Assembly: GCF_014695975.1 (NCBI RefSeq) | Contig: NZ_JACJPI010000067.1 | Span: 1 to 64,000, forward strand | Source of the DNA: Leptolyngbya sp. FACHB-321 | GTDB lineage: Bacteria; Cyanobacteriota; Cyanobacteriia; Leptolyngbyales; Leptolyngbyaceae | Direction of reading: 5' to 3' | Length of the DNA: 64,000 bases | In this document: positions 1 through 64,000 of the stretch, one piece after another | Position numbering within the stretch: the first letter of the stretch is position 1 | How the letters are laid out: each line of letters opens with the position of its first letter | Translations under genes and position numbers: made by a program | The notes under the pieces: model-generated | What the model was told of the DNA's origin: nothing | Seen by the model: the letters and a program-made list of their open reading frames with translations, nothing else | Databases searched by the model: none

Positions 1-141
<141 letters not shown>

Positions 142-192
142 TCGACTGACGACGGCTCGACTGTTCCACTGATTCAGTTGATTGCCTGATTA

Positions 193-232
193 AGCAAAGA
201 GCGCTTCCTCACATGAGGGAGCGCTCTTTGCT
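193..232 (+). terminator. Hairpin terminator after psbA
   Basis: An 18-base stem (arms 193-210 and 215-232, one G-T mismatch) with a four-base loop lies 51 bases after the psbA stop. The lower stem is AGCAAAGAGCGC. A short T-containing tract is part of the 3' arm. Stem strength and position make it the likely psbA transcription terminator. Confidence 0.8.
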
Positions 233-310
233 GTAAGACTATGTAGTAATTTTGGAGACGACATAATTCCCCTTCCTGATGGCACCATTTTTCAGGTCAG
301 CTTAGAAGTA

Positions 311-467
311 ATACCAAATTCAAAAATAGACGTTACAGATCAATCGAGCTACCCTTACCCTCAATCCCTCTCCTAAAGAGGGACTTTGCCTTTAGCACCC
401 TTCTCCTTCGGGAGAAACGCTGGGGATAGGGCAACGGATCTGTAGCCCTTGCAATTTGATTTGGTAT
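311..467. repeat. MITE-like element with ATACCAAATT ends
   Basis: The segment begins ATACCAAATTCAAA and ends TTTGATTTGGTAT, which are inverted copies of each other with one base indel. Inside are internal palindromic stretches (CCTTCTCC TTCG GGAGAA) and no reading frame. Short non-coding elements bounded by ATACCAAAT-type inverted ends are common in cyanobacterial intergenic DNA. I infer a miniature inverted-repeat element; it fills most of the gap between psbA and the flavodiiron genes. Confidence 0.55.
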
Positions 468-501
468 AACAGACCTCAGCTGTAGTGCCGCTAGTGCATT
501 C

Positions 502-2385
502 CTAATGCTGAAGCGCTGATTTACGATGGTTGACGGCAGTTACACCTGAAGCGTCCAAAACCTTACCTTGATTTACAACCGCATAGAGCAGCCAGTGGTC
601 GCCACATTCCATGCGGTTCTGGACGGTACATTCTAAGTAGGCAAGGGCATCTGTAAGTATCGGGCAACCATTAGTTGCCGTGTCGGTTTGGATCGCCACA
701 AACGGATCTTCACCAGGGCTGGGCGGTTTAAGAAAGTGTCGCCGGAGGTTTTTGCCCTGCTTAAGAATATTTAGTACAAAGGGCTCGCCTATGTGCGCGA
801 GTAGCTCGGCAGTCTGGTCCTTCGCGATCGCAATCGTCAGCCCTGGCGGATTAAAGCTGGCTTGTGAAACCCAGGACGTGAGTAAGCCTAGCTTGGTATC
901 ATCCTGTGTAGCAGTCAGTACGCAGAGCGAACCAGTCACTCGTCCAACCGCTTGCCCAGTGCGATCAGTTTGCCCATCTGCTGCATTTTGATACGGGGCA
1001 CGAATGCGTTTCTCTTTACGGAGGCTTTGGGCAAAATCTGTGCCAATGGCTTCGCATTGCTGAAGCGTCTCCTCAGTCGGCTTGAACTTGATCCGCAGTG
1101 TCTCAAACCCCAGTCGATACCCAGAGTCTTTTAACTTTTCTGCAATTTGATCAACTGCCTCACCGCTCCAACCATAGGAACCAAACACACCTGCCAGTAA
1201 CGTTCTTGGAGCCGTAGATAGAATAATGCCTAACGCCGTCTGAATTTGAGTAGGGGCGTGTCCGCCTAGTGTTGGTGAGCCAATAATAAACCCGTCGCAG
1301 TGCTCAATCAAACTGGTAATCTCAGCAGGGTCAGCAAACTCGCAGTTGACACATTCAACCTGAACGCCTGTTTGGGCAATGCCTTTCGCGATCGTCTGCC
1401 CAATCGTTGCCGTGTTGCCATAAGCAGACGCATAAAGCACCAACACGGTTAAATCCTTCGTCTTTTGCTGCTGGCTCCATTCACGATAGTCGTACGTCAA
1501 GCGGCTGAGGCTGTAACGCACCATCGGACCATGTCCAGGTGCATAGAGTTTCGTTTTGGTAAACGTGGCAAACTTATCCAGCGCTGCCTCAACCTGACGG
1601 GTCTGCGCCGCATGAAGGCAGTTGAAATAGTAGTGGCGATCGTCATCAAGCTGCTTCCAGTTTTCGTCCAACACTGGCTCATCGCAGACGTGTGCACCAA
1701 AGAATTTGTCGGTAAACAGAATGCGTGTGGCAGGGTCGTAGGTGCAAAGAGCATCGTGCCAGCGGGGAGTCGGCACAAACACGAATTGAAGGGCGTGTCC
1801 TTGCCCTAGGTCTAGCACCTCGTCACCACGAATGGGCTTAATCTGCGTGTTATCGTTTGCCCAAGCTGCGCGTAAGAAAATTGCCGCTGGTTTTGAGCAA
1901 ATAATCGTTGCCTGTGGTGCAAGTGCCAGCAGCTTCTTGAGCGTTGCGATCCGGTTCGGGTTAACGTGCCCAACAATTATGTAATCAAGCTGTGATAAAT
2001 CCAGTTGCTGCTGCAACGCAGCAAGAAAAATGTCTGTAAACGATTCGCCTGGTGGATCAAGCAGAGCAATTTTGTCTGCCTGGATGAGATAGGCATTGGC
2101 TGTAGTACCTTTTTGCCGACCGTACTCGACCTCAAACTTGAGTCGATCCCATGTGCGCGATCGCAGCACCGTTGTACCATCCCCGAGCGCCGTCACCTGC
2201 ACATCACGTGGTCGAGTCTCTACAGCTGGCACATCGTCAGCCGTTTCATCCACCTCCGTCTCTACTTCCGCGAACGCCTCCTGCACATCCGGTTCCTCTA
2301 AAATATCTGGCGAGACATCTGGCGAGGGCGCAGAGGGTTTAAAGAAACTGGCAATCGCTTTAAGGAACGAATTTGGAGAAGACAT
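502..2385 (-). CDS. flv1: Flavodiiron protein Flv1-type (non-canonical metal site)
   Basis: A 627-residue flavodiiron protein: a metallo-beta-lactamase-like domain (about 75-300), a flavodoxin domain (about 312-460) and a C-terminal flavin reductase domain (about 480-620). Cyanobacterial Flv1/Flv3 reduce oxygen to water downstream of photosystem I, protecting it in fluctuating light. The diiron motif is degenerate: the usual HxExDH is GHVNPNR here (H140, N142, N144, R145), typical of the Flv1 class, which partners a canonical Flv3. The first 55 residues are an acidic extension beyond the usual Flv1 length of about 570, so the true start may be internal, but I see no better in-frame ATG. It lies 167 bases downstream of flv3 on the same strand, probably co-transcribed. 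Confidence 0.85.
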   Translation of the reverse strand: MSSPNSFLKAIASFFKPSAPSPDVSPDILEEPDVQEAFAEVETEVDETADDVPAVETRPRDVQVTALGDGTTVLRSRTWDRLKFEVEYGRQKGTTANAYLIQADKIALLDPPGESFTDIFLAALQQQLDLSQLDYIIVGHVNPNRIATLKKLLALAPQATIICSKPAAIFLRAAWANDNTQIKPIRGDEVLDLGQGHALQFVFVPTPRWHDALCTYDPATRILFTDKFFGAHVCDEPVLDENWKQLDDDRHYYFNCLHAAQTRQVEAALDKFATFTKTKLYAPGHGPMVRYSLSRLTYDYREWSQQQKTKDLTVLVLYASAYGNTATIGQTIAKGIAQTGVQVECVNCEFADPAEITSLIEHCDGFIIGSPTLGGHAPTQIQTALGIILSTAPRTLLAGVFGSYGWSGEAVDQIAEKLKDSGYRLGFETLRIKFKPTEETLQQCEAIGTDFAQSLRKEKRIRAPYQNAADGQTDRTGQAVGRVTGSLCVLTATQDDTKLGLLTSWVSQASFNPPGLTIAIAKDQTAELLAHIGEPFVLNILKQGKNLRRHFLKPPSPGEDPFVAIQTDTATNGCPILTDALAYLECTVQNRMECGDHWLLYAVVNQGKVLDASGVTAVNHRKSALQH

Positions 2386-2510
2386 GGCAGCGGTGAGAGG
2401 GTGAAGGGATGGCAGAGGGGCTCGGGGAGTAGAAACGGCGAGGAAGCAGCAGGAAAGCTTCGAGATTTGAGTTAGTTTTGACTGCTAACTGTCAACGCTC
2501 ATTGCCAAAC

Positions 2511-2537
2511 GCTGACTGCTGACTGCTGACTGCTGAC
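2511..2537. repeat. Heptanucleotide tandem repeat GCTGACT
   Basis: Almost four copies of the 7-mer GCTGACT lie in the flv3-flv1 spacer. Short tandem heptamers are a known cyanobacterial class (STRR). No function is evident. Confidence 0.8.
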
Positions 2538-2552
2538 CACTAACAATTAACT

Positions 2553-4319
2553 CTAGTAATGGTTGCCCACCTTCCGATGATGGACTGCCGTCAGCGCATC
2601 CTGCTTTGCAAGACGACCAGCATTGATCGTGCTGTAGACGATCCAATGATCGCTGCATTCCATTCGGCTCATGACTTCACACTCCAGGTATGCCAAAGCC
2701 TCTGACAGAATCGGTGCACCGTTGGTCGCCGGATAGGTTTTGACCCCAGCGAACCGATCGGCTCCAGGCGCAAAGCGTTTCAAAAAGTGCCGCATCAACG
2801 GCTGATAGCTGCCTTCTTCAAGAATATTCAGCACAAAGCGATCGCCCACGTGCATAAAGGATTCGATCGCCCGGTCTTTGGCAACCGCGATCGTAACGCC
2901 TAACGGTTCGATACTTGCCTGAGCCACCCAAGATGCAAGCATCGCGCTGGATGCTTTACCCTTTTGCGCTGTAATGATGTATAGCCCACCGCTTAAGCGA
3001 CCTAACGCTTTGTCTAGATCGCCATCCAGCGATTTCATTTGTTTAATGGTGCGATCGCGGGTCAGCCATTGTCCCAGGTCAGTACCTGCTTCATCGCAAA
3101 GTTGATACGTCGCTTCGGTCGGCGCTTCTTTCACCAAAATGGGTGGAAAGGCTTCAGATAAGCCCACGTCTTGCAGCTTGTTCCGCAGCAGATGTACTGA
3201 ATCATCGTCACCACCACCGCTTTCAAACAGACCAAAGGATTGTTTCGCGTGCGTTGCAGCCAGAATCGTTCCCAGGGCAGTTTTCGCCACAGACGCAAAA
3301 TCACCGGACTGGGGCGGCATGGCAATGACTATACCAGACGCAAGGCTAACCAGTTCTCGGATTTCGTGGGGTTCTGCGGTACGTAAATCCATCTGTTCCA
3401 CCGCCACGCCCGTTTTCATGACGCCCTGGACGATCGAATGTGCCAGACGCTCTGCCGCACCGTAGTCAGAAACGTAAAAGAGTGCAACTGTCGTCACGGC
3501 TTTTGCTTGCTCCTGGCTCCAGGTGCGATAGCGCCCGACTAGCTCTTCCAGGTTGTACTGCAAAAGCGGACCATGCCCTGTCGCGATCGTTGCAACTCCA
3601 GGTAGATCGCCCATACGCTTGAGTGCAGAGAGCACCGAGCGCGCATTGGGTCCCATCAAGCAGTCGTAATAGTAGCGATAGTCCGACTCAATTAGTTCCA
3701 GGTCTTCATCAAAAGTAGAATCGTCGCAATAGTGCATTCCAAATGCATCGCAGGTATACAGCACTTGCGTTTTGTGGTCATAGGTAAAGATGGTGTCGGG
3801 CCAGTGGAGGTTAGGCGCAGAGACAAACTCCAGCAGGTGCCCATTGCCCAGATCAAGGCGATCGCCGTTCTTCACTAGCTTCCGCTCAAAGGGCTGATGC
3901 ACCAGATCTTCTAGAAATTGAATGGCGACCTTCGCACCAACGACCGTCACATGAGGAGCCAGCTTCAGGATATCTGCAACCAAACCGCTGTGATCTGGCT
4001 CAGTGTGGCTGATGACCAGATAATCAATTGCAGCGGGATCAATCAAGCCCTTCAGAGTATCGAGATAAAGCTGCCGAAACTTTTCGTGGGAGGTATCAAC
4101 CAGGGCAACCTTTTCACCGCGAATGAGGAATGAGTTGTAGGTTGTGCCATTGTTGAGCGCAAATTCGATGTCGAAGCGTTCTCGATCCCAATCTAGACAA
4201 CGAATGATAGTGGTATCAGACTCGCTAACGCCATCAGCCTGTGCCAACGCAACGGTTTCTAATGTTAAGCGCTGCCGATCGGTGAGTGCTACCATACCTG
4301 CCTCTCTGTCTAATGACAA
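2553..4319 (-). CDS. flv3: Flavodiiron protein Flv3-type
   Basis: A 588-residue flavodiiron protein with the same three domains as its neighbour: metallo-beta-lactamase-like (about 30-270), flavodoxin (about 283-425) and flavin reductase (about 440-585). All expected diiron ligands are present: H105, E107, D109 and H110 in SHTEPDHSG, then H172 (NLHWPD), D191 (TCDAFG) and H249 (TGHGP). This canonical set places it in the Flv3 class, known to act with Flv1 as an NAD(P)H- or ferredoxin-linked oxygen reductase beside photosystem I. Length matches the family. The tandem flv3-flv1 order supports a heteromer made from one transcript. Confidence 0.92.
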   Translation of the reverse strand: MSLDREAGMVALTDRQRLTLETVALAQADGVSESDTTIIRCLDWDRERFDIEFALNNGTTYNSFLIRGEKVALVDTSHEKFRQLYLDTLKGLIDPAAIDYLVISHTEPDHSGLVADILKLAPHVTVVGAKVAIQFLEDLVHQPFERKLVKNGDRLDLGNGHLLEFVSAPNLHWPDTIFTYDHKTQVLYTCDAFGMHYCDDSTFDEDLELIESDYRYYYDCLMGPNARSVLSALKRMGDLPGVATIATGHGPLLQYNLEELVGRYRTWSQEQAKAVTTVALFYVSDYGAAERLAHSIVQGVMKTGVAVEQMDLRTAEPHEIRELVSLASGIVIAMPPQSGDFASVAKTALGTILAATHAKQSFGLFESGGGDDDSVHLLRNKLQDVGLSEAFPPILVKEAPTEATYQLCDEAGTDLGQWLTRDRTIKQMKSLDGDLDKALGRLSGGLYIITAQKGKASSAMLASWVAQASIEPLGVTIAVAKDRAIESFMHVGDRFVLNILEEGSYQPLMRHFLKRFAPGADRFAGVKTYPATNGAPILSEALAYLECEVMSRMECSDHWIVYSTINAGRLAKQDALTAVHHRKVGNHY

Positions 4320-4422
4320 TTGGGTTTTTGTAACTCGCTACACCTCTTATTATCTGTTGCGCGATTGCTATCTGTAAAGTTTTGTTAGGTAAACTTACTC
4401 ATGAGCTGTGCTTATGGAGAAA

Positions 4423-4452
4423 GGCAAAAGGCAGAAGGCAAAAGGTAAAAGG
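4423..4452. repeat. Heptanucleotide tandem repeat GGCAAAA
   Basis: Four degenerate 7-mers (GGCAAAA, GGCAGAA, GGCAAAA, GGTAAAA) lie upstream of flv3. The same motif recurs at 21.29-21.36 kb, so this is a dispersed short tandem repeat family. Confidence 0.8.
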
Positions 4453-4557
4453 GAAGCTATGGTACGCTTTACCTCTGCTCTCTAGCTTCAAACTCAACGT
4501 CTTTGTTGCAGCAAGTCAAACTGCATATGAGCTTTTCTTGAGCAATGAGATGAATTT

Positions 4558-5001
4558 TTAATGTTTTAGGCGCTGCAAATAATCCCAACCACGCTGGTTC
4601 CAGACCTGCTTGCCAGTCTTGTCTGCGATCCAGCGGGCAACTTTCGGTCCTGTCCAGCGTCCGCCTTCAGGAGGGGCACTGCAAAGCGCCTGCTGTAGTT
4701 CTTGCTGCTGGGTCAGCGTCAGGAGCGATCGTGGTGAGGGTTTACCGCGCTGACTGCGGTTTTTGATGCCAGCTTCGCCGTTCTGGTTGTAGCGGCGGAC
4801 AATTTCTTTGGCGTAGTCATAGTTTAAGCCCACGCTCTCTGCTGCCTGCTTCACTGTCCACTGTTGGTTAACAAGGTACAGCAAGTGCCATCGACGCGCT
4901 TCAATAGGGTCTTGCGCTTGCTGGTAACGGTCTTTCAACTCTTTAGCAGTGAGATGGGGTAGCAGTTGTACTCTGCGTGGCACGATCAAACTCTGAAACA
5001 T
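4558..5001 (-). CDS. Stand-alone HTH protein like the N-terminus of IS630 transposases
   Basis: The 147 residues contain a paired helix-turn-helix of the IS630 transposase N-terminal type: WTVKQAAESVGLNYDYAKEIVRRY, then a basic linker (NRSQRGKPSP) and a second winged-helix region ending WNQRGWDYLQRLKH. In a full IS630 transposase the DDE catalytic domain would follow; here a stop comes at once and no DDE remnant follows in the next 200 bases. It is either a truncated transposase or a domesticated DNA-binding protein. Three direct repeats lie just upstream of its start. Function is unknown. Confidence 0.7.
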   Translation of the reverse strand: MFQSLIVPRRVQLLPHLTAKELKDRYQQAQDPIEARRWHLLYLVNQQWTVKQAAESVGLNYDYAKEIVRRYNQNGEAGIKNRSQRGKPSPRSLLTLTQQQELQQALCSAPPEGGRWTGPKVARWIADKTGKQVWNQRGWDYLQRLKH

Positions 5002-5036
5002 ACGGTATCTCTTCCATTGATCAGAATGGTTTTTGT

Positions 5037-5080
5037 ACGTCCGGATAGTTATACGTCTGGATCACGCTGCACATCTGGAT
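5037..5080. promoter_or_regulatory. Three ACGTCTGGAT direct repeats upstream of the HTH gene
   Basis: Copies at 5037-5046 (ACGTCCGGAT), 5053-5062 (ACGTCTGGAT) and 5071-5080 (ACATCTGGAT), spaced 16 and 18 bases, lie 36-79 bases upstream of the minus-strand start at 5001. Placement suggests an operator, possibly for autoregulation; this is inference. The rest of the 5081-5435 gap shows nothing I recognise. Confidence 0.4.
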
Positions 5081-5435
5081 CAAGCAATGTCTGACAGCTA
5101 CAATGTCCAAACCTGTACAAAAGATTGCTTCAAGCGTTTGGCTAGGCTGAGTTCACCTATGGCAATTCGATAGTACGAAGCAAACAGCTTTCAGAGTTGA
5201 AAGCGCTGTTGCCCTTTGGCTGTCAGTAGCTACACGATTATTTAAGGACAAATCCCATGTTGGAGGAAAGCGATCGCCACATCTGTGACAGTTACGGTGA
5301 TGCTCCATAACTTTCGTTGTATTACCTATTAATTTTCTACCCGCCTAGTGAAAAAACACTAGAACCATCAGAACAGCATTATCTAGGCAATTATGAGCGA
5401 AAATTAATTAAACCTGATTGGAACCATTTCTGGTA

Positions 5436-5909
5436 ATGACTGCAATTCAAACGAAACCAACCTTACTGCTTGCCACTCTGCAATCGACCGCGATCGAGAA
5501 TCGCGCTGCTCAGGTGGTATGGACTATTGCTCGAGTAGCGGTGGGCTTACTGATGATCCATAACGGCTTTAGCAAACTGGCGGACGTGCAGGGGTTTGCA
5601 AGCGGGGTTGTGAGTTTTATTGGCTTGCCTTACCCAGTCTTCTTGACTTATTGTGCTGCCTACGCTGAAATTGGGAGTTCGATTCTGCTGGCGATCGGCT
5701 TATGCACTCGGTTCAATGCCTTGATCTTGCTATCGACCATGCTGATTGCGCTCTTCTTTCATCTCAAGAAAGATGGCTGGCATATTTCCCCTTTGGAAAC
5801 AGCTTCCCTGTATGCCTTGTGGTTTAGCTTCTTCCTCACCAATGGGGGCGGTTTATTCTCTCTCGATACCACGATCGCAGGTTGGCTGAGAAAATCCTCA
5901 TCTCCGTAA
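5436..5909 (+). CDS. DoxX family membrane protein
   Basis: A small membrane protein of 157 residues from the ATG at 5436; an in-frame TTG at 5418 would add six residues. Four hydrophobic segments are visible, the first containing the DoxX signature RVAVGLLMIHNGFSKL, followed by AYAEIGSSILLAIGL and a C-terminal segment ending near LWFSFFLTNGGG. DoxX proteins are four-helix membrane proteins linked to quinone or thiol redox metabolism in several bacteria, but the role of this subgroup is not established. No operon partner is apparent. Confidence 0.85.
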   Translation: MTAIQTKPTLLLATLQSTAIENRAAQVVWTIARVAVGLLMIHNGFSKLADVQGFASGVVSFIGLPYPVFLTYCAAYAEIGSSILLAIGLCTRFNALILLSTMLIALFFHLKKDGWHISPLETASLYALWFSFFLTNGGGLFSLDTTIAGWLRKSSSP

Positions 5910-5986
5910 GATGGTCAAGTGGGATTGGTATCGGCAGTTGATGGAATGAATAATTTGCAGCAGTTCAGGTTAGTGGAACGATCCGC

Positions 5987-6148
5987 TTACAGGTATCTCA
6001 CATTTACGGCTTCCCAGTCAGCCTTTGGTTCATTGGTCATGTGAAAGAGCACCTCCACTTGTCGCCCTTCGGCATCCAAACCAACCACCACTAGCCCTCG
6101 GCTTGTTTGTTCCTGAGCAAAAATGCCTTTCAAAGCTGAGAACTTCAT
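5987..6148 (-). CDS. Small conserved-looking protein downstream of DUF4385 gene
   Basis: A 53-residue frame (MKFSALKGIFAQEQTSRGLV ... DWEAVNVRYL) whose ATG overlaps the stop of the upstream gene in an ATGA arrangement at 6145-6148, so translational coupling is likely. It has no transmembrane segment or recognised motif; the central part reads as a small beta-rich fold (LVVVGLDAEGRQVEVLFHMT). I do not recognise a family. The overlap with a clear gene is the main support. Confidence 0.55.
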   Translation of the reverse strand: MKFSALKGIFAQEQTSRGLVVVGLDAEGRQVEVLFHMTNEPKADWEAVNVRYL

Positions 6149-6657
6149 GCCTCTACTCCCTGTGACACACCTGGACTTTTGGTAGCAGCTATTTCAGGGC
6201 GTTCGCACTGGTCGCGGTGACGTACAGCTAAGCGCACATACACTGGATCAGTCTTAGCCAGTTGCCACTTTTCATAGAAAATCCTAGCTGATTGGGCTTT
6301 GATCGGATCTTCTTCACGCGGCAGCACCGTTTTGGAACCGGAGGCATACTTACGCCCCGACTTGTGATTGGCATAGCGACGAGAGCGAGTATACCCCATC
6401 TGCAAAAACTTGCGTGCCATATCCATGCCCACAAAATCGTCTTCCGCCTTATATTGGGCAAACAGGCTGTAGATTTTGTCAGCCGATTGACGAGCGATGT
6501 CTGGGTTTTTGAACTTCCAGTAGGGCAAAATCTCGCTCTTGTAGGGTTCAACCAGCAAAACACCCTGTTCGCCCCGACCGATCTGGTACAACTCTGGCTG
6601 TTGGCGAAAGTCGATCGCCTGAAAATCTAGTGAGTAATCAAATTCCTTCATCTGCAA
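6145..6657 (-). CDS. DUF4385 family protein
   Basis: A 170-residue protein with the hallmarks of DUF4385: QPELYQIGRGEQGVLLVEPY, the FKNPDIARQSADKIY segment and the basic block DMARKFLQMGYTRSRRYANH followed by SGRKY. The family is widespread and uncharacterised. The ORF begins MQMKEF; the second ATG (6651) is equally possible. It ends in an ATGA overlap with the 53-residue gene, forming a probable two-gene unit. Confidence 0.85.
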   Translation of the reverse strand: MQMKEFDYSLDFQAIDFRQQPELYQIGRGEQGVLLVEPYKSEILPYWKFKNPDIARQSADKIYSLFAQYKAEDDFVGMDMARKFLQMGYTRSRRYANHKSGRKYASGSKTVLPREEDPIKAQSARIFYEKWQLAKTDPVYVRLAVRHRDQCERPEIAATKSPGVSQGVEA

Positions 6658-6747
6658 AAGCTCAGCTCAACCGAAGACGCCAATTTTGATCTAGCTTCTT
6701 TAGCTTGACCGAATCCCTTGCTGTTAGCATCGCCCTACTGATATACC

Positions 6748-7154
6748 GTGCTTTCTATCACTACAAGCTCCATCCTGATGCTGCCGATGCTTGCGCTCAA
6801 ATGGAGTCGTGGTGGCATTGATACAGGAGCGATCGTCGCCCTTCCCAATGAAAATAGTGATATTCGCGCTAATTCTGTCAATGCTTGGGGCAGCAACATC
6901 TGGATTAATACCCTTGGCACCTTTGACCTTCAGTTTCGCCCTCAAGGTATACCTTTGAGCGACATCACCACTACTAGAACCAGTCCTGCTTTAAGTAGCA
7001 CAGTACAGCTTAACGAGGTTATGGACTGCAAGCCGCGCCCACGGGAGCAATTAGTCTAGTTACTACCACTCCTGACCTCATGGTGCCAGAGCGCTTGGCG
7101 TTACCAACTGATTTGCTAGGGACAGTAGTCAGCCGCTGCCAGCCACACTCATAA
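6748..7154 (+). pseudogene. Decayed C-terminal piece of a filamentous-haemagglutinin-like exoprotein
   Basis: The frame from 6748 reads NSDIRANSVNAWGSNIWINT then LGTFDLQFRPQGIPLSDIT, which matches the C-terminal repeat of cyanobacterial two-partner-secretion exoproteins (pattern NSDIRAN..GRGG.I.I.TQGIFG.QFR). After about residue 90 the match moves to another frame (PTGAISLVTTTPDLMVPERL) until a TAA at 7152-7154. There is no proper start: the GTG follows an in-frame stop at 6739. This is a fragment with at least one frameshift, probably not expressed as protein. Confidence 0.65.
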
Positions 7155-7247
7155 ACGCTCTGCTCTGACAGCTTTTGAACCTTAATGACCAGTATTTGTC
7201 CGTTGCTCAAACTAAGCCTACATGTACTCCGAATCAACCCGTTTAAG

Positions 7248-9419
7248 TTAATCCTTGCCAGCTTTAGCGCTGAGACGGCTCGGGATAGTAATGATAAATT
7301 CTGTTCCTTTACCAAGAGTTGAGTAACATTCCAACGTGCCTTGGTGCTTCTCAACAATAATCTGATGGCTGATGGACAGACCCAACCCTGTTCCTTGACC
7401 AACAGCTTTAGTGGTGAAGAAAGGATCGAAGAGCTGTTTTCTCACTGCTTCCGGCATCCCCAACCCGTTATCACTGATGCGAATGGTGATCCAACCGTCA
7501 GCGGAAGATTGAGTCTGAATTGTAATGGTTGCAGCTAAACAGGCAGCTATTTGGGCTGCTAGCGCCTCGTTTCCTTGTCCCTTCAATGTGGCTCGCTGGG
7601 TTCTAGTCTCTTCGATCACGTCAATGGCATTTGTCAAAATGTTCATAAAAACTTGATTCAACTGTCCCGCAAAGCATTCCACTGGTGGAAGTTGCCCATA
7701 ATTCTTGACAACCACAATACCTGAATTATTTCCGTTGGCTTTTAGACGACTTTGCAGAATTAATAGGGTGCTATCAATACCTTCATGCAGATCAACCGTT
7801 TTAAGCTCTGCCTCATCCAGGCGCGAGAAGCTACGCAGGGATTTAATGATGTCTCGAATACGTTCGGCTCCTACCCGCATCGAAGCCAGTGCTTTAGGTA
7901 AGTCCACAGCTACGAACTCAAGATCAATCTGCTCCAAAGCCGCTTGTAGCCCAGGTGTGAGATGAGGATATTGATGTTGATAGAGTGCAAGTAATTGCAG
8001 TAGCTGTTGGGCATACTCCGTGGCATAGGTGAGATTGCCATAGATAAAGTTGACCGGATTGTTGATTTCGTGCGCTACACCAGCTACCAGTTGTCCTAAA
8101 CTTGACATTTTCTCGCTCTGCACTAACTGAAGTTGCGCGCGTTGCAGTGCGCTCAATGTTTGCTCCAAGTGCTGTGTTTGCGCTCTTAGCTGTTCCTCAG
8201 ATTGTCTCAAAGCCGACTCTACCCGCTGCCGTTCGAGAATCTCATCTTGCAACTGTGCCACCACAAGACACAATTCTTGGTTTGTTTGAGTGATTTGTTT
8301 TAAAGCCTCACTTACTTCCCACTGGGCTTTTTCCAGGGTTTTTAGCATCTCGTTGATATTCTGCGTCAGGTTCGCTATTTCATCCTGACCTGTTACTGGT
8401 AACCGTAAGGCTAAGTCGCGTTTAGTTCGGATCTGGCTGACGCCTTGGCTTAAATGGGTGAGGCGGGCTAGCACGAAGCGCTCTAGCAAAAGGACGCTCA
8501 CACTACCAAAGAGGAGTCCGAGCAGGAGAATCATGATCATCAGGGACTGTTGGCTGCGGTGCCCTTGCTGATAGATCTCTCTGGGTAGTTCAATCCGTAA
8601 AATCAAAGCAGGCTGCTGATAAACATCCAGCAGCAGCAGGTAGCCAACGAGCACTGTTTCGTTAAGCGGGTGAACAAAAATGGGGTTTTGGCGGGACAGC
8701 GCTTGACGAGCCTGTTGGTAATCAGCAGGCAGGTTTTTTTGATTGAGCGGTTGGATGCTAATTGGAAAGCGCGTCAGCTTCGTCAGATTGGCGCTGGTAT
8801 CGGCATTAATGTAGCGCCCAAAGATGAGCACTCCACGCGGTTGTCCTTGACCCGCTGAGGTCAGAATTGGTTGGCAAGTGATCAACATAGGACCTTCCTT
8901 TAACTGGATAATGCCGGTTAAGGGTCCTTTTGTGAGGGGGGAGTCCAAGAGCAGATTAGCTGCGAACTGAGGGGGTAATCCTTTAGGTAGTGGCTTTACT
9001 TGCTTGGTTCTGAGGTCAAACCCTGTGCCATAGACAACTTGACCATCAGCATTTACAAATAGCGCTAGGTTAACCTTTAAGTTCTTAAGCTGCTCCGGCA
9101 CTAAATTGGATTTAATGTACGCCTGATTGCGGTCTTCAATAAAAGTGTAGGTGTCATCCCAAGCAGACCAATCGCTGTAGCGAGACGTAAAGGCTTCTTG
9201 ATCTTTAGCAAGAACGTTTAGTACGCCTTGCAACGATTGATAGGCGCTTTGCTCCTCTGCTCTCCTCAAGCTGCCTAGTAGAATCGCTGAAGAAGCAAAA
9301 TAAACCACACTGGTTAAACCAGTCAGAATGAAACAGAAGGTAAGAATTGTCTTCCCTCGAAGAGTCAACCGCTTGAAAGGAAAAGGTTTAGTCAATTTCA
9401 TTCCTTCTTTCTCAGTCAT
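7248..9419 (-). CDS. CHASE4-HAMP sensor histidine kinase
   Basis: A 723-residue membrane sensor kinase. Transmembrane helices at about 24-46 and 292-312 bracket a CHASE4 sensing domain, with the typical YSDWSAWDDTYTFIEDRN near residue 81. A HAMP domain (about 313-365) and a coiled coil (about 370-435) lead to the HisKA domain, phospho-acceptor H450 in GQLVAGVAHEINNPVNF. The ATPase domain shows the N box (NQVFMNILTNAIDVI), the G1 box (ISDNGLGMP) and the G2 box (GQGTGLGLSI). No receiver domain is fused and no response regulator gene is adjacent, so its partner and signal are unknown. The divergent flanks give no clue to its regulon. Confidence 0.93.
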   Translation of the reverse strand: MTEKEGMKLTKPFPFKRLTLRGKTILTFCFILTGLTSVVYFASSAILLGSLRRAEEQSAYQSLQGVLNVLAKDQEAFTSRYSDWSAWDDTYTFIEDRNQAYIKSNLVPEQLKNLKVNLALFVNADGQVVYGTGFDLRTKQVKPLPKGLPPQFAANLLLDSPLTKGPLTGIIQLKEGPMLITCQPILTSAGQGQPRGVLIFGRYINADTSANLTKLTRFPISIQPLNQKNLPADYQQARQALSRQNPIFVHPLNETVLVGYLLLLDVYQQPALILRIELPREIYQQGHRSQQSLMIMILLLGLLFGSVSVLLLERFVLARLTHLSQGVSQIRTKRDLALRLPVTGQDEIANLTQNINEMLKTLEKAQWEVSEALKQITQTNQELCLVVAQLQDEILERQRVESALRQSEEQLRAQTQHLEQTLSALQRAQLQLVQSEKMSSLGQLVAGVAHEINNPVNFIYGNLTYATEYAQQLLQLLALYQHQYPHLTPGLQAALEQIDLEFVAVDLPKALASMRVGAERIRDIIKSLRSFSRLDEAELKTVDLHEGIDSTLLILQSRLKANGNNSGIVVVKNYGQLPPVECFAGQLNQVFMNILTNAIDVIEETRTQRATLKGQGNEALAAQIAACLAATITIQTQSSADGWITIRISDNGLGMPEAVRKQLFDPFFTTKAVGQGTGLGLSISHQIIVEKHQGTLECYSTLGKGTEFIITIPSRLSAKAGKD

Positions 9420-9569
9420 CAGTCATCAGTAAGCAGTGAGAGGGCGACAAGAGATGATACTGTTGGCAAACCGACTAGAGAAAAACCTGCAATCGGTAGT
9501 CTTTGATCCAGTTGCGATCGCCAGTCTTGCCAAGTGAGTTGGTTATACTCTCGCTAGCAGCAGACCTTT

Positions 9570-9725
9570 TTACCAAGCAATGATTTGCATCAGATAAATC
9601 GCTGCTGTATCAAAGGACTGCAAGTGAATTTTGCTCAAGCCGAGCTAGAGCGGCATTACGGTTAGTCGAAGACCTGCACCCCTTGAGAAATAGTGCCCTC
9701 AACATCAGCTCGAATCACCTATGGT
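9570..9725 (-). pseudogene. Remnant of an IS1182-type transposase C-terminus
   Basis: Read on the minus strand, two frames carry consecutive pieces of the DDE transposase C-terminus: ADVEGTISQGVQVFD, then GLSKIHLQSFDTAAIYLMQI followed by IAW and a stop. IS1182-like proteins typically end GVEGTISQGVR...GLAKTHLQ...NL.RI.AW. Frameshifts and stops are present and no start or terminal repeats are visible. The rest of the 9420-10196 gap shows only a tandem CAGTCAT motif near 9417-9430 and no other gene. Confidence 0.6.
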
Positions 9726-10196
9726 TGCTTGAATACTTCGATTATGTGACGTACACGATCGCTTCTAAGACTTGGTAGGGATGGAACTAACATAAGGGCA
9801 AGAAGGTGCCAAGTGACCTAGAAGCCTTATCCGGACTGAGTTTGAAAAAAGCAGTGATCTGTTGACCTCAAAGCTGCCCTTCCCAAGGCACAAAAATCCG
9901 TAGCTCAACAAGCCCGTTGTACACCGTCTGCATCCGAGCGATCGGCGAGTCCGAAAAGTTTTTTGCGGTGGGTGAACAGGGACATTATGCGGCTTAGTTT
10001 ATTGATATGGGCGGTAGTTGTAAGTCTTTAGTGAAGCAATTAGAGTAGATTTGGTGTGAGTAGGCTAAGTCGTGGTTGCAAAAAACTTCTGATGCACTGC
10101 ACGTGTACGATCGCACAGTAAATGTTGCTCATCGCGCACTAATGTTAAGCACTTTAGTCAACCCAGATTGATCGACCACTAATGTGAGTCTATGCC

Positions 10197-11377
10197 ATGA
10201 ACAGCAAGCGGCGTGAACGATCGGAGCCGGAAGTGGCTAGAGAGTCTACAAAAGGCGCATCTGAGACACAACTCGCTGCTTCCTCCACAACAACTAAGGA
10301 CGATCGTCCGTTAGCGGTGCGCTCACCATCGTTGATGCGATCGGTGGTCAGCACCGTAGCTGGATTTGGCGCAGCCGTTAGCAGCAAAGCTTCACAAACA
10401 GGTCAAGCGCTGGTCAAAACATCGGCAAACCTTGGTGGCACGATCGGACGCACGGCATCGCAAACGAGTCGCTCTGCGTGGAAGGTGGCGACAGGGTTTA
10501 GTAACGTTGTCTTTAAACAAGGGCATCACTGGGCTGAACAAGCCACTGCTGGCACCGATCAAGCCGTTACTTACGTTAGCGATAATCCCATGATTCGCCG
10601 ACTGACTAAAGCATTGAAGCTTGATTGGCTCGTTAGCATCAGCGATCAGGTTGATTTGGCAAAGGCAGAAGCGGCTGTTCATAAACTTCAGCAAGCGCAC
10701 CCAAACGAAGCGCCTAGTCAAATTGCTCATCGCATCATGCTTGAGAAAGCCGTCTATGCTGGTAGCGTTGGGTTAGCCAGCAGTTTAGTGCCAGGCGGAG
10801 CGATCGCGCTGTTAGCAGTTGATCTAGCAACAACCAGCAAACTGCAAACCGAGATGCTTTATCAAATTGCGGCAGCCTATGGGCTGACGTTGAACGATCC
10901 GGCACGGAAACGGCCTGTCGCTTTTACGAAGCCAAGCTTGATCCGGAAGTCGCCGAGACTGCAACAGAGACATTGCAGGACATTAAGCAGAAGAGCGACA
11001 GTTATCTAGAAGTTGCGATCGCCCAACAAGCGATTATGGATCAGGTCTTGGCACACATGATGCTCGCCAGCTATCCCGAAAAAGCCTGGGAGGACATTTT
11101 GCCGAATCTGCAATCATTGGGGCTACATCCAAATTCGTTGCAAGCGATCGCCAACCATTTACAAGCGCCGCAACCTTTAGGTGCCTTGCTCGACCAACTT
11201 AATCGTGATTTTGCGGTGCTAACACTCTCACGCTGCGACACGATCGCTCAACTTGATGGTCAGGTTTCGGCAGCAGAAACGAAGGTGCTGGAAGCGATTA
11301 GTGAAAAGTTTGATCTGGACTTAAACACCCTGAAAGCCCGTCTATCTACCACCGACTCCGCTCTGAACCAAAAGTAA
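10197..11377 (+). pseudogene. EcsC-like hypothetical protein, internally deleted and frameshifted
   Basis: The first frame (ATG 10197) runs to the segment SSLVPGGAIALLAVDLATT and YQIAAAYGLTLNDPARK, then continues only as an unlikely basic tail to 11009. The next frame carries ACRFYEAKLDPEVAETATET and runs on to 11377 as a sensible helical protein. The junction is near 10905-10920. From memory of related cyanobacterial proteins I expect about 50-80 residues of hydrophobic sequence between the two halves, so an internal deletion that also changed frame is the simplest reading. The N-terminal 90 residues are low-complexity and polar. The EcsC assignment is tentative. Confidence 0.6.
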
Positions 11378-11419
11378 CCACCCGTTGATCAGCCCGGCTA
11401 ACCAGGCGATTGTACTCTT

Positions 11420-11545
11420 CACGCTGGACTAGACCCAAATCAGCACAAGCCTCAGAACCCTTGTACAGTAGTTCTACTTTTTTAACCGCTTGCAGCGTTT
11501 GCGGCGTTAGCAGGAAACGGCTGCGGGTGCTGTGCTTGCTCTACT
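11420..11545 (-). other. Minus-strand open segment without start codon
   Basis: One minus-strand frame stays open and reads like protein (RFLLTPQTLQAVKKVELLYK, then GSEACADLGLVQREEYNRLV), but two stops precede it and no ATG or GTG is available. It may be a gene fragment or chance. Included because it occupies most of this gap. Confidence 0.2.
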
Positions 11546-11557
11546 AGAGTATGTCAC

Positions 11558-11619
11558 CAACATCAAGAGGTGCTGCTCTCAGTCAGCGATCGCTGGGAGA
11601 GCAGCACCTCTTGATGTTG
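11558..11619. terminator. Perfect 23-bp inverted repeat between convergent genes
   Basis: Arms at 11558-11580 and 11597-11619 (starting CAACATCAAGAGG) are perfect complements; the 16-base loop contains a HIP1 octamer GCGATCGC. It separates the converging EcsC-like and C2-peptidase genes, so a bidirectional terminator is likely, although there is no long T tract. Confidence 0.6.
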
Positions 11620-11705
11620 CACTTGATGGATTACCAGACCCCGATCAAAGAGTAGACGTAATATGTATGAAGAGGCTCACTAACCCCCTCTAGAGACGCT
11701 CACCT

Positions 11706-12809
11706 CTAGCAACCGGTGACAACGCCCCACATATAATCTTCAAAGGAACCTTCACCCAGATCAACCGAATATTTGCGTCCCCAACTGTAGCAGTCGAAGC
11801 GGATGTGCCCACTGTCATGCTGATACCAAATGCCGTCGTCAATCTGTAAGTTTCCTAGATACGACACCCAGTGATTGGGATAGGCGATCGCTGGTGCCGA
11901 TCCTTGCAGCATAGAAGCATCAATCATTAGAAAGCCAACGCCTCCTTGTTGCCGAGCCGCATGAGCTTTGCGCATCGCATCAAACTCACCGTAGACAAAA
12001 GTTGACTCAAAGCTAACCTGGTCGTAGCCGAGAATCTCATAAATCCAGCCTTTCATTTCCCAGGGCGTTGTGATGCCAGCAATGTTATTTACCAGTCCAC
12101 TGGAGTTGGCATCAATCGGAAAAATCAGGTTTTCACTGTCTCGTAGCGTGGCAATCAGCATCCAGTCGGCAACAGAGATACCAGCACGCACTTTGCTCTG
12201 GCGCAACTGGTCGGACGGTCTAACCACTTTGGTGCGGCTCTGAAACTGCCCGGTTTCATAGAGCGACTGACAAAGTGCGACGTAGCGAGCGGGCTGCTTC
12301 GCCACTAGTTCAAACACGATCGCAGTGGGACCACAAAACGGCGTATAGTTTTGGTTGACCTCAAAGGGATTGAGCACCGTGGAACGGATGTCTGCTAGCA
12401 GATCTGCCTTTTGAATATAGGGCCATACCCCTGGTTGAGATGAGTGCTCGAATGCGTCGATCGCAGCTTTAACAGGGTCAACATCCGGTGCTTCAATAAC
12501 CTGATACCAGAGCTTATAATTAGCACCGTCTTGGGTAAAGGATGCAGCAGCATTATCGGTCACTCCTGTCCCAATGTGAGTGGCTCCTAAAAAGTCATCA
12601 GCATCGGGAGAATCTTCGTCCCACAGCTTGATGTCCACACTGGTTTGAAAGGTATATGTGCGGTTGAGTGCCCACACTTGTTTGTTGTTGAGATTCGTCT
12701 TTAAGTAAGGCTGTAGGGCTCCATCAAGGTAGACTTCTAGGCGACACTCATCTGCACCCCAGTCTTCGGACTCGTGACATTTCAGTTGCTTGAGTATAAG
12801 CTGACGCAT
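11706..12809 (-). CDS. C2-like domain plus papain-like cysteine peptidase-like protein
   Basis: A 367-residue protein without a signal peptide. Residues 1-105 look like a C2/beta-sandwich domain with acidic loops (KLWDEDSPDADDFLG). From about 115 on, a segment resembles papain-fold cysteine peptidases: NYTPFCGPTAIVFEL with candidate nucleophile C159, and NHWVSYLGN with candidate H313 followed by acidic residues. A C2 domain could give calcium-dependent membrane binding. I know of no characterised homologue; an effector, toxin or processing enzyme are all possible. The gene stands alone, with a hairpin after its 3' end. Confidence 0.55.
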   Translation of the reverse strand: MRQLILKQLKCHESEDWGADECRLEVYLDGALQPYLKTNLNNKQVWALNRTYTFQTSVDIKLWDEDSPDADDFLGATHIGTGVTDNAAASFTQDGANYKLWYQVIEAPDVDPVKAAIDAFEHSSQPGVWPYIQKADLLADIRSTVLNPFEVNQNYTPFCGPTAIVFELVAKQPARYVALCQSLYETGQFQSRTKVVRPSDQLRQSKVRAGISVADWMLIATLRDSENLIFPIDANSSGLVNNIAGITTPWEMKGWIYEILGYDQVSFESTFVYGEFDAMRKAHAARQQGGVGFLMIDASMLQGSAPAIAYPNHWVSYLGNLQIDDGIWYQHDSGHIRFDCYSWGRKYSVDLGEGSFEDYMWGVVTGC

Positions 12810-13245
12810 AATGATCTCCTGTGTTGTGGCAAATTGCGTACAGAAGGCTTCACCCGTCCTTGGTGTAATTACTGAAGCTCTATCGCTAACTCATGCCAGA
12901 TTGTTTTCTGGCATAAACGTGCAACAACGCGGTACATAGATAGATAGTGAGTACACGCCTAATTCAATGGCACCGGCACAAAGTGTAGGTGCTCACTAAC
13001 AGATGGCGATCGTTCTTCCGCACTTGATATTAAGAGAAAGGCTCTAGCGAAAAAGCGATATAGAAGCATTACGTGCGTGGTTTGTAGAGGAAACGTTGAC
13101 CACAAACAGCAACTCAGCACGCCCAATTCTGCCGAAAATGACTGGTTTCGGCAAACACTGTACCCCTTGCCGCTTGATGCCGCCAGCGGCTGTCTCATAA
13201 TAAGAGTAAGCCCCAAGAAATTCGGTACGACTGGAGAGCATACGC
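12810..13245. other. Intergenic region, nothing recognised
   Basis: This 436-base gap separates two divergently oriented genes. Short frames on both strands overlap each other and none resembles a protein. A GGAGAG ribosome-binding site for the downstream gene lies at about 13232-13237. Confidence 0.5.
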
Positions 13246-13785
13246 GTGAAGACCTTTTCGGAAGCTGTGACTGTTGGCAGTGCTAGCACTGCTGAAGCCT
13301 GGGACATTTTCGATCGCCTTGAGCCTGTGGCTATCAATTTTATGTATGGGAACTGGAAAGGTGTGAGTTTCCCGACCGATCACCCCCTTGATGGCGTCCT
13401 TGAGGCGTATCACTGGCATGGTAAGCGGTTTGTTGACGCAGAGCATGTCCACCCGCTAGTGTTCCAGACCTTGAGCGGTGGCACAACTAACGTCAATCCG
13501 CTCTGGTTGCTACCATCTGTCAGTTGGCTTGAGCGGTTGCTGCCACTCCCCCAGTCGCAAGCTATTGGGCGTTTTTTTCAGCTATGCCTACCGTTATTAA
13601 GTACTAGTAGTTCGACAGCACGTCTTCGCTTGACCCACTACCGAGGCAAAGAAAGTGCGGCGATGCTTTATGACAATCTCCCAATCAACGACATTTTTCG
13701 CCAGGTTGATGCACAAACTGTCTTTAGCGTTATGGATCTCAAGGGTATGAAGCAGCCGTTCTTCTTTGTGTTGCACCGTGAGTAA
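13246..13785 (+). CDS. GXWXG/DUF4334 domain protein
   Basis: The 179-residue product starts at a GTG (13246) preceded by GGAGAG about nine bases upstream. Near residue 36 it has the GXWXG motif (YGNWKGVSFPTDHPLDG), and the C-terminal half (RLRLTHYRGKESAAMLYDNL, PINDIFRQVD) fits the DUF4334 domain that usually follows it. The family is uncharacterised; some members may bind small ligands. No operon partner. Confidence 0.85.
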   Translation: MKTFSEAVTVGSASTAEAWDIFDRLEPVAINFMYGNWKGVSFPTDHPLDGVLEAYHWHGKRFVDAEHVHPLVFQTLSGGTTNVNPLWLLPSVSWLERLLPLPQSQAIGRFFQLCLPLLSTSSSTARLRLTHYRGKESAAMLYDNLPINDIFRQVDAQTVFSVMDLKGMKQPFFFVLHRE

Positions 13786-14152
13786 GGTGGTGGCTTAGTA
13801 AGTCGCTCGCTGTTGTCGTTTGCTGCCTGCTGGTCAGTCTCAGTGTCTTGCTTCATTAATGACTTGCATCAATGAACCGTTGCTTTAGACCGAAGGCAGG
13901 TTTATAAAACGTGATCGCTTGGACAACATCTTTAACCTAGAGAATTGTGTAGGAGAATTTCATCCTTTTTTGTTTTTTCTAGAGAACAAAAACCTTTTAG
14001 AGAACTCAATGTTTGTCGCCCTTGCTGTTGCAGTGATCGCAGATTCCACACTTGCAAATTTGGTACGATTGTAATGCCATAGTGCTCATTAACAATTTCA
14101 CTTGTTAAGCAACAACAAAACTCTCTACAGGTATTTTGTTTTCTAAAATTAT
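13786..14152. other. Intergenic region between convergent genes
   Basis: 367 bases with no credible gene. An AT-rich inverted repeat near 13966-13991 (TTTTTGTT ... AACAAAAA) may end one of the converging transcripts. Confidence 0.4.
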
Positions 14153-15955
14153 CTAAGACGTAATCATAACGGGTTCCTGGTAGAGCAGCGCTGTAAAGGT
14201 TACGGTTGATCCCAAGCCTTCGCCCATGCTGTAAAACCCGACGGTACCACCCATCGCTTCGACAAGTTTCTGAGAAATCGCCAATCCCAGCCCAGTGCCA
14301 CCATACTGGCGGGTACGAGAACCGTCAATCTGACTAAACGATTGAAAGAGCCGATCTTGCTTGTCCAGAGAAACGCCAATGCCTGTATCCGCAACGCGCA
14401 CCTTCACCATGCCAGGGAGATCGTAGGTCAAAAAGGTCGTTTTTTTCTTGATGACCTCAATGCCGATCGTGACTCCGCCTTCGTGCGTGAATTTAATCGC
14501 ATTGCCAACTAGATTAAACATCACCTGCTTGAGCCGCAAGTAGTCACCAAACAGAATGATCTCGTCATCAGTAGGCGGCTTTTGAATTTCAAAGCTAAGT
14601 CGCTTCTGATGCATTTGGCTATTGGCAAAGCGGCGAACATCATCCAACAGCTCGTTCAGGTTCACCGGGTTAAGCTCGATTTGCAGCGTGCCCGCCTCAA
14701 TCTTGGCAATATCCAACACGTCCGTAATGATTTCAAGGAGGTGCAGGGCAGACCCATATGCCTCTCTAATAAATTCGTCTTTTTCAGCGGGATCATCCGC
14801 CATGCCATCCAAAATGAGCTTGAGAAAGCCAATCATCCCGTTTAGAGGGGTGCGTAACTCGTGAGACGTGTTGGCGAGAAACTCGCTCTTTAAGCGCGAT
14901 GCTGCTTCAGCCTGTTGCTTTGCTTCTTCCAGTTCATGATGCTTTTGGAGCAAGCGACTGTTTGCTTGCTTCAAGTCTGCGGTCAGCGCATTACTAGCAG
15001 AAAAGAGAGACGCATGGGCGATCGCCGTACCAACCTGGTCTGCCACTTCCTGCATTAACTCCAGTTCGGCTTCTGTCCACAGGCGGGCGTAATCACACTG
15101 GTGCAGCACAATCAGTCCATTCGGTTGATCTTGGTAGCACGTTGCTACAACCAGTGTCGATTGTTGCTGCAAATCTGTAGGAGCTATCTGTAGAGCGGCG
15201 TTGCCTTTCAGCGCAATCGGTTTGAGCGAGGCGATCGACGCTGCCAGTAGGGGATGATCAGCCACCTCAAACTCCATTGCCAGCATAGAAGGGATTGACT
15301 CTTGGCAGTACTCCGCGATCACCTTGATTTGAGGATTTAGACGTTCGTAAGGACCAACCAAACAACGGCTAACGCTCAGTGCTCTGCCTAAGCCCTGCAC
15401 CGTCTGCTGCCAAATAGTGGGTAAATCGAGCGTCCGACGTACGTTCCAGGCAATCTGAGTCAACAGGCGCTGATAGCGATCAGAGCTGAGTGAGGCAAGC
15501 GGATAACCGCCGCTAGAGACCAGTGATGCTGCTAAGGCTGGCGTGAGAGCAGTTCCATCTGGTGAGTGCAGCGATCGCCCAGCGACAACGACAGTCGTTG
15601 GTGCTTGGCTCGGCATCAAAACAGGACTCATGACCAAATCAAGCAGCAGCGTCTGTTCACCACAGCGAAAATCGCAGCAAAAATGCTCTGCAACACGACA
15701 ACTTAGAACACGCTGAAGTCGTTCTAGATAAGGCGCTAACTCAACCGGACTAAAAATAGCATCAGGATGGCTGCCCAGCAATTGCTCTGGCTCCAAACCA
15801 TAGTTACTAGCTTGCTGCCAAACAAAGGAAAGATAATTCCCTGCTGCATCCTGAAGGAACATCAACTCATTCGTCACCCCAGTTTGCTGATCGCTGACCG
15901 GGATGAGTGCCACGCCTTCTGACAGGGGACGTTGAAATTCTGTAGGGGTAGTCAT
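14153..15955 (-). CDS. PAS-GAF sensor histidine kinase
   Basis: A cytoplasmic kinase of about 600 residues from the ATG at 15955 ([14 protein letters not shown]). An upstream in-frame start at 16090 would add 45 residues of poor coding quality, so I prefer the internal one. Order: PAS-like domain (about 30-125), GAF domain (about 160-315), coiled coil, HisKA with [20 protein letters not shown] (phospho-acceptor H365), and an ATPase domain with [20 protein letters not shown] and [10 protein letters not shown]. No receiver domain is attached. Signal and partner regulator are unknown; the neighbours do not help. Confidence 0.9.
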
Positions 15956-16149
15956 CAGAGTCAGAATGGGAATGAGTTGATGTGCTATTCGCGCAGGGTA
16001 GATGCAGTCAGATGCTTTGAAGCGAAACCGATCAAACAAACAACTTAGGCGTTTGCCAACAATCCCGTTACTAATAAGACCTGGAACCAAACTACAGCGT
16101 TCAACAGTAATAAAACGTTGGTACTAAGCATCAGCGATCGCTAGCAGCA

Positions 16150-16380
16150 CTAATCGTTCCACTCGCCCCGTGGCGGTACAGGCGGGTTACGCTTCAACGT
16201 CCGAGCCAGTTCATCCTCGCGACCACCTTGATTTCTGAGCCACTGTCGGATTGCTACTTCAATCACTTTGCTTGGATCATTGGTCAAGTGCTTGAGTTGC
16301 TCGAGCAGATCAGGGTCAAGCTGGACGGAAACCGCCACCTTTTCAGCCGATGGATGTGAATGGACAGCAGGCTCGTTCAT
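16150..16380 (-). CDS. Small ribbon-helix-helix-like protein
   Basis: A 76-residue protein with the pattern VAVSVQLDPDLLEQLKHL followed by VIEVAIRQWLRNQG, a short strand plus two helices as in CopG/Arc-type DNA-binding proteins and antitoxins. The tail is basic and proline-rich (LKRNPPVPPRGEWND). No toxin gene is adjacent, so an antitoxin role is only a possibility. Confidence 0.65.
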   Translation of the reverse strand: MNEPAVHSHPSAEKVAVSVQLDPDLLEQLKHLTNDPSKVIEVAIRQWLRNQGGREDELARTLKRNPPVPPRGEWND

Positions 16381-16785
16381 AAGGGAAAACCAGAGGATTC
16401 TGTAGAAAAACGCAAATTAAAGCATGGAGTGTGTCCATCTTGCCTAGCCTACTACCTAAGGAAAGCGATGGGCAATTCCCAGATAGCAATCAACATGGCT
16501 ACACTCCGCAAAACTTTATAACTCCTTCATAGATTTTACTGACCTTGTAGCTAAGGCTCATCCGAAGATCAGACAGAACAGCCAATGCCATGTTGCTAGC
16601 AAGAAAGCATTACAATACGTTAAGTAGAAAGGACTGGAACGTCGCTTGTGTGTGCGATCGCGCATCAGTAAGCTAGAGTCTAAGATCCAAAGCCCAAGCC
16701 GTGACAACTTAATTCTACTGTCTTCTTTCTGCTTTATTTTCCGTCTTAGCTCAGCGACCATCTTACCCAACTACAGTGGAAGTGC
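16381..16785. other. Intergenic region upstream of lepA
   Basis: 405 bases between divergent genes. It must hold the lepA promoter, but I see no clear motif, hairpin or credible reading frame. Confidence 0.4.
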
Positions 16786-18594
16786 ATGACCGACGCACCT
16801 GTCTCTCATATTCGTAATTTTTCAATCATTGCCCACATCGACCATGGCAAATCCACCCTGGCAGATCGGTTGCTGCAAGACACGGGCACCGTTCAGGCGC
16901 GAGAAATGAAGGAACAGTTTCTCGACAACATGGAGTTGGAGCGAGAGCGAGGCATTACGATTAAGCTGCAAGCCGCACGGATGAACTACACAGCTCGTGA
17001 CGGACAGCACTATGTTTTAAACCTGATTGATACACCGGGGCACGTTGATTTCTCGTATGAGGTGTCGCGATCGCTGGCTGCTTGTGAAGGCGCGCTGCTA
17101 GTGGTAGATGCGTCTCAAGGTGTAGAAGCGCAAACGCTCGCAAACGTGTATTTAGCACTGGAACACAACCTGGAGATTATCCCGGTCTTAAACAAAATTG
17201 ACCTTCCCGGTGCAGAACCCGATCGCGTCAAGCAAGAAATTGAAGAAATTATCGGGTTGGACTGTAGCAATGCGATCCAAGCTTCTGCTAAAGAAGGTAT
17301 TGGCATTGAAGACATTCTAGAGGCGATCGTTCGGCAGGTGCCGCCACCGCAAGACACCGTGCAGGAACCCCTCCGTGCGCTCATTTTTGATAGCTACTAC
17401 GATCCTTACCGGGGCGTGATCGTTTACTTCCGGGTGATGGATGGCTCGCTGAAGAAGGGCGATCGTGTCCGGCTGATGGTGTCTGGCAAAGAGTACGCAG
17501 TCGATGAACTGGGCGTACTCTCTCCCACTCAAGTGCAGGTTGACCAACTCCACGCAGGCGAAGTGGGTTACTTAGCTGCCTCCATTAGAGCCGTAGAGGA
17601 TGCCCGTGTTGGTGACACCATTACGTTGGCAGCGGCTCCCGCTAAACAACCGTTGCCTGGTTATGTCGAAGCCAAGCCTATGGTTTTCTGCGGGATGTTT
17701 CCGATTGATGCCGACCAGTTTGAAGACCTGCGCGAAGCCTTAGAAAAGCTCAAGCTGAGTGACGCAGCCCTGTACTACGAGCCAGAAACCTCTAGCGCGA
17801 TGGGCTTTGGTTTCCGCTGTGGCTTTTTGGGCTTGCTGCACATGGAAATCGTCCAGGAACGGCTAGAACGAGAATACAACCTGGATTTGATTACTACGGC
17901 ACCGTCTGTTGTCTATCGGGTGACAACACTCAAGGGTGAAGTGCTAGAAATTGACAACCCTAGCCGACTGCCAGAGCCACAGTTGCGCGAAAAAATCGAA
18001 GAGCCGTATGTCCAGGTAGACATGATTACCCCAGAGGCATACGTTGGTACCTTGATGGAGCTAAGTCAAGGGCGGCGAGGAGTTTTCAAAGATATGAAGT
18101 ACCTCACGCCGGGACGCACCACGCTGATCTACGAGTTGCCGCTGGCAGAAGTCGCAACTGACTTTTTTGACCAAATGAAGTCGCGATCGCGCGGCTATGC
18201 CAGCATGGAGTACCAGTTGATTGACTATCGAGAGAACCCGCTTGTCAAGCTGGACATTATGATTAATGGCGATCCCGTCGATCCCTTAGCCAGCATCGTG
18301 CATCGCGACAAAGCCTATGGCGTGGGTCGTGCTCTTACCGAAAAGCTGAAGGAACTCATCCCGCGTCACCAGTTCAAGATTCCCATTCAAGCAGCGATCG
18401 GCAGCAAGATTGTTGCAAGTGAACATATCCCGGCGTTGCGGAAGGATGTACTTGCTAAATGCTATGGCGGCGACATTTCTCGTAAGAAGAAACTGCTTCA
18501 GAAACAGGCAAAAGGTAAAAAGCGGATGAAGTCGATCGGCACGGTTGATGTGCCTCAAGAAGCCTTTATGGCAGTGCTGCGGCTGGAAAAATGA
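16786..18594 (+). CDS. lepA: Elongation factor 4 (ribosomal back-translocase)
   Basis: A 602-residue translational GTPase with every expected motif: P-loop [10 protein letters not shown], switch [22 protein letters not shown], and SAKEGIGI. The EF4-specific C-terminal domain is complete and ends with the basic segment [22 protein letters not shown]4 acts on the ribosome, influencing translocation and assembly, and is a core bacterial gene with close homologues in chloroplasts. The start is the ATG at 16786, with the conserved [16 protein letters not shown] right after. Length matches the family. Confidence 0.98.
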
Positions 18595-18724
18595 TGGCGA
18601 TCGTGTTATCCAGCTTTGAAGTTTTCGTAAACTCTTTGGTTAGCACAAGTATTTATACGGATTTGCCCATTAGTCTTAGGAGAAAGAATTAGCTTGTAGA
18701 ACCTAATCCCTTTCTTAAGAAACT

Positions 18725-19720
18725 ATGAGAATTCTGGTAACGGGCGGTGCTGGCTTTATCGGTTCGCACCTGATCGATCGCTTGATGCTTCAAGGTCACG
18801 AAGTCGTCTGCCTCGATAATTTCTATACAGGTCACAAGCGTAATTTGCTGAAATGGTTTAATCATCCCTACTTTGAGCTGATTCGCCACGATATTACAGA
18901 GCCAATTCGCCTGGAAGTAGACCAGATTTACCACCTGGCTTGCCCCGCTTCACCAGTGCATTACCAGTTCAACCCAGTTAAAACAATCAAGACCAATGTC
19001 ATTGGCACGCTTAATATGCTGGGCTTAGCAAAACGTGTCAAAGCAAGGTTTTTGCTCGCTTCCACCTCTGAAGTCTACGGCGACCCCGAAGTGCATCCCC
19101 AGACCGAAGACTACCGGGGTAACGTCAACACGATCGGCATTCGGAGCTGCTATGACGAAGGCAAGCGTGTCGCTGAAACACTTGCTTTTGACTATCATCG
19201 CCAAAATGGGGTCGAAATTCGAGTCGCACGTATTTTTAATACGTATGGTCCGCGAATGCTAGAGAATGATGGGCGCGTCGTCAGCAACTTTATTGTGCAG
19301 GCATTGAGAGGCACACCCCTAACTCTCTACGGTGATGGCTCTCAGACCCGGAGCTTTTGCTATGTCTCTGATTTGGTAGAGGGCTTAATTCGTCTGATGA
19401 ATGGTGAACAGAAGGGACCCATTAATCTGGGCAACCCAGACGAGTACACTATCCTTCAGCTTGCTCAGGCTATTCAACAGAAAATCAATCCGTCAGCCGA
19501 GATTCGCTTTGAACCCCTGCCTCAAGACGATCCTCGCCGTCGCAAGCCCGACATTACTAAGGCGAACGACTGGCTCGGCTGGCAGCCCACAGTGCCTTTA
19601 CAGCAAGGTCTTGACTACACAATTGACGATTTTCGGGCTCGCATGATCGATCCAGACGCTCAGTACGAGGGTGCTTCTAATGAAAGCGGTGCCTCTCGTG
19701 ATCGCGTGACGACCCTTTAG
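18725..19720 (+). CDS. UDP-glucuronate decarboxylase (NAD-dependent, SDR family)
   Basis: A 331-residue extended short-chain dehydrogenase: the N-terminal [10 protein letters not shown] binds NAD, the catalytic triad includes [16 protein letters not shown] and SCYDEGKR (YxxxK), and [20 protein letters not shown] matches UDP-xylose synthases. It should convert UDP-glucuronate to UDP-xylose. The next gene encodes UDP-glucose dehydrogenase, which makes UDP-glucuronate, so the two form a short pathway from UDP-glucose to UDP-xylose for cell-surface polysaccharide. Start ATG at 18725. Specificity against other UDP-sugar epimerases is inferred from context and motifs. Confidence 0.9.
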
Positions 19721-19871
19721 TTTTGCTTGTTGTCTGCTGCAATCAGTCTAAGCACTGAGCAGACTAACATTCAACAGATGTCATCAGGGGGTCTGACCCC
19801 ATTCTTTGCGCTGGCTACATTGCCTACAGATTGCTTCTTGCTAATTGCTAATACTCCTTGAGGATTTTCCT

Positions 19872-21287
19872 ATGCGCGTTTGTGTCATTGGTACGGGATA
19901 CGTTGGTTTAGTAACTGGAGCCTGCCTCGCTCATGTCGGTCATCACGTTATCTGCGTTGATAACAACGAAGAGAAAGTGAAGTTGATGCAAAGTGGTCAG
20001 TCGCCCATCTTTGAACCAGGGCTATCAGACATCATCAAAGCGGCGATTCAATCAGAAAAAATTGAGTTCACCACCGACTTGGCAGCAGGTGTCGCCCATG
20101 GACAAATCTTGTTCATTGCAGTTGGTACGCCTGCCTTACCCAATGGTGAAAGCGACACACGCTATGTTGAAGCGGTTGCACGAGGCATTGGTTCTCATCT
20201 CAGCAGTGACTATAAGGTCATTGTTAACAAATCAACTGTACCGATCGGCTCTGGCGATTGGGTCAGAATGCTGATTATGGAAGGTTTTGCCGAACAGCGA
20301 GCAACATTGAATGCGGCTGTGCTGGCTGGCGCTGGCGCAACAGAAGATTTAGTAACACGTAAGGTGCTGTCGCCAGACCCAGCCTTTGATGTGGTGAGCA
20401 ACCCCGAGTTCTTACGCGAAGGATGTGCAGTTGACGATACATTCAATCCCGATCGCATTGTGTTGGGTAGCACTAGTGCGAAGGCGATCGCGCTGATGCA
20501 AGAGCTCTATGCGCCCATTGTCAGACGTGAGTATGCGATCGACAAAACTCTGCCCCCTGTACCTGTTGTAGAAACCGACCTCAGCTCGGCAGAAATGATT
20601 AAGTACGCAGCTAATGCGTTTCTGGCAACTAAGATTAGCTTCATTAACGAAGTGGCTAACATCTGCGAGCGCGTTGGTGCCGATGTTGTTGAAGTCGCTA
20701 AAGGCATTGGCTTAGACTCCCGTGTGGGCAACAAGTTTTTGCAAGCTGGTATTGGTTGGGGTGGTTCCTGTTTCCCCAAAGACGTTTCTGCTCTCATCCA
20801 TACAGCGGATGACTATGGCTACGAAGCACACCTGTTGAAAGCTGCCGTCAGCGTTAACCAGCAACAGCGCATTATTGCAATCGAAAAACTCCAGCAAGTG
20901 CTGAAAATCCTCAAAGGTAAAACGGTTGGGCTGTTGGGTCTTACCTTCAAGCCTGACACGGATGACCTGCGGGACGCGCCTGCACTTAATATCATCGAGC
21001 AGCTTGCCCGCCTGGGAACCAAAGTGAAAGCATACGACCCAATCATCGCGCAAACCGGAATGCGGCACGGTCTCTCAGATGTCATGGTCGAAACCGATGC
21101 AGAGCGCCTAGCAGATGGCTGTGATGCTTTGGTACTGGTCACAGACTGGAAGCAGTTTCGTGAACTTGACTACGCTAAAATGGCATCGCTGATGCACACT
21201 CCTGTCATGATTGATGGTCGTAACTTCCTCGATCGCAAAGTGCTAGAGCAAGCCGGTTTCCGCTATGTCGGTGTTGGAAGAGGTTAA
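19872..21287 (+). CDS. ugd: UDP-glucose 6-dehydrogenase
   Basis: A 471-residue enzyme starting at the ATG at 19872 (MRVCVIGTGYVGLVTGACLA), which has GAGGA about eight bases upstream; the longer frame from a TTG at 19845 is less likely. Conserved parts: the NAD-binding GTGYVG, AVGTPALPNGESD, NPEFLREG, the catalytic cysteine in GWGGSCFPKD, and LTFKPDTDDLRDAP. It oxidises UDP-glucose twice to UDP-glucuronate. It follows the decarboxylase gene by 151 bases and probably works with it in exopolysaccharide precursor supply. Confidence 0.96.
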   Translation: MRVCVIGTGYVGLVTGACLAHVGHHVICVDNNEEKVKLMQSGQSPIFEPGLSDIIKAAIQSEKIEFTTDLAAGVAHGQILFIAVGTPALPNGESDTRYVEAVARGIGSHLSSDYKVIVNKSTVPIGSGDWVRMLIMEGFAEQRATLNAAVLAGAGATEDLVTRKVLSPDPAFDVVSNPEFLREGCAVDDTFNPDRIVLGSTSAKAIALMQELYAPIVRREYAIDKTLPPVPVVETDLSSAEMIKYAANAFLATKISFINEVANICERVGADVVEVAKGIGLDSRVGNKFLQAGIGWGGSCFPKDVSALIHTADDYGYEAHLLKAAVSVNQQQRIIAIEKLQQVLKILKGKTVGLLGLTFKPDTDDLRDAPALNIIEQLARLGTKVKAYDPIIAQTGMRHGLSDVMVETDAERLADGCDALVLVTDWKQFRELDYAKMASLMHTPVMIDGRNFLDRKVLEQAGFRYVGVGRG

Positions 21288-21290
21288 AGG

Positions 21291-21359
21291 CAAAAGTTAG
21301 AAGGCAAAAGGCAAAAGTTAAAACGAAGCAATACCTCTTCACTTTTTACTTTTGCCTTT
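21291..21359. terminator. GGCAAAA heptamer repeats forming an inverted repeat
   Basis: Direct heptamers (AGGCAAAAGTTA, AAGGCAAAAGGCAAAAGTT) at about 21290-21322 are mirrored by TTTTTACTTTTGCCTTT at 21343-21359, giving a stem of about 16 pairs between the convergent ugd and exbD genes. It probably serves as a bidirectional terminator built from the dispersed heptamer family. Confidence 0.55.
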
Positions 21360-21767
21360 CTATGGTGCTGGGCGTTGAGCCGCGATCGCTAGCCTTACGC
21401 CAGGGATCAACCGCAGCCGATCCATCACGGCAATAACTTGCCCGTGGCTCACACGCTCATCTGCATTAATTACCACTACTGCATTCGGGTTATTACCCAT
21501 CAATGCCCGAATCCTTGTTTGCAAATCGCCTAATTGTGCCGGTCGGCGGTTGAGTGTAAGCTGTCCTTGCTGGTTGAGCGTTACTACAATCTGGCTGCTT
21601 GATTGCGGTTGCGCTGTCGCCGCCTTTGGTAAGTTAACAGGCAACCCTTCCGATCGTGTGAGAGACAGAGTAGAAAGGATAAAAAATGTCAGCAGCGCAA
21701 AGATCACGTCGATCATGGGCAAAATATTTAGCTGCGGCGGATTATCCGGTTCTTCAGGGAGACGCAT
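21360..21767 (-). CDS. exbD: ExbD/TolR family protein
   Basis: About 135 residues from the ATG at 21767 (MRLPEEPDNPPQLNILPMID); the ORF could start 57 bases earlier, but homologues begin here. One N-terminal transmembrane helix (VIFALLTFFILSTLSL) carries the conserved proton-path aspartate in LPMIDVIF, followed by a periplasmic domain ending IPGVRLAIAAQ. With ExbB it forms a proton-driven motor for TonB-dependent transport or Tol-like envelope functions. Its start overlaps the exbB stop by 14 bases, so the two are coupled. No tonB gene is seen here. Confidence 0.92.
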   Translation of the reverse strand: MRLPEEPDNPPQLNILPMIDVIFALLTFFILSTLSLTRSEGLPVNLPKAATAQPQSSSQIVVTLNQQGQLTLNRRPAQLGDLQTRIRALMGNNPNAVVVINADERVSHGQVIAVMDRLRLIPGVRLAIAAQRPAP

Positions 21768-22410
21768 AGGGAATTTCTCCTCGTTCGTAGCGATGACGGT
21801 AGAGCAGCTCCATTTGCCCACCATACTCTTGAATCAAAGCGATTTGACGCAAGTACAGGCCGCGAAACGTATTGGCAAAGGCAAGGGTGAGGATTGCCAC
21901 TGCCAAGCCAGCCGCAGTTGAGACTAGCGCTTCGCTAATACCAGCACTAACGGGCGCAGCGTTGTTAGCACTCACTTCACCAATTCTAAGTGACGCAAAT
22001 GAGCGAATTAGCCCTAAAACGGTGCCCAGCAGTCCTAACAGCGGTGACAGACTGATAATGGTTTCAAACACTGTGTTAAACCGCTTAATCAACGGCATCT
22101 CTGCCTGAGCAGCACTTTCTAATGCCAGACGAAACTCCTCTGGATTGGGGCGATCGAGTCCCAGCGCTGCCAGAAAAATGCGAGCGACCGGTAAATCTAG
22201 ATTTTGCTCTAGCTGCAACAATGTGGCTCTAGGACTGCGCTGGTAAAGATCTAGAATGTCGCGCACAAATTTATCCTGGCGCTTTGTAATCCGTAGCCAA
22301 AAACGAAGACGCTCTAGAATTAACGCTACCGCCACGATTGAGAAGCCCAGCAGCGGAAACATGACGATGCCACCGGCTTCAAAGACGTTGGAAATTTGCT
22401 CAAATATCAT
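21754..22410 (-). CDS. exbB: ExbB/TolQ/MotA-type proton channel protein
   Basis: A 218-residue inner-membrane protein with three hydrophobic segments (IVMFPLLGFSIVAVALIL near 15; LLGLLGTVLGLIRSF near 120; GISEALVSTAAGLAVAILTL near 150), the standard ExbB architecture. The motif SPLLGLLGTVLGLI is diagnostic. It channels protons with ExbD to energise TonB-type machinery. It is the first gene of the exbB-exbD pair. Confidence 0.93.
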   Translation of the reverse strand: MIFEQISNVFEAGGIVMFPLLGFSIVAVALILERLRFWLRITKRQDKFVRDILDLYQRSPRATLLQLEQNLDLPVARIFLAALGLDRPNPEEFRLALESAAQAEMPLIKRFNTVFETIISLSPLLGLLGTVLGLIRSFASLRIGEVSANNAAPVSAGISEALVSTAAGLAVAILTLAFANTFRGLYLRQIALIQEYGGQMELLYRHRYERGEIPYASP

Positions 22411-22596
22411 GCCGAACCTTAAAGCATCACCGAAAAAGCATTAGCCCACCAAGCGGCGATCGCAAACCTTCAACAGCTTATCAGGTGAGGTTGAATCGGA
22501 CGCACATTTAAGCAGGAGGAGTGAGAGGAGCAGGGGTAAAGGGAAGCAGGGGAAGCAAGGAGAGTGGAGGAAGCGAAAAAACTTATCCTTCACCCC

Positions 22597-23931
22597 TCAT
22601 CCCTCACCCATTACCGTCTCGATCAAATGCTCCACATCGCCAACGATAAGCATGGGTGTCTGCAATTGCTGACTCAGGTCTGCAACCGTCATATCGTCGA
22701 GAAAGCATGTGTCATTATGCTTCAGCATCAAGGATGGTAGAAGAATGGCATCGCCTAGTTCCCGTTCCTTAAGCGTGTGCAGGATATCTTGCCCGGTGAG
22801 TAGACCCGTCACGGTCATGGTTTGCCCCCAGTATTGGCTGGCGATCGCCACCATACTCACCTCTAGCCCTTGTACCTGATTGAAGCGATCGAGGATGGGC
22901 TGAAAGGCTTGTTCTACTGCATTGCCGACGACCCATGTAAGGCGACGCGGCTGAGCCAACTGTTTGGGCAACTTTCGAGCAGCGCTTTGGAACTGTTTGA
23001 GGAATTGGCGAATCGAGCCAACCCCATTACCAAGCTGCGGATAGTCTTCGTAATGCGATTCGGGTGGTAACTCCTGGTGGGCGAGGAGAAACCACTCATC
23101 CGCTAACCAGGCAAAGGTAGAGCCGACCTGCTGGCGAAATTTGGCTTGCAGGTCTTGCACTTGGGCAATCACTTCCTGCGCCTTTTCGCGGCTGACTGGG
23201 ATGAGTTCATCTTCACTGGGACGAAAGCGCGTCAAGCCCACGGGTACAACGGCAACTGACGCAACAGCAGGCACATCATCTTGATGAAACTCGAACAGGT
23301 CAAGGAGCGTGCGAGTGAGATGATCGCGATCGTTGATCCCAGGGCATAGCACTACCTGCGCGTGAATTTGCAGCCGCCGTTCTTGAAACCAGCGTAGTTG
23401 CTCTAGTAGCTGTCCCGCACGAGGGTTTTTCAGGAGTTGGCTGCGTATGTCTGGCTCTGTAGCGTGTACTGAGACGAAGAGAGGAGACAGCCGCATTTGT
23501 TCGATGCGATCCCACTCACGCTGGCTCACATTAGTCAGGGTGAGATAGCTGCCATAGAGAAAACTCAAGCGGTAGTCGTCGTCTTTGAGGTAAAGGGTTT
23601 GCCGCATCCCTGGAGGCTGTTGATCAATAAAACAAAAGGGGCAGCGGTTATTGCATTGCATTAAACCGTCAAAGAGGGCACTTTCAAACTCAAGCCCCAG
23701 GTCTTCGTCGTAGTCTTTCTCGATTTCTACCTGATGTGGTTTGCCAGCCGTATCAAGCACTTCGAGCGCCAACACTTCATCGGCACAAAGAAACTGATAG
23801 TCAATCAAGTCACGGGGACGTTGACCATTAATCGACACGAGTCGATCGCCAATCTCAAACCCAATCTCAGCCGCGATCGAGTCTGGCAAAACAGCAGTAA
23901 TTAAAGCAGGACGAATCGAGACTTCGCTCAT
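22597..23931 (-). CDS. PDZ-radical SAM protein of the DUF512 type
   Basis: 444 residues. An N-terminal PDZ-like domain (ITAVLPDSIAAEIGFEIGDR) precedes a radical SAM centre with C93, C97 and C100 in CNNRCPFCFIDQQPPGMR, then KDDDYRLSFLYGSYLTLTN and a C-terminal DUF512 domain (VGNAVEQAF... VTGLLTGQD). This family is found in cyanobacteria and some anaerobes; its reaction is unknown. Cysteine spacing CxxxCxxC is intact. Flanking genes give no functional link. Confidence 0.92.
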   Translation of the reverse strand: MSEVSIRPALITAVLPDSIAAEIGFEIGDRLVSINGQRPRDLIDYQFLCADEVLALEVLDTAGKPHQVEIEKDYDEDLGLEFESALFDGLMQCNNRCPFCFIDQQPPGMRQTLYLKDDDYRLSFLYGSYLTLTNVSQREWDRIEQMRLSPLFVSVHATEPDIRSQLLKNPRAGQLLEQLRWFQERRLQIHAQVVLCPGINDRDHLTRTLLDLFEFHQDDVPAVASVAVVPVGLTRFRPSEDELIPVSREKAQEVIAQVQDLQAKFRQQVGSTFAWLADEWFLLAHQELPPESHYEDYPQLGNGVGSIRQFLKQFQSAARKLPKQLAQPRRLTWVVGNAVEQAFQPILDRFNQVQGLEVSMVAIASQYWGQTMTVTGLLTGQDILHTLKERELGDAILLPSLMLKHNDTCFLDDMTVADLSQQLQTPMLIVGDVEHLIETVMGEG

Positions 23932-23992
23932 GGGAGTGAACAGGGTAGCACTGCTTCCACCCTACACCCCACCACTCTAATCGTGCAGATCT

Positions 23993-24934
23993 TTAAGCGT
24001 CTCTGAATAAATTTGCTGCTACCGCAAGCAGCAATGCTCCTCCAAAAGCCAACCGATACCAAACAAAGATCCAGGTGTTCCGGTTTTGCAAAAAGCGCAG
24101 CAGCCAGGCAATCGCAAGGTAAGAAAAAATAAAGGTAGAAACGATCCCCACGAGCAACGGCAGCAGCATTTCGGGGTTGCCAAAGGCTTTACGGGACTGA
24201 TAGAGCGTAGCGATCGTCAGCGTCGGAATGCCCAGCAGGAAAGAAAACCGTGCTGCTGTTCGCCGTTCTAAACCCAGGAAGAGAGCCGCCGTCAGCGTTG
24301 AGCCAGAGCGCGAGACACCAGGCACCAGTGCCAACATCTGCCCCAACCCCACCAAAATGCCATCTTTAATCTCCAGTGCATTAAAGTCACGCTTGCGGGT
24401 ACCAATCGTCTCCGCCAACCCCAGCAACAGCGCCATTACAATAGAGGCAATACCAATGACCAGCGGACTTTCAGGCAGCACATCTTTTAACAGAAATCCT
24501 ACGCTTAACGCGGGCAAGGTGCCAACAGCAATACCAACCAGGATCTTCCACTCTTCTTGCTGCCAATCTTTGCGCTGAAACGCTGCCCAGCCTCCAGTCA
24601 AAATCTGGCGAATGTCTGCCCAGAAGTACCACAGCACCGCCACAACGCTGCCAAACTGAATGGCATCAACAAAAAACTTTTGTCCGAGGTAGTTCCAGTG
24701 AAAAACATCGGTAAAGATGATGAGGTGAGCCGTACTGCTAATTGGCAAAAACTCAGTAATGCCTTGCACTAAACCCAGCACGATCGCTTGCAAGAGACTA
24801 AGCAGCAAACCAGGGCTGGAAGGCACTACAGGTGTTACGGCATCGCTGACTGCAAGCGTTGAAGCCAGGCTGAACAGACCATGCCATCCCTGATTAAGCA
24901 GAAAGAAACCTGGATTTGACATTGACCAAACCAT
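23993..24934 (-). CDS. uppP: Undecaprenyl-diphosphatase
   Basis: A 313-residue polytopic membrane protein of the BacA/UppP family. Both active-site motifs are present: GLVQGITEFLPISSTAHLII and PGVSRSGSTLTAALFLG. It recycles undecaprenyl diphosphate to the monophosphate lipid carrier for peptidoglycan and surface polysaccharide, and gives bacitracin resistance. The first 45 residues form an extra N-terminal hydrophobic extension; homologues begin near AIVLGLVQG, so the true start could be internal. Confidence 0.95.
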   Translation of the reverse strand: MVWSMSNPGFFLLNQGWHGLFSLASTLAVSDAVTPVVPSSPGLLLSLLQAIVLGLVQGITEFLPISSTAHLIIFTDVFHWNYLGQKFFVDAIQFGSVVAVLWYFWADIRQILTGGWAAFQRKDWQQEEWKILVGIAVGTLPALSVGFLLKDVLPESPLVIGIASIVMALLLGLAETIGTRKRDFNALEIKDGILVGLGQMLALVPGVSRSGSTLTAALFLGLERRTAARFSFLLGIPTLTIATLYQSRKAFGNPEMLLPLLVGIVSTFIFSYLAIAWLLRFLQNRNTWIFVWYRLAFGGALLLAVAANLFRDA

Positions 24935-25237
24935 TAACTATTCTCCATAACGATCGCGGCAACCTTGGCAAACGCTCTAAAGGCATACCGCTTTATTTCC
25001 CAACCTACACTTGCCATGCATGTCTAACAGGAGATGTTTCGCAACAGCATGGCTGATTAGGCTGACTAATAGAGTAATTTCTGGTTGCAGCGCTGATAAC
25101 ATTCACGCCAATCATATTTAAGTAGCGGTAGCGCACTCGATCGCCACCTTGAACGATCCCTGCAAGCTGAACCAAGCCCTGACAGATTGTGAACAGCCGC
25201 AGCCGCACTTTAGCAGAAATTCAAGTTAGGATAGTGG

Positions 25238-25260
25238 CTATATCCCCCTGGGGGGTATAG
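25238..25260. promoter_or_regulatory. CsoR/RcnR-like palindrome upstream of DUF3120 gene
   Basis: A 23-base palindrome, arms CTATATCCCCC and GGGGGGTATAG around a central T (10 of 11 pairs), lies 56 bases before the downstream start. Sites of the form TACCCCC-GGGGGTA are known operators of CsoR/RcnR/InrS-family metal or formaldehyde sensors. TAAAG pentamers follow at about 25278-25295. No CsoR-like gene is in the window. The remaining gap 24935-25237 shows nothing else. Confidence 0.45.
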
Positions 25261-25315
25261 ATGGATTTGTGCTATGTTAAGTAAAGTAAAGTAAATAAGA
25301 AACATTAGTAATACT

Positions 25316-26083
25316 TTGGTTTCCTACACCCCCGCATCTAATTCTACCTCTGCCGCCCCGCCAGCTATCTACCTACCAGAACTGCATTCTGAGTTGAGTG
25401 AAGCGTTAGTAAGCTCTTCAGTGAAGAAAGCTGAAGGATTACAACGTTGGCTCATGCTGGCTGCTGCAGTGGTTCTAGTGTCGGTGCCCGTCTTTGTGCA
25501 AGCCCCCCTTGTGCGTCTCGTGCCGTGGCTCAGCCTTGTGATGACGCTTGGTTGGCTCTTGCTGAGTCTGCGACTGCTGAAGCGTCCTGCAAGTGAGCGT
25601 TGGGGCGATTTGCTAATCGGCTTTACCTGGACATGGCTGGCAGGGTCGGTTTACTGGGGTTGGTTTCGGTGGGAACCGTTGCTGCATCTGCCTATAGAAG
25701 CCATTGGCTTACCAATCGCCATTTGGGGCGTGGCTCGTAACTCTGGCAAGATTGGCAACTTTTTCTACTTCGGTTCCCTCTTTGGAACGGTTGTAACGGA
25801 TGTTTACTTTTACCTGGTTGATTTGATCCCCTACTGGCGGCAACTGATGCAAGTTGATGCTCAAGTTGCTCCTGATGCTGTACAGCCTATCTTTCAGAAT
25901 GCGATCGCTCAAATGCTGACACCTTGGGGTTCTGGATGGGCGATCGTGCTGGTCTCTATCCTCTTTACGGTAGCGATGTTGCCATTGTTCTCGCGGCAGC
26001 TTCACTGGTGGGCATTTAGTGGCGCAGTGTTGAGTACAATTCTGGTAGATAGCTTGTTTTGGCTGGCGGCGACTGCCTCCTGA
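25316..26083 (+). CDS. DUF3120 membrane protein
   Basis: A 255-residue protein with about six hydrophobic segments (LMLAAAVVLVSVPVFVQAPL near 45; LVMTLGWLLLSL near 80; FTWTWLAGSVYWGWFRWEPL near 102; IGNFFYFGSLFGTVVTDVYF near 145; a C-terminal pair). It matches DUF3120, a family of oxygenic phototrophs with no assigned function. The reading frame starts at a TTG (25316), and no ATG is available near the conserved part, so the start is uncertain. The CsoR-like palindrome upstream hints at metal-responsive control. Confidence 0.85.
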   Translation: MVSYTPASNSTSAAPPAIYLPELHSELSEALVSSSVKKAEGLQRWLMLAAAVVLVSVPVFVQAPLVRLVPWLSLVMTLGWLLLSLRLLKRPASERWGDLLIGFTWTWLAGSVYWGWFRWEPLLHLPIEAIGLPIAIWGVARNSGKIGNFFYFGSLFGTVVTDVYFYLVDLIPYWRQLMQVDAQVAPDAVQPIFQNAIAQMLTPWGSGWAIVLVSILFTVAMLPLFSRQLHWWAFSGAVLSTILVDSLFWLAATAS

Positions 26084-26210
26084 GGTCTTCTCTAGCTCGA
26101 TGTGTCTTGTAGCTCTGCCGCATTCTCTCTATGCAAGTTCGACTGGGAAAGATTAGTTCAAGTTGTTTTGAGCGAATTTTCCTCGAAAGACTACACTGTC
26201 ATAGTGAGAT

Positions 26211-27245
26211 ATGTCAGGATGCATCATAGGAAAGGATTATTTGTCTCAGCCTGTGGTGACTTTACAACCCACTCCCCATCTCGTACTTCGTACTGACTCT
26301 GGCAGTCGGCGGTTACCGCTTGCGGGTAGCAACTGCTGGACACTCGGGCGCAGTGAGGATAATAATTTTGTCTTGCCTGATCGTTGGATCTCTCGCAATC
26401 ACGCCATGTTGCAGTGCATGGAGACTGGCGAATTTTATTTGATCGATCTGGGTAGTCGTAATGGCTCGTTTGTGAATGGTCGTCGGGTCAGTATTCCGGT
26501 CACGCTGCATAATGGCGATCGCCTTACGTTTGGGCAAACAGAACTCGACTTTTACTGCCCGACCTTAAATCCGCCTGTTGACTCAGGTGCTGGCGCTGAT
26601 TCAAAGGAATTTACGGCAACAGCAACGCTGCATGTGCGTCGTTTAATCTCCGTTTTGGTGGTAGATATCCGCGACTTTACAGTGCTGACGCGCCAACTGG
26701 ATGAAAAGGTTTTGTCAGAAGTCATTGGTACCTGGTTTCGCCATGCAGGCGATATTATTCGCGAGTATGGCAGTTGGGTTGACAAATACATCGGCGATGC
26801 CGTCATGGCAATCTGGATTCATGGACCGCAGGGTGTGAATAACGACGAGATGCTACGCATTTTTCGTGCCCTGAATGCGCTTCATAAAATGACGAGCGAT
26901 TTGTACAACCTCTACCCGCTTCCCTTCCCACTGCGAATAGGGGCTGGCATTAATACAGGCTATGCGATGGTCGGTAATACTGGCAGCGGCGATCGCCCTG
27001 ACTACACGGCACTAGGCGATACCGTAAATGCAGCCTTTAGGCTGGAAACCTCTACAAAGCAAATTGGTCTCGATATTGCTGTTGGCGAGACGACGTATAG
27101 GCACTTGATGGATCTCGAAATCACGTCGATCGATCTATTCAGAAACTACACGGTTAACCTCAAAGGCTACGAGGTTTCGACGGTGGCTCACGCGTGCTCG
27201 TTTCCAGACCTGGAAACCTTCCTGCAAATGAAGAGTAGAAGCTAG
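26211..27245 (+). CDS. FHA domain-class III adenylate cyclase
   Basis: 344 residues. The FHA phosphothreonine-binding domain covers about 43-115 (LGRSEDNNFV, ISRNHAML, GSRNGSFVNG). The class III cyclase domain follows from about 140: metal-binding D152 (VVDIRDFT) and D196, substrate K192 (DKYIGDAVM), T266 at the adenine-selecting position (DYTALGDTVN), and transition-state N273 and R277. All catalytic residues are present, and the Lys/Thr pair favours ATP, so cyclic AMP is the likely product. No transmembrane segment. The FHA domain suggests control by a Ser/Thr kinase. Confidence 0.9.
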   Translation: MSGCIIGKDYLSQPVVTLQPTPHLVLRTDSGSRRLPLAGSNCWTLGRSEDNNFVLPDRWISRNHAMLQCMETGEFYLIDLGSRNGSFVNGRRVSIPVTLHNGDRLTFGQTELDFYCPTLNPPVDSGAGADSKEFTATATLHVRRLISVLVVDIRDFTVLTRQLDEKVLSEVIGTWFRHAGDIIREYGSWVDKYIGDAVMAIWIHGPQGVNNDEMLRIFRALNALHKMTSDLYNLYPLPFPLRIGAGINTGYAMVGNTGSGDRPDYTALGDTVNAAFRLETSTKQIGLDIAVGETTYRHLMDLEITSIDLFRNYTVNLKGYEVSTVAHACSFPDLETFLQMKSRS

Positions 27246-27580
27246 GCAAACAAGCTAGAAGGTGATCTGGCTGCTGGCTTAAAAAATTAGCGTGTGCTTT
27301 GAGGGCTTGAGCCACAGCAATTTCTGCACTGAATATTTTTGCAGTAGATGGCGATCGCTCAACGCTCATGCTTCATCCCTTCACTATGCCGAAGCAGTTG
27401 CTTTCGCTATGACAAGGCAACTGCTTGTTGGCACTGCCTGCTTGCTTCCTCAAGTGTAAAGATTTGCACCAAGACGCTCTAGTCAGGCGCGCCATAGTGA
27501 GAGATGATGACCAGGAAATGATAGGCTCTAAACAAATGCTGTGTATGGCTTCCATACGACAGGAAGGGAGGAATGTATTC

Positions 27581-28033
27581 ATGAAACGGTTGGTTAGTGT
27601 ATTGACAGTTCTTTGTATGCTGGTTGGTTGCCTGGGTTGGCTCGGAATGCCTCAAACGGCTCTAGCAGCAAATTTGGACAATTTAACTGGCTATCAGTTG
27701 CAGCATGTGGCGATCGCCCCGACTTTGCTTGCGGCTGAAGCGATTCGTGATGTTGTAGGCGAAAAACTCAGTTCCGAGTACGGTAAGAAGCTCGACTTGA
27801 ATAACACAAACGTGCGTTCATTCAGGCAGTATGCGGGCTTATATCCTACTCTGGCAGGGTTAATTGTCAAGAACGCACCTTACAAAAGCGTTGAGGATGT
27901 TTTGGAGATCGCAGGTTTAACTGACAAGCAGAAAGAAGTGTTGCAGGCAAATCTGGATAACTTCACCGTCACTGATGTAGAAGATGCTCTAGTAGAAGGC
28001 TCCGATCGGATTAATAACGGAATCTACCGCTGA
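27581..28033 (+). CDS. psbU: Photosystem II extrinsic protein PsbU
   Basis: 150 residues from the ATG at 27581, which follows GGAAGGGAGG; the longer open frame from 27425 is not used. A signal peptide ([20 protein letters not shown]) ends at ALAA, directing the protein to the thylakoid lumen. The mature part shows the PsbU helix-hairpin-helix core: [19 protein letters not shown] and [20 protein letters not shown]. PsbU stabilises the oxygen-evolving complex together with PsbO and PsbV. Length fits the family. Confidence 0.97.
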
Positions 28034-28088
28034 TCGTGCCAGCCTAAGAAGGCTGATTCAATTAAGCTCACGCTCAAGTAAGTAAACT

Positions 28089-28137
28089 AAATTGCTCAAT
28101 GGCTGCTATGTGGTCGGAGAGCAATTTTTGTTTTTGA
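28089..28137 (+). terminator. Terminator after psbU
   Basis: AAATTGCTC near 28089 pairs with GAGCAATTT near 28119, followed by GTTTTT, about 60 bases after the psbU stop. The loop is about 20 bases. Confidence 0.6.
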
Positions 28138-28308
28138 CCCGTACTTTAGTCACTAGCTTTAGACTAAAGGCATTGAGCGAGCAACACTGAGTCTGAGCTT
28201 GCCCGTCGTTGAGTCGGCTTAAAGGATGTTTACCTCCTTGTCTATAGGTAGCACCTTGTTACTTAGTAGAGTCTCGCATCTCCTTACACTAAAATCTGAA
28301 CCCTAACA

Positions 28309-30120
28309 TTGGTAGAGCCGTTGCCATCGTCTGTTTTGCGATCGCCCCTTGCGTCTGAGTTACCCCCACAATTTGATGTGATCATTGTGGGAGCAGGTGC
28401 AGCCGGACTATACACAGCGCTTTGTCTGCCAGATCATCTTCAGATTGGGCTACTAACAAAAGATACCCTCTCGTTGTCTGCTAGTGACTGGGCGCAGGGC
28501 GGCATTGCGGCAGTGACTGATCCAGAAGACTCCCCAGCACTGCACCTTGCCGATACCCTGCAAGCAGGAGCCGGACTGTGCGACTACGAGGCGGTTAAGT
28601 TTCTGGTGGAGCAGGCACCAGAGTGCATTCAAGCCTTAGTCGGCATGGGTGTTGCCTTCGATCGCCATGATGGTACCCTAGCGCTCACTCTAGAAGCAGC
28701 ACACTCTCGACGGCGAGTCCTCCATGCAGCCGATACAACGGGTCGCGAAGTGGTTAGCACCCTGACGGCCCAAGTCTTGCGTCGCAAGAACATCTGTGTG
28801 CTGTCAGAGGCGTTGACGCTTGACCTTTGGATGGATGAAGTAACCGATCACTGTCAGGGCATTTGTTTGCTTTATCAAGGACAGGTACTTTGGCTGCGAG
28901 CAGAGGCTGTGATTCTCGCGACGGGTGGCGGTGGTCAAGTCTTTGCCCAAACGACTAATCCAGAACTGAGTACAGGCGATGGTGTGGCGATCGCTCATCG
29001 TGCTGGTGCCATTTTGCGCGATTTAGAATTTGTGCAATTTCATCCTACAGCGCTAACAAAACCTGGTGCCCCTCGCTTTCTTATTAGCGAAGCTGTGCGG
29101 GGTGAAGGCGCTCATTTGGTTGATGATCACGGACGACGCTTTGCGTTTGACTACCATCCAGCAGGCGAACTTGCCCCTAGAGATGTTGTGAGCCGTGCGA
29201 TCTTTAGCTACTTGCAGACAACCCACGCTGATCCAGCATCTGCTCACGTCTGGTTGGATCTTCGGCCCATTGCACCTGAAACAATTCAGCACCGTTTTCC
29301 TAACATTATTCAAGTATGTCAACGCTGGGGCATTGATGTTTTTCGTGAACCTATTCCCGTTGCACCCGCTGCCCACTACTGGATGGGTGGCATTGCTACC
29401 AATCTAGGTAACCAAACGTCCATTCCCGGTGTGTATGCGGTTGGTGAAACAGCCAGTACGGGTGTGCATGGAGCCAATCGGCTTGCCAGCAATTCATTAT
29501 TGGAATGTCTGGTCTTTGGCGCGCAGTTTGCTCACTTAGAAGTAAACGGGAGGTGGAGAAGTGAGGCGTCGGAACAGGTCGTGGAGACTTTAGAGGGCGG
29601 AAGCACAGAGGAACTGCTCGAGCACTCCAATCGGAAAACTTCTACGCTCGCGCCATTGACACCACTCCAGCCCATCAGCAAGCTACCTTCCACCCTCGCC
29701 GACTCTGATAAGCTCAAAATGCTTCGTCAAGAGCTGCCTCGTCTGGTGTGGCAAAGCGCAGGTATTTGCCGTGACGGCACAACTATGGCAGCGGCGATCG
29801 CTCAGGTTGAATACTGGCAAGAAGAATTTGCGAACCTTGCTGTAAGTCGAGCGTTGCTGCACCGCCAACCAGGCAAGGTTGTTGCGCTTGAGGCGATCGC
29901 TGCTGACGCAGAGCTACGAGTTTGGGCAGAAACCCGTAACTTGCTTGATGTTGCCTGGCTCATTCTCAAGAGCGCACACTTCCGCACCGAGAGCCGAGGT
30001 GGGCACTACCGGGTTGATTACCCTGACGTGGCAGAGGCATGGGCGGTACATACGATCGCCCAACAGCATCACAAAGGCGCTTTCAGCAATACTTGTTGGA
30101 GCAAAGCGCCTTTACTGTAG
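28309..30120 (+). CDS. nadB: L-aspartate oxidase
   Basis: 603 residues with the FAD-binding N-terminus (FDVIIVGAGAAGLYTALCLP), the SASDWAQGGIAAV segment, the catalytic-region motifs GGQVFAQTTNPELSTGDG and EFVQFHPTAL, VRGEGAHLVDDHGRRF, and the C-terminal GVHGANRLASNSLLECLVFG. It oxidises aspartate to iminoaspartate, the first step of NAD biosynthesis. An insertion rich in Glu/Ser around residues 415-455 separates the FAD domain from the C-terminal helices. The frame begins at a TTG (28309), eighteen bases or so after a weak purine tract; no ATG precedes the FAD motif, so the start is uncertain. Confidence 0.95.
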   Translation: MVEPLPSSVLRSPLASELPPQFDVIIVGAGAAGLYTALCLPDHLQIGLLTKDTLSLSASDWAQGGIAAVTDPEDSPALHLADTLQAGAGLCDYEAVKFLVEQAPECIQALVGMGVAFDRHDGTLALTLEAAHSRRRVLHAADTTGREVVSTLTAQVLRRKNICVLSEALTLDLWMDEVTDHCQGICLLYQGQVLWLRAEAVILATGGGGQVFAQTTNPELSTGDGVAIAHRAGAILRDLEFVQFHPTALTKPGAPRFLISEAVRGEGAHLVDDHGRRFAFDYHPAGELAPRDVVSRAIFSYLQTTHADPASAHVWLDLRPIAPETIQHRFPNIIQVCQRWGIDVFREPIPVAPAAHYWMGGIATNLGNQTSIPGVYAVGETASTGVHGANRLASNSLLECLVFGAQFAHLEVNGRWRSEASEQVVETLEGGSTEELLEHSNRKTSTLAPLTPLQPISKLPSTLADSDKLKMLRQELPRLVWQSAGICRDGTTMAAAIAQVEYWQEEFANLAVSRALLHRQPGKVVALEAIAADAELRVWAETRNLLDVAWLILKSAHFRTESRGGHYRVDYPDVAEAWAVHTIAQQHHKGAFSNTCWSKAPLL

Positions 30121-30217
30121 CAAGGATAACGAGAAAACAGAGCTAGCTGTATATCCTTTCGATCAGTAAGGAACGAAATTTGGTATAGTTTAATTTCTGT
30201 CATCAATCTATGTTTCT

Positions 30218-30288
30218 GGCGGCATGGCCAAGTGGTAAGGCAGGGGACTGCAAATCCCTTACCCCCAGTTCGAATCTGGGTGCCGCCT
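30218..30288 (+). tRNA. trnC: tRNA-Cys (GCA)
   Basis: A complete 71-base cloverleaf: acceptor GGCGGCA pairs with TGCCGCC (30281-30287), discriminator T, D-arm, anticodon stem AGGGGACTGCAAATCCCTT with anticodon GCA, and T-loop TTCGAAT. CCA is not encoded. The D-arm/anticodon part is the target of the detached CRISPR guide at 30672-30689, and a transposon end begins 8-19 bases after the gene, leaving the tRNA intact. Confidence 0.96.
30235..30255 (+). other. PAM and protospacer in tRNA-Cys for the homing guide
   Basis: GTA at 30235-30237 is followed by AGGCAGGGGACTGCAAA (30238-30254), which the guide at 30672-30689 matches at 16 of 17 positions (mismatch at position 10, A against T). GTN is the PAM known for type V-K systems. 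The distance from the PAM to the TGTACA ends (30296 and 30307) is 58 and 69 bases, bracketing the 60-66 bp reported for the characterised V-K transposon of Scytonema. Confidence 0.85.
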
Positions 30289-30295
30289 TCGTAAA

Positions 30296-30449
30296 TGTAC
30301 ATTTGCTGTACATTAAAGAATTATTCAGCAGTTTTAAAGAGTTCATTTCCAAAAATTGTTGAAACCTTGATTCTGTCGTTTGAGCGGCAGAATCTTTTGA
30401 TTAAACAGTTCTTATTACCCTAAAAACTAGCTTTAAAGAATTAATTTCC
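30296..30449 (+). repeat. CRISPR-side end of a Tn7-like (CAST) transposon
   Basis: TGTACA occurs at 30296-30301 and 30307-30312. TGTACA is the terminal hexamer of known V-K CASTs. Inward follow four related 17-mers: TTAAAGAATTATTCAGC (30313), TTAAAGAGTTCATTTCC (30334), TTAAACAGTTCTTATTA (30401) and TTAAAGAATTAATTTCC (30433), as expected for TnsB-binding sites. If the end is at 30307, the five bases TTTGC (30302-30306) would be the target duplication. No matching inverted end was found to the right within this window. Confidence 0.75.
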
Positions 30450-30589
30450 AGAAGTTCATGTACAGTCCACGTTACATGGCGCTAGTCGCTAGCGGTGTGA
30501 GAAGACTGAAGCAATATAGCAAGCTCCTAAAAGCAAGGTTAGCAGGAAACTGAAGATGTAAGTTAGTCAACCTCACTGGCTGCCACCAA

Positions 30590-30633
30590 AAAACTAACGC
30601 ACCCAAACATTTATGCTTGGGTGCGTTAGTTTT
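30590..30633. terminator. Hairpin inside the transposon end region
   Basis: Perfect 17-base arms (AAAACTAACGCACCCAA and its complement) at 30590-30606 and 30617-30633, with CAT/ATG in the loop that could extend the stem. It sits just beyond the homing guide in the direction of its transcription (minus strand), where the 3' arm ends in TTTT, so it may end the crRNA transcript. It also works as a plus-strand terminator. Confidence 0.65.
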
Positions 30634-30671
30634 CTAAATATACTGTGCTGTTTATTTTACTTTACGCAAGA

Positions 30672-30705
30672 GTTTGCAGACCCCTGCCTCTTTCATCCTT
30701 CCCAT
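30672..30705 (-). ncRNA. Detached half-repeat and homing guide against tRNA-Cys
   Basis: On the minus strand, ATGGGAAGGATGAAAG (30705-30690) resembles the 3' end of the array repeat (GGGCAGAATGAAAG). It is followed at once by AGGCAGGGGTCTGCAAAC (30689-30672), which matches the tRNA-Cys gene at 16 of the first 17 bases beside a GTA PAM. Such delocalised short guides with a degenerate repeat are known from CASTs, where they direct insertion next to tRNA genes. It lies about 95 bases beyond the last array repeat. Its GGGAAG can pair fully with CUUCCC near the tracrRNA 3' end. Confidence 0.88.
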
Positions 30706-30799
30706 AGACGAATTGTAATAGAACTGATACCACTTATGACATCCAACATGCCAAAATAGCGGCTTTGCTCGGCTATAAATCCAATACTCTCAATTTTTT

Positions 30800-31488
30800 C
30801 TTTCATTCCACCCCAAGCAAAATAGTCATTGCGGCTGTTTGAAGACCGTTGAGCGAGCGAAGGGAGGTACTCTTTCATTCTGCCCTAAGCCAAAACAGTC
30901 ATTGCAACAATGGACTGTCCACGCAACCAAAAAGACTTTTTAGCTCTTTCATTCTGCCCTAAGCCAAAACAGTCATTGCAACCATTCAGGCACGACTTGA
31001 GGGCAGGGGTGACACCGCTTTCATTCTGCCCTAAGCCAAAACAGTCATTGCAACATACGAAGTGGCTGGAAGGCATGGATGGTGAATTGCCTTTCATTCT
31101 GCCCTAAGCCAAAACAGTCATTGCAACCATTCAGGCACGACTTGAGGGCAGGGGTGACACCGCTTTCATTCTGCCCTAAGCCAAAACAGTCATTGCAACA
31201 ACGGGTGTAATGGGTGAGGATAAACGCAAGGGTAGCTTTCATTCTGCCCTAAGCCAAAACAGTCATTGCAACAGAACCGTTTGTTTGAGGCTCAGTGATT
31301 TCATTCACTTTCATTCTGCCCTAAGCCAAAACAGTCATTGCAACGCTTGTTCTGTGCCGTCTGAGTTAGTCATTCAAAACTTTCATTCTGCCCTAAGCCA
31401 AAACAGTCATTGCAACTTCAAAAAGGAGGGTGGAGCATCCACAACGTCAAGCTTTCATTCTGCCCTAAGCCAAAACAGTCATTGCAAC
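30800..31488 (-). CRISPR. CRISPR array, nine perfect 37-nt repeats plus one degenerate
   Basis: Perfect repeats start at 30872, 30946, 31018, 31091, 31163, 31236, 31308, 31380 and 31452; a degenerate one (36 nt, six or so changes) is at 30800-30835. In the minus sense the repeat begins GTTGCAATGACTG and ends GGGCAGAATGAAAG, as in type V arrays with spacers 3' of the repeat. Spacers are 35-37 nt. Spacers 30983-31017 and 31128-31162 are identical. The degenerate end is farthest from the effector and tracrRNA, marking it as the old, leader-distal side. Transcription is probably from the tracrRNA side, same strand as the effector. Confidence 0.97.
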
Positions 31489-31676
31489 CCCTTGGCATCA
31501 AGATTCCCAACTGGCAACAGTTTCAAGCCTGGTTTTGGCAAACCTCTGCTTCTGCCTCACTTTTACCTTTTAGGGAAAGGCTTTAGCAAATAGCAGCGCT
31601 TGTAGAACCTATAGCTAGCAGGGAATACAGGAATTTGGCAAACGTGCTAGGAGTATTACTCCCGCTTCGGTCTGCC
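31489..31676 (-). promoter_or_regulatory. Putative leader of the CRISPR array
   Basis: The spacer between the tracrRNA terminator and the first repeat. TTTGGCAAAC occurs at 31534-31543 and again at 31634-31643, exactly 100 bases apart. The plus-strand stretch GTTTCAAGCCTGGTTTTGGC (31521-31540) resembles the first 20 bases of the repeat in its array sense and so could act as an anti-repeat when transcribed on the minus strand. No gene. Confidence 0.4.
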
Positions 31677-32010
31677 AAAAAAAATTGGGAAGATTCAGTA
31701 GCCACTTTGGAGAACCATCCCTACGCCAGTAACAAAACAGAAGCTCTGGTTTGCTAAAGACATATAGATCCTTGCGGATCATACTCACTTATCTAGTCGC
31801 GTAATTTATGATTGAATTTAGGTAACGAACCGATGCCTTAACTTCGCTCATAACCTAGACAGCCACACACATTGCTGTAGTGGGGTAAGGTGTGCACCTC
31901 ACCAAGAGCGAGCAGCTACCATAGGGGTCTGAAAGTATCCACCTTGCAGTGGTAAAACGTAACCCCCTCGATCATCCTAGTTAGTTAGAATCAGTTAAGG
32001 AAAAGTTTCT
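31677..32010 (-). ncRNA. Type V-K-like tracrRNA, expanded
   Basis: Between effector and array, the minus strand holds in order: GAGGGGGTTACG, a CCACTGCAAGGTGG hairpin, TTTCAGACCCC, GGTAGCTGCTC (31920-31910), CTAGGTTATGAGC, AAGGCATCGG, and GTGGCTACTGAATC (31706-31693). These match in order the landmarks I recall from the Scytonema CAST tracrRNA (GAGGGTTAG, CTGACCCTGGTAGCTGCTC, GTGGCTACTGAATC). It ends with CTTCCCAA (candidate anti-repeat) and eight Ts at 31684-31677. The span from GAGGG to GAATC is about 280 nt, against about 150 there; extra material includes GATCC-GCAA-GGATC, a perfect tetraloop hairpin. The 5' end is estimated. Confidence 0.8.
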
Positions 32011-32140
32011 GACCTTTCTAAAGCAATTCTCCCTTTACCAAGACGATCCCTGGCACAGAGGCACTAAGAGACTTAAGTCTATAGAGCATGTACCTTCGAC
32101 GCCTTGCTTAAATAGTACTGCCTTGAAGCAGAAATTACAG

Positions 32141-34630
32141 TCACATTTGAGCAGAATTTAACGAATCGTAAGCTGTGATTGTAAGGTTTGCTGCCTGTTG
32201 AAACACATCTGTTTCAAACACAGTTTTTTGTCGAACGACTTCTATACCGTGCGTGGCGGCACAATCAATGATTGCTTGGCTTAAGCGGTTGTAATCCCAC
32301 TGATGCAGTTGCTTGCCATGTTCTTTGGTATATCGGTCCATTGCTTGCTTGTTGCCCTCACACTTAAGTTTGGCTCTGGCAATTAGCTGGCTATATAAGC
32401 GTTCTCGCCATCCATCTGTTACCGGGATGACGATCGTGCTGGCTTTGTGGGCCTGCGCTAATTCAACTACCCCTTTGGCAAACAAACGTGCTACCTGCTG
32501 ACCTAAGTCAGATTCAGTCTGGTAGTTATGTCGCTGTACTTGCTGATCGGTTTGGCGTTGTTTTGAGTGTTCCCGTCGTTGCCGAAAATATTTTTGGAGG
32601 AGCCTGTGACCTTCTGGTGAAACCTTAGGAGCACTGCGAAGGGTTAAACGCTTACGGCGCATCGCATCCACGACGGTCACGACAAGATGTTTGTCGAGAT
32701 CAAGGAGCACACCAACAAAGATGTTGGGGACACCTTCGTAAAGGGGGCGATCAGGACGCTCAAACGGTTTGGCAGCTTTGAGACAATCTAGTTTTGGGCG
32801 TGGTTTGGCAAGCTCTTCCTGAAGCTGCTGAATCTGCTTTTTCAGATTCCCAAGGCGTTTGAGTTGATCTTGGCTCTTGGAAGCTTCTGGTGCTGCTTGC
32901 TCTAACTTGTTCAGCAGGTCTTGCTTCTGTTCCAGCGTTGCCTGTTTCGCCTGCAACTGCTTTAACTGTGGCTCCAGCTTGCGCTGACGAATCTTTTCTA
33001 AACCCTGACGTGTCAGAGCCTCGGCATTAAAAGTCCAATGAATCGTGAGCGTGCATTCATGCCAGAACCCTTTTTCGCCGTACTGCTGAAAGATCTTGCA
33101 CTGGGAGCACAACTGGGCGTCTTTTTGCTCACTGGCTTTTATAGGCTTCCAGATCAGTTCAATGGAGCGGAGGAGCATAAAACTCCCTGTAAATTGATCC
33201 TTCTTTGAAGATTGAGCTTTCCTTTCAGAGTCGTTTTTGGTTTGCCAGTCCTTCAGAAAGGTTTTGATCAGCGACAACTGACGACGATGGCAACGCACCT
33301 CAAACAGCAAGTCACCCCAACCATTTAACTTGAAGAAAATCTTCCCCTTTTGATTCATCCACCAGGATCGGACACCATCGTAGCCAAAACTCATTGGATA
33401 GGGTAGAGCTTTGGGCTCTCTCAAGAAGTCATGTAGCTTTGGTGTGATTGACTCATGCCAAGCAAAGAAAGTAGCTTCAACTCTTTCTGCCTCAAGTTTT
33501 ATTGTTTGCAGTAGATAGAATCCAAATTGCAGATATTGCTGCTCAGAGGCAGCGTACAGCATGAAAGAATCAATTAAATCTAGATAGTAGTGAAGATCAC
33601 CTAATTTGCTCCACTGAAGTACCAGTGCTGCAAGTAAGTGCTGCTCAAGTTGAATATATTCGTTGGAATCAGAAAGGTAAAGCAAAAGTGAAAAATATAA
33701 AAAGTAATACCGCTCAAGTTCGGTTGCATCTGAGTTCGGCATAGCAATTACAGCTTCCAGATGGTGCTCAAACGCCTGCTTAGGAAAGAGATTTCTGGCT
33801 CTCGGAAGCTGTTCTAGAAGCTGCTTTTCCAAACGCTCTATTCCAACTCGCATTGCTTCCAAGCGCTCAGTAAGCGTTAGCGGCTGTGCAGGTTTGCTTT
33901 TACTCTTGCTCTTGCTCTTGCTCTTGCTCTTTCTAGGCTCCTTTACTTCTGCTTGAGGTTTGCCTCCGTTTTTGAGCAGATGAATAATGGCACGACGACT
34001 CAATACCTCTTCTGTTGCGTCAAATTGCTTGAATAGGAAATCGAAGGGTGGGCGATCGCCACTAGCATCAGTCAATTCATCTTTAGCTTCTAGTTCGGCG
34101 AGGATTTGTGCTGCTCTCTGCTCGATTTCCTGCTGGCTAAAATTACTGGTTTCAGCTAAAGCAGCATCACTTTCGACAACTGCTAACCAACGTCGTTTGC
34201 CCCCTATTCTCTGGATTAGCTTCCGGTGAGAAGTAAACCAGCTTTTGAAGATTTCTTCGACACGCTCAATAGCTGAGGTATAGAAGCGCCCAGACATCTT
34301 ACTAAATTGAGAAGTTCGTGCTAGAGCATCACACAATGTTTTGACTAGCCCCTTTGGCAACCAATTTTGCCTCTGCTTCGCTTCTGGTTCCTGAGTGGTT
34401 TCATCCTGCTTTTGAAGCTCCTGACTGATATGTATCCAATTGAGGAGCTTGTGATGCTGTTTGATCTGTTTAATGATCGTATCGACAAGCAGCGTATGTT
34501 TGTAGCCAAATTCACATACACAGCACCAGGCTGCTTCATCAAACGAGACCAAATCATCTATGGCTTTCTTGCTTTGCCGAGGCTTGCTAGTCCTGACTAT
34601 AGCGTCAGTTCTAATAGTCCGCATTGCCAT
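32141..34630 (-). CDS. cas12k: Cas12k-like effector, enlarged (type V-K-like CAST)
   Basis: 829 residues from the ATG at 34630 (AGGAG ten bases upstream; a TTG at 34651 would add seven). Several blocks match Cas12k as I remember it: GRFYTSAIERVEEIFKSWF, KRRWLAVVESDAALAE, RRAIIHLLKNGGK, CHRRQLSLIKTFLKDWQTK, RPLYEGVPNIFVGVLLDLDK, QTESDLGQQVARLFAKGVVE and HQWDYNRLSQAI. As in Cas12k the RuvC motifs lack acidic residues: leucine replaces Asp in VGVLL (about 640) and proline replaces Glu in IVIPV (about 735), so it should bind but not cut DNA. Unusual: a helical insert (about 300-393), a KS repeat (234-246), a CSQC...HEC cluster (about 508-526), and total length near 830 against about 640. Confidence 0.9.
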   Translation of the reverse strand: MAMRTIRTDAIVRTSKPRQSKKAIDDLVSFDEAAWCCVCEFGYKHTLLVDTIIKQIKQHHKLLNWIHISQELQKQDETTQEPEAKQRQNWLPKGLVKTLCDALARTSQFSKMSGRFYTSAIERVEEIFKSWFTSHRKLIQRIGGKRRWLAVVESDAALAETSNFSQQEIEQRAAQILAELEAKDELTDASGDRPPFDFLFKQFDATEEVLSRRAIIHLLKNGGKPQAEVKEPRKSKSKSKSKSKSKPAQPLTLTERLEAMRVGIERLEKQLLEQLPRARNLFPKQAFEHHLEAVIAMPNSDATELERYYFLYFSLLLYLSDSNEYIQLEQHLLAALVLQWSKLGDLHYYLDLIDSFMLYAASEQQYLQFGFYLLQTIKLEAERVEATFFAWHESITPKLHDFLREPKALPYPMSFGYDGVRSWWMNQKGKIFFKLNGWGDLLFEVRCHRRQLSLIKTFLKDWQTKNDSERKAQSSKKDQFTGSFMLLRSIELIWKPIKASEQKDAQLCSQCKIFQQYGEKGFWHECTLTIHWTFNAEALTRQGLEKIRQRKLEPQLKQLQAKQATLEQKQDLLNKLEQAAPEASKSQDQLKRLGNLKKQIQQLQEELAKPRPKLDCLKAAKPFERPDRPLYEGVPNIFVGVLLDLDKHLVVTVVDAMRRKRLTLRSAPKVSPEGHRLLQKYFRQRREHSKQRQTDQQVQRHNYQTESDLGQQVARLFAKGVVELAQAHKASTIVIPVTDGWRERLYSQLIARAKLKCEGNKQAMDRYTKEHGKQLHQWDYNRLSQAIIDCAATHGIEVVRQKTVFETDVFQQAANLTITAYDSLNSAQM

Positions 34631-34873
34631 GTTTGAATGACTCCTAAGCAAAGTGCAATAGTTAACGTTGTAAGAGGGGCGTAAAATGAATCAGCTTGTT
34701 ATTTAGCTCGTAGATTAAGTCATGCCACAACTGAGTGCGCCTGAATTAAGCATTAAAAACTGGGCATTCATGTACCAAATGAGTGCCTGAACCAGATTTG
34801 ATTTCTCAATTGCTTTAACTAACAGTTCTACGGCATAGACTCATGAGTCAAAACTGTTTCAAGCCAGCCATCT

Positions 34874-35083
34874 TCAATCGTGAAGGGTAGAGTTGTTGAA
34901 GCCATTGATCGAATATTTATCAACGGCATCTATAAAACGCAAAGCATCCTCACCCTGAAGCATTGTTTCTTCGTAGCCTGAAGTCCAGAAGATTAAAACA
35001 GTCAGGGGATCTGGGCTGATTTTGATCATTTGAATGGCTTCAAGATTCACAATGAAATTGGGTAGCGTTAAAAAGGCTGCCAT
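34874..35083 (-). CDS. Small hypothetical protein
   Basis: 69 residues (MAAFLTLPNFIVNLEAIQMI ... GEDALRFIDAVDKYSIN), preceded by TAGGAA at good spacing. It reads as strands followed by a helix; similar short proteins occur in cyanobacteria but I know no function. It follows the next frame by one base and lies about 220 bases upstream of the Cas12k-like gene on the same strand, where some V-K loci keep a regulator; it does not resemble the MerR-type one. Confidence 0.6.
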   Translation of the reverse strand: MAAFLTLPNFIVNLEAIQMIKISPDPLTVLIFWTSGYEETMLQGEDALRFIDAVDKYSINGFNNSTLHD

Positions 35084-35084
35084 A

Positions 35085-35234
35085 TTAGATTCCTACCTCG
35101 TAAGAGAGTGAAGCATTGCTGACTCGATGAGTGCTCGACTCAAAAAGAGATCGCAGGATCACATATACACAGTCTCGACTAAGTAGAGCTTTCACATGTT
35201 TCGCAAAATTTAATTTTCTATGGTCAGTCAGCAT
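35085..35234 (-). CDS. Very small hypothetical protein
   Basis: About 49 residues from the ATG at 35234 (MLTDHRKLNFAKHVKALLSR ... SLSYEVGI); an upstream ATG at 35279 is possible. Its stop lies one base before the next start, suggesting a two-gene unit. The central basic helix is unremarkable. No family recognised. Confidence 0.4.
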   Translation of the reverse strand: MLTDHRKLNFAKHVKALLSRDCVYVILRSLFESSTHRVSNASLSYEVGI

Positions 35235-35279
35235 ATTTTTGCCGTTGTTTTTCTGTGATACGGCATTCATAACATACAA

Positions 35280-36299
35280 ATAAAAGCGCGCGATACCGTG
35301 GATTTTGAGACCTTAACTCAAAGTTAAACTTACGTTACAAAGCTAAGAAAAAGAGTTTTATAGGATGTGTGAATTATCGAAAGCAAAGGTTGATACTGAA
35401 TTTCTTCTCATGCTGTTGCGACCGAAAAATCTTTGATTGCTTTGCTGAAGCGGATTCCCTTAAAACTTGACATTTTTGGTTGCATGCTGATATAAAGAGA
35501 GTAAGAAGGTAAGCAAGAAATTTGATATTTTGAAAAGCACTTTTCCTTCTAGTTCGCAACCGTAGTAGCACTTATGTTTTAGATAAGATTTATTTGCTCA
35601 AAATCGTTGCGTTTGAGCAAATTTTTAACTTTCTTAATCTTTTGATGAGGTATTTCTCATGATTGAAATGAGAATTTAGTCTTTCACCTGTAAATGGTGA
35701 AATGACAAGTTGCTACTCTCCTGTAGCGAGTGCAATCGCAGTTGGATGAGCTTTTAGCGGTGACTTGTATCGACCTCTAGAGTCAACGAGCGAATGAAGA
35801 GGGTGACTCTAGCTTCAAGAGGCACTGAACGGCTAATGGCTGTTGAACCGCACTATCGTTTGTTCGGCAATAGCTTGCTCGACACAAAAGCAGCGATCGT
35901 CTCGCTAGAGCCAGTGTTGCTCCTCTACTTGGGCTTTGCCACCACGACTCTGATGTGTTTGGGTTGTCTAAATAACCCACGATCGCCTTCAGGCTGTTTC
36001 TGCCCTTGTTCAGAAGTTCCTCATCCGCACGGGGTAGCTTTCCCCTAGCTTTAAAGGCTGTGCTTTGGTCGGTGCCGTTTATAGAAACGCCAAGGATGAT
36101 GGGGGATCTAGGAGTGATGGCTTAGCGGTAAACCGAGGTGCTGTAAAACCATCATCAGAAAATGAGGACAAGCCTCCCCACTCATGCACACAACTAGCAG
36201 CGAGCGTGCCAAGCGCTGTGCTGGCTAATTTTGCTGCTTGCTAGAGCGGCTTGCCCTGCGCCAAATGCTCCAGTGTCCTGGGTGCCATTCTGGTCTTGA
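35280..36299. other. Non-coding kilobase with clustered hairpins
   Basis: No credible gene; two frames near 35783-36048 overlap on opposite strands and neither looks like protein. The AT-rich first half holds the hairpin cluster at 35592-35702. Confidence 0.5.
35592..35702 (+). terminator. Three consecutive hairpins, the first terminator-like
   Basis: ATTTGCTCAAA/TTTGAGCAAAT (35592-35602/35612-35622) is a perfect 11-base stem followed by TTTT. Then TTCTCAT/ATGAGAA (35654-35660/35668-35674) and TTTCACC/GGTGAAA (35682-35688/35696-35702). The first is a good rho-independent terminator for an unidentified plus-strand transcript; the row may be a structured RNA. Confidence 0.5.
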
Positions 36300-36986
36300 C
36301 TAGAACTTTTCCCAGACTTCAAGCGGGGCATACAAGTCATAGGCAAGCTGCTCCAAAGCTGCTTTTGCCTGCTCAACCACAGCATCGGGAAAGCCCTCCA
36401 GAAACGTGATGATGCTGCTATCCGCCTCAACCACGAACGTGATCCCCTCGCTTTCCACTTCCCAGGGATAACCCCTGCTAGCTCGGACCCGGTAGGACTG
36501 CGGGACGCGCTCCAGAGCTAAACGGCAGTCTGCCAGGGGGTGGACAATTAAACCCTCTGAATGACCCCGTGATCCCAACTCAGTAATCTGGAAAGGGACG
36601 GGGGCAGCAGACACCACCTTGGGCGCACGCATCACTTCACCCTGTTGTGTTGCCTGGAGCCGCAACCCTAACGTGGTCATTTCTTTGGCAACCCAGCGCA
36701 GCGAGCGGGCGATGCGTGTCCAATAAGGGGACAGGTCGCCCTGGTTGACTGTTGCTGCCCGTGCCTCCAGCAGTTGCGTGGTGGTTTGCATCGCTGCCTG
36801 TAGCAGCTTGCCCTGAAGATAGTCTGCTTCGCTAGCCTGTGCCAGTTCCCGCATCACCTGCTTGACCAGTTCCGTCAATGCCAGTTGCAGTACCAGATTG
36901 CTGTCATTGCCGCTGTCCGCACTTGCGACCAGGATACACACCACCTGTTGTAGGATAAACTCACGCTCGGAAATAACTTGTACCAT
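36300..36986 (-). CDS. Hypothetical protein, last gene of a four-gene accessory unit
   Basis: 228 residues from the ATG at 36986 (MVQVISEREFILQQ), five bases after the upstream stop; a longer frame from 37025 would overlap that gene. The N-terminal half is helical (LALTELVKQVMRELAQASEA), the C-terminal half mixed, with VHPLADCRLALERVPQSYRV and VVEADSSIITFLEGFPDA. No motif or membrane segment recognised. Tight spacing implies function with the PD-(D/E)xK-like protein upstream. Confidence 0.6.
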   Translation of the reverse strand: MVQVISEREFILQQVVCILVASADSGNDSNLVLQLALTELVKQVMRELAQASEADYLQGKLLQAAMQTTTQLLEARAATVNQGDLSPYWTRIARSLRWVAKEMTTLGLRLQATQQGEVMRAPKVVSAAPVPFQITELGSRGHSEGLIVHPLADCRLALERVPQSYRVRASRGYPWEVESEGITFVVEADSSIITFLEGFPDAVVEQAKAALEQLAYDLYAPLEVWEKF

Positions 36987-36991
36987 CAGCT

Positions 36992-37663
36992 TTAGACCTG
37001 TACTTCGGAAATCGCGCAATGCCACTGGTCACTGCTCAGGATCGTGGTTCCGACCAGTAGCCCTAACACTTTAGTCGGTGTATTGTCCAAGGCGTTGGCT
37101 GCTACCACAAAGGGGATAAAGCGTGGTAGTTCACTGTCAATCACGCGCTTGATGTCGTCTACCGTCTGCGCCGCCGTCGCTTTTGCTTCGCCCAAGTAGA
37201 GCGTCTGATCGGTGGGGTGAGCACAGACGGCATCCGGATAATCACCGATCGGTCTCGCTAACAGCCGACCGTGGTAGAGGGACTGCATCACCAAGCCTAG
37301 GCAGGCTTCACCGAGGGCAGCGGTGGCACTACGGTTGGGGCAGACGGTTTTATGTTCTGTACGGGCATAAAAGAGGGGTTGATGCCCTGGCAGCAGGAAC
37401 AGCCCGTAGCGCTGGTAGGCAAGCCACTGCGCCATTTCCTCCAGCGGGTAAAAGGCAGACTGTTCCGAATAACGCCGCACCAGGGCACGGATGGTATTGG
37501 GATGCACGGACCAGGACGGGAGGGGCGCATAGGGAGCCGCTAGTTGCTCCAGCCGTGTCAGCAGTTCGGGTTTCATGGCAGAACGGCTATAGGCAGCCTG
37601 GGCGAGCGCCCCGGTGATGCGGTCAATGGTGAGACAACGTTTTTCCAGGGAAATTTCAATCAC
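36992..37663 (-). CDS. PD-(D/E)xK-like nuclease candidate
   Basis: A 223-residue protein. Residues 115-165 hold E119 in a helix, D144 in YPDAVCAHP and E159-x-K161 in LYLGEAKAT, the spacing expected of a PD-(D/E)xK nuclease core; a helix (DDIKRVIDSEL) and a strand (FIPFVVAANAL) follow. The N-terminal domain (IEISLEKRCLTIDRITGALA ... IRALVRRYSEQ) is repeated as a stand-alone 73-residue gene at 38767-38988. The start is the ATG at 37663. Nuclease activity is inferred only. Part of a unit with the small genes at 37735-38351. Confidence 0.6.
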   Translation of the reverse strand: MIEISLEKRCLTIDRITGALAQAAYSRSAMKPELLTRLEQLAAPYAPLPSWSVHPNTIRALVRRYSEQSAFYPLEEMAQWLAYQRYGLFLLPGHQPLFYARTEHKTVCPNRSATAALGEACLGLVMQSLYHGRLLARPIGDYPDAVCAHPTDQTLYLGEAKATAAQTVDDIKRVIDSELPRFIPFVVAANALDNTPTKVLGLLVGTTILSSDQWHCAISEVQV

Positions 37664-37734
37664 AAAGCCACTGGGTTAAGTTCCGAGCTTCATCACCATA
37701 AAACAGCCCCCCTGTCGAAGGGAAATGGTTCCTA

Positions 37735-38052
37735 TCACGGTGAGGGGACTTGACCATTGCGTGGGGGTGAACAGATGTAAGCGACCAGTTCTAACGGCAC
37801 GCGCTCGTAGTGCTCCCAGATAAAATGCATCTCTGCCAGCTTGCGGCGGTGCCTGACTTCAGCCACACGGTGGTGCTTGCCGTGTGAGAACCAGCGGTCC
37901 ACTGATGCCTCACTCACACCACAGATCTGTGCGATTTGCGTATGTGTGACGCCCCAGCGAGCGTAGAACTCATGCGGGGTCATGCTGAACTGACAACCAC
38001 AGTAAAAGTGCAGCAGAGCAAGTTCGCGTCTGCCTAAGGCTTGCGGGGTCAT
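37735..38052 (-). CDS. HTH domain protein of cyanobacterial accessory loci
   Basis: 105 residues with a helix-turn-helix: FYARWGVTHTQIAQICGVSE then ASVDRWFSHGKHHR, followed by RRKLAEMHFIWEHYERVP. This small-protein type is common on cyanobacterial plasmids and islands. Its start overlaps the stop of the upstream gene (ATGA at 38049-38052), so the two are coupled. Probably a DNA-binding protein; targets unknown. Confidence 0.75.
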   Translation of the reverse strand: MTPQALGRRELALLHFYCGCQFSMTPHEFYARWGVTHTQIAQICGVSEASVDRWFSHGKHHRVAEVRHRRKLAEMHFIWEHYERVPLELVAYICSPPRNGQVPSP

Positions 38053-38351
38053 GCGGGTTGCTCCTGGGCTAAAGGGTCAGCCGGGTCAAGCGTGAAACGT
38101 TGCAGGTCGTCTTCCCAGACCAGGTCTGAGTCAGTCCAGGCACGACTGGGTGACTGGGGATCAAGCCAGATGGTGTAACGCCACCCCCAGCCCGGAAGGT
38201 GTGCCGCTGGTACGAACTGGAGTCCGACGATGATGCCGTAATCTTCAGTAGGCAGGGGGACAAAGCGGACGCGATCGCCCAGCTGAAACTTAGGAAGGGC
38301 AGAGGTTTGTGGGAATTCTTCTGGAAGGGCAAAGAAGGTTTCAGGAAGCAT
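38049..38351 (-). CDS. Conserved hypothetical protein paired with the HTH gene
   Basis: 100 residues with a beta-rich SH3-like look: FQLGDRVRFVPLPTEDYGII, WGWRYTIWLDPQSPSRAWTD, LVWEDDLQRF. It is the first gene of the unit and overlaps the HTH gene by four bases. I recall the two adjacent in other cyanobacterial islands but know no function. Confidence 0.7.
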   Translation of the reverse strand: MLPETFFALPEEFPQTSALPKFQLGDRVRFVPLPTEDYGIIVGLQFVPAAHLPGWGWRYTIWLDPQSPSRAWTDSDLVWEDDLQRFTLDPADPLAQEQPA

Positions 38352-38491
38352 ATACCTGTAAAAAGCTGCGCCAGAACTGTATCGCTAATATTATGGCACG
38401 ATCGCTCAATCGCACAAGTGCAATTTTGCACAAATGAGATCTTGTTAAATTGCCGTGTAACAATTAACCCCGAACTAAAACGGAAAGTCCT

Positions 38492-38662
38492 ATGGCAAAG
38501 GAGATAAGGGAGATTCGGGGCAGAGTTCCGAAAGACTTAAAGATTGCGTTTGAAGTTGCTTGCGTGCGAATGGAACTGACCCAAGCAGTGGCGTTGGAAG
38601 AGGCAATCAAGGATTGGTTGATCAAGAAGGGTTTTCCTACCAGTGATGATGGCAAACAGTGA
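38492..38662 (+). CDS. Small ribbon-helix-helix-like protein
   Basis: 56 residues (MAKEIREIRGRVPKDLKIAF ... AVALEEAIKDWLIKKGFP). The pattern strand (EIRGRVP), helix (KDLKIAFEVACVRM), turn, helix (LTQAVALEEAIKDWLIK) fits ribbon-helix-helix proteins such as CopG or ParG-like plasmid partition and copy regulators. It diverges from the 38351 gene across a 140-base promoter region, so it may regulate that unit. Confidence 0.65.
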   Translation: MAKEIREIRGRVPKDLKIAFEVACVRMELTQAVALEEAIKDWLIKKGFPTSDDGKQ

Positions 38663-38766
38663 TGAAGCGTGAGCACTTGTCGTGATGTTCACACACCCGG
38701 TTTGATACTGTTTCTGCCACACCACTACTGAGAAAGCTTTACTCTGGCAGTTTTCTACGTTATCGA

Positions 38767-38988
38767 CTATGCTGTTTTCCTCTCGTCTTCAGAATAGCGA
38801 TGGATCGACCAGCGTAAAGTCGCCTCATCGATTTTGAGAGAGCCAGCAGGCTCAAACAGCGCGGTTACCGCGATCGCACGGTCAAACTGTCGTCGTAGGG
38901 CGTGACGACTCGTGGCAGCTTTCGCCAGTGCTGCTTCTGTACGGGTCAATTGCAGTTGCCGTCGCTCTAGGGTGATTTCAATGGGCAT
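38767..38988 (-). CDS. Stand-alone copy of the N-terminal domain of the PD-(D/E)xK-like protein
   Basis: 73 residues (MPIEITLERRQLQLTRTEAA ... EATLRWSIHRYSEDERKTA). It aligns over its length with residues 1-70 of the 36992-37663 product (IEISLEKR.LTI.R...ALA.A..SR; IRALVRRYSE). It is either a paralogue that binds the same partner or a remnant of a second nuclease gene. Confidence 0.6.
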   Translation of the reverse strand: MPIEITLERRQLQLTRTEAALAKAATSRHALRRQFDRAIAVTALFEPAGSLKIDEATLRWSIHRYSEDERKTA

Positions 38989-39214
38989 CGTCAGTGGTAG
39001 GCAAACAGGACTGTTCTCACCCTACGTGCTGGCATTTCAATCCGGCAAGCAATCCCTGTTACGGTGACAAGTGCAGACTGGCACTGGCATCAGGGCGGCA
39101 ATCGCCTCAGTTGATGTGGACGTTGACGTTGTGAGTGAAAGGTGGCAGCAAGAGCCTGGAGCGAAAGATGTGTCCCCTTGCTGTGTCGGTGCTATGATGG
39201 TCAGCAACAATTGA

Positions 39215-39253
39215 AAAAAGCCGCTGCCACGATTTATGGGGGAGCGGCTTTTT
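39215..39253. terminator. Terminator-like hairpin upstream of 39278 gene
   Basis: AAAAAGCCGCT (39215-39225) pairs perfectly with AGCGGCTTTTT (39243-39253) around a 17-base loop. A-rich and T-rich ends allow termination in both directions; it may also act as an attenuator for the following gene. Confidence 0.6.
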
Positions 39254-39277
39254 GTCTTTAAAAGGAAGACACTACTG

Positions 39278-39895
39278 ATGCTCAAGCATTTGACTCCAGC
39301 GCAAACCCAAGCACTGCACAAAGTCGTTACGTCGGTTGATTACCAAAGCCTCTTTGCCTACCACAGCTACCGCTTAGAAGTGCTGGCTCAAGGCTCTTGG
39401 ATGATCGCCAAAGCGATCCACACATTGGTAGGCGGTGAACTGTACCAGGTCGCCTTCCGGCTGAACGACACGTGCAGGACTATCTTTATCCATGCAGCTG
39501 TGAAGTTAGACCAAGACACGTTTATTGATGGGCTGGGTCTACACACCACTGAACAACTGGTGGAGCCATGGTTGGATCTATACACCAGTGAACAACTGCT
39601 GGAGCTATGGTCGCACCTGCAATCGCTGGAAGATGGCTGTCTCACCATCGAGCCGCTGTTCTTTCTACCCGACCAAGTGGAGGACAATGCGGCGGTGGTG
39701 AAGCAACTCGTGTGGACCATCGAACAACAACTACGGCTACAGTGGGACGTGGGAGCCGTCGATCGCCTCAGACGGCAGCTCAATTGGGAATCAGCCAAGC
39801 AGGCATTCGAAATCGCGGAGTTCTATCGATCGCTGCACGAACAGTTGGATAAGGAACATGCTTTACCGTACAGCGCTTGGGAGGCTTTTGACTGA
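39278..39895 (+). CDS. Hypothetical protein with tandem internal repeat
   Basis: 205 residues from the ATG at 39278 (MLKHLTPAQTQALHK), with AAGGAAG upstream; the earlier in-frame start at 39236 lies in the hairpin. It contains a short duplication, LGLHTTEQLVEPWLDLYTSE then QLLELW. The rest is helical and acidic. No family recognised. Confidence 0.55.
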   Translation: MLKHLTPAQTQALHKVVTSVDYQSLFAYHSYRLEVLAQGSWMIAKAIHTLVGGELYQVAFRLNDTCRTIFIHAAVKLDQDTFIDGLGLHTTEQLVEPWLDLYTSEQLLELWSHLQSLEDGCLTIEPLFFLPDQVEDNAAVVKQLVWTIEQQLRLQWDVGAVDRLRRQLNWESAKQAFEIAEFYRSLHEQLDKEHALPYSAWEAFD

Positions 39896-40277
39896 ACGCC
39901 TGGGGCAGGCTCGCCGCTTGTGGTGCCCCTGCCCTGCCAGCTAGCCATGCACTGTCTTCTGCCTGGTTTAGCCTTGACGCAGTGACTGACCAGGAGCAAT
40001 GGACGTACTCGCCACTCATGACCGTCCTCTCCCAACCAAAGGGATTGACCCGAAACGAACTGATGCAAGCCTCCAACGGCACCCTCACCGAGGAGCCAGT
40101 GAGACGACCGACCGAAAAGCTCATCTGCAAGCGCCAAGTTTAGTGTTGTTCAGATGAGGCAGAGAAGTGACAGACGTTAACGATCGCCAGCGTCAGACTG
40201 AGAACTGCTACTTTCCTTACAAGAGTTTTGCTCATAGATGAATCGGGTGGTGTCCCTCATTGGGGCACGCTAAAGCC
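39896..40277. other. Intergenic region, nothing recognised
   Basis: Minus-strand frames here lack recognisable protein character. The decayed CRISPR-like cluster follows at 40278. Confidence 0.35.
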
Positions 40278-40454
40278 TGTATTCATCAAGCCATCTAGGA
40301 CACATAGTGCAACAAGGTGTGCAAGTCCGATTGGTGTCTGGTCAAAGCTTCAACAGAGCCGCGCCCAGAAGGTTCAGTGCAACTGGGATCGGCGACCGGG
40401 GCTAAGTTCCTGTTCGCCCTTCAACGGAGCCACACCTGCTAGAGGCGGTGCAAC
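40278..40454 (-). CRISPR. Decayed CRISPR-like mini-array of a different repeat type
   Basis: Two 36-base units at 40348-40383 and 40419-40454, read on the minus strand, start GTTGCAC and end GGCTC.GTTGAAG; they agree at about 24 of 36 positions and are separated by 35 bases. A third weaker unit ends at 40313 (GTGCAAC on plus) with a 34-base gap. Unit and spacing fit a CRISPR array, and GTTGCA...GTTGAA(A)G ends are common to cyanobacterial repeats including V-K ones. Divergence between copies suggests an inactive relic. Confidence 0.45.
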
Positions 40455-40725
40455 CCAACCTAGCTTAACCCGAACTCACGTTAAGCCGGAAAGCTGAAAG
40501 CTTTGTTCAACAGGGCTTTTATCCACATCCCACCCTGAGAACTACAGCTAAAAACACCCGTTTTTTGCCCTCAAGCCGCCAATTCGGGAATTTCTAAACG
40601 GTGCAGTACGAAAAATCAGTAGTTTCAGGCACTCTTAACCCAAACTCACGTTATTTAAGACTTTTTTTCACTGCAACAACAACTGTGGGTACAATCAATA
40701 AAGGGGTATAGGGGTAAATAAAGTC
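40455..40725. other. Intergenic region
   Basis: AACTCACGTTA occurs at about 40473 and 40642. No gene. Confidence 0.35.
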
Positions 40726-40730
40726 ACGTT

Positions 40731-40838
40731 TATCCGCCACATCCGTCACAATTCCGCTATATAAGGGTTCTAGCCATCACGCATCCGTCACGCATCCGTC
40801 ACAGATGCCTTTTATCCGTCACACTTTGGCGATTTCAC
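40731..40838. repeat. ATCCGTCAC iterons
   Basis: At least four exact ATCCGTCAC copies plus near matches (ATCCGCCAC, CCATCACGC) lie within about 100 bases, some head to tail (GCATCCGTCACGCATCCGTC). Such clusters occur at plasmid replication origins and as transposase or repressor sites. No replication gene is adjacent. Confidence 0.6.
40807..40838. repeat. 32-bp direct repeat, left copy
   Basis: Identical to 41767-41798 over 32 bases (beginning GCCTTTTATCCGTCACAC). The copies are 960 bases apart and bracket two small genes. Confidence 0.9.
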
Positions 40839-40916
40839 CTACTAAGCACCTACACGATCGTCATTAGCAGCCACTAAGCACACGCCTTGTAACCGTTTCA
40901 AGATAGCCCTAGTCAT

Positions 40917-41303
40917 CTAGGGTCTACCAATCTCCTTAGCTGCTAAGTCCAAATTGACCTTTAATTTAATTAGCTCCATCTCTATTTTTGAAGCTTGATT
41001 CTCCATCGCTTTAGCAAGCCTTAAATGAACTGTTTTATCAATGGAGTGCTGAAAAACTTGCCCCATCTCCTGTTTAGCCAAAGCTATTTTTAGATATTTA
41101 TCGGCTTCTACCGCTTTAGTTTTACTGGTTAAGCAGCGTCGTTTCAATTCATGCTCAAACTCCTCAAGCCCCGATGCGATCGTCTGCAATGCTCTAATAG
41201 ACGCGCTGATAGAGCTTGAGTATTCGTCTTGCCCTGAGTTGCGCTGCTCAAACAGTGCGGTTTTCAGCGCTTCCAATTCCATATCGATTGGATCAGGTGC
41301 CAT
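40917..41303 (-). CDS. Hypothetical coiled-coil protein
   Basis: 128 residues (MAPDPIDMELEALKTALFEQ ...), almost entirely helical and charged with heptad-like spacing (LEEFEHELKRRC, KAMENQASKIEMELIKLKVN). No signal peptide or membrane segment. It lies between the 32-bp direct repeats with the next gene. Function unknown. Confidence 0.6.
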   Translation of the reverse strand: MAPDPIDMELEALKTALFEQRNSGQDEYSSSISASIRALQTIASGLEEFEHELKRRCLTSKTKAVEADKYLKIALAKQEMGQVFQHSIDKTVHLRLAKAMENQASKIEMELIKLKVNLDLAAKEIGRP

Positions 41304-41349
41304 AACAACGTAAATAATAGGGACAACTTTTGCTTTGATTCAACCGCTA

Positions 41350-41604
41350 TTAGGTTTTGAAAATCTTTTTACACTGTGGACATTGCCGAAATTGATCTGC
41401 TGCGAACCAACCCATGAAGCCACCCACAATTGCTCCAGGCACCGTAGCAGCCATGCCAGTGCCACCCGTCGCAAGACCGACACCCGCTCCCCACTGAGCG
41501 CCCACCCACGACCCGACCGCTGCGGCTCCTCCCCGCGTAACAAAACTCTCTTGGTTGTTGGCTTCAAACGGGTAACCACATTTAGGACAAATTATCCGAG
41601 CCAT
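41350..41604 (-). CDS. Zinc-ribbon/glycine-zipper small membrane protein
   Basis: 84 residues. A split zinc ribbon is formed by CPKCGYPF at the N-terminus and CPQCKKIF at the C-terminus, flanking a glycine/alanine-rich hydrophobic stretch (GGAAAVGSWVGAQWGAGVGL and on) able to insert in membrane. The role is unknown. It is upstream of the coiled-coil gene with a 46-base gap, both inside the 32-bp repeats. Confidence 0.75.
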   Translation of the reverse strand: MARIICPKCGYPFEANNQESFVTRGGAAAVGSWVGAQWGAGVGLATGGTGMAATVPGAIVGGFMGWFAADQFRQCPQCKKIFKT

Positions 41605-41766
41605 AATTTTGTGTTGGATTTTATCGTTTGCAAAGAACCGATTTCACAAAATTATCCAGCTAACTAGGCGATTACCAGACATATTACTTTTGCTTTACAA
41701 AAGCTTTAATATTCCTACAAGTAAGAGAAAGTTAAGGCTGAGGTTTAATCGTTAGGTTCCCTGATA

Positions 41767-41798
41767 GCCTTTTATCCGTCACACTTTGGCGATTTCAC
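41767..41798. repeat. 32-bp direct repeat, right copy
   Basis: Second copy of 40807-40838. It carries one ATCCGTCAC motif and sits just after the stop of the HNH gene. Confidence 0.9.
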
Positions 41799-41816
41799 TC
41801 CTTACCCTTATCAGGA

Positions 41817-42716
41817 TCATGCCTCTTCCTTTCTCTGTCTGTTCGCTTCCATTAACTGCCTAAGTTGGTCAATCTCATAAGGAGGTGTTTCCCTGTGTAG
41901 CATGGCATGACAGTTAGAACAGACAGGGATTAGGTCTTTAACAGGATCGACTTCATACGTTGCACCTATTTCAGATAAAGGAACGCGATGATGGACGTGG
42001 ATGTAACCCTCACCAACCTTGCCGTAAAACTTCTCAAAGTTAAAATCGCAGACGCTACAAGTTAACCCGTAGTGAGCTATGCAAGCTTTACGGGCTTCTG
42101 GGCTACGTTCATAGGCATTGACTAGAACCTGTTTGACCGCACCTTCAGAATATGTCTGAGCATCAGGAACTTCATTAGGGTAAGTGAGTTCAGCTAGCGG
42201 AATATCCCTTTGCTGTTCAGACCGAAGCGCTGATACCGCTTCAAGCGGAGGTAAAAATTCATCAAGCTTTAAGGCAGAGTCCTCATCAAGTTCTCTAACA
42301 CCTCGTAGGGTCTGTTGATCCAAATGACCGGGGGAAACAAACGCAAGAGGTTTTAGCTTCTCTCCACTCCTGAACTTAAGACTTTCAGTTACGTCTAAAG
42401 GTATTTCACGTTTGAAATCCATCGTCGTAGCTTCTGATGCAAGTATGTGTTCACCTGCGTCCCATAACTCATAAATGTCACAATTTAGTATGCTGGCAGC
42501 TTTAGACATCTCACAGATTCTATCGACCTTGAGCTTTCCGCATAGGTAAAGCTTGCCTTGAACCACTGTGGCGACGTAAATCACATCGTCCTTACTGACG
42601 TTCCGTTTGCGAAACATATTCCCTGCAATATGGTCTAGTAAGTCGTTACCAGTACCACTGGCTCTGCTCCACCCCCAAGTTTTATTAGTCCAGTAATGTG
42701 TGAAATATCTAGGCAT
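41817..42716 (-). CDS. HNH endonuclease with EVE-like N-terminal domain
   Basis: 299 residues. The C-terminal 90 form an HNH nuclease: LTCSVCDFNFEKFYG, HVHHRVPLSEIG, LIPVCSNCHAMLHR with four zinc-binding cysteines. The N-terminal part (YFTHYWTNKTWGWSRASGTG ... DVIYVATVVQGKLYLCGKL) resembles EVE/PUA-like modified-base readers. Such fusions act as type IV, modification-dependent restriction enzymes. It has no partner methylase. The start ATG at 42716 is well placed. The restriction role is inferred from architecture. Confidence 0.75.
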   Translation of the reverse strand: MPRYFTHYWTNKTWGWSRASGTGNDLLDHIAGNMFRKRNVSKDDVIYVATVVQGKLYLCGKLKVDRICEMSKAASILNCDIYELWDAGEHILASEATTMDFKREIPLDVTESLKFRSGEKLKPLAFVSPGHLDQQTLRGVRELDEDSALKLDEFLPPLEAVSALRSEQQRDIPLAELTYPNEVPDAQTYSEGAVKQVLVNAYERSPEARKACIAHYGLTCSVCDFNFEKFYGKVGEGYIHVHHRVPLSEIGATYEVDPVKDLIPVCSNCHAMLHRETPPYEIDQLRQLMEANRQRKEEA

Positions 42717-42860
42717 ACGAAAATTCCTGTCTGTCTACAAGCGCTCAAACACAATTAAGCATTCCCCTGTATGACATCAGTTGTCGGGATCTTTACCAAA
42801 ACGATCAGAAATGGTTGTGCCCTTTGTATGCGATCGCTGCCATTCCTTTCGCTAAACCTT

Positions 42861-43112
42861 TTATTTCATCGTCACTTCAAGCTGATCGCTAGTAATTGAC
42901 TCATCTTTACTATTGAGCTTGCACGTAAAGTAGTTACGCACAATTGCACCTAACTGATTTTGAGAATCGACATAAGAGTTAAACAGCCAACCAGTAGGGG
43001 TTTCCTTTGATTGAGACTCAGACAAGCTAGGAAAATTAGCTGTAGCAGGACTTGAGAGTTCGGTTCTCACGCGATCCTGGCAGAGGGTCGCTACTGTACC
43101 AAAGTTAAGCGC
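42861..43112 (-). pseudogene. C-terminal remnant of a secreted hypothetical protein
   Basis: The open frame (TLCQDRVRTELSSPATANFP ... GWLFNSYVDSQNQLGAIVRN YFTCKL) resembles the conserved tail of a bacterial protein family with CxDxV..RL.SPATA.FPS and Y.D.QN..GA..R..F.C. There is no usable start: an in-frame TAA precedes it at 43113-43115. Probably a 5'-truncated gene. Confidence 0.45.
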
Positions 43113-43302
43113 TTATGCGTACTCCGATCAATCGGACTCGGTATGGTTGCCCATTCAGAGGCTGTAAGCACTGGTTTACGGTCGTTTTGGCTGCAACTAT
43201 GAAATGATGCCCACGCCAATGGAGGTGTGCTGTACTTAGGTTTGGGAGAGTAGTGGAACAATAAACCACCTCAAGGCTATGCGTTTGTCGCTGAAACAGA
43301 GA

Positions 43303-43578
43303 CTACGCCTCATCTTGCACCTGAATCACAATCCCGCCAAACCTGGCTTCATCTGCCCAGCACTTCACACCATTGATATAACAAAGATGGCTGGGATAGT
43401 CCGCTCCAGTCTCTGCCACTACTGCTCCGTAGCCGCCGCTCATTGAAAGGTTAACAAAGTTCAACTGTCGTCCTTGCTCATCGCACGCTTTACCAACGCA
43501 ATTTTGGCAAACAGCACGCGGATATCTTTCCTGGTGCGCGATCAATGTGGAGCAAAGGGGGCAGGGTTGTTGACTCAT
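43303..43578 (-). CDS. Conserved hypothetical zinc-ribbon protein
   Basis: About 91 residues from the ATG at 43578 (MSQQPCPLCSTLIAHQERYP). Two CxxC pairs (CPLC, CQNC) form a zinc ribbon, followed by LNFVNLSMSGGYGAVVAETG and CYINGVKCWADEARFGGIVI. Looks like a small stand-alone protein family with no known function. The 13 extra residues of the longer frame are not convincing. Confidence 0.65.
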   Translation of the reverse strand: MSQQPCPLCSTLIAHQERYPRAVCQNCVGKACDEQGRQLNFVNLSMSGGYGAVVAETGADYPSHLCYINGVKCWADEARFGGIVIQVQDEA

Positions 43579-43910
43579 CGCTAAGCCATAACAGTTGAGG
43601 GTAGGTAAAATCGCCACGCAGTGCCCCTCGCTAAAGCAACACTGAGCAGGTTCTTATTTTAGTCGGAGAGCTTGACCATACAGGACGCTAAATCGGAAGC
43701 CAAATCCGTAGACACTCACATCTGGCACGGTTCTTAGCGCTGCTCTGTTCTTGATTGTCAGGCGAGCCTAAGCTGCTGGTCATGCTAACTAGGGGTTGAG
43801 TCGAGAAACGTGCGAGATGTGCGAAGCAATTCGTGAAATTGTCGAGGGAAGATGATTTGAAGGGAACTCTGTAAATACTACCGAAGTACTTATTCTAAAA
43901 GGAGAGAGTT

Positions 43911-45824
43911 ATGCCTCTGGTGATTGCTGAGCTTATCATGAAGATTGCTCCCGAACTGTTGCAACTGTTCGTTTCAGTAATAGTTCCCGTTGCAGGGCAG
44001 CTTTTGAAGTTCACGCTCCCAAGATTAGCAAGAATTCCTCTCTACCTCCGACTTCTTTGGACAATTTACCAGGATGATGAACTGAATGCAGAAGCTAGAA
44101 AATATTTAACAAGTGTGCTGTTGGTCTTAGGGAGTATTTTGACCTTTATTGTATATTCCTACATACCCTGGACAGGTGTACCTATAGTTGGGGCACTTAC
44201 AACTCCGATCGCAGGTATGGTAGCAGCAGTTGTTAGCTTAGTGTCTCTAGATTTTCTTGTTGCTGCGAATCGGGATTATTTGGTTAGCAAATATCCCGAA
44301 GAAGTTGGCTTGATTAGCCGAGATATTGATGACCTAACAGCGTTGATAGGAACTAAAGCTTGGAAAGAAACAATTCAACAAACTCAGGCTTTGTTGGATC
44401 GAATTAAAGAATCAGTCGATCCTAATGGTAAGTATGATGACGTTTTATCAGCTTTGATGAATGCCCTGATTTCTTACCTTGCCGATCCCGAATCTGATCC
44501 ATCACTACCACCAGATGAGATCAACCGCCGGATCGTAACAGAAGGATTACCTCCAGTTGCAAAAATCGGTGGCTCTATTGCAGAAGGATTAGTAGGTGGT
44601 GCAATTGCAGGAGCAGCAACTCAAGGCATTACAACTGCTACGTTTGTTCAAGCAGGTTTTTTAACTTCTATAAAAGCAGCAATTGGTATGGGTAGTGGCA
44701 TTGCAGTTGCACCGACTGCATTTATCGGTTTGACAGTCGCCCTTCCAATCGCGCTTACAGCTATCACGGGAGTTGGCATCATTTATGGTGCAAAGACCCT
44801 GCGAGATGAGGGTGAGAAGCGAAAATTAAGTGCATTCCTTGCTGACGTATTAATTTCTGCTTTACCTATGGCTTGGATAGATGGAAATTTCTCAATGGCA
44901 GAGCAAGATGTGTTCGAGAAACTGTTACTCAACTCCGCCATTAATGAGTCAGACCAACGACGAATTCGTGAAGTGATGAAGCAGCAGACAACCTTGGAAG
45001 AAGTCTTAAATAAAGGTCTTTTGAAGGAAGAGAATCCCCAGAAAGCCAAGATGAAATATCGATTGCTATTGTGTACTGCCTGGGAAATTGCGAAAGCGGA
45101 TGGTTCTATTACTTCAGATGAGATTAATTTGCATAACCGAATTGCAAAATTTGTAAATATTGCTGAGGAGGAAGTACATGAAATTCGTCGGTTAGTTTTG
45201 CTTAAGTCTGGAATAGACTTACATGATCGGATTTCAGTAGTACAAGGACATATTACTCAGCAATCGGTAGACGCGATTGTTAACTCAACCAACAAGAATC
45301 TGCTTCCAAGCAATAAAATAGGGTGGTTACCTTTGCCTAAAGACAATAGGAAGATCGATACTGTAGTTCATGATGCCGCAGGATCGGAATTACAAAAAGA
45401 ATGTCAAAGCCTTAATGGTTGTGATGTGGGAGAAGCTAAGCTTACTAAAGGATATAAACTTCCATCTCAATGGGTAATCCACACGGTTGTACCTACTTTA
45501 GGTGTAAGTGATCGTGGAGAACATGAACTGCTGGCTCAGTGCTATCGAAGTTGTTTGGCGGTGGCACATCAACAATCTGTTCGTACACTTGCTTTTCCGG
45601 CACTAGGAACTGGTAGGGGTAAATTTCCAGTAGATCAAGCGGCAAAGATTGCAATCAGTGAGGTTCAACAATTCCTGAATACGCATTTCAGCATTGAACA
45701 GGTCAAAATTGTTTGTTTAGATGAACATACCTATCAAGTGTATGTAGAGACAATCAAACAAGTGTTGGGTTCTAGTTCTACCAAACTTTTAAGCCCAGTT
45801 AGTAATGAAGCGGTAGCTGTCTAG
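43911..45824 (+). CDS. Membrane-TerB-macro domain protein
   Basis: 637 residues with a clear AAAGGAGAG upstream of the ATG. Two hydrophobic regions lie at about 65-120 and 220-295. A TerB-like helical domain follows (about 305-430; AWIDGNFSMAEQDVFEKLLL and AWEIAKADGSITSDEINLHN with repeated acidic sites). A macro domain ends the protein (about 440-620: VVQGHITQQSVDAIVNSTN, IDTVVHDAAG, AFPALGTGRGKFPVDQAAKI), which binds ADP-ribose or related nucleotides. TerB plus membrane anchoring recalls tellurite/phage-resistance systems. A stress or defence role is inferred; the combination is not one I know. Confidence 0.8.
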   Translation: MPLVIAELIMKIAPELLQLFVSVIVPVAGQLLKFTLPRLARIPLYLRLLWTIYQDDELNAEARKYLTSVLLVLGSILTFIVYSYIPWTGVPIVGALTTPIAGMVAAVVSLVSLDFLVAANRDYLVSKYPEEVGLISRDIDDLTALIGTKAWKETIQQTQALLDRIKESVDPNGKYDDVLSALMNALISYLADPESDPSLPPDEINRRIVTEGLPPVAKIGGSIAEGLVGGAIAGAATQGITTATFVQAGFLTSIKAAIGMGSGIAVAPTAFIGLTVALPIALTAITGVGIIYGAKTLRDEGEKRKLSAFLADVLISALPMAWIDGNFSMAEQDVFEKLLLNSAINESDQRRIREVMKQQTTLEEVLNKGLLKEENPQKAKMKYRLLLCTAWEIAKADGSITSDEINLHNRIAKFVNIAEEEVHEIRRLVLLKSGIDLHDRISVVQGHITQQSVDAIVNSTNKNLLPSNKIGWLPLPKDNRKIDTVVHDAAGSELQKECQSLNGCDVGEAKLTKGYKLPSQWVIHTVVPTLGVSDRGEHELLAQCYRSCLAVAHQQSVRTLAFPALGTGRGKFPVDQAAKIAISEVQQFLNTHFSIEQVKIVCLDEHTYQVYVETIKQVLGSSSTKLLSPVSNEAVAV

Positions 45825-46052
45825 TTATTGCGTATAGAATAAACCACCAAGTTATGGTCCTTGTGAAGCTGACAAGAGAGATTTGATTTCTCTTCAAGAA
45901 GATCGCGTTTTAACGGGCGATCGCTGCCCTCCAATAGCGATGCCGCTCACTCCCTAACCGTTTGCTTTAGAAACACATTGAAGAGCACGCACACACACAA
46001 GGCTATGCGAAAGCAGCAGGTTTTCGTTGACAGTGTCACCTAAGGTGAGTAC

Positions 46053-47143
46053 CTAGAAAAACGGCGGCAACTCTAGCTGTAACTGACTGTAGCTTCGCTC
46101 TATGGTGGGTTCTGTTAGATTGGACACCGTTAGTCCTAACAGCCTCACTTTGCGGCTGGGATCAAGGTGTGACTGCAGCAAGCTTGTAGCTAGACTGTAG
46201 AGCGTCGCGGCATCCCGCAACAGCCCTGTCACTGTCTGAGCACGAGTCATCTGCTGGTAGTCGGCGTACTTGACCTTGAGTGTCAGGGTATAGCCATAGC
46301 GCTGCTGTTTGTCCAGGCGGGTCGCTACTTCCCTAGCCAGCTTTGCCAGCGCCTCATCCATCGCTTCCAGCCCTTCCAGGTCTTCCGCAAAGGACTGCTT
46401 GGCTCCATCGACTTGCGAACCCTATGTGGGTTGACGGGGCGCTCGTCCTCAGCCCTGGCAACGCGGTAGTAATAGCTGCCTGTTTTACCAAAGTGTTGCA
46501 CCAGATCGGCTTCGGACCACTGCTTCAGGTCTACCCCCTTATGAATGCCGAGCGCCTGCATCTTTTGAGCTGTCGCCGCTCCCACGCCGTAGAATTTCGC
46601 GATTGGCAAGGCTTCCACTACTGCCTGCCCCTGCTCGGGCGCAATGAGGTAAAGTCCATCCGGCTTGTCTAACCCAGAGGCAAGCTTGGCGAGAAACTTG
46701 TTGTACGAAACTCCGGCGGAAGCCGTCAGTTGCGTTTCTGCCCGAATCGCTTGTTTAATGGCACGGGCGATCGCCATCGCGGAAGCAATACCGGGTTTGT
46801 TCAGGGTTACATCCAGGTAGGCTTCATCCAGCGAGAGCGGTTCCACTAAGTCGGTGTAGTGGTCGAAGATGGCTCGAATCTGCTGTGAGACAGCGCGGTA
46901 GACTTCAAACCGGGGTGAGGCAAAGAGCAGGTGCGGACACCGTTGCTGGGCAAGGCGTGAGGGTAAGGCGGAGTGAATGCCATAGGCGCGTGCTTCATAA
47001 CTGGCAGCGGCAACCACACCCCGTTGGTCCGGTCTACCGCCGACGACCAGAGGCTTGCCACGGTACTGCGGGTGGTCACGCTGCTCCACAGCGGCAAAGA
47101 AGGCATCCATGTCGATGTGGATGATTTTACGCGGCACCACCAT
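46053..47143 (-). pseudogene. dinB: DNA polymerase IV (DinB), frameshifted
   Basis: The N-terminal frame (ATG 47143) encodes a Y-family polymerase: IHIDMDAFFAAVEQRDHPQY, SYEARAYGIHSALPSRLAQQ, catalytic SLDEAYLDVT, and SAGVSYNKFLAKLASGLDKP. After RVRKS it runs into nonsense, while the next frame resumes with GAKQSFAEDLEGLEAMDEAL and the little-finger domain to 46053. One missing base near 46406 restores a normal protein of about 360 residues. Either a recent inactivation or a sequencing error; the rest is well conserved. Confidence 0.85.
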
Positions 47144-47501
47144 CGTGTCGTTAGGGGGGTTGCTTGCAGTTGGCGACTCCAGTTTAGCCGCTTACCTAGA
47201 CGGCTCGTAGGCATGACTGGCACAGTCGGACGACCGACAGCAGCAGTACTAGCCCACTACATTTAAGCTGGGTGCAACTGAGCGTCAAGCCTTGTGGAAA
47301 TGCGTGCATGAAACGCGGCTGGAGCGCTGTCACCGACACGATCGCTATTCCTGTAGCAGAGTTTGTGGCTGTCATCCCGCCAGGATCGCTGTTCTTTGGG
47401 CATCATTGGCTGCAAGCGTCTGCCATCCAACCATCGAGCAGCCTTCTGCTAGATGCAAGCGGCGGCTAACGGCAGTGCAGTTGAGCGGCAGCACTAGCGC
47501 T
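47144..47501. other. Intergenic region, nothing recognised
   Basis: 358 bases. Frames on both strands overlap and none shows recognisable features. Confidence 0.35.
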
Positions 47502-47891
47502 TTAATACCCGGACGAGGAAGACGTTTGAGTGCGGGGACCGGAGTTGTAGCCATAGTTGGAACCCGAATAAACAGAGCGCATGGTTGCGTTATAGCCAGG
47601 CGAAGAGTACACCGTAGTCGTCACGCCACCATTGACCCTTTTCACCACAGACCGAACTCCAGTGTGCGATCGCGACGAAGCGGGTCGGCTGTAGGCGGAA
47701 CGTGTTTGGGTCGCACGGCTAGCAGGCTGAGTGCGGCAGAGCGATTGTTTCAGGTCGATGACTTGCCCAGACGCAGTGGTCATGTAACAAGCGCTATCAG
47801 ACTCCACTGGTAAAGCCTCGGCACGCAAAGCAGTGAGCGTCATGGAGGCAAGTCCAACAGCGGCAGCGATCGACCAAAGATGGCAGTTCAT
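47502..47891 (-). CDS. Secreted hypothetical protein
   Basis: 129 residues with a signal peptide (MNCHLWSIAAAVGLASMTLT ... AEAL) and the pattern CYMTTASGQVIDLKQSLC, a two-cysteine motif I recall from many small exported cyanobacterial proteins. The remainder is Ser/Tyr/Gly-rich and disordered. Function unknown. Confidence 0.65.
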   Translation of the reverse strand: MNCHLWSIAAAVGLASMTLTALRAEALPVESDSACYMTTASGQVIDLKQSLCRTQPASRATQTRSAYSRPASSRSHTGVRSVVKRVNGGVTTTVYSSPGYNATMRSVYSGSNYGYNSGPRTQTSSSSGY

Positions 47892-47993
47892 GAAGGCAGT
47901 AGGTACAGGTGCTCTTCAACCATGCACCCACAGAACTGCTACCGCTAGTCTTACTGCGTAGCCTTCACGGAGTTTTCATTGACCTATGTTTAA

Positions 47994-48107
47994 ATGAGTA
48001 CGCGCTCACCTCCTTTACAAGCCACTGAAGCTGGGTATGCCCGCAAAGTAGCCGACTTCCTTGAAGCTGATGGCGATCTAGCCCCGCTCGCCATCAGTAT
48101 GGGCTGA
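47994..48107 (+). CDS. Possible 37-residue peptide
   Basis: ATG to TGA frame MSTRSPPLQATEAGYARKVA DFLEADGDLAPLAISMG, with balanced composition. No strong ribosome-binding site and no homologue known. The remaining gap 47892-48332 shows nothing else. Confidence 0.25.
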   Translation: MSTRSPPLQATEAGYARKVADFLEADGDLAPLAISMG

Positions 48108-48332
48108 ACATTGAAAAGCCATCGGTGCCACCAGCATCGGTAAAACCAGGGTTTGCTCCAGCACCGTGACATTCATTTTGCGAACACTGACGCAGCGGTT
48201 GGCTTCAGCGTCTGAAACCCCTTGTGCTGATTCAAAGGTCATTGACTAGTGTGGCAGGAGGTTGCTCCGCATTCATTAAAGTGCGAACAGCTATGCAAAT
48301 CAAACAACCAACGCTAAAAAGCGAGGAATTAC

Positions 48333-48941
48333 ATGCTGGACATCGCTAAAATCGGGCAGCTTGCCCAAGACTCTAGCCCTCAAGACCTTCACGCAGCTTG
48401 GGTTTGGCAGCAACAGTTTAATGCCTTCAATGGGCAAGAGATTATCACAGATCTCGCCCAGCAGCCTCAGTTATGGAGCAGCTTTTTCTTCATGGCAGCC
48501 AGCGATGGTTCTGCTCAGCAGGCTGGGAGCTTGGATCAAGTCATCGGGACACTGGTGGCAATGGCAATCCACCGTGCTGTCCCAGCGATCCAGAGTGCTC
48601 ATGATGCGCTTTACCCAGCCAACACTTTGTATATTTTGGCTGCCAAGCAGGACACAATTGTGGCTCAATTGGTGGCTCTGGGAGAGCAGTGGCGTGCTAA
48701 AGATGTAGCTGTCCATAGCGCCACTCAGTCTACAGGCGGTTACCCCTGTAGAGACGCTTTACAATTAGCGCTCAAAGGTGCTGCCTTGAGTGAAGACGGT
48801 GAGGCGCGGCAAGAGGCTGTTGTGCTTTCCTACTGCTGGTCTCACTACACCTTGTCCCGTCCTGTCGCGTCCAACGCTAAGCGCAAAGCTGTCTCTGGGC
48901 TTGCAGCCAACGGCAAGCACACGCAATTAACCTTGATCTAG
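48333..48941 (+). CDS. Hypothetical protein
   Basis: 202 residues, start ATG preceded by GAGGAAT. Helical and soluble (IGQLAQDSSPQDLHAAWVWQ; VIGTLVAMAIHRAVPAIQSA). A short Cys-containing turn (GGYPCRDALQLALKG) is the only notable feature. No family recognised. Confidence 0.5.
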   Translation: MLDIAKIGQLAQDSSPQDLHAAWVWQQQFNAFNGQEIITDLAQQPQLWSSFFFMAASDGSAQQAGSLDQVIGTLVAMAIHRAVPAIQSAHDALYPANTLYILAAKQDTIVAQLVALGEQWRAKDVAVHSATQSTGGYPCRDALQLALKGAALSEDGEARQEAVVLSYCWSHYTLSRPVASNAKRKAVSGLAANGKHTQLTLI

Positions 48942-49433
48942 ACACTGCTAGCAGCGAGGAGCGTAGCGATCGCTTGTAAAGGATAATTGGCATCCAAGGG
49001 CACGAAGAGTGCTTGACCCAGGGGGCACGGAAGGCTCCTACTCGCCTTTGTATAGCAGCGGGGTCAAAATGGTCGTTAAGGGTAACTGTCCCATTTTCGA
49101 TGCTTGGATTGTAAACAATAAGCAGGCTATACCAACGTAAAATCAGACTTTTTCGGTATCAACTATCCCGTTTACAGTCCAAGATGGAACAGTTCAAGCC
49201 AACAGATACCAAAACGAAGCAACCGCTAAAAGCTTTCATTCATAGGTCTTTCAGCCTTAACGATCACTTTTTGTCCGTTGCTATAACTAAGCCCGGTAGC
49301 GCGACCGCCAAAATCCTAGCTTTCAAAAAACTTTTACCAGATTTGTGCATAACGCGGTTAACTTGCCCGCAAGTTTTATTAGAGGAAGCAAATGCCTCCC
49401 TTCTACAAACTTGCCCCTACTTAAAGGAGTCAC
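48942..49433. other. Intergenic region
   Basis: An inverted repeat AAAATGG/CCCATTTT lies near 49067-49098. The plus frame from 49184 runs into the next gene in another frame and looks accidental. AAGGAG for the next gene is at about 49423. Confidence 0.4.
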
Positions 49434-49940
49434 ATGAAAACTTGGAACGCATTTCTTTTGGCTACAGCAGTAACCGCACTAGGTTTTGCGATAAAAACAG
49501 ACCCTGCTCAAGCTTTTTGCGTCTACAACAAAACCGATAAGCCTATTTATAGCGCTGTTCCTACCCTTGAAAACCTCCGGAATTTTTCTGTGGGAATCCC
49601 TGTAAATAATTCCTCTTGCTGCAATTGGAAAAATAAAGACTGTAATCCAACAAAGAAACAAAATGGCATTCTAGATGCAGAAGTACGTATAGAGTTTCCA
49701 AGAGACGCTCATTACTGTGGGAATCCCCGTAAAGATATGCTCGGTCGTCCAGAACCTAACTATCCAAGAGTCAAAATGCAAGGCGGCGGATACTTAACAG
49801 TTGTGAACAATCCTGCTTACAAAGGTGCTCCCCCAAAGACCTATTGGGACGTGAAAATTGGTGACTCAGGTTATCTTGTTCAGTCTTGGACTTATGATCA
49901 TAAACTTTTGGACACCTACCCTTGTACCCGAATAAGGTAA
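49434..49940 (+). CDS. Secreted cysteine-rich hypothetical protein
   Basis: 168 residues, ATG preceded by AAAGGAG. A signal peptide (MKTWNAFLLATAVTALGFAI) ends near AQA; the mature protein begins FCVYNKTDKPIYSAV and contains about six cysteines, including SSCCNWKNKDCNP. The fold suggests a small exported beta protein with disulphides. Function unknown; AT-richer than its neighbours. Confidence 0.65.
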   Translation: MKTWNAFLLATAVTALGFAIKTDPAQAFCVYNKTDKPIYSAVPTLENLRNFSVGIPVNNSSCCNWKNKDCNPTKKQNGILDAEVRIEFPRDAHYCGNPRKDMLGRPEPNYPRVKMQGGGYLTVVNNPAYKGAPPKTYWDVKIGDSGYLVQSWTYDHKLLDTYPCTRIR

Positions 49941-50012
49941 TAGCCTGATTGAAAACTCTTACATCAACAGGTAGCAGTATTCACCCTATTTCCTAACAAA
50001 CACTCTCCTAGT

Positions 50013-50273
50013 TTATAGCTTGGGGAGTTTGTTTTTATGGTGTGTGGTGGTAGGGGTTTGAGGTGGTGCGGGGTAGGGTAATAACTGGTTGGCATCCAGG
50101 TTTATGCATCCCGGCGCAACCTCGACAATGACATCTAACAGTTTGCTCGTAGGTACCTGGTAGCAGTACGGCAGCTTACCGCCAATGGCAACCAAGTCGT
50201 GCGTACTGGTGCTGTGTTTGCCGCTATCAAGGTCAAGGTTGAGTACTGCACTATTCGGCTGCATGGATGTCAC
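50013..50273 (-). CDS. Hypothetical protein
   Basis: 86 residues (MTSMQPNSAVLNLDLDSGKH ...), starting 16 bases after the stop of the upstream gene and thus possibly co-transcribed. The middle (LVAIGGKLPYCYQVPTSKLL DVIVEVAPGCI) reads as protein, the tail is proline-rich. No family recognised. Confidence 0.4.
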   Translation of the reverse strand: MTSMQPNSAVLNLDLDSGKHSTSTHDLVAIGGKLPYCYQVPTSKLLDVIVEVAPGCINLDANQLLPYPAPPQTPTTTHHKNKLPKL

Positions 50274-50288
50274 TGCCTGTTTAACGGC

Positions 50289-50732
50289 TTACTTGACTAC
50301 AGGGTGCCCCTTGGCAGCAACAGTCAAACGCTGATCGTCTCGCCAACCGCACACACAGTCCCAGTACACTCGTGCTGGCTCGGTTTGCAACAACGGCACT
50401 TCACAGTGCGGACAGCGTCCGGTGAACAGCGAGTGCCAGTCCAAGAGCGCGAGCTTCTGTTCCCTGTTCCAGCGATGCTCTGTGTTGATCACCAACTCAT
50501 CCCCGTAGTAGCTAGCACCATCGGGTTCCCATAAGCTCTTACCGCCATCGGCAACCCATTCCAGCGCCATGAACTCACGATGCTGATCAGCCGCAGCGGT
50601 ATCTTCTCGGAAGTCAGGGCAGCGATCGCTCTGCACACCAGTGGGATACACACTGCAACAAAGGTAAGGACTACCCGCATTGAACCAGCAGCGATCGCAC
50701 TCGGGCAGTTTTTGGAAGGCAGGATCAGTCAT
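50289..50732 (-). CDS. Hypothetical zinc-binding protein
   Basis: 147 residues from the ATG at 50732 (MTDPAFQKLPECDRCWFNAG); five residues longer if an upstream ATG is used. Cysteine clusters CDRC, CC, CPDF at the N-terminus and CPHC...CVCGW at the C-terminus suggest two metal sites. Its companion starts 16 bases after its stop. Function unknown. Confidence 0.6.
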   Translation of the reverse strand: MTDPAFQKLPECDRCWFNAGSPYLCCSVYPTGVQSDRCPDFREDTAAADQHREFMALEWVADGGKSLWEPDGASYYGDELVINTEHRWNREQKLALLDWHSLFTGRCPHCEVPLLQTEPARVYWDCVCGWRDDQRLTVAAKGHPVVK

Positions 50733-51150
50733 CGTCCTTAATTTCAAGCTGGTAGAGGCGCATAAAGGTATGTTCTGGCATCAACCAATTCAGGATGCCC
50801 ATGCAGACAGAGTAATCCTACCCGTTACGAAAAAGGCGTGTGTCTACCGAGCCTCCTTGCACCCTGTCTGAAAGTGTTCTTTGCCAATGTAGACAGCGGT
50901 TTGGCTCAGCCGTGAAGGGACATCATCAGCGAAGTGACCCTCTCTGATGAGAGAGAAATCATCAGCTTTGGCTGCTTTGCCTTGCGCCATCAGGCAGAGT
51001 GCTGCTCCCTTTTTCTCCTCCCTCTGCTTTGCCCAGGTTCTTGCTACAGGCAGGGACAAGTCAGCGGGTGCGCCTGTTAACTTAAGAACATCAAAAGAGT
51101 TTTTCAGCGCCCTTTTTCAGCGCACTCACTATTTAACCGGAGTTGACATT

Positions 51151-51426
51151 ATGAATATCTTGGCTTGGATAGTTTTAGGTTTGATTGCAGGCGCGATTGC
51201 CAAAGCGCTGTTTCCGGGTCATCAAGGTGGCGGCATCTTGGGCACCATGATTCTGGGTATTGTCGGTGCTTTTATCGGTGGTAGCCTCTTCAGCTTTTTG
51301 ACCACGGGTACCCTAGCGTTGACCTCAGCCGGGTTGAGCTTGGGCGGCATCTTAGTCGCAGTGCTGGGCGCCATTGTTGCGCTGTTCGTCTACTATGCTG
51401 TGACCCGTCGGAGCGCCTCCTACTAA
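51151..51426 (+). CDS. GlsB/YeaQ/YmgE family membrane protein
   Basis: 91 residues from the ATG at 51151 (MNILAWIVLGLIAGAIAKAL), with CCGGAG upstream. Three glycine-rich hydrophobic segments with the family motif PGHQGGGILGTMILGIVGAF. These small proteins are linked to envelope and stress responses, mechanism unknown. A strong terminator follows. Confidence 0.92.
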   Translation: MNILAWIVLGLIAGAIAKALFPGHQGGGILGTMILGIVGAFIGGSLFSFLTTGTLALTSAGLSLGGILVAVLGAIVALFVYYAVTRRSASY

Positions 51427-51461
51427 GCGTTGAAGTAAGCGACTAGCTTTAAATCATGATG

Positions 51462-51488
51462 AAGCCCCTGCACATGCAGGGGCTTTTT
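51462..51488 (+). terminator. Terminator after the YeaQ-family gene
   Basis: AAGCCCCTGC (51462-51471) pairs with GCAGGGGCTT (51476-51485), followed by a T run. 35 bases after the stop codon. Confidence 0.9.
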
Positions 51489-51834
51489 GCATAGCGATCG
51501 ATTTGGGGTCAGGAAGGCTGACTCCCACGGCGGTTGCGCGCATGAGGGTCAGCGGTGATTGAACATCTTGCTTGGACTTGGGAGTCCACTCCTTGAGCCT
51601 AGTGCGAGTCGAGGGGCACTTACGTCTTTCGCTAGTAGAGTCAAACAAGAAACAAGGCATTCCTTACGGCAGAAAACGTTGCTGTGGGTTTTCCACCCCT
51701 TGAGGGAGCTTTGTACTGACCCCTTTTGACGCTTCAACCAGCGCGGGAAGAATGCATACGGCTCTAAGCGCTCGCGCCATAAGTAGATAAAGCACGACCA
51801 GACTCGGTCGGTAAAGTTATGAGTGCCGCTGTCT

Positions 51835-52293
51835 TTAGAAATTCTTTGTTTGTAGGAGACAAGGTTGCTGATATTCGTTCGTAAACACAAAGGCTTCTAT
51901 CCGTCTAACAGCCTCGAACGCACTCAAAGCTAACTCGGTATAGGGACTGGCATAGTTAAGAGCCTGCTCCTCAACAGCACGGCGTTTCTTGCGGTTACTC
52001 GTGCGTTTGGTTGTACCAGTACGTCCTGTGCTCTCAAGGTCAAGCCATTTCACTTCCACTACAGCAAAACAGCCAGCGCCGTCCGTAAATACCAGATCTC
52101 CACGTCCTCGATCCGTGCGACCGGGTTCCACTTCCCATTCATCCTCAATCACATACGGGTAGTCGGGAAGGAACTAAGTGCTTCTGAGGACAAGTTGCCG
52201 TTTCAAAGCGTATTCACCACTGCCGTCCCAAGTACGACTCTCAAGGTAAGTCCGCAGGATCTGATTACGATGCTCAATTTCAAGTTGCTTCAC
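51835..52293 (-). pseudogene. PD-(D/E)xK-like nuclease domain protein with in-frame TAG
   Basis: From a GTG at 52293 the frame reads VKQLEIEHRNQILRTYLESR TWDG...LKRQLVLRST, then a TAG (52174-52176), then continues FLPDYPYVIEDEWEVEPGRT and on to a stop at 51835. The second part has RGDLVFTDGAGCFAVVEVKW (D...ExK), the core of a restriction-like nuclease fold, and RKKRRAVEEQALNYA. Both parts fit one family of about 150 residues. A single nonsense mutation or sequencing error splits it; recoding is possible but unproven. The stretch 51489-51834 shows nothing else. Confidence 0.6.
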
Positions 52294-52668
52294 GGTCTTT
52301 CAGGTAGGAATGCTAACAGGTGCTACTGATCACTTCATGACCCAAGGCGGTCTTTCCACAAAACCTCAAGCAGCGGCTCCGCTGAGTAGTTTTGAGGGCG
52401 CTGGAGCAGAAGCAGCTTCCCGATTGCATAGCCTGCCTGAGGCGCTTTAGCACTTTAGTACACTTGTTCTTTTAGTCGCTTTTAGGTAGACTGAGCCAGG
52501 TTAATGGGTTCTGTACCCCCGCGTATGAAAGCCTTCAATCAGGTTGAGGGCTTCTTTTTCTACGTTGAGTGAGCAGTAACTTCAGACCATATGGCGAGCG
52601 GTGGCAGACAAGCCGCAGCGGCATAAAGTCTTAAAGTATGATGGCTTCATGTCAGCCTAGAGGCGAAC
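52294..52668. other. Intergenic region with terminator hairpin
   Basis: Apart from the hairpin at 52528-52559 no gene or motif is seen. Confidence 0.4.
52528..52559 (+). terminator. Terminator-like hairpin
   Basis: AAAGCCTTCAA pairs with TTGAGGGCTT (one G-T pair) and is followed by CTTTTT. No plus-strand gene lies just upstream, so its transcript is unclear. Confidence 0.6.
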
Positions 52669-53121
52669 ATGACTCTGATTAACGTCCGTGTGATTGCCTT
52701 ACAGCGTCACACTTTGAGTGCTTTGGCAGCGGCTTGGAAGGGTGAGTGCTGGACTTCTGAGCGCTCACCAAACGGCTGGAGATGGGAGTTTGCGTTTCCT
52801 AGTCAGGCGCTAGCACAGCAATTTCTTGCCGCGTTACCGACTAGCTGTCAGGGTGTCTTAGCGGTACTGCCCTCACTGCAAGACCGACAAGAGCAGGAAG
52901 AACCAGCAGAACGACCGGAACAGAGGCAACTACCGAAGCTCTTTGAGTTCTTTGACTGGAGTGATCGCGCTGAGGCTGTGGGCTTTCGACTCTACAAATA
53001 TGGCACTCGTGGTTGTGCCCTGCGACGTGAAGCGGATGGTGAACTCATGGCAGATGACTTAGATTGGGAGCAAATGGCAACACTCATTGAGCAGTTGGAG
53101 GGCAAGGGCAACCAGCTTTAG
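52669..53121 (+). CDS. Hypothetical protein
   Basis: 150 residues (MTLINVRVIALQRHTLSALA ...). An alpha/beta N-terminal part (WTSERSPNGWRWEFAFPSQA) is joined by an acidic Glu/Gln linker (about 65-85) to a C-terminal part with FEFFDWSDRAEAVGFRLYKY. No family recognised. Confidence 0.5.
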   Translation: MTLINVRVIALQRHTLSALAAAWKGECWTSERSPNGWRWEFAFPSQALAQQFLAALPTSCQGVLAVLPSLQDRQEQEEPAERPEQRQLPKLFEFFDWSDRAEAVGFRLYKYGTRGCALRREADGELMADDLDWEQMATLIEQLEGKGNQL

Positions 53122-53238
53122 AGCGACTGGGCTGACTGTCATTTCATATCCCGAATTGCACAAGAGTCTTTCACCAGCCATAAGCAGTCCGGCTTGCGCT
53201 AATGTAGATGTGCTTGAGCAGCATTGGCGAGAGACAAG

Positions 53239-53436
53239 ATGAGTGACTTTGAACAGCTAGACCATGCCTGGGAGCAAGCAGAGCAGTCGCGCCATGCTGC
53301 CTTGCTACGTCAACTGAAAGCAGAGGTACGGGAGTTCCGGCGGCAAGCCCGTATTGCTGTTGCTCCCTCGCTACCTGTGCCCAAAGAGCAACCGCCTCAA
53401 CCAGATCCCGGTCTGGTCAAGCGAGTGCACTCTTAA
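53239..53436 (+). CDS. Small hypothetical protein
   Basis: 65 residues from the ATG at 53239 (MSDFEQLDHAWEQAEQSRHA); an earlier start at 53224 adds five. A charged helix (LRQLKAEVREFRRQARI) is followed by a proline-rich tail. Purines upstream (GAGAGACAAG) fit a ribosome-binding site. Function unknown. Confidence 0.5.
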   Translation: MSDFEQLDHAWEQAEQSRHAALLRQLKAEVREFRRQARIAVAPSLPVPKEQPPQPDPGLVKRVHS

Positions 53437-53670
53437 AAGCCCCGTGCGGGACTGAACGTTGCTGAGCCTGAGCGCGGCTCCACCACTCAAGCTGGAGCAG
53501 GCTGCTGCCCCACTGACACTTTTCATCCGTGTGCTAACTTCACCTGACTCTGGCAGGCGCTTTGTCGTTGATTCATTGCCAGAAAGAACAATTCAGGCAC
53601 AGGCTTTCACATCAGACAGCGCTGAGTGGTGCTCTCATGCGAGGCGTGCGCTCTTATGAGGCAGGCAATG

Positions 53671-55383
53671 CTAATCTCGCCACTCTGGCACTTGCTGATC
53701 ATGCTTCAGTCTTACCTGTTGCAGCAGGATGGCGGTAAAGCAATCGTCCAGACTGGGCGCATCCGCCATCGACAACAATCCCGGCAAGCTAGCACAGGCT
53801 TCCTGTGTAAACCGTACAGGCAGTAAGGGGTTGAGCGCCTGGAGATACGCTGCCTGCCACCAGCCTTGCACCCGGTTTTGAGCGGACTGCAACCTGGCAG
53901 CACTGGGAAGGCGATCACGCTTCTGGCGTTGATTCACTGTCCGGTCAGACGGCAGTAAGTTCCACAGATCATCACACGCCCAGGCGGACCAGGGAAAGCA
54001 ATGGTCAATATCTAAAGAGCGCTCGGTTAGACGTTTGCCACTCCAGACACAGAACAGGTCTTGTGAGCCTAGCAAGGCGATCGCGCGTTGCCGTGCTGTA
54101 GTGACATCACGGCTAGGGTCAGACCAGGTCAGCGCTAAGGCAATGTCTGCTTCGTTTAGCGATCGTCCTTGTCCACTGGCATAGCTTTTCATCAGTCGTA
54201 CCCATTCAGCCAGCAATGCGGGTTCAATCCAAACCTCAAAGTGCAGTAAGGCTAACCAGATGTGTTGCGGGATGAGCAAGTGCCCGAAGCTGGCAAGATA
54301 GGCTGGATCGATCACAAGCTCAGTTGGTGTGGGTAAACGGGCTGAGCGTGTAGCTTTAAGTAACTGGCTGCCACCAGGGTCAGTCATGTAGTGGACAGGC
54401 ATCGTTGTGATTGTCTTCACGGCTTCCTTCAGTGCCTGATGTAAGGCTTGAGCCGTTGTCCCTGCAAAGCGCGACCCGATCCGCAGATCCAGGTGAGAAA
54501 CACCACTGAGCGCCCGAAAGCCTGCTCCAGCAAACCCTAACCCCTGTATGCCCCGATTCGTGGGGCTTTGCGGTAGGTCTGCTTGTAGGAGCGGCTTAAA
54601 CAAGCGCAACCAGTAAAGGGCAACCAAACCCAAAGGCACGCTGACAGAGGCATCATCCTGGTACTGCGCGGTGCCAGCCGTACTATCTGCGATCCGGCAT
54701 AGGACTCGTAGCAGCGCCAACTTGTAGGTAGACGACTTGGAGTCATGCAAAATGACATGTCGTAGCAGGGGCAAAGCACCCGTGCCGTCATCGGGTAAGG
54801 TGAGTGCCATCTGCGTCCAGGCAACTTCGTCTCGGTCCAGCCGATCGCGGTCTACTACTTTGCGAACAACCGTGGCTCCATGATCCTGTGCCAAGCGTTC
54901 GATTTCTTCCCATGACACCACGTACAACTCACGATCGTTATCTGCGGCTCCATGCCGTAGCGTGATTGCCAGCAGTCCACCTGGTTTCAGCAGAGTAATC
55001 ACTTTACGGAACGCTCGTGTGCGTTCTGCGGGTGGCAGATGCATCCAGACAGCACTGACAAGGATAAAGTCGAACGCCATACCCAAACGCTGTACGTGTT
55101 GAAGCGCTGGGAGGCGATCGTCCAACCAACAAATGTTGGCATCAGGATGGAGTTGCTGTCCTGCTGCCCGCATCGCCACCGCTGGTTCTACAGCCACTAC
55201 CGTATGTCCCTGCGCCGCTAACCAAGCGGCATCCCGACCACTACCAGCCCCAATGTCCAACACTAGCCTGGGACGATCCGGGAGCAGTCCCAGTAGCCAA
55301 CCATGCAATGCTTCTGCCTTCAGGCTCTCATAGGCAGGGATGACGGTCGCTGCATTTTGCTCATACCACTGGACTGCCTTCAC
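53671..55383 (-). CDS. SAM-dependent methyltransferase-HNH nuclease fusion
   Basis: 570 residues. The first 200 form a class I methyltransferase: motif I VLDIGAGSGRDAAWL, then VVAVEPA, and LPALQHVQRLGMAFDFILVS with LLKPGGLLAITLR. The middle is uncharacterised and helical. The C-terminal third has an HNH motif: FCVWSGKRLTERSLDIDHCF, then LWNLLPSDRTVNQRQKRDRL. The enzyme resembles small-molecule-type methyltransferases more than DNA methylases, so the substrate is uncertain. Fusion to HNH points to a self/non-self or RNA/DNA-targeting role; defence is plausible but unproven. Start ATG at 55383. Confidence 0.8.
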   Translation of the reverse strand: MKAVQWYEQNAATVIPAYESLKAEALHGWLLGLLPDRPRLVLDIGAGSGRDAAWLAAQGHTVVAVEPAVAMRAAGQQLHPDANICWLDDRLPALQHVQRLGMAFDFILVSAVWMHLPPAERTRAFRKVITLLKPGGLLAITLRHGAADNDRELYVVSWEEIERLAQDHGATVVRKVVDRDRLDRDEVAWTQMALTLPDDGTGALPLLRHVILHDSKSSTYKLALLRVLCRIADSTAGTAQYQDDASVSVPLGLVALYWLRLFKPLLQADLPQSPTNRGIQGLGFAGAGFRALSGVSHLDLRIGSRFAGTTAQALHQALKEAVKTITTMPVHYMTDPGGSQLLKATRSARLPTPTELVIDPAYLASFGHLLIPQHIWLALLHFEVWIEPALLAEWVRLMKSYASGQGRSLNEADIALALTWSDPSRDVTTARQRAIALLGSQDLFCVWSGKRLTERSLDIDHCFPWSAWACDDLWNLLPSDRTVNQRQKRDRLPSAARLQSAQNRVQGWWQAAYLQALNPLLPVRFTQEACASLPGLLSMADAPSLDDCFTAILLQQVRLKHDQQVPEWRD

Positions 55384-55525
55384 ACCTGGATCACCTCAAG
55401 CGGCTGGCTAACTGCATGGAACGGTTGTCATCCGGTTAAAAGTTCTTTTATCACCCTAGCATTGGCAGTGAGGAAAATAGAGACCACAAGTCGTTTTTGG
55501 AGGTAGCAGCAGGTTTACTGCCATG

Positions 55526-55572
55526 GAAAAGCCCCTGGGCGTCTGTCCGTGTTTCGACTCCAGGGGCTTTTC
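55526..55572. terminator. Bidirectional terminator-like hairpin
   Basis: Perfect 12-base arms GAAAAGCCCCTG (55526-55537) and CAGGGGCTTTTC (55561-55572) with a 23-base loop between divergent genes. Nothing else is seen in 55384-55696. Confidence 0.6.
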
Positions 55573-55696
55573 AGTGCTAGGCAACTCCTCACATCCATGA
55601 GGATAGCGCTCTTCCCTTTGCCTGTCTACTGCACCAAAGTGTTGTTATACCGGAGGAAGCATCCGCATCGATCAGCCCAAAGCTGGCAGGACAGAC

Positions 55697-56671
55697 ATGG
55701 CAACCAACAGCAAAATTGAGTGGACCACCCATACCTTCAATCCCTGGATTGGCTGCACCGAGGTTTCACCGGGCTGTGCTCACTGTTATGCCAGAGACAT
55801 GATGGAGCGCCGGTATCATCGTGTGCAGTGGGGTGCGGGTCAGCCCCGTAGTCGGACAACAGCAGACTATTGGAAACAGCCAACGCGCTGGCAGCGGCAG
55901 GCACAGGCGAACGGTCAGCGCGATCGTGTGTTTTGTGCGTCGTTAGCAGATTGGCTCGACGACGAGGTGCCAATTGACTGGCTAGCAGACTTGCTCACGC
56001 TGATTGCTGCCACGCCGCACCTCGATTGGCTGCTACTGACAAAGCGCCTCGAGCACTGGAGCGATCGCTTGAAGGCTGTCAGCCGCTTGACTCACGACGG
56101 TGCCGCCATCGCGAGTACCTGGCTAGAGGGCAACGCTCCAGTGAATGTGTGGCTCGGTACTACTGTAGAGGGGCAGCAGCAGGCAAACGATCGCATTCCG
56201 ATGCTGCTCGAAATTCCAACAACTCTACGCTTTCTGAGCTGTGAGCCGCTGCTGGAAGCTTTAAGCCTTGAACCCTGGTTGTACGCCAACGCACCAATGC
56301 ATCCCCGGCACTTGAACGGTAATGCGTCTGTTCAGACTCACGGACCTAACAAAATTGCTTGGATCATCTGCGGTGGTGAATCGGGTAAGGAGGCACGCAC
56401 CTTCGATTTGCAATGGGCGCGATCTCTCCGCAGTCAGTGTCAAGCTGCTGGTGTGGCGTTCTTTTTCAAGCAAGCGGGTGCTCACGCGGTCGACTCCAGT
56501 CACTTATACTCCGTGCAGCGATCGCCGCAAGATCCTAAAGGTGGCAACATCAACGTACTGCCGGAGGATCTCCAAGTACGTGAAATCCCGCTACCGCTGC
56601 TTCAACCTGCACCAGTAGGGCGCAGCAAACAGCAAAAGCGTGCGCCCTTGCCGCTCAAGGAAGTGCTTTAG
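55697..56671 (+). CDS. DUF5131 (phage Gp37/Gp68-like) protein
   Basis: 324 residues. The diagnostic N-terminus is IEWTTHTFNPWIGCTEVSPG followed by CAHCYARDMMERR, with three cysteines arranged like a radical SAM site (CxxxxxxCxxC). Other family segments: FCASLADWLDDEVP, LDWLLLTKR, WLGTTVEGQQQANDRIP, IICGGESGKEARTF, GVAFFFKQAG. The family occurs in phages and mobile elements; its function is not settled. It abuts the next gene exactly (stop at 56669-56671, next ATG at 56672), so they are co-translated. Confidence 0.9.
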   Translation: MATNSKIEWTTHTFNPWIGCTEVSPGCAHCYARDMMERRYHRVQWGAGQPRSRTTADYWKQPTRWQRQAQANGQRDRVFCASLADWLDDEVPIDWLADLLTLIAATPHLDWLLLTKRLEHWSDRLKAVSRLTHDGAAIASTWLEGNAPVNVWLGTTVEGQQQANDRIPMLLEIPTTLRFLSCEPLLEALSLEPWLYANAPMHPRHLNGNASVQTHGPNKIAWIICGGESGKEARTFDLQWARSLRSQCQAAGVAFFFKQAGAHAVDSSHLYSVQRSPQDPKGGNINVLPEDLQVREIPLPLLQPAPVGRSKQQKRAPLPLKEVL

Positions 56672-57046
56672 ATGGTGGCTTACAACTTCAAACAGCAGTT
56701 TGTGACTTTGATTGAAACGGGCGCGAAGCAGCAAACGATCCGGTCGCCACGCAAGCGGCATACCAAGCCTGGTGAAGCCATGCAGCTCTATACCGGAATG
56801 CGAACCAAGGCTTGCCGGAAGCTAGTCACCCCCGATCCCTTCTGTATCAGTGTGGAGCCGTTACTAATGCACGACAAATTAGGCATCAAGCTCAACGATC
56901 GCTGGCTGACCAAAGAGGCACTGACTCAGCTTGCCCTTGCAGACGGCTTTGCTACTTGGGACGATTGTTTGCGCTTTTTCAGCGCTGTGCATGGATTGCC
57001 CTTTGAAGGAGTGCTGATCAAATGGGCGGTAGTAGGTTGTTACTAG
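56672..57046 (+). CDS. ASCH-like domain protein
   Basis: 124 residues. The start MVAYNFKQQFVTLIETGAKQ QTIRSPRK is typical of ASCH/PUA-like RNA-binding domains found beside phage genes; RHTKPGEAMQLYTGMRTKAC fits as well. The C-terminal part (FATWDDCLRFFSAVHG) is as in that family. Immediate coupling with the DUF5131 gene suggests a joint role in nucleic-acid modification. Confidence 0.75.
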   Translation: MVAYNFKQQFVTLIETGAKQQTIRSPRKRHTKPGEAMQLYTGMRTKACRKLVTPDPFCISVEPLLMHDKLGIKLNDRWLTKEALTQLALADGFATWDDCLRFFSAVHGLPFEGVLIKWAVVGCY

Positions 57047-57257
57047 CCAGGACATAGCTTGGTGATCGTCCTTCACGCTTTGTCTAAACAGAGAAATATC
57101 TGCAACAGTTGGAAAACATCCAATAGTCCCAATGGCATCATCCCCAAACGCTTTTGCAACCTCGCCAGAGACTTTCAGCACACCACAACATAGGTCATAC
57201 ATTTTTAGATTGGAGCAGTCCTTGGCAGGAATGCCTTGGATAAATTGAGTAGCCTGC

Positions 57258-59465
57258 TCAGACTAACCCAAGTAACCCCTTTAGAAAGGGCAGTGACGTG
57301 TTAACCACGCCTACTAATTTACTGGTATCAGAAACAGTACTAGCAATTCCTTTGAGTGCGTTAACTGCGAGACTACAAAGTTTCGCGACACGGTTCTCAG
57401 ACGGTTTCTTACCTTCCTCCGCTAAGGTAGCAACAGCTTCCAGCGCTTCCTGTTTTTTCTCGTCAGGAAGCGTCTGCTCTTCCTGGATTGCCGTTTGCAA
57501 GCTGGTTAGGATCTCTGCAAGGTTCGTTGAACCTTGCACTGGAGAATCTTTTAGTTGCTGAAGCAAATTGGTCACCTGTCCACTAATGGTCCCTAGATTC
57601 AGGGTTGAGCCTGTAACATCGCCGCCTACTGTGATCTTTGCTCCTGTAGAGGCATCCACATTACCACCAGCACTGATGTTCTGATTTTCCATTATTTCTC
57701 CAATCTGATTTGTGAAATAAATTCGATGTCCTTCGCCTTGAAGAATCACATTCTCAGCAGAACTCCCTGTCCGTTCCACCATTTTTTGCAGGAATTGCTG
57801 CTGCACATCCATTAAAACTTGATAGTAGCTAGACAGTCGAGCGATTTCACCTTCCTTTGCTTCCAGCGCTAATTGATAACGAGCTTCAAACAGGTCGCGT
57901 AAATCTTCATAAGTTTCATTGACCTGTTCCACTACCTGCTGACGAGACACGCCCTCCCGATGTCCCACTTTGACAATCCAAAATTCACCGCGCTGCTCCA
58001 AGCCTTGCAATTCTAGTCCTAGGCTTTCATCTTCCAAACGGAATTTTTCAAACATAAAACTGAGAGAGATTGGGTCGAGCTGCTGATCAAACACCAACTC
58101 GTAGGAAGTCTCTAATTTGCGAACGATCGCCTCAAACTCTCCTGGCTCAAAGTTTCGCTCTAGTGGATAGCGTTGGATCGGTCTACTGTTTTCATGGTCG
58201 TAATCACGATACATATAGTCACAGATAACTCCCTCAAAGCGGGTTTGATGATTAAAGCTCCAATCCTTGAGACAGCAGCCGGTTAAATCCGCTTGTGTAA
58301 AATCTACATCTGTAACTAGCGTTCGCACAAACTTGGAATAGCGCAGGTTTACTCCTCGCAAGTCAGCTCCGTCTAAAGTTGCCTCTGTGAAATCGAACCC
58401 CTGCAAGTCTCCACGCAGGTAGGCTCCCCTTAAATTCATACGGCAAAAGGTTTTTTCGGTAGGTTGCCCTGACAATAAGGTTTGCACCTTGGGATAATCC
58501 AGATCTAGATAGCAGCTGTCTACTGTTGCTGCTTCCCAACCTGCCGTACCCAAGAAACAAGTTCTGTAGAGTTTCTTTGCTCGCAGATCGACATTTGCCA
58601 AAGATGTACCTGAGAAATTCAGGTGGCTCAAGTCTAAGTTACGAAATGAGGTACCTCCAAAATTTGCTATCACTCGACCTACCGCGATCAGAATGTTGGT
58701 CTGCCTCTCAGCTCGAAGCGTAAGTTCTAAAAATTGCAACGCTGACCAGACAATGCCCATCGCCAGTAAACTCCCCCCCAACCATCCAAGTAACTGGGTG
58801 AAGGGAGTTACCCACTCCTGTGACTGCCGTATAAGGCTCAAAGCCTGATTGTCCATGTCACCAGTGGCTGAACGTATCAAGCCCACTGCACTGCTTAATG
58901 CGATGAAACTTCCTAGCAACAAGCCACGTAACCATCGGAAGTGCTTTTGGAAGGATATAACAAACAGCCAGTTTGCTAGACTCAGACCCACTACACTTAA
59001 TGAAGCCGCTGTCGTCAAGAGGGTACCGATTAAAGCACTAACAACCACAAACGGACCTACCTCTGCTGGCGGTACTAACCCTAATAGCCGCAGCCCTAGC
59101 GTTAAAAGCGGCAAACCTAGCCAGCAGCCGAGCAATGTCACTAAAGTACTCCATAAAAACTGGGTACGCGCCCAATAAAGAAGCATAGTTAGAGTGATCA
59201 CCGTGATCGCAATCGTCAGATAGCGCCAGCCTTGAAAATCGAATGCCAGATCAAGCGCTAGTTTGGCTCCAGCAATGCCTGCTATCGTCCCACCTAAAAA
59301 ACTTAGGAGCAGGCTTAAGGCGAGTACGCCAATTCGACTCGTAACGGAAAGTCCTAGCAAACACTGGCTGAAGTCTAATTGACTCAGTATCGCTTGAGAG
59401 ACTCGCTGCCCACGCAAGTTCGTTGAGTAGGGCGCAGGGGTTGACTGGGATGACTGGTTCATCAA
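57258..59465 (-). CDS. Membrane protein with pentapeptide repeats
   Basis: 735 residues. About five transmembrane segments lie in residues 45-250 (IGVLALSLLLSFLGGTIAGI, YLTIAITVITLTMLLYWA and others). Pentapeptide repeats occupy about 268-410 (FRNLDLSHLNFSGTSLANVD, TEATLDGADLRGVNLRYSKF, DFTQADLTGCC). A long cytosolic part follows with coiled-coil character (YEDLRDLFEARYQLALEAKE) and a stretch like bacterial effector-associated tails (NISAGGNVDASTGAKITVGG). Divergent from the protease gene with 71 bases between, so the two may share control. Role unknown; a sensing or scaffold part of a conflict system is possible. Confidence 0.8.
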   Translation of the reverse strand: MMNQSSQSTPAPYSTNLRGQRVSQAILSQLDFSQCLLGLSVTSRIGVLALSLLLSFLGGTIAGIAGAKLALDLAFDFQGWRYLTIAITVITLTMLLYWARTQFLWSTLVTLLGCWLGLPLLTLGLRLLGLVPPAEVGPFVVVSALIGTLLTTAASLSVVGLSLANWLFVISFQKHFRWLRGLLLGSFIALSSAVGLIRSATGDMDNQALSLIRQSQEWVTPFTQLLGWLGGSLLAMGIVWSALQFLELTLRAERQTNILIAVGRVIANFGGTSFRNLDLSHLNFSGTSLANVDLRAKKLYRTCFLGTAGWEAATVDSCYLDLDYPKVQTLLSGQPTEKTFCRMNLRGAYLRGDLQGFDFTEATLDGADLRGVNLRYSKFVRTLVTDVDFTQADLTGCCLKDWSFNHQTRFEGVICDYMYRDYDHENSRPIQRYPLERNFEPGEFEAIVRKLETSYELVFDQQLDPISLSFMFEKFRLEDESLGLELQGLEQRGEFWIVKVGHREGVSRQQVVEQVNETYEDLRDLFEARYQLALEAKEGEIARLSSYYQVLMDVQQQFLQKMVERTGSSAENVILQGEGHRIYFTNQIGEIMENQNISAGGNVDASTGAKITVGGDVTGSTLNLGTISGQVTNLLQQLKDSPVQGSTNLAEILTSLQTAIQEEQTLPDEKKQEALEAVATLAEEGKKPSENRVAKLCSLAVNALKGIASTVSDTSKLVGVVNTSLPFLKGLLGLV

Positions 59466-59536
59466 GTTACAGTAGTAATTTTCTTTTGCTAAGAGCTAAG
59501 ATTGGGGCGCGAGTAATCTGATCTAGATAAAGCTTT

Positions 59537-61300
59537 ATGGCAAAGATTCTACCTAACAAAATATGGACTGAGTTGGGCTTCATTTGGAGAGGGCTAGAAG
59601 ACATAGAGGCAGGGGAACAGGAAATTGCTTTAGAGCCAACTCAAATATCAGGAAGTAATCTTGCAACTCTAATTAATCAAAGACTGACGCTGCGATCGCA
59701 GAAGCTCTCAGATTTAGTCTTAAATGAGAATGATTTACTGCCCTTCAGCTTTTTTGAAGAGGGTCAAAATGCAGGTAAAGGCGTCTGCTGCCTTACTCGT
59801 CGAATCAGCAACCTTAATGAGTTAGACAAACTCATTGAAGCAGCTAAGGAGCAGCCAAGACTACAGGCAATCTTACTAGTGTGGTATTTGATTGATCCTG
59901 TGAGGGAGCCAGAAAAATTTAAGGAAAAAGCCCCAACTGTAGATTTACCTTATGCCTCTGGTTTTCTGGTCGGTGGGGATTACCTACTGACCAACCGTCA
60001 TGTTGTAGAAAACAAAGATCTACTCAAAGAATTTAAGGCGGTCTTTAACTACGAAGACCGCGCCCGTACTAGAGAAAGTCATCCAGAGCTACTGGCTCGG
60101 TTAGACAAATATGGCTTTGTTGACGACTTTTGGGTCTCTTCACCCCCTGAATCAGACTTGGATTACGTGTTGCTTAAGCTTGAGCCGCTGAATGGAAAGT
60201 CGGTGAGCGCCTTTTTTAAGGGAGTTAATTTAGCAAAAACCTTAGCAGGAACGCTCGCGCCCGGTCTGACAAAAGGAAACCTAGACAACGACCCTGCCTT
60301 AAAAGCCGGATTAAATAACGATTTCACAACTCTCGTAGAGAACAGAGGATTTATCTCTGGCGATCCAGTTCATATGATTGAGCATCCTGGGGGACGACCC
60401 AAGGAAATTGTCGTCTTTAATAATCGCCTCGTAAATGTGTACGAGAACTTTCTAGAGTACGAAACTGATGCGGAACCTGGTTCTTCCGGTAGCCCGCTGT
60501 TTAATACATCCTGGCAAGCAGTTGGTCTTCATCAAGCATCACTTCTGGACGAAAACAGTGCTGAGCGGAAGATCAAAGGCTATTTAGGCATTCGGATGGA
60601 TAGCGTTTTGACAGACTTGCGCTCACAGGTTGCCAGCAATCTAGACCCGCGCCTGCGCGATTTCTTTGACATCGTTGATGGTACCGCTCCACCAACACAA
60701 CCTCAGGTATTTATTCTGGCTGGACGACGACGCTCATTTCTAGGAAATGATGCAGACCTAGAACGGCAAGCGATGGAAAATTTGAGACAGGCAATTCGTA
60801 CAGAATTAGCTCACCGCGACCCAACGGTTCGTATCGTTCCTATATCAGGACATCCGGAGCAACCCCACTCAGATGCTCTTAAACAGGCAATAGAGGAAAT
60901 TAATCAGCAACGTAATCCTGATCAACAGAGCGAGTTGGCGATCGAAATTCTCACAAACCGTTCTGGGTCTCCTTCAAAAGTTCATGGTATTACTTTGTAC
61001 TATAGCGCTGCCAATCCCCTTGCCCAGCAGTTGGTACAGTTTTTACAAGCGGCTCTCAAAACCACTAGTCCATTACCCTACATTGGTGCCTTCCCTGATT
61101 CGTACACCAAGAGTCGGCGACTTGCCTTTTGTCGAGAGATCAACTTACCAGCCGTGGTAATTTATGTTGGCTACTTAGACAATGAAAGCGATCGCAGGTA
61201 TATAGAGGCGGTAAAGCGAGATTCCAGTGCTGCTGCTTCTCTAGCAACTAGTCTTACTACTGGCATCCTCGATGCCCTTCAAGCATTTGAGCCTCAATAG
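59537..61300 (+). CDS. Trypsin-like protease fused to an amidase-like domain
   Basis: 587 residues. An N-terminal helical region (1-130) precedes a chymotrypsin-fold protease: H155 (LTNRHVV), D207 or D209 (ESDLDYVLLKL) and S317 (EPGSSGSPLF) form the triad. From about 390 a domain recalls N-acetylmuramoyl-L-alanine amidases (VFILAGRRRSF; REINLPAVVIYVGYLDNESD), but the zinc ligands of active amidases are not evident, so it may be a binding domain. No signal peptide. Trypsin-like domains are common effectors in bacterial conflict systems. Start ATG at 59537. Confidence 0.7.
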   Translation: MAKILPNKIWTELGFIWRGLEDIEAGEQEIALEPTQISGSNLATLINQRLTLRSQKLSDLVLNENDLLPFSFFEEGQNAGKGVCCLTRRISNLNELDKLIEAAKEQPRLQAILLVWYLIDPVREPEKFKEKAPTVDLPYASGFLVGGDYLLTNRHVVENKDLLKEFKAVFNYEDRARTRESHPELLARLDKYGFVDDFWVSSPPESDLDYVLLKLEPLNGKSVSAFFKGVNLAKTLAGTLAPGLTKGNLDNDPALKAGLNNDFTTLVENRGFISGDPVHMIEHPGGRPKEIVVFNNRLVNVYENFLEYETDAEPGSSGSPLFNTSWQAVGLHQASLLDENSAERKIKGYLGIRMDSVLTDLRSQVASNLDPRLRDFFDIVDGTAPPTQPQVFILAGRRRSFLGNDADLERQAMENLRQAIRTELAHRDPTVRIVPISGHPEQPHSDALKQAIEEINQQRNPDQQSELAIEILTNRSGSPSKVHGITLYYSAANPLAQQLVQFLQAALKTTSPLPYIGAFPDSYTKSRRLAFCREINLPAVVIYVGYLDNESDRRYIEAVKRDSSAAASLATSLTTGILDALQAFEPQ

Positions 61301-61806
61301 CATTAACTCTTTATGATTTAGAAAACTCAACATCTTCCACCCGTGTTGAGACTGATGCTGTAAGCTCTCTCCTGAGCATCTCCTCTTGACGAAGATTGCA
61401 CGACAGTGCCATCTTAAACGTAATGCAGCTTTATTAATCAAGGCAGACGAACGTCTGGGTTTTCGTCTCATAAGCAGCATCTCTGTACCTTGACATGACA
61501 TAGGGCTATTACCTTGGTCTAGCAGTAAGCTGGCACAGTCTTCTGGCAATGGCGATGAAAAACTTTGGTTTCAGTGACGTTTCTTCACTAATGCCAGAGG
61601 TTTTCCTACCCACTGTTTGACAAGCTGTGTACGTTTATTGCTAGCTCAAGTTAATCGCTGTATGTGATGTCACGGCATAGAGATACTGTGCATTGAGACG
61701 GTAATCATCTAAAGCTGGATACCTTTAGCATTATCGCAGCGTATTCAGCCTGTTAGATCGAGCTTGAGCACTAGGGCTGCCTCACAAACAAATTAGAGGC
61801 ATATTT
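61301..61806. other. Intergenic region, nothing recognised
   Basis: 506 bases. A minus frame (61241-61549) overlaps the protease gene and has unconvincing composition. No repeat or transposon end found. Confidence 0.4.
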
Positions 61807-62271
61807 ATGTTGAACCAACCCGATGGTTTGGTCATGTCGTCTGTGGCAATTTTGTGTGATTGGCAAAACGTTAGGGGCACGCACGCGCAGCTTCGCTGCC
61901 TCATGACGTTTGCCTGTCTGCGTGGCACGATAGCGTTTAAGCGTGCCTATGCACACTGGCGACGCGAACAGGCTCAGTGGGAGGAAGTGTTTGATGACTT
62001 GGAATTCGAGTGTATTAATACTCCCTCCTCCAAACGCAAGAAAAATAACGCCGATCACAAACTGATTGCCCATTGTAGGCAGCAGATTCTTCCGCGCCCG
62101 GACATTAAGACTGTCATTCTGCTCTCTGGCGATGGCGATTTTAAGGGACTGGTACGTGACCTTCAGGCAAAGGGCAAAGAGGTGATTGTGATCGCGCAGT
62201 GTCTCAAGAAAACGAGTCGCAAGCTCAGGCAAGCGGCGGATGAGTTCCACTTATGGCAGCAGCTTTGCTAA
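61807..62271 (+). CDS. NYN-domain (LabA/DUF88-type) putative ribonuclease
   Basis: 154 residues; ATG at 61807, with MSSVAILCDWQNVRG at 61834 as an alternative start. NYN/PIN-like acidic residues are present: ILCDWQNVRG, NNADHKLIAHC and VILLSGDGDFKGLVRDLQAK. NYN proteins are single-strand ribonucleases. It lies 87 bases upstream of rnc on the same strand, so a common role in RNA processing is plausible. Confidence 0.85.
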   Translation: MLNQPDGLVMSSVAILCDWQNVRGTHAQLRCLMTFACLRGTIAFKRAYAHWRREQAQWEEVFDDLEFECINTPSSKRKKNNADHKLIAHCRQQILPRPDIKTVILLSGDGDFKGLVRDLQAKGKEVIVIAQCLKKTSRKLRQAADEFHLWQQLC

Positions 62272-62358
62272 CAAGTTTAGTCACTAGCTACCCCTCTCAG
62301 AGCAGAGGGGTAGTAGCAGTGCATGGGAGCCAATTGCCATAGAGAAGGAGCATGATAA

Positions 62359-63045
62359 ATGCACAAATTGTTGACCTTTCGCAACGAAAAGTTGCTACGA
62401 CAGGCGTTAACGCACCGTTCGTTTATCAACGAAAATCCCGGTGAAGCGTATAATGAGCGGTTAGAGTTTTTAGGGGATGCTTTACTGACTTTTATCAGTG
62501 GTGACTATCTGTACCGTCGTTACCCAGACATGGGGGAAGATGAAATGACACGGCGGCGGTCATCACTGGTGGATGAGAAGCAGCTGGCTAAGTTTGCGCT
62601 GGAAGTAGGGTTAGATTTTCGGATGCGTTTGGGCAGAGGTGCGATTCAAGAAGGTGGGTTTAATAATCCCAATTTACAGAGCAGCACCTTTGAAGCGGTC
62701 GTTGGTGCTTATTACCTGGACAACGATCGCGACATAGAAGCGATCCGTCCGCTGATTGAAAGTTTTTTCAATGCTGCTTTGCCAACGGTTCCAGAAACCC
62801 GTTCTCACATTGATGCCAAGAACCGCTTTCAAGCATGGGTACAGGCAACCATTGGGTCTGTCTTACCAAAGTACGTGACAGAGCGCACAGGTGATCCCGA
62901 TCATGCACCGGAGTATCTGGCGCGTGTTTTGGTCAACGGCAAAGTCTATGGCGAAGGCAAGGGTTGCGGTAAAAAGGGGTCGGAGAAGTGTGCCGCCGAG
63001 GATGCTTTGGCACGGCTCAAGGCTCAAGGTTTACTTGAGGGCTGA
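62359..63045 (+). CDS. rnc: Ribonuclease III
   Basis: 228 residues. The catalytic signature ERLEFLGDALLTFISGDYLY and downstream FEAVVGAYYLDND give the four acidic metal ligands; the double-stranded RNA-binding domain (DAKNRFQAWVQATIGSVLPK ... KCAAEDALARLKAQGLLEG) is complete. It cleaves structured RNA, including rRNA precursors and, in some tracrRNA-dependent CRISPR systems, repeat:anti-repeat duplexes. Start ATG at 62359 with AGAAGGAG upstream. Cyanobacteria often carry several RNase III genes, so its presence does not prove the island has ended. Confidence 0.96.
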   Translation: MHKLLTFRNEKLLRQALTHRSFINENPGEAYNERLEFLGDALLTFISGDYLYRRYPDMGEDEMTRRRSSLVDEKQLAKFALEVGLDFRMRLGRGAIQEGGFNNPNLQSSTFEAVVGAYYLDNDRDIEAIRPLIESFFNAALPTVPETRSHIDAKNRFQAWVQATIGSVLPKYVTERTGDPDHAPEYLARVLVNGKVYGEGKGCGKKGSEKCAAEDALARLKAQGLLEG

Positions 63046-63269
63046 GAACCCTTACAGCTAGTAGGACTTCTATCCAACCTCAAAGGGGCAATGCTGCTCT
63101 ATGTCTAATCCGCAACAGCTGCGCTCAAGCAGAGTTCTCTAATACCAATTTCAAGTGGAATTGCATAGGCATAGAGGCATTAAAAGTTTAGATTGAATGA
63201 ATTCAGTTTTAATCAAGCTGTGCTCTTCGGCAGCACCACGCAAGATCGAACTTTAGTGTTGGGAAATGG
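63046..63269. other. Intergenic region downstream of rnc
   Basis: No gene and no clear terminator. ATACCAATTTCAAG near 63148 resembles the MITE end at 311, without a partner. Confidence 0.35.
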
Positions 63270-63468
63270 CTAAGAGTGCACACCGCCATTGGGCATAATC
63301 ACGTCCATGAGAATTGCGCCCGTTAATTTGACCATGAGTTGCTCCGAAAAGCCCATTTTGGCTCCTTGTAGGTCAGTCTCACTGAAATCAACGCTACTGA
63401 AATCAGTTGGGGCAGCCAGGGGGTAAAGAGCAGTGATGTGTTGCCACAACTGAAAATTGGCACTGACT
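63270..63468 (-). pseudogene. C-terminal remnant of a pentapeptide-repeat protein
   Basis: Minus-strand frame SANFQLWQHITALYPLAAPT, then DFSSVDFSETDLQGAKMGFS and VKLTGAILMDVIMPN to a stop at 63270-63272. The A(D/N)L.. and DFS.. units are pentapeptide repeats. An in-frame stop precedes the segment and no start is available. Confidence 0.6.
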
Positions 63469-63551
63469 CAAGCGTTCAACCTACTGTCGATCGTTAACGT
63501 TAACGGATCAAGCATCGAGGCTTGGAGCCAATCAGCTAAAAGCTTAATTTA

Positions 63552-63585
63552 TTAAAAGCTAAAAAGCTAAAAAGCTAAATTTAGC
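63552..63585. repeat. AAAAAGCT tandem repeat
   Basis: Three consecutive octamers of the type AAAAAGCT, followed by AAATTTAGCTAA. No function evident. Confidence 0.7.
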
Positions 63586-63641
63586 TAATGTTTACTTGTT
63601 AATTAGGTTATTTGGGGACACTTTGTCCCATTAAGTGTCTG

Positions 63642-64000
63642 TCAAGGATTCTCGTGATCCTGTGATAGATGAGCTTCTAACCATGCTAGCAACTCTGCAA
63701 GCGCCACAAAATCCAAGAGCGCCTCGCTCAGATCCTCTAATTGCGAGTTAGAGAGTTGCTGAATCCTTCCTCTTACATCCTCATCCAACGTCCCTACACG
63801 CCGAACTAACAAGCGCAGCACGATCGATAAGGCTTTTTCGTGTCCACCTTCTTCTTTGGCTTCTCGCAAGATTCTTGAATCTTCCAACTGTAAACCCAGC
63901 ATGGCTTCCACCTCTTCCCGACTTAAATTGGTAAACTTGTAAACCGCGATCGTCGTTATAACTTCTATTATCGTGCCTACTGCAACCGTACTGCTCACTT
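63642..64000 (-). CDS. Rpn/DUF4351-type nuclease-like protein, C-terminal part (5' cut by window)
   Basis: The frame reaches the window edge. Visible residues include VYKFTNLSREEVEAMLGLQL, typical of the end of the PD-(D/E)xK domain in Rpn-family transposase-like nucleases, and a C-terminal DUF4351 segment (ALSIVLRLLVRRVGTLDEDV, QLSNSQLEDLSEALLDFVAL). A GTG at 63998 is unlikely to be the real start. Known Rpn proteins promote recombination; many cyanobacteria carry dozens. Confidence 0.75.
   Translation of the reverse strand, partial: VSSTVAVGTIIEVITTIAVYKFTNLSREEVEAMLGLQLEDSRILREAKEEGGHEKALSIVLRLLVRRVGTLDEDVRGRIQQLSNSQLEDLSEALLDFVALAELLAWLEAHLSQDHENP

What the first reader, a model, noticed from the sequence alone, without database searches (positions are those of the whole stretch)
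36300..38988. Compact unit around a PD-(D/E)xK-like protein with a duplicated N-terminal domain
Four tightly spaced minus-strand genes (SH3-like, HTH, PD-(D/E)xK-like, helical partner) face a ribbon-helix-helix gene, and the first domain of the nuclease candidate reappears alone at 38767. Duplicated domain plus nuclease plus regulators looks like a defence or immunity-type module not known to me.
Basis: inference. Interest (0 to 1): 0.55.

Follow-up and report, generated by a model that had tools for sequence, protein, structure and literature searches.

The report
Transposon-carried nuclease cassette in cyanobacteria
A four-gene cassette in a cyanobacterium pairs a new family of predicted DNA-cutting enzymes and its partner with two small regulator genes that also sit beside several different virus-defence systems, and it rides as cargo on RNA-guided transposons.

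Summary
The four genes exist as described. The 223-aa protein is a predicted PD-(D/E)XK nuclease: AlphaFold pLDDT 87, a core like LHK-Exo, Hjc and ACE1, and E119/D144/E159/K161 kept in 10 of 11 aligned rows. Its partner, helical then TBP-like, follows it in all 14 loci where sequence allows a look. A 90.7%-identical copy lies elsewhere in the genome (dN/dS 0.05 for the nuclease). The lone "first domain" at 38767 is not a module part: it is the 5' stump of a second, diverged nuclease gene, cut at a mosaic joint (38789-38792). The unit lies 1.65 kb from cas12k in a decayed V-K CAST at tRNA-Cys. It is also cargo of an apparently complete V-K CAST in Stenomitos frigidus and of a damaged one in FACHB-471. 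The SH3-HTH pair is portable: behind it lie the nuclease pair (7 of 33 loci), GmrSD (3), a 212-aa protein plus HNH (4) or uncharacterised modules (9), and on plasmids it stands behind cas1-cas2 (3 of 8 records). Best reading: a CAST-borne, regulated candidate anti-MGE nuclease module, led by a defence-associated regulator pair that works like BrxR/CapW. No activity was tested.

The parts
36300..37025 (-). HEL partner, 241 aa: N-terminal helices, C-terminal (135-234) TBP/helix-grip-like domain; relatives suggest the true start is M14 (about 36986)
   Evidence: alignments A2/A4; AF2 pLDDT 80, pTM 0.51; best Z 6.7 to TBP, a middling value; dN/dS 0.16
36992..37663 (-). Predicted PD-(D/E)XK nuclease, 223 aa; N-terminal domain about 1-65, core about 110-223; E119, D144, E159, K161
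37735..38052 (-). HTH regulator, 105 aa; similar HTH genes stand beside cas12k in other CASTs
38049..38351 (-). SH3-like leader protein, 100 aa, overlapping the HTH gene by 4 bases
38352..38491 (.). Divergent promoter/operator region between SH3 and RHH genes (inferred)
   Evidence: arrangement only; alignment of four intergenic regions showed no clear operator
38492..38662 (+). Ribbon-helix-helix protein, 56 aa, divergent from the unit; 98% identical in S. frigidus
38767..38988 (-). Truncated 5' part (about 67 codons) of a second, C75-type nuclease gene; a remnant, not a module part
38789..38792 (.). Mosaic joint: left side matches S. frigidus CAST cargo, right side matches contig C75
39236..39895 (+). 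ORF that stands divergent from the C75-type nuclease on C75; carried over with the remnant; dN/dS 0.78
32141..34651 (-). Cas12k, 836 aa, of the V-K CAST in which the unit lies
   Evidence: NF038191 E 6.2e-117; 81% to a S. frigidus Cas12k
30800..31489 (-). V-K CRISPR array (strand as for cas12k, inferred)
   Evidence: aligned with the S. frigidus array
30218..30288 (+). tRNA-Cys(gca), attachment site of the CAST (inferred)
   Evidence: same tRNA beside the CASTs of S. frigidus and FACHB-471

Best explanation
A two-protein nuclease module with its own regulators, carried as cargo by type V-K CASTs and found in other islands of Leptolyngbyaceae-type cyanobacteria. Mechanism: (1) the small SH3-like and HTH proteins, with the divergent RHH protein where present, hold the operon's promoter low (inferred from gene order and small size). 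(2) On entry of foreign DNA or another stress signal they release it (inferred). (3) The 223-aa protein cuts nucleic acid with a PD-(D/E)XK active site (fold and residues predicted here; activity inferred). (4) HEL binds the nuclease and/or DNA to direct or restrain it (pairing shown; role inferred). (5) The effect is interference with phages, plasmids or competing transposons, to the benefit of host and transposon (inferred from company kept).
For: Nuclease: AF2 pLDDT 87, pTM 0.84; helix 111-128, strands 133-136, 145-148, 155-163, helix 168-192, two strands. The upper VIA-align rows are mostly PD-(D/E)XK-type folds: LHK-Exo Z 6.6, Hjc 6.5, SPARDA nuclease 6.2, ACE1 6.1; Foldseek's best is ACE1, E 2.5e-3. 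E119 kept in 11 of 11 rows, D144/E159/K161 in 10 of 11. Pairing: HEL directly follows the nuclease in 13 loci by sequence, plus G232 outside the family by profile (E 9e-8); a fifteenth contig (FACHB-36) ends too soon. Purifying selection. CAST cargo: Cas12k; tRNA-Cys, array and unit all match S. frigidus; tnsB and tnsC (Mu-transpos_C 3.4e-12, TniB 4.6e-9) and tniQ (50% to a Pfam-supported TniQ) open there; unit between a truncated tnsB-like gene and cas12k in FACHB-471. Leader pair is portable: pair confirmed in 31 of 33 loci. GmrSD_N 4e-24 and HNH 7e-10 behind it; cas1-cas2 before it on three plasmids; DrmD downstream on one; Cas10d after the HNH form in Myxacorys. Other nuclease loci: beside I-E cas genes and a GmrSD protein (C75), PLD_Helicase/caspase matches (C82), DpdA (two loci).
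Against: No PADLOC, Pfam, NCBIfam or PHROGs match for the nuclease or HEL at the limits used, so no tested defence relative. Structural scores are middling, within what unrelated folds can give (note), and Foldseek has no match at E 0.001 or better. The S. frigidus copy has lost D144, E159 and K161 while the gene stays open, so activity is not always kept. 10 of 33 SH3 loci show no recognised module and 9 more lead to genes of unknown function. 3 of 8 plasmid records show no annotated defence gene in the stretch viewed. Only 2 of 12 nuclease hits lie within 50 kb of Cas12k. Narrow range: 7 of 42 genomes of the order, 3 of 386 across the phylum. Mobile cargo and defence genes cluster anyway, so neighbours cannot prove function; no control set of random cargo genes was scanned.
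Confidence: 0.55

Rival explanations
1. Toxin-antitoxin-like maintenance cassette: the nuclease is a toxin, HEL or a regulator is its antidote, and the cassette keeps the transposon or island in the cell.
For: Compact pair with small DNA-binding proteins on transposons and islands; RHH proteins are common antitoxins (recalled; one search gives only a weak RelB/DinJ match, 12.6 bits against a cut-off of 45.65).
Against: The RHH gene is divergent and was found by similarity in only 8 of 33 SH3 loci. HEL is as large as the nuclease and has its own predicted fold. The leader pair also stands beside CRISPR adaptation genes, which are not toxins.
Confidence: 0.2
2. Transposition accessory: a TnsA-like nuclease that lets the V-K CAST, which lacks TnsA, cut out cleanly.
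For: PD-(D/E)XK fold; three copies in V-K CASTs; Myxacorys has the pair just before a TniQ/TnsD gene.
Against: In the S. frigidus CAST the unit lies about 30 kb from tnsB-tnsC-tniQ and 40 kb from cas12k and its active site is lost. Two of the three loci in this genome (C75, C82) showed no CAST genes in the stretches searched. TnsA was not among the 50 structures listed.
Confidence: 0.07
3. Genomic-island gene with a DNA repair or recombination role (Hjc/LHK-Exo-like), not defence.
For: Closest folds include Holliday junction resolvases and a phage-type exonuclease; integrase-like and ParB-like genes (by eye) near some loci.
Against: No recombination partner was noticed next to the pair (by eye; not searched for); the leader pair is shared with restriction and CRISPR genes.
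Confidence: 0.1

Closest known systems
BrxR / CapW WYL-domain regulators (PMC9122601, passages read; PMC9122588, abstract start in listing)
   Same: A small regulator shared by many unrelated defence operons; WYL is an Sm/SH3-type fold (passage in PMC9122601) and BrxR also has an HTH.
   Different: Here SH3-like and HTH are two separate small proteins with no WYL match; ligand and binding site unknown.
CapK/CapS regulator pair (PMC13373217, abstract and outline read)
   Same: A gene pair upstream of diverse immune operons.
   Different: Kinase and STAS-like repressor there; neither was matched here.
CvkR, Arc_1 and Arc_2 regulators of V-K CASTs (PMC9938897, passages read)
   Same: Small HTH or RHH proteins encoded by V-K CASTs; an HTH similar to the one here (37-41% over 58-88 aa) stands beside cas12k in 12 of the loci searched.
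   Different: Here the SH3-HTH pair heads cargo operons and was found away from cas12k too. Homology to Alr3614 itself was not tested.
PD-(D/E)XK nucleases LHK-Exo, Hjc and Cas4-family ACE1
   Same: Predicted core fold and acid-acid-x-K site.
   Different: No sequence match to any solved chain at E 1; no conserved cysteines or QxxxY motif; extra N-terminal domain and constant HEL neighbour.
Tn7-like transposon defence cargo (PMC8649781, passages read)
   Same: Cargo of Tn7-like transposons is enriched in restriction and other defence systems; that paper expects unknown ones among the rest.
   Different: The passages read do not describe this pair or the SH3-HTH leader.

Membership tests
PD-(D/E)XK nuclease superfamily | alpha-beta-beta-beta-alpha-beta core | tested here: met
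   Element order from residue 111 on in the AF2 model; upper rows mostly this fold, though Z is middling
PD-(D/E)XK nuclease superfamily | Acidic residue plus (D/E)xK in the core, conserved in relatives | tested here: met
   E119 11 of 11; D144, E159, K161 10 of 11; exception S. frigidus
PD-(D/E)XK nuclease superfamily | Metal-dependent nuclease activity | not testable with these tools
   needs the purified protein
Cas4 / ACE1 | Four cysteines for an Fe-S cluster | tested here: not met
   None of the five cysteines of the window protein is conserved across 11 rows; the feature itself is recalled
Cas4 / RecB | QxxxY motif after the ExK strand | tested here: not met
   0 of 10 rows that have ExK show QxxxY/H after it; the eleventh has no ExK; motif recalled
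TnsA | Encoded directly with tnsB-tnsC | tested here: not met
   About 30 kb away in S. frigidus
TnsA | TnsA fold | tested here: inconclusive
   Not among 50 listed structures
Type V-K CAST (the carrier in this window) | Cas12k and CRISPR array beside a tRNA gene | tested here: met
Type V-K CAST (the carrier in this window) | tnsB, tnsC, tniQ present | tested here: not met
   None found in window or rest of contig C64 with the S. frigidus and related proteins at E 1e-5, and no TniB on C64: a decayed element
Known defence system in PADLOC | Match of nuclease or HEL to a model | tested here: not met
   0 families at E 0.1
WYL/BrxR regulators | WYL domain | tested here: not met
   No Pfam match for the SH3-like protein at E 1

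The most novel reading that the evidence does not exclude
The SH3-HTH pair (sometimes with a divergent RHH gene) is a new cyanobacterial class of defence-operon regulator, a two-gene counterpart of BrxR/CapW. It is shared by V-K CAST cargo, type III and I-D CRISPR-Cas loci, a DrmD-bearing island, GmrSD and HNH restriction-type genes, and a new PD-(D/E)XK-HEL nuclease system, so that finding the pair predicts new defence effectors behind it.
Probability: 0.35. Interest if true: 0.75.

Novelty: new variant of a known kind. Interest (0 to 1): 0.55.

Why it matters
If right, a small, easily recognised gene pair marks defence operons across filamentous cyanobacteria and points directly at untested effectors, the nuclease pair here first of all. 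It would also show that V-K CASTs carry cargo nucleases under a regulator related to the one beside cas12k, so transposon and cargo might be switched together, which a binding experiment can test.

Tried and rejected
Rejected: (a) 38767 as a free-standing immunity domain: truncated second gene at a mosaic joint. An assembly error at the joint cannot be excluded, since reads are not held. (b) Cas4/RecB family: motifs absent. (c) TnsA replacement: placement and a lost active site. (d) Phage or plasmid gene: no relatives of the nuclease in viral contigs (pattern scan), plasmids or phages at the limits used. (e) 39236-39895 as a module member: dN/dS 0.78, and next to the nuclease family only here and on C75 among the loci searched. 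(f) A homing spacer against tRNA-Cys in the window's array: no exact match of 11 bases, whereas S. frigidus has one of 18; FACHB-471 showed none either. (g) Solved-structure relatives of the nuclease by sequence: none at E 1.

Led nowhere: the intergenic alignment gave no clear shared operator. The literature searches listed no paper that, from title and start of abstract, describes this pair or the SH3-HTH leader (one search found no paper at all); only five papers were opened, and only in the parts named.

Rows dropped or weak: G035 was counted as a nuclease hit (8 of 42) but fell out (7 of 42; stop-filled match). Fragments in G029:C77 and G031:C44 were not counted as loci. The frameshifted Phormidesmis copy was left out of the alignments. 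One search took 31 loci of the order (neighbouring hits on one contig together) plus FACHB-471 and FACHB-886; left out of the 44 hits were the weak ones of G004, G014, G029:C73 and G036:C70 and two stronger ones, G018:C1:3283591 and G037:C461 (the latter has a GmrSD-like ORF by eye). Of the 33, contig C5 had no open SH3 frame and G040:C237 no HTH. One plasmid record (NIES-3755 plasmid3) has the length of G019:C4 and is probably the same molecule, so it is counted in both sets. PADLOC queries among neighbours were picked by eye. Nothing was measured on how often random cargo genes have defence neighbours.
Full report
What is there. HTH and SH3 genes overlap by 4 bases; nuclease and partner ORFs overlap as called, though relatives suggest that the partner starts about 39 bases later.

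The genes look real and constrained. A second copy on contig C82 is 90.7% identical over 1,963 bases, window 36317-38279, and the identity stops near both ends of the unit; that contig itself ends about 300 bases further on. Between the two copies dN/dS is 0.05 for the nuclease, 0.08 for HTH, 0.16 for the partner and 0.36 for SH3. The RHH protein is 98% identical in S. frigidus at a synonymous distance of 1.1.

The nuclease. With 11 sequences AlphaFold2 gives pLDDT 87 and pTM 0.84. Residues 111-222 run helix, three strands, helix, two strands, with E119 in the first helix, D144 just before the second strand and E159/K161 in the third. Structure comparison ranks PD-(D/E)XK-type folds highest: LHK-Exo Z 6.6 (102 residues, 3.2 A), Hjc 6.5, SPARDA nuclease 6.2, ACE1 6.1; a few other proteins stand among them. 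Foldseek's best match is ACE1 of Chroococcidiopsis at E 2.5e-3, with none at 0.001 or better. These scores are middling. The residue pattern is the stronger evidence: E119 in 11 of 11 rows, D144, E159 and K161 in 10 of 11. The exception, S. frigidus, has lost three of the four but keeps an open, 66%-identical gene. Conserved cysteines and a QxxxY motif, recalled marks of Cas4 and RecB enzymes, are absent.

The partner. HEL follows the nuclease in 13 loci by sequence and in G232, outside the family, by profile comparison (E 9e-8). In Leptolyngbya sp. FACHB-36 the contig ends just after the nuclease. The partner in Phormidesmis is cut short. Its model is weaker (pLDDT 80, pTM 0.51). Residues 135-234 resemble TBP and helix-grip folds at Z up to 6.7, which may be only a common arrangement.

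The lone domain. 38767-38988 resembles the nuclease's first domain (E 1e-10; score 97 against a largest shuffle of 63). It is much closer to the start of a 230-aa nuclease on contig C75 (90% over 68 aa), and DNA similarity to C75 (89%) runs from 38789 to 40302 and no further left. The 60 bases 38733-38792 match S. frigidus cargo instead (87%), and the sequences switch within 4 bases. So the stump is part of a broken gene at a mosaic joint. Two other nuclease genes are damaged in this part: Myxacorys lacks its first 70 codons or so, and Phormidesmis is frameshifted near codon 40.

The carrier. 32141-34651 is Cas12k (E 6.2e-117), with a CRISPR array at 30800-31489 and tRNA-Cys at 30218-30288. 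S. frigidus carries an 81%-identical Cas12k with array and tRNA-Cys in the same order. On the same contig lie open genes for tnsB (681 aa, Mu-transpos_C 3.4e-12), tnsC (294 aa, TniB 4.6e-9) and tniQ (202 aa; no Pfam match at 0.01, but 50% identical to a protein with a TniQ match). From tnsB to tRNA-Cys is some 77 kb, and the unit lies between them at about C80:173.1-175.5k. That this is one complete element is inferred from the order; its ends were only read by eye, and the same contig bears a second Cas12k at 226.6-228.4k. FACHB-471 (L026) has the unit between a truncated tnsB-like gene (rve 9e-4) and cas12k, with the same tRNA-Cys beyond. In the window no tnsB, tnsC or tniQ was found on the contig, so this CAST is decayed. 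Across 42 genomes of the order, all 7 with the nuclease have Cas12k, against 14 of the other 35 (Fisher p 0.009); for SH3 it is 16 of 18 against 5 of 24 (p 2.5e-5) (genomes are related, so p is only a guide). By locus, however, only 2 of 12 nuclease hits lie within 50 kb of Cas12k on the same contig (0.5 expected); many contigs are short.

The leader pair. An SH3 profile hits 18 of 42 genomes of the order and 22 of 386 across the phylum. 10 of 44 hits of the order lie within 50 kb of Cas12k, 1.5 expected at random. tniQ or tnsC lie within 8 kb in two more of them (L163, L165) and within 1 kb in two phylum loci (L172, L173). Of 33 loci classified, HTH follows SH3 in 31 and a divergent RHH gene is detected in 8. 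Behind the pair lie: nuclease-HEL 7; GmrSD-like 3; a 212-aa protein plus HNH 4; three sets of genes of unknown function 4, 2 and 3; nothing recognised 10. Two phylum loci also have GmrSD (L170, L179). GmrSD_N scores 4e-24 and 1.4e-21 and HNH 7e-10 in Pfam. On plasmids 8 records match: cas1-cas2 stand before the pair in three, directly in one and with one small gene between in two; DrmD follows three genes later in one; an ATPase or helicase with PDC-M16A matches follows in that one and one more; three show no annotated defence gene in the stretch viewed. The pair was confirmed by profile in 7 of the 8. In Myxacorys a Cas10d of type I-D stands about 800 bases after the HNH gene.

Other neighbours of the nuclease. 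C75: I-E cas genes and a GmrSD protein (1.5e-30); C82: a protein with PLD_Helicase and DrmD matches and one with a caspase match. Phormidesmis and Myxacorys: DpdA, with a DndB-like protein in the first. These proteins were picked by eye for the scan, so the counts are not an unbiased survey; several picked proteins had no match.

How it most likely works. Supported by computation: predicted fold and active-site pattern, constant pairing, purifying selection, CAST cargo status, portable leader pair. Inferred: that the leader pair represses the operon, that the nuclease cuts invading nucleic acid, and that HEL guides or restrains it. Regulators shared by many defence operons are known (BrxR, PMC9122601 passages; CapW, PMC9122588 abstract start; CapK/CapS, PMC13373217 abstract and outline; RptR, PMC12255303 abstract and outline). 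V-K CASTs are known to carry small HTH or RHH regulators beside cas12k, and restriction systems are frequent in their cargo (PMC9938897 passages); Tn7-like cargo in general is rich in defence genes (PMC8649781 passages). The pair described here works like the first group; it is not filed as a member of any of these families.

Verdict. New variant of a known kind; defence role probable but untested.

Noticed in passing
window 32141-34651: This Cas12k is 836 aa, about 200 longer than the 629-position model; relatives of 58-81% identity occur in G019, G023 and G034.
   Followed up: partly
window 30290-30450: Beside tRNA-Cys, TGTACA-like sequence and two copies of TTTAAAGARTTMATTTCC (30333, 30432; mean 0.2 matches expected), unlike the S. 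frigidus end; no copy within 3 mismatches elsewhere on the contig, so the other transposon end was not found.
   Followed up: partly
window 40807-40838 and 41767-41798: Perfect 32-base direct repeats 960 bases apart flank two small unknown ORFs.
   Followed up: no
window 39531-39608: Tandem duplication of 39 bases (85%) inside the ORF 39236-39895.
   Followed up: no
L023 10001-10678 (S. frigidus): Full-length nuclease with three of four active-site residues replaced, in the one apparently complete CAST.
   Followed up: partly
L031 9849-13123 (Myxacorys): Three 23-base repeats, perhaps a transposon end, abut a nuclease gene lacking its first 70 codons or so; HEL is followed at once by a TniQ/TnsD gene, then (by eye) queuosine-type genes and a DpdA.
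   Followed up: partly
L150 2234-3287, L151 1901-2950: A 212-aa protein (phrog_4652, E 1.8e-8) plus HNH behind SH3-HTH, next to Cas10d in one genome and cas12k in another: a second candidate module.
   Followed up: partly
window 41817-42716 and 53671-55383: Further candidates: an HNH-type protein with a type IV restriction match and a protein with a mad2 match.
   Followed up: no
window 55523-55598: Cyano-1 sRNA (Rfam RF01701, 45.6 bits).
   Followed up: no
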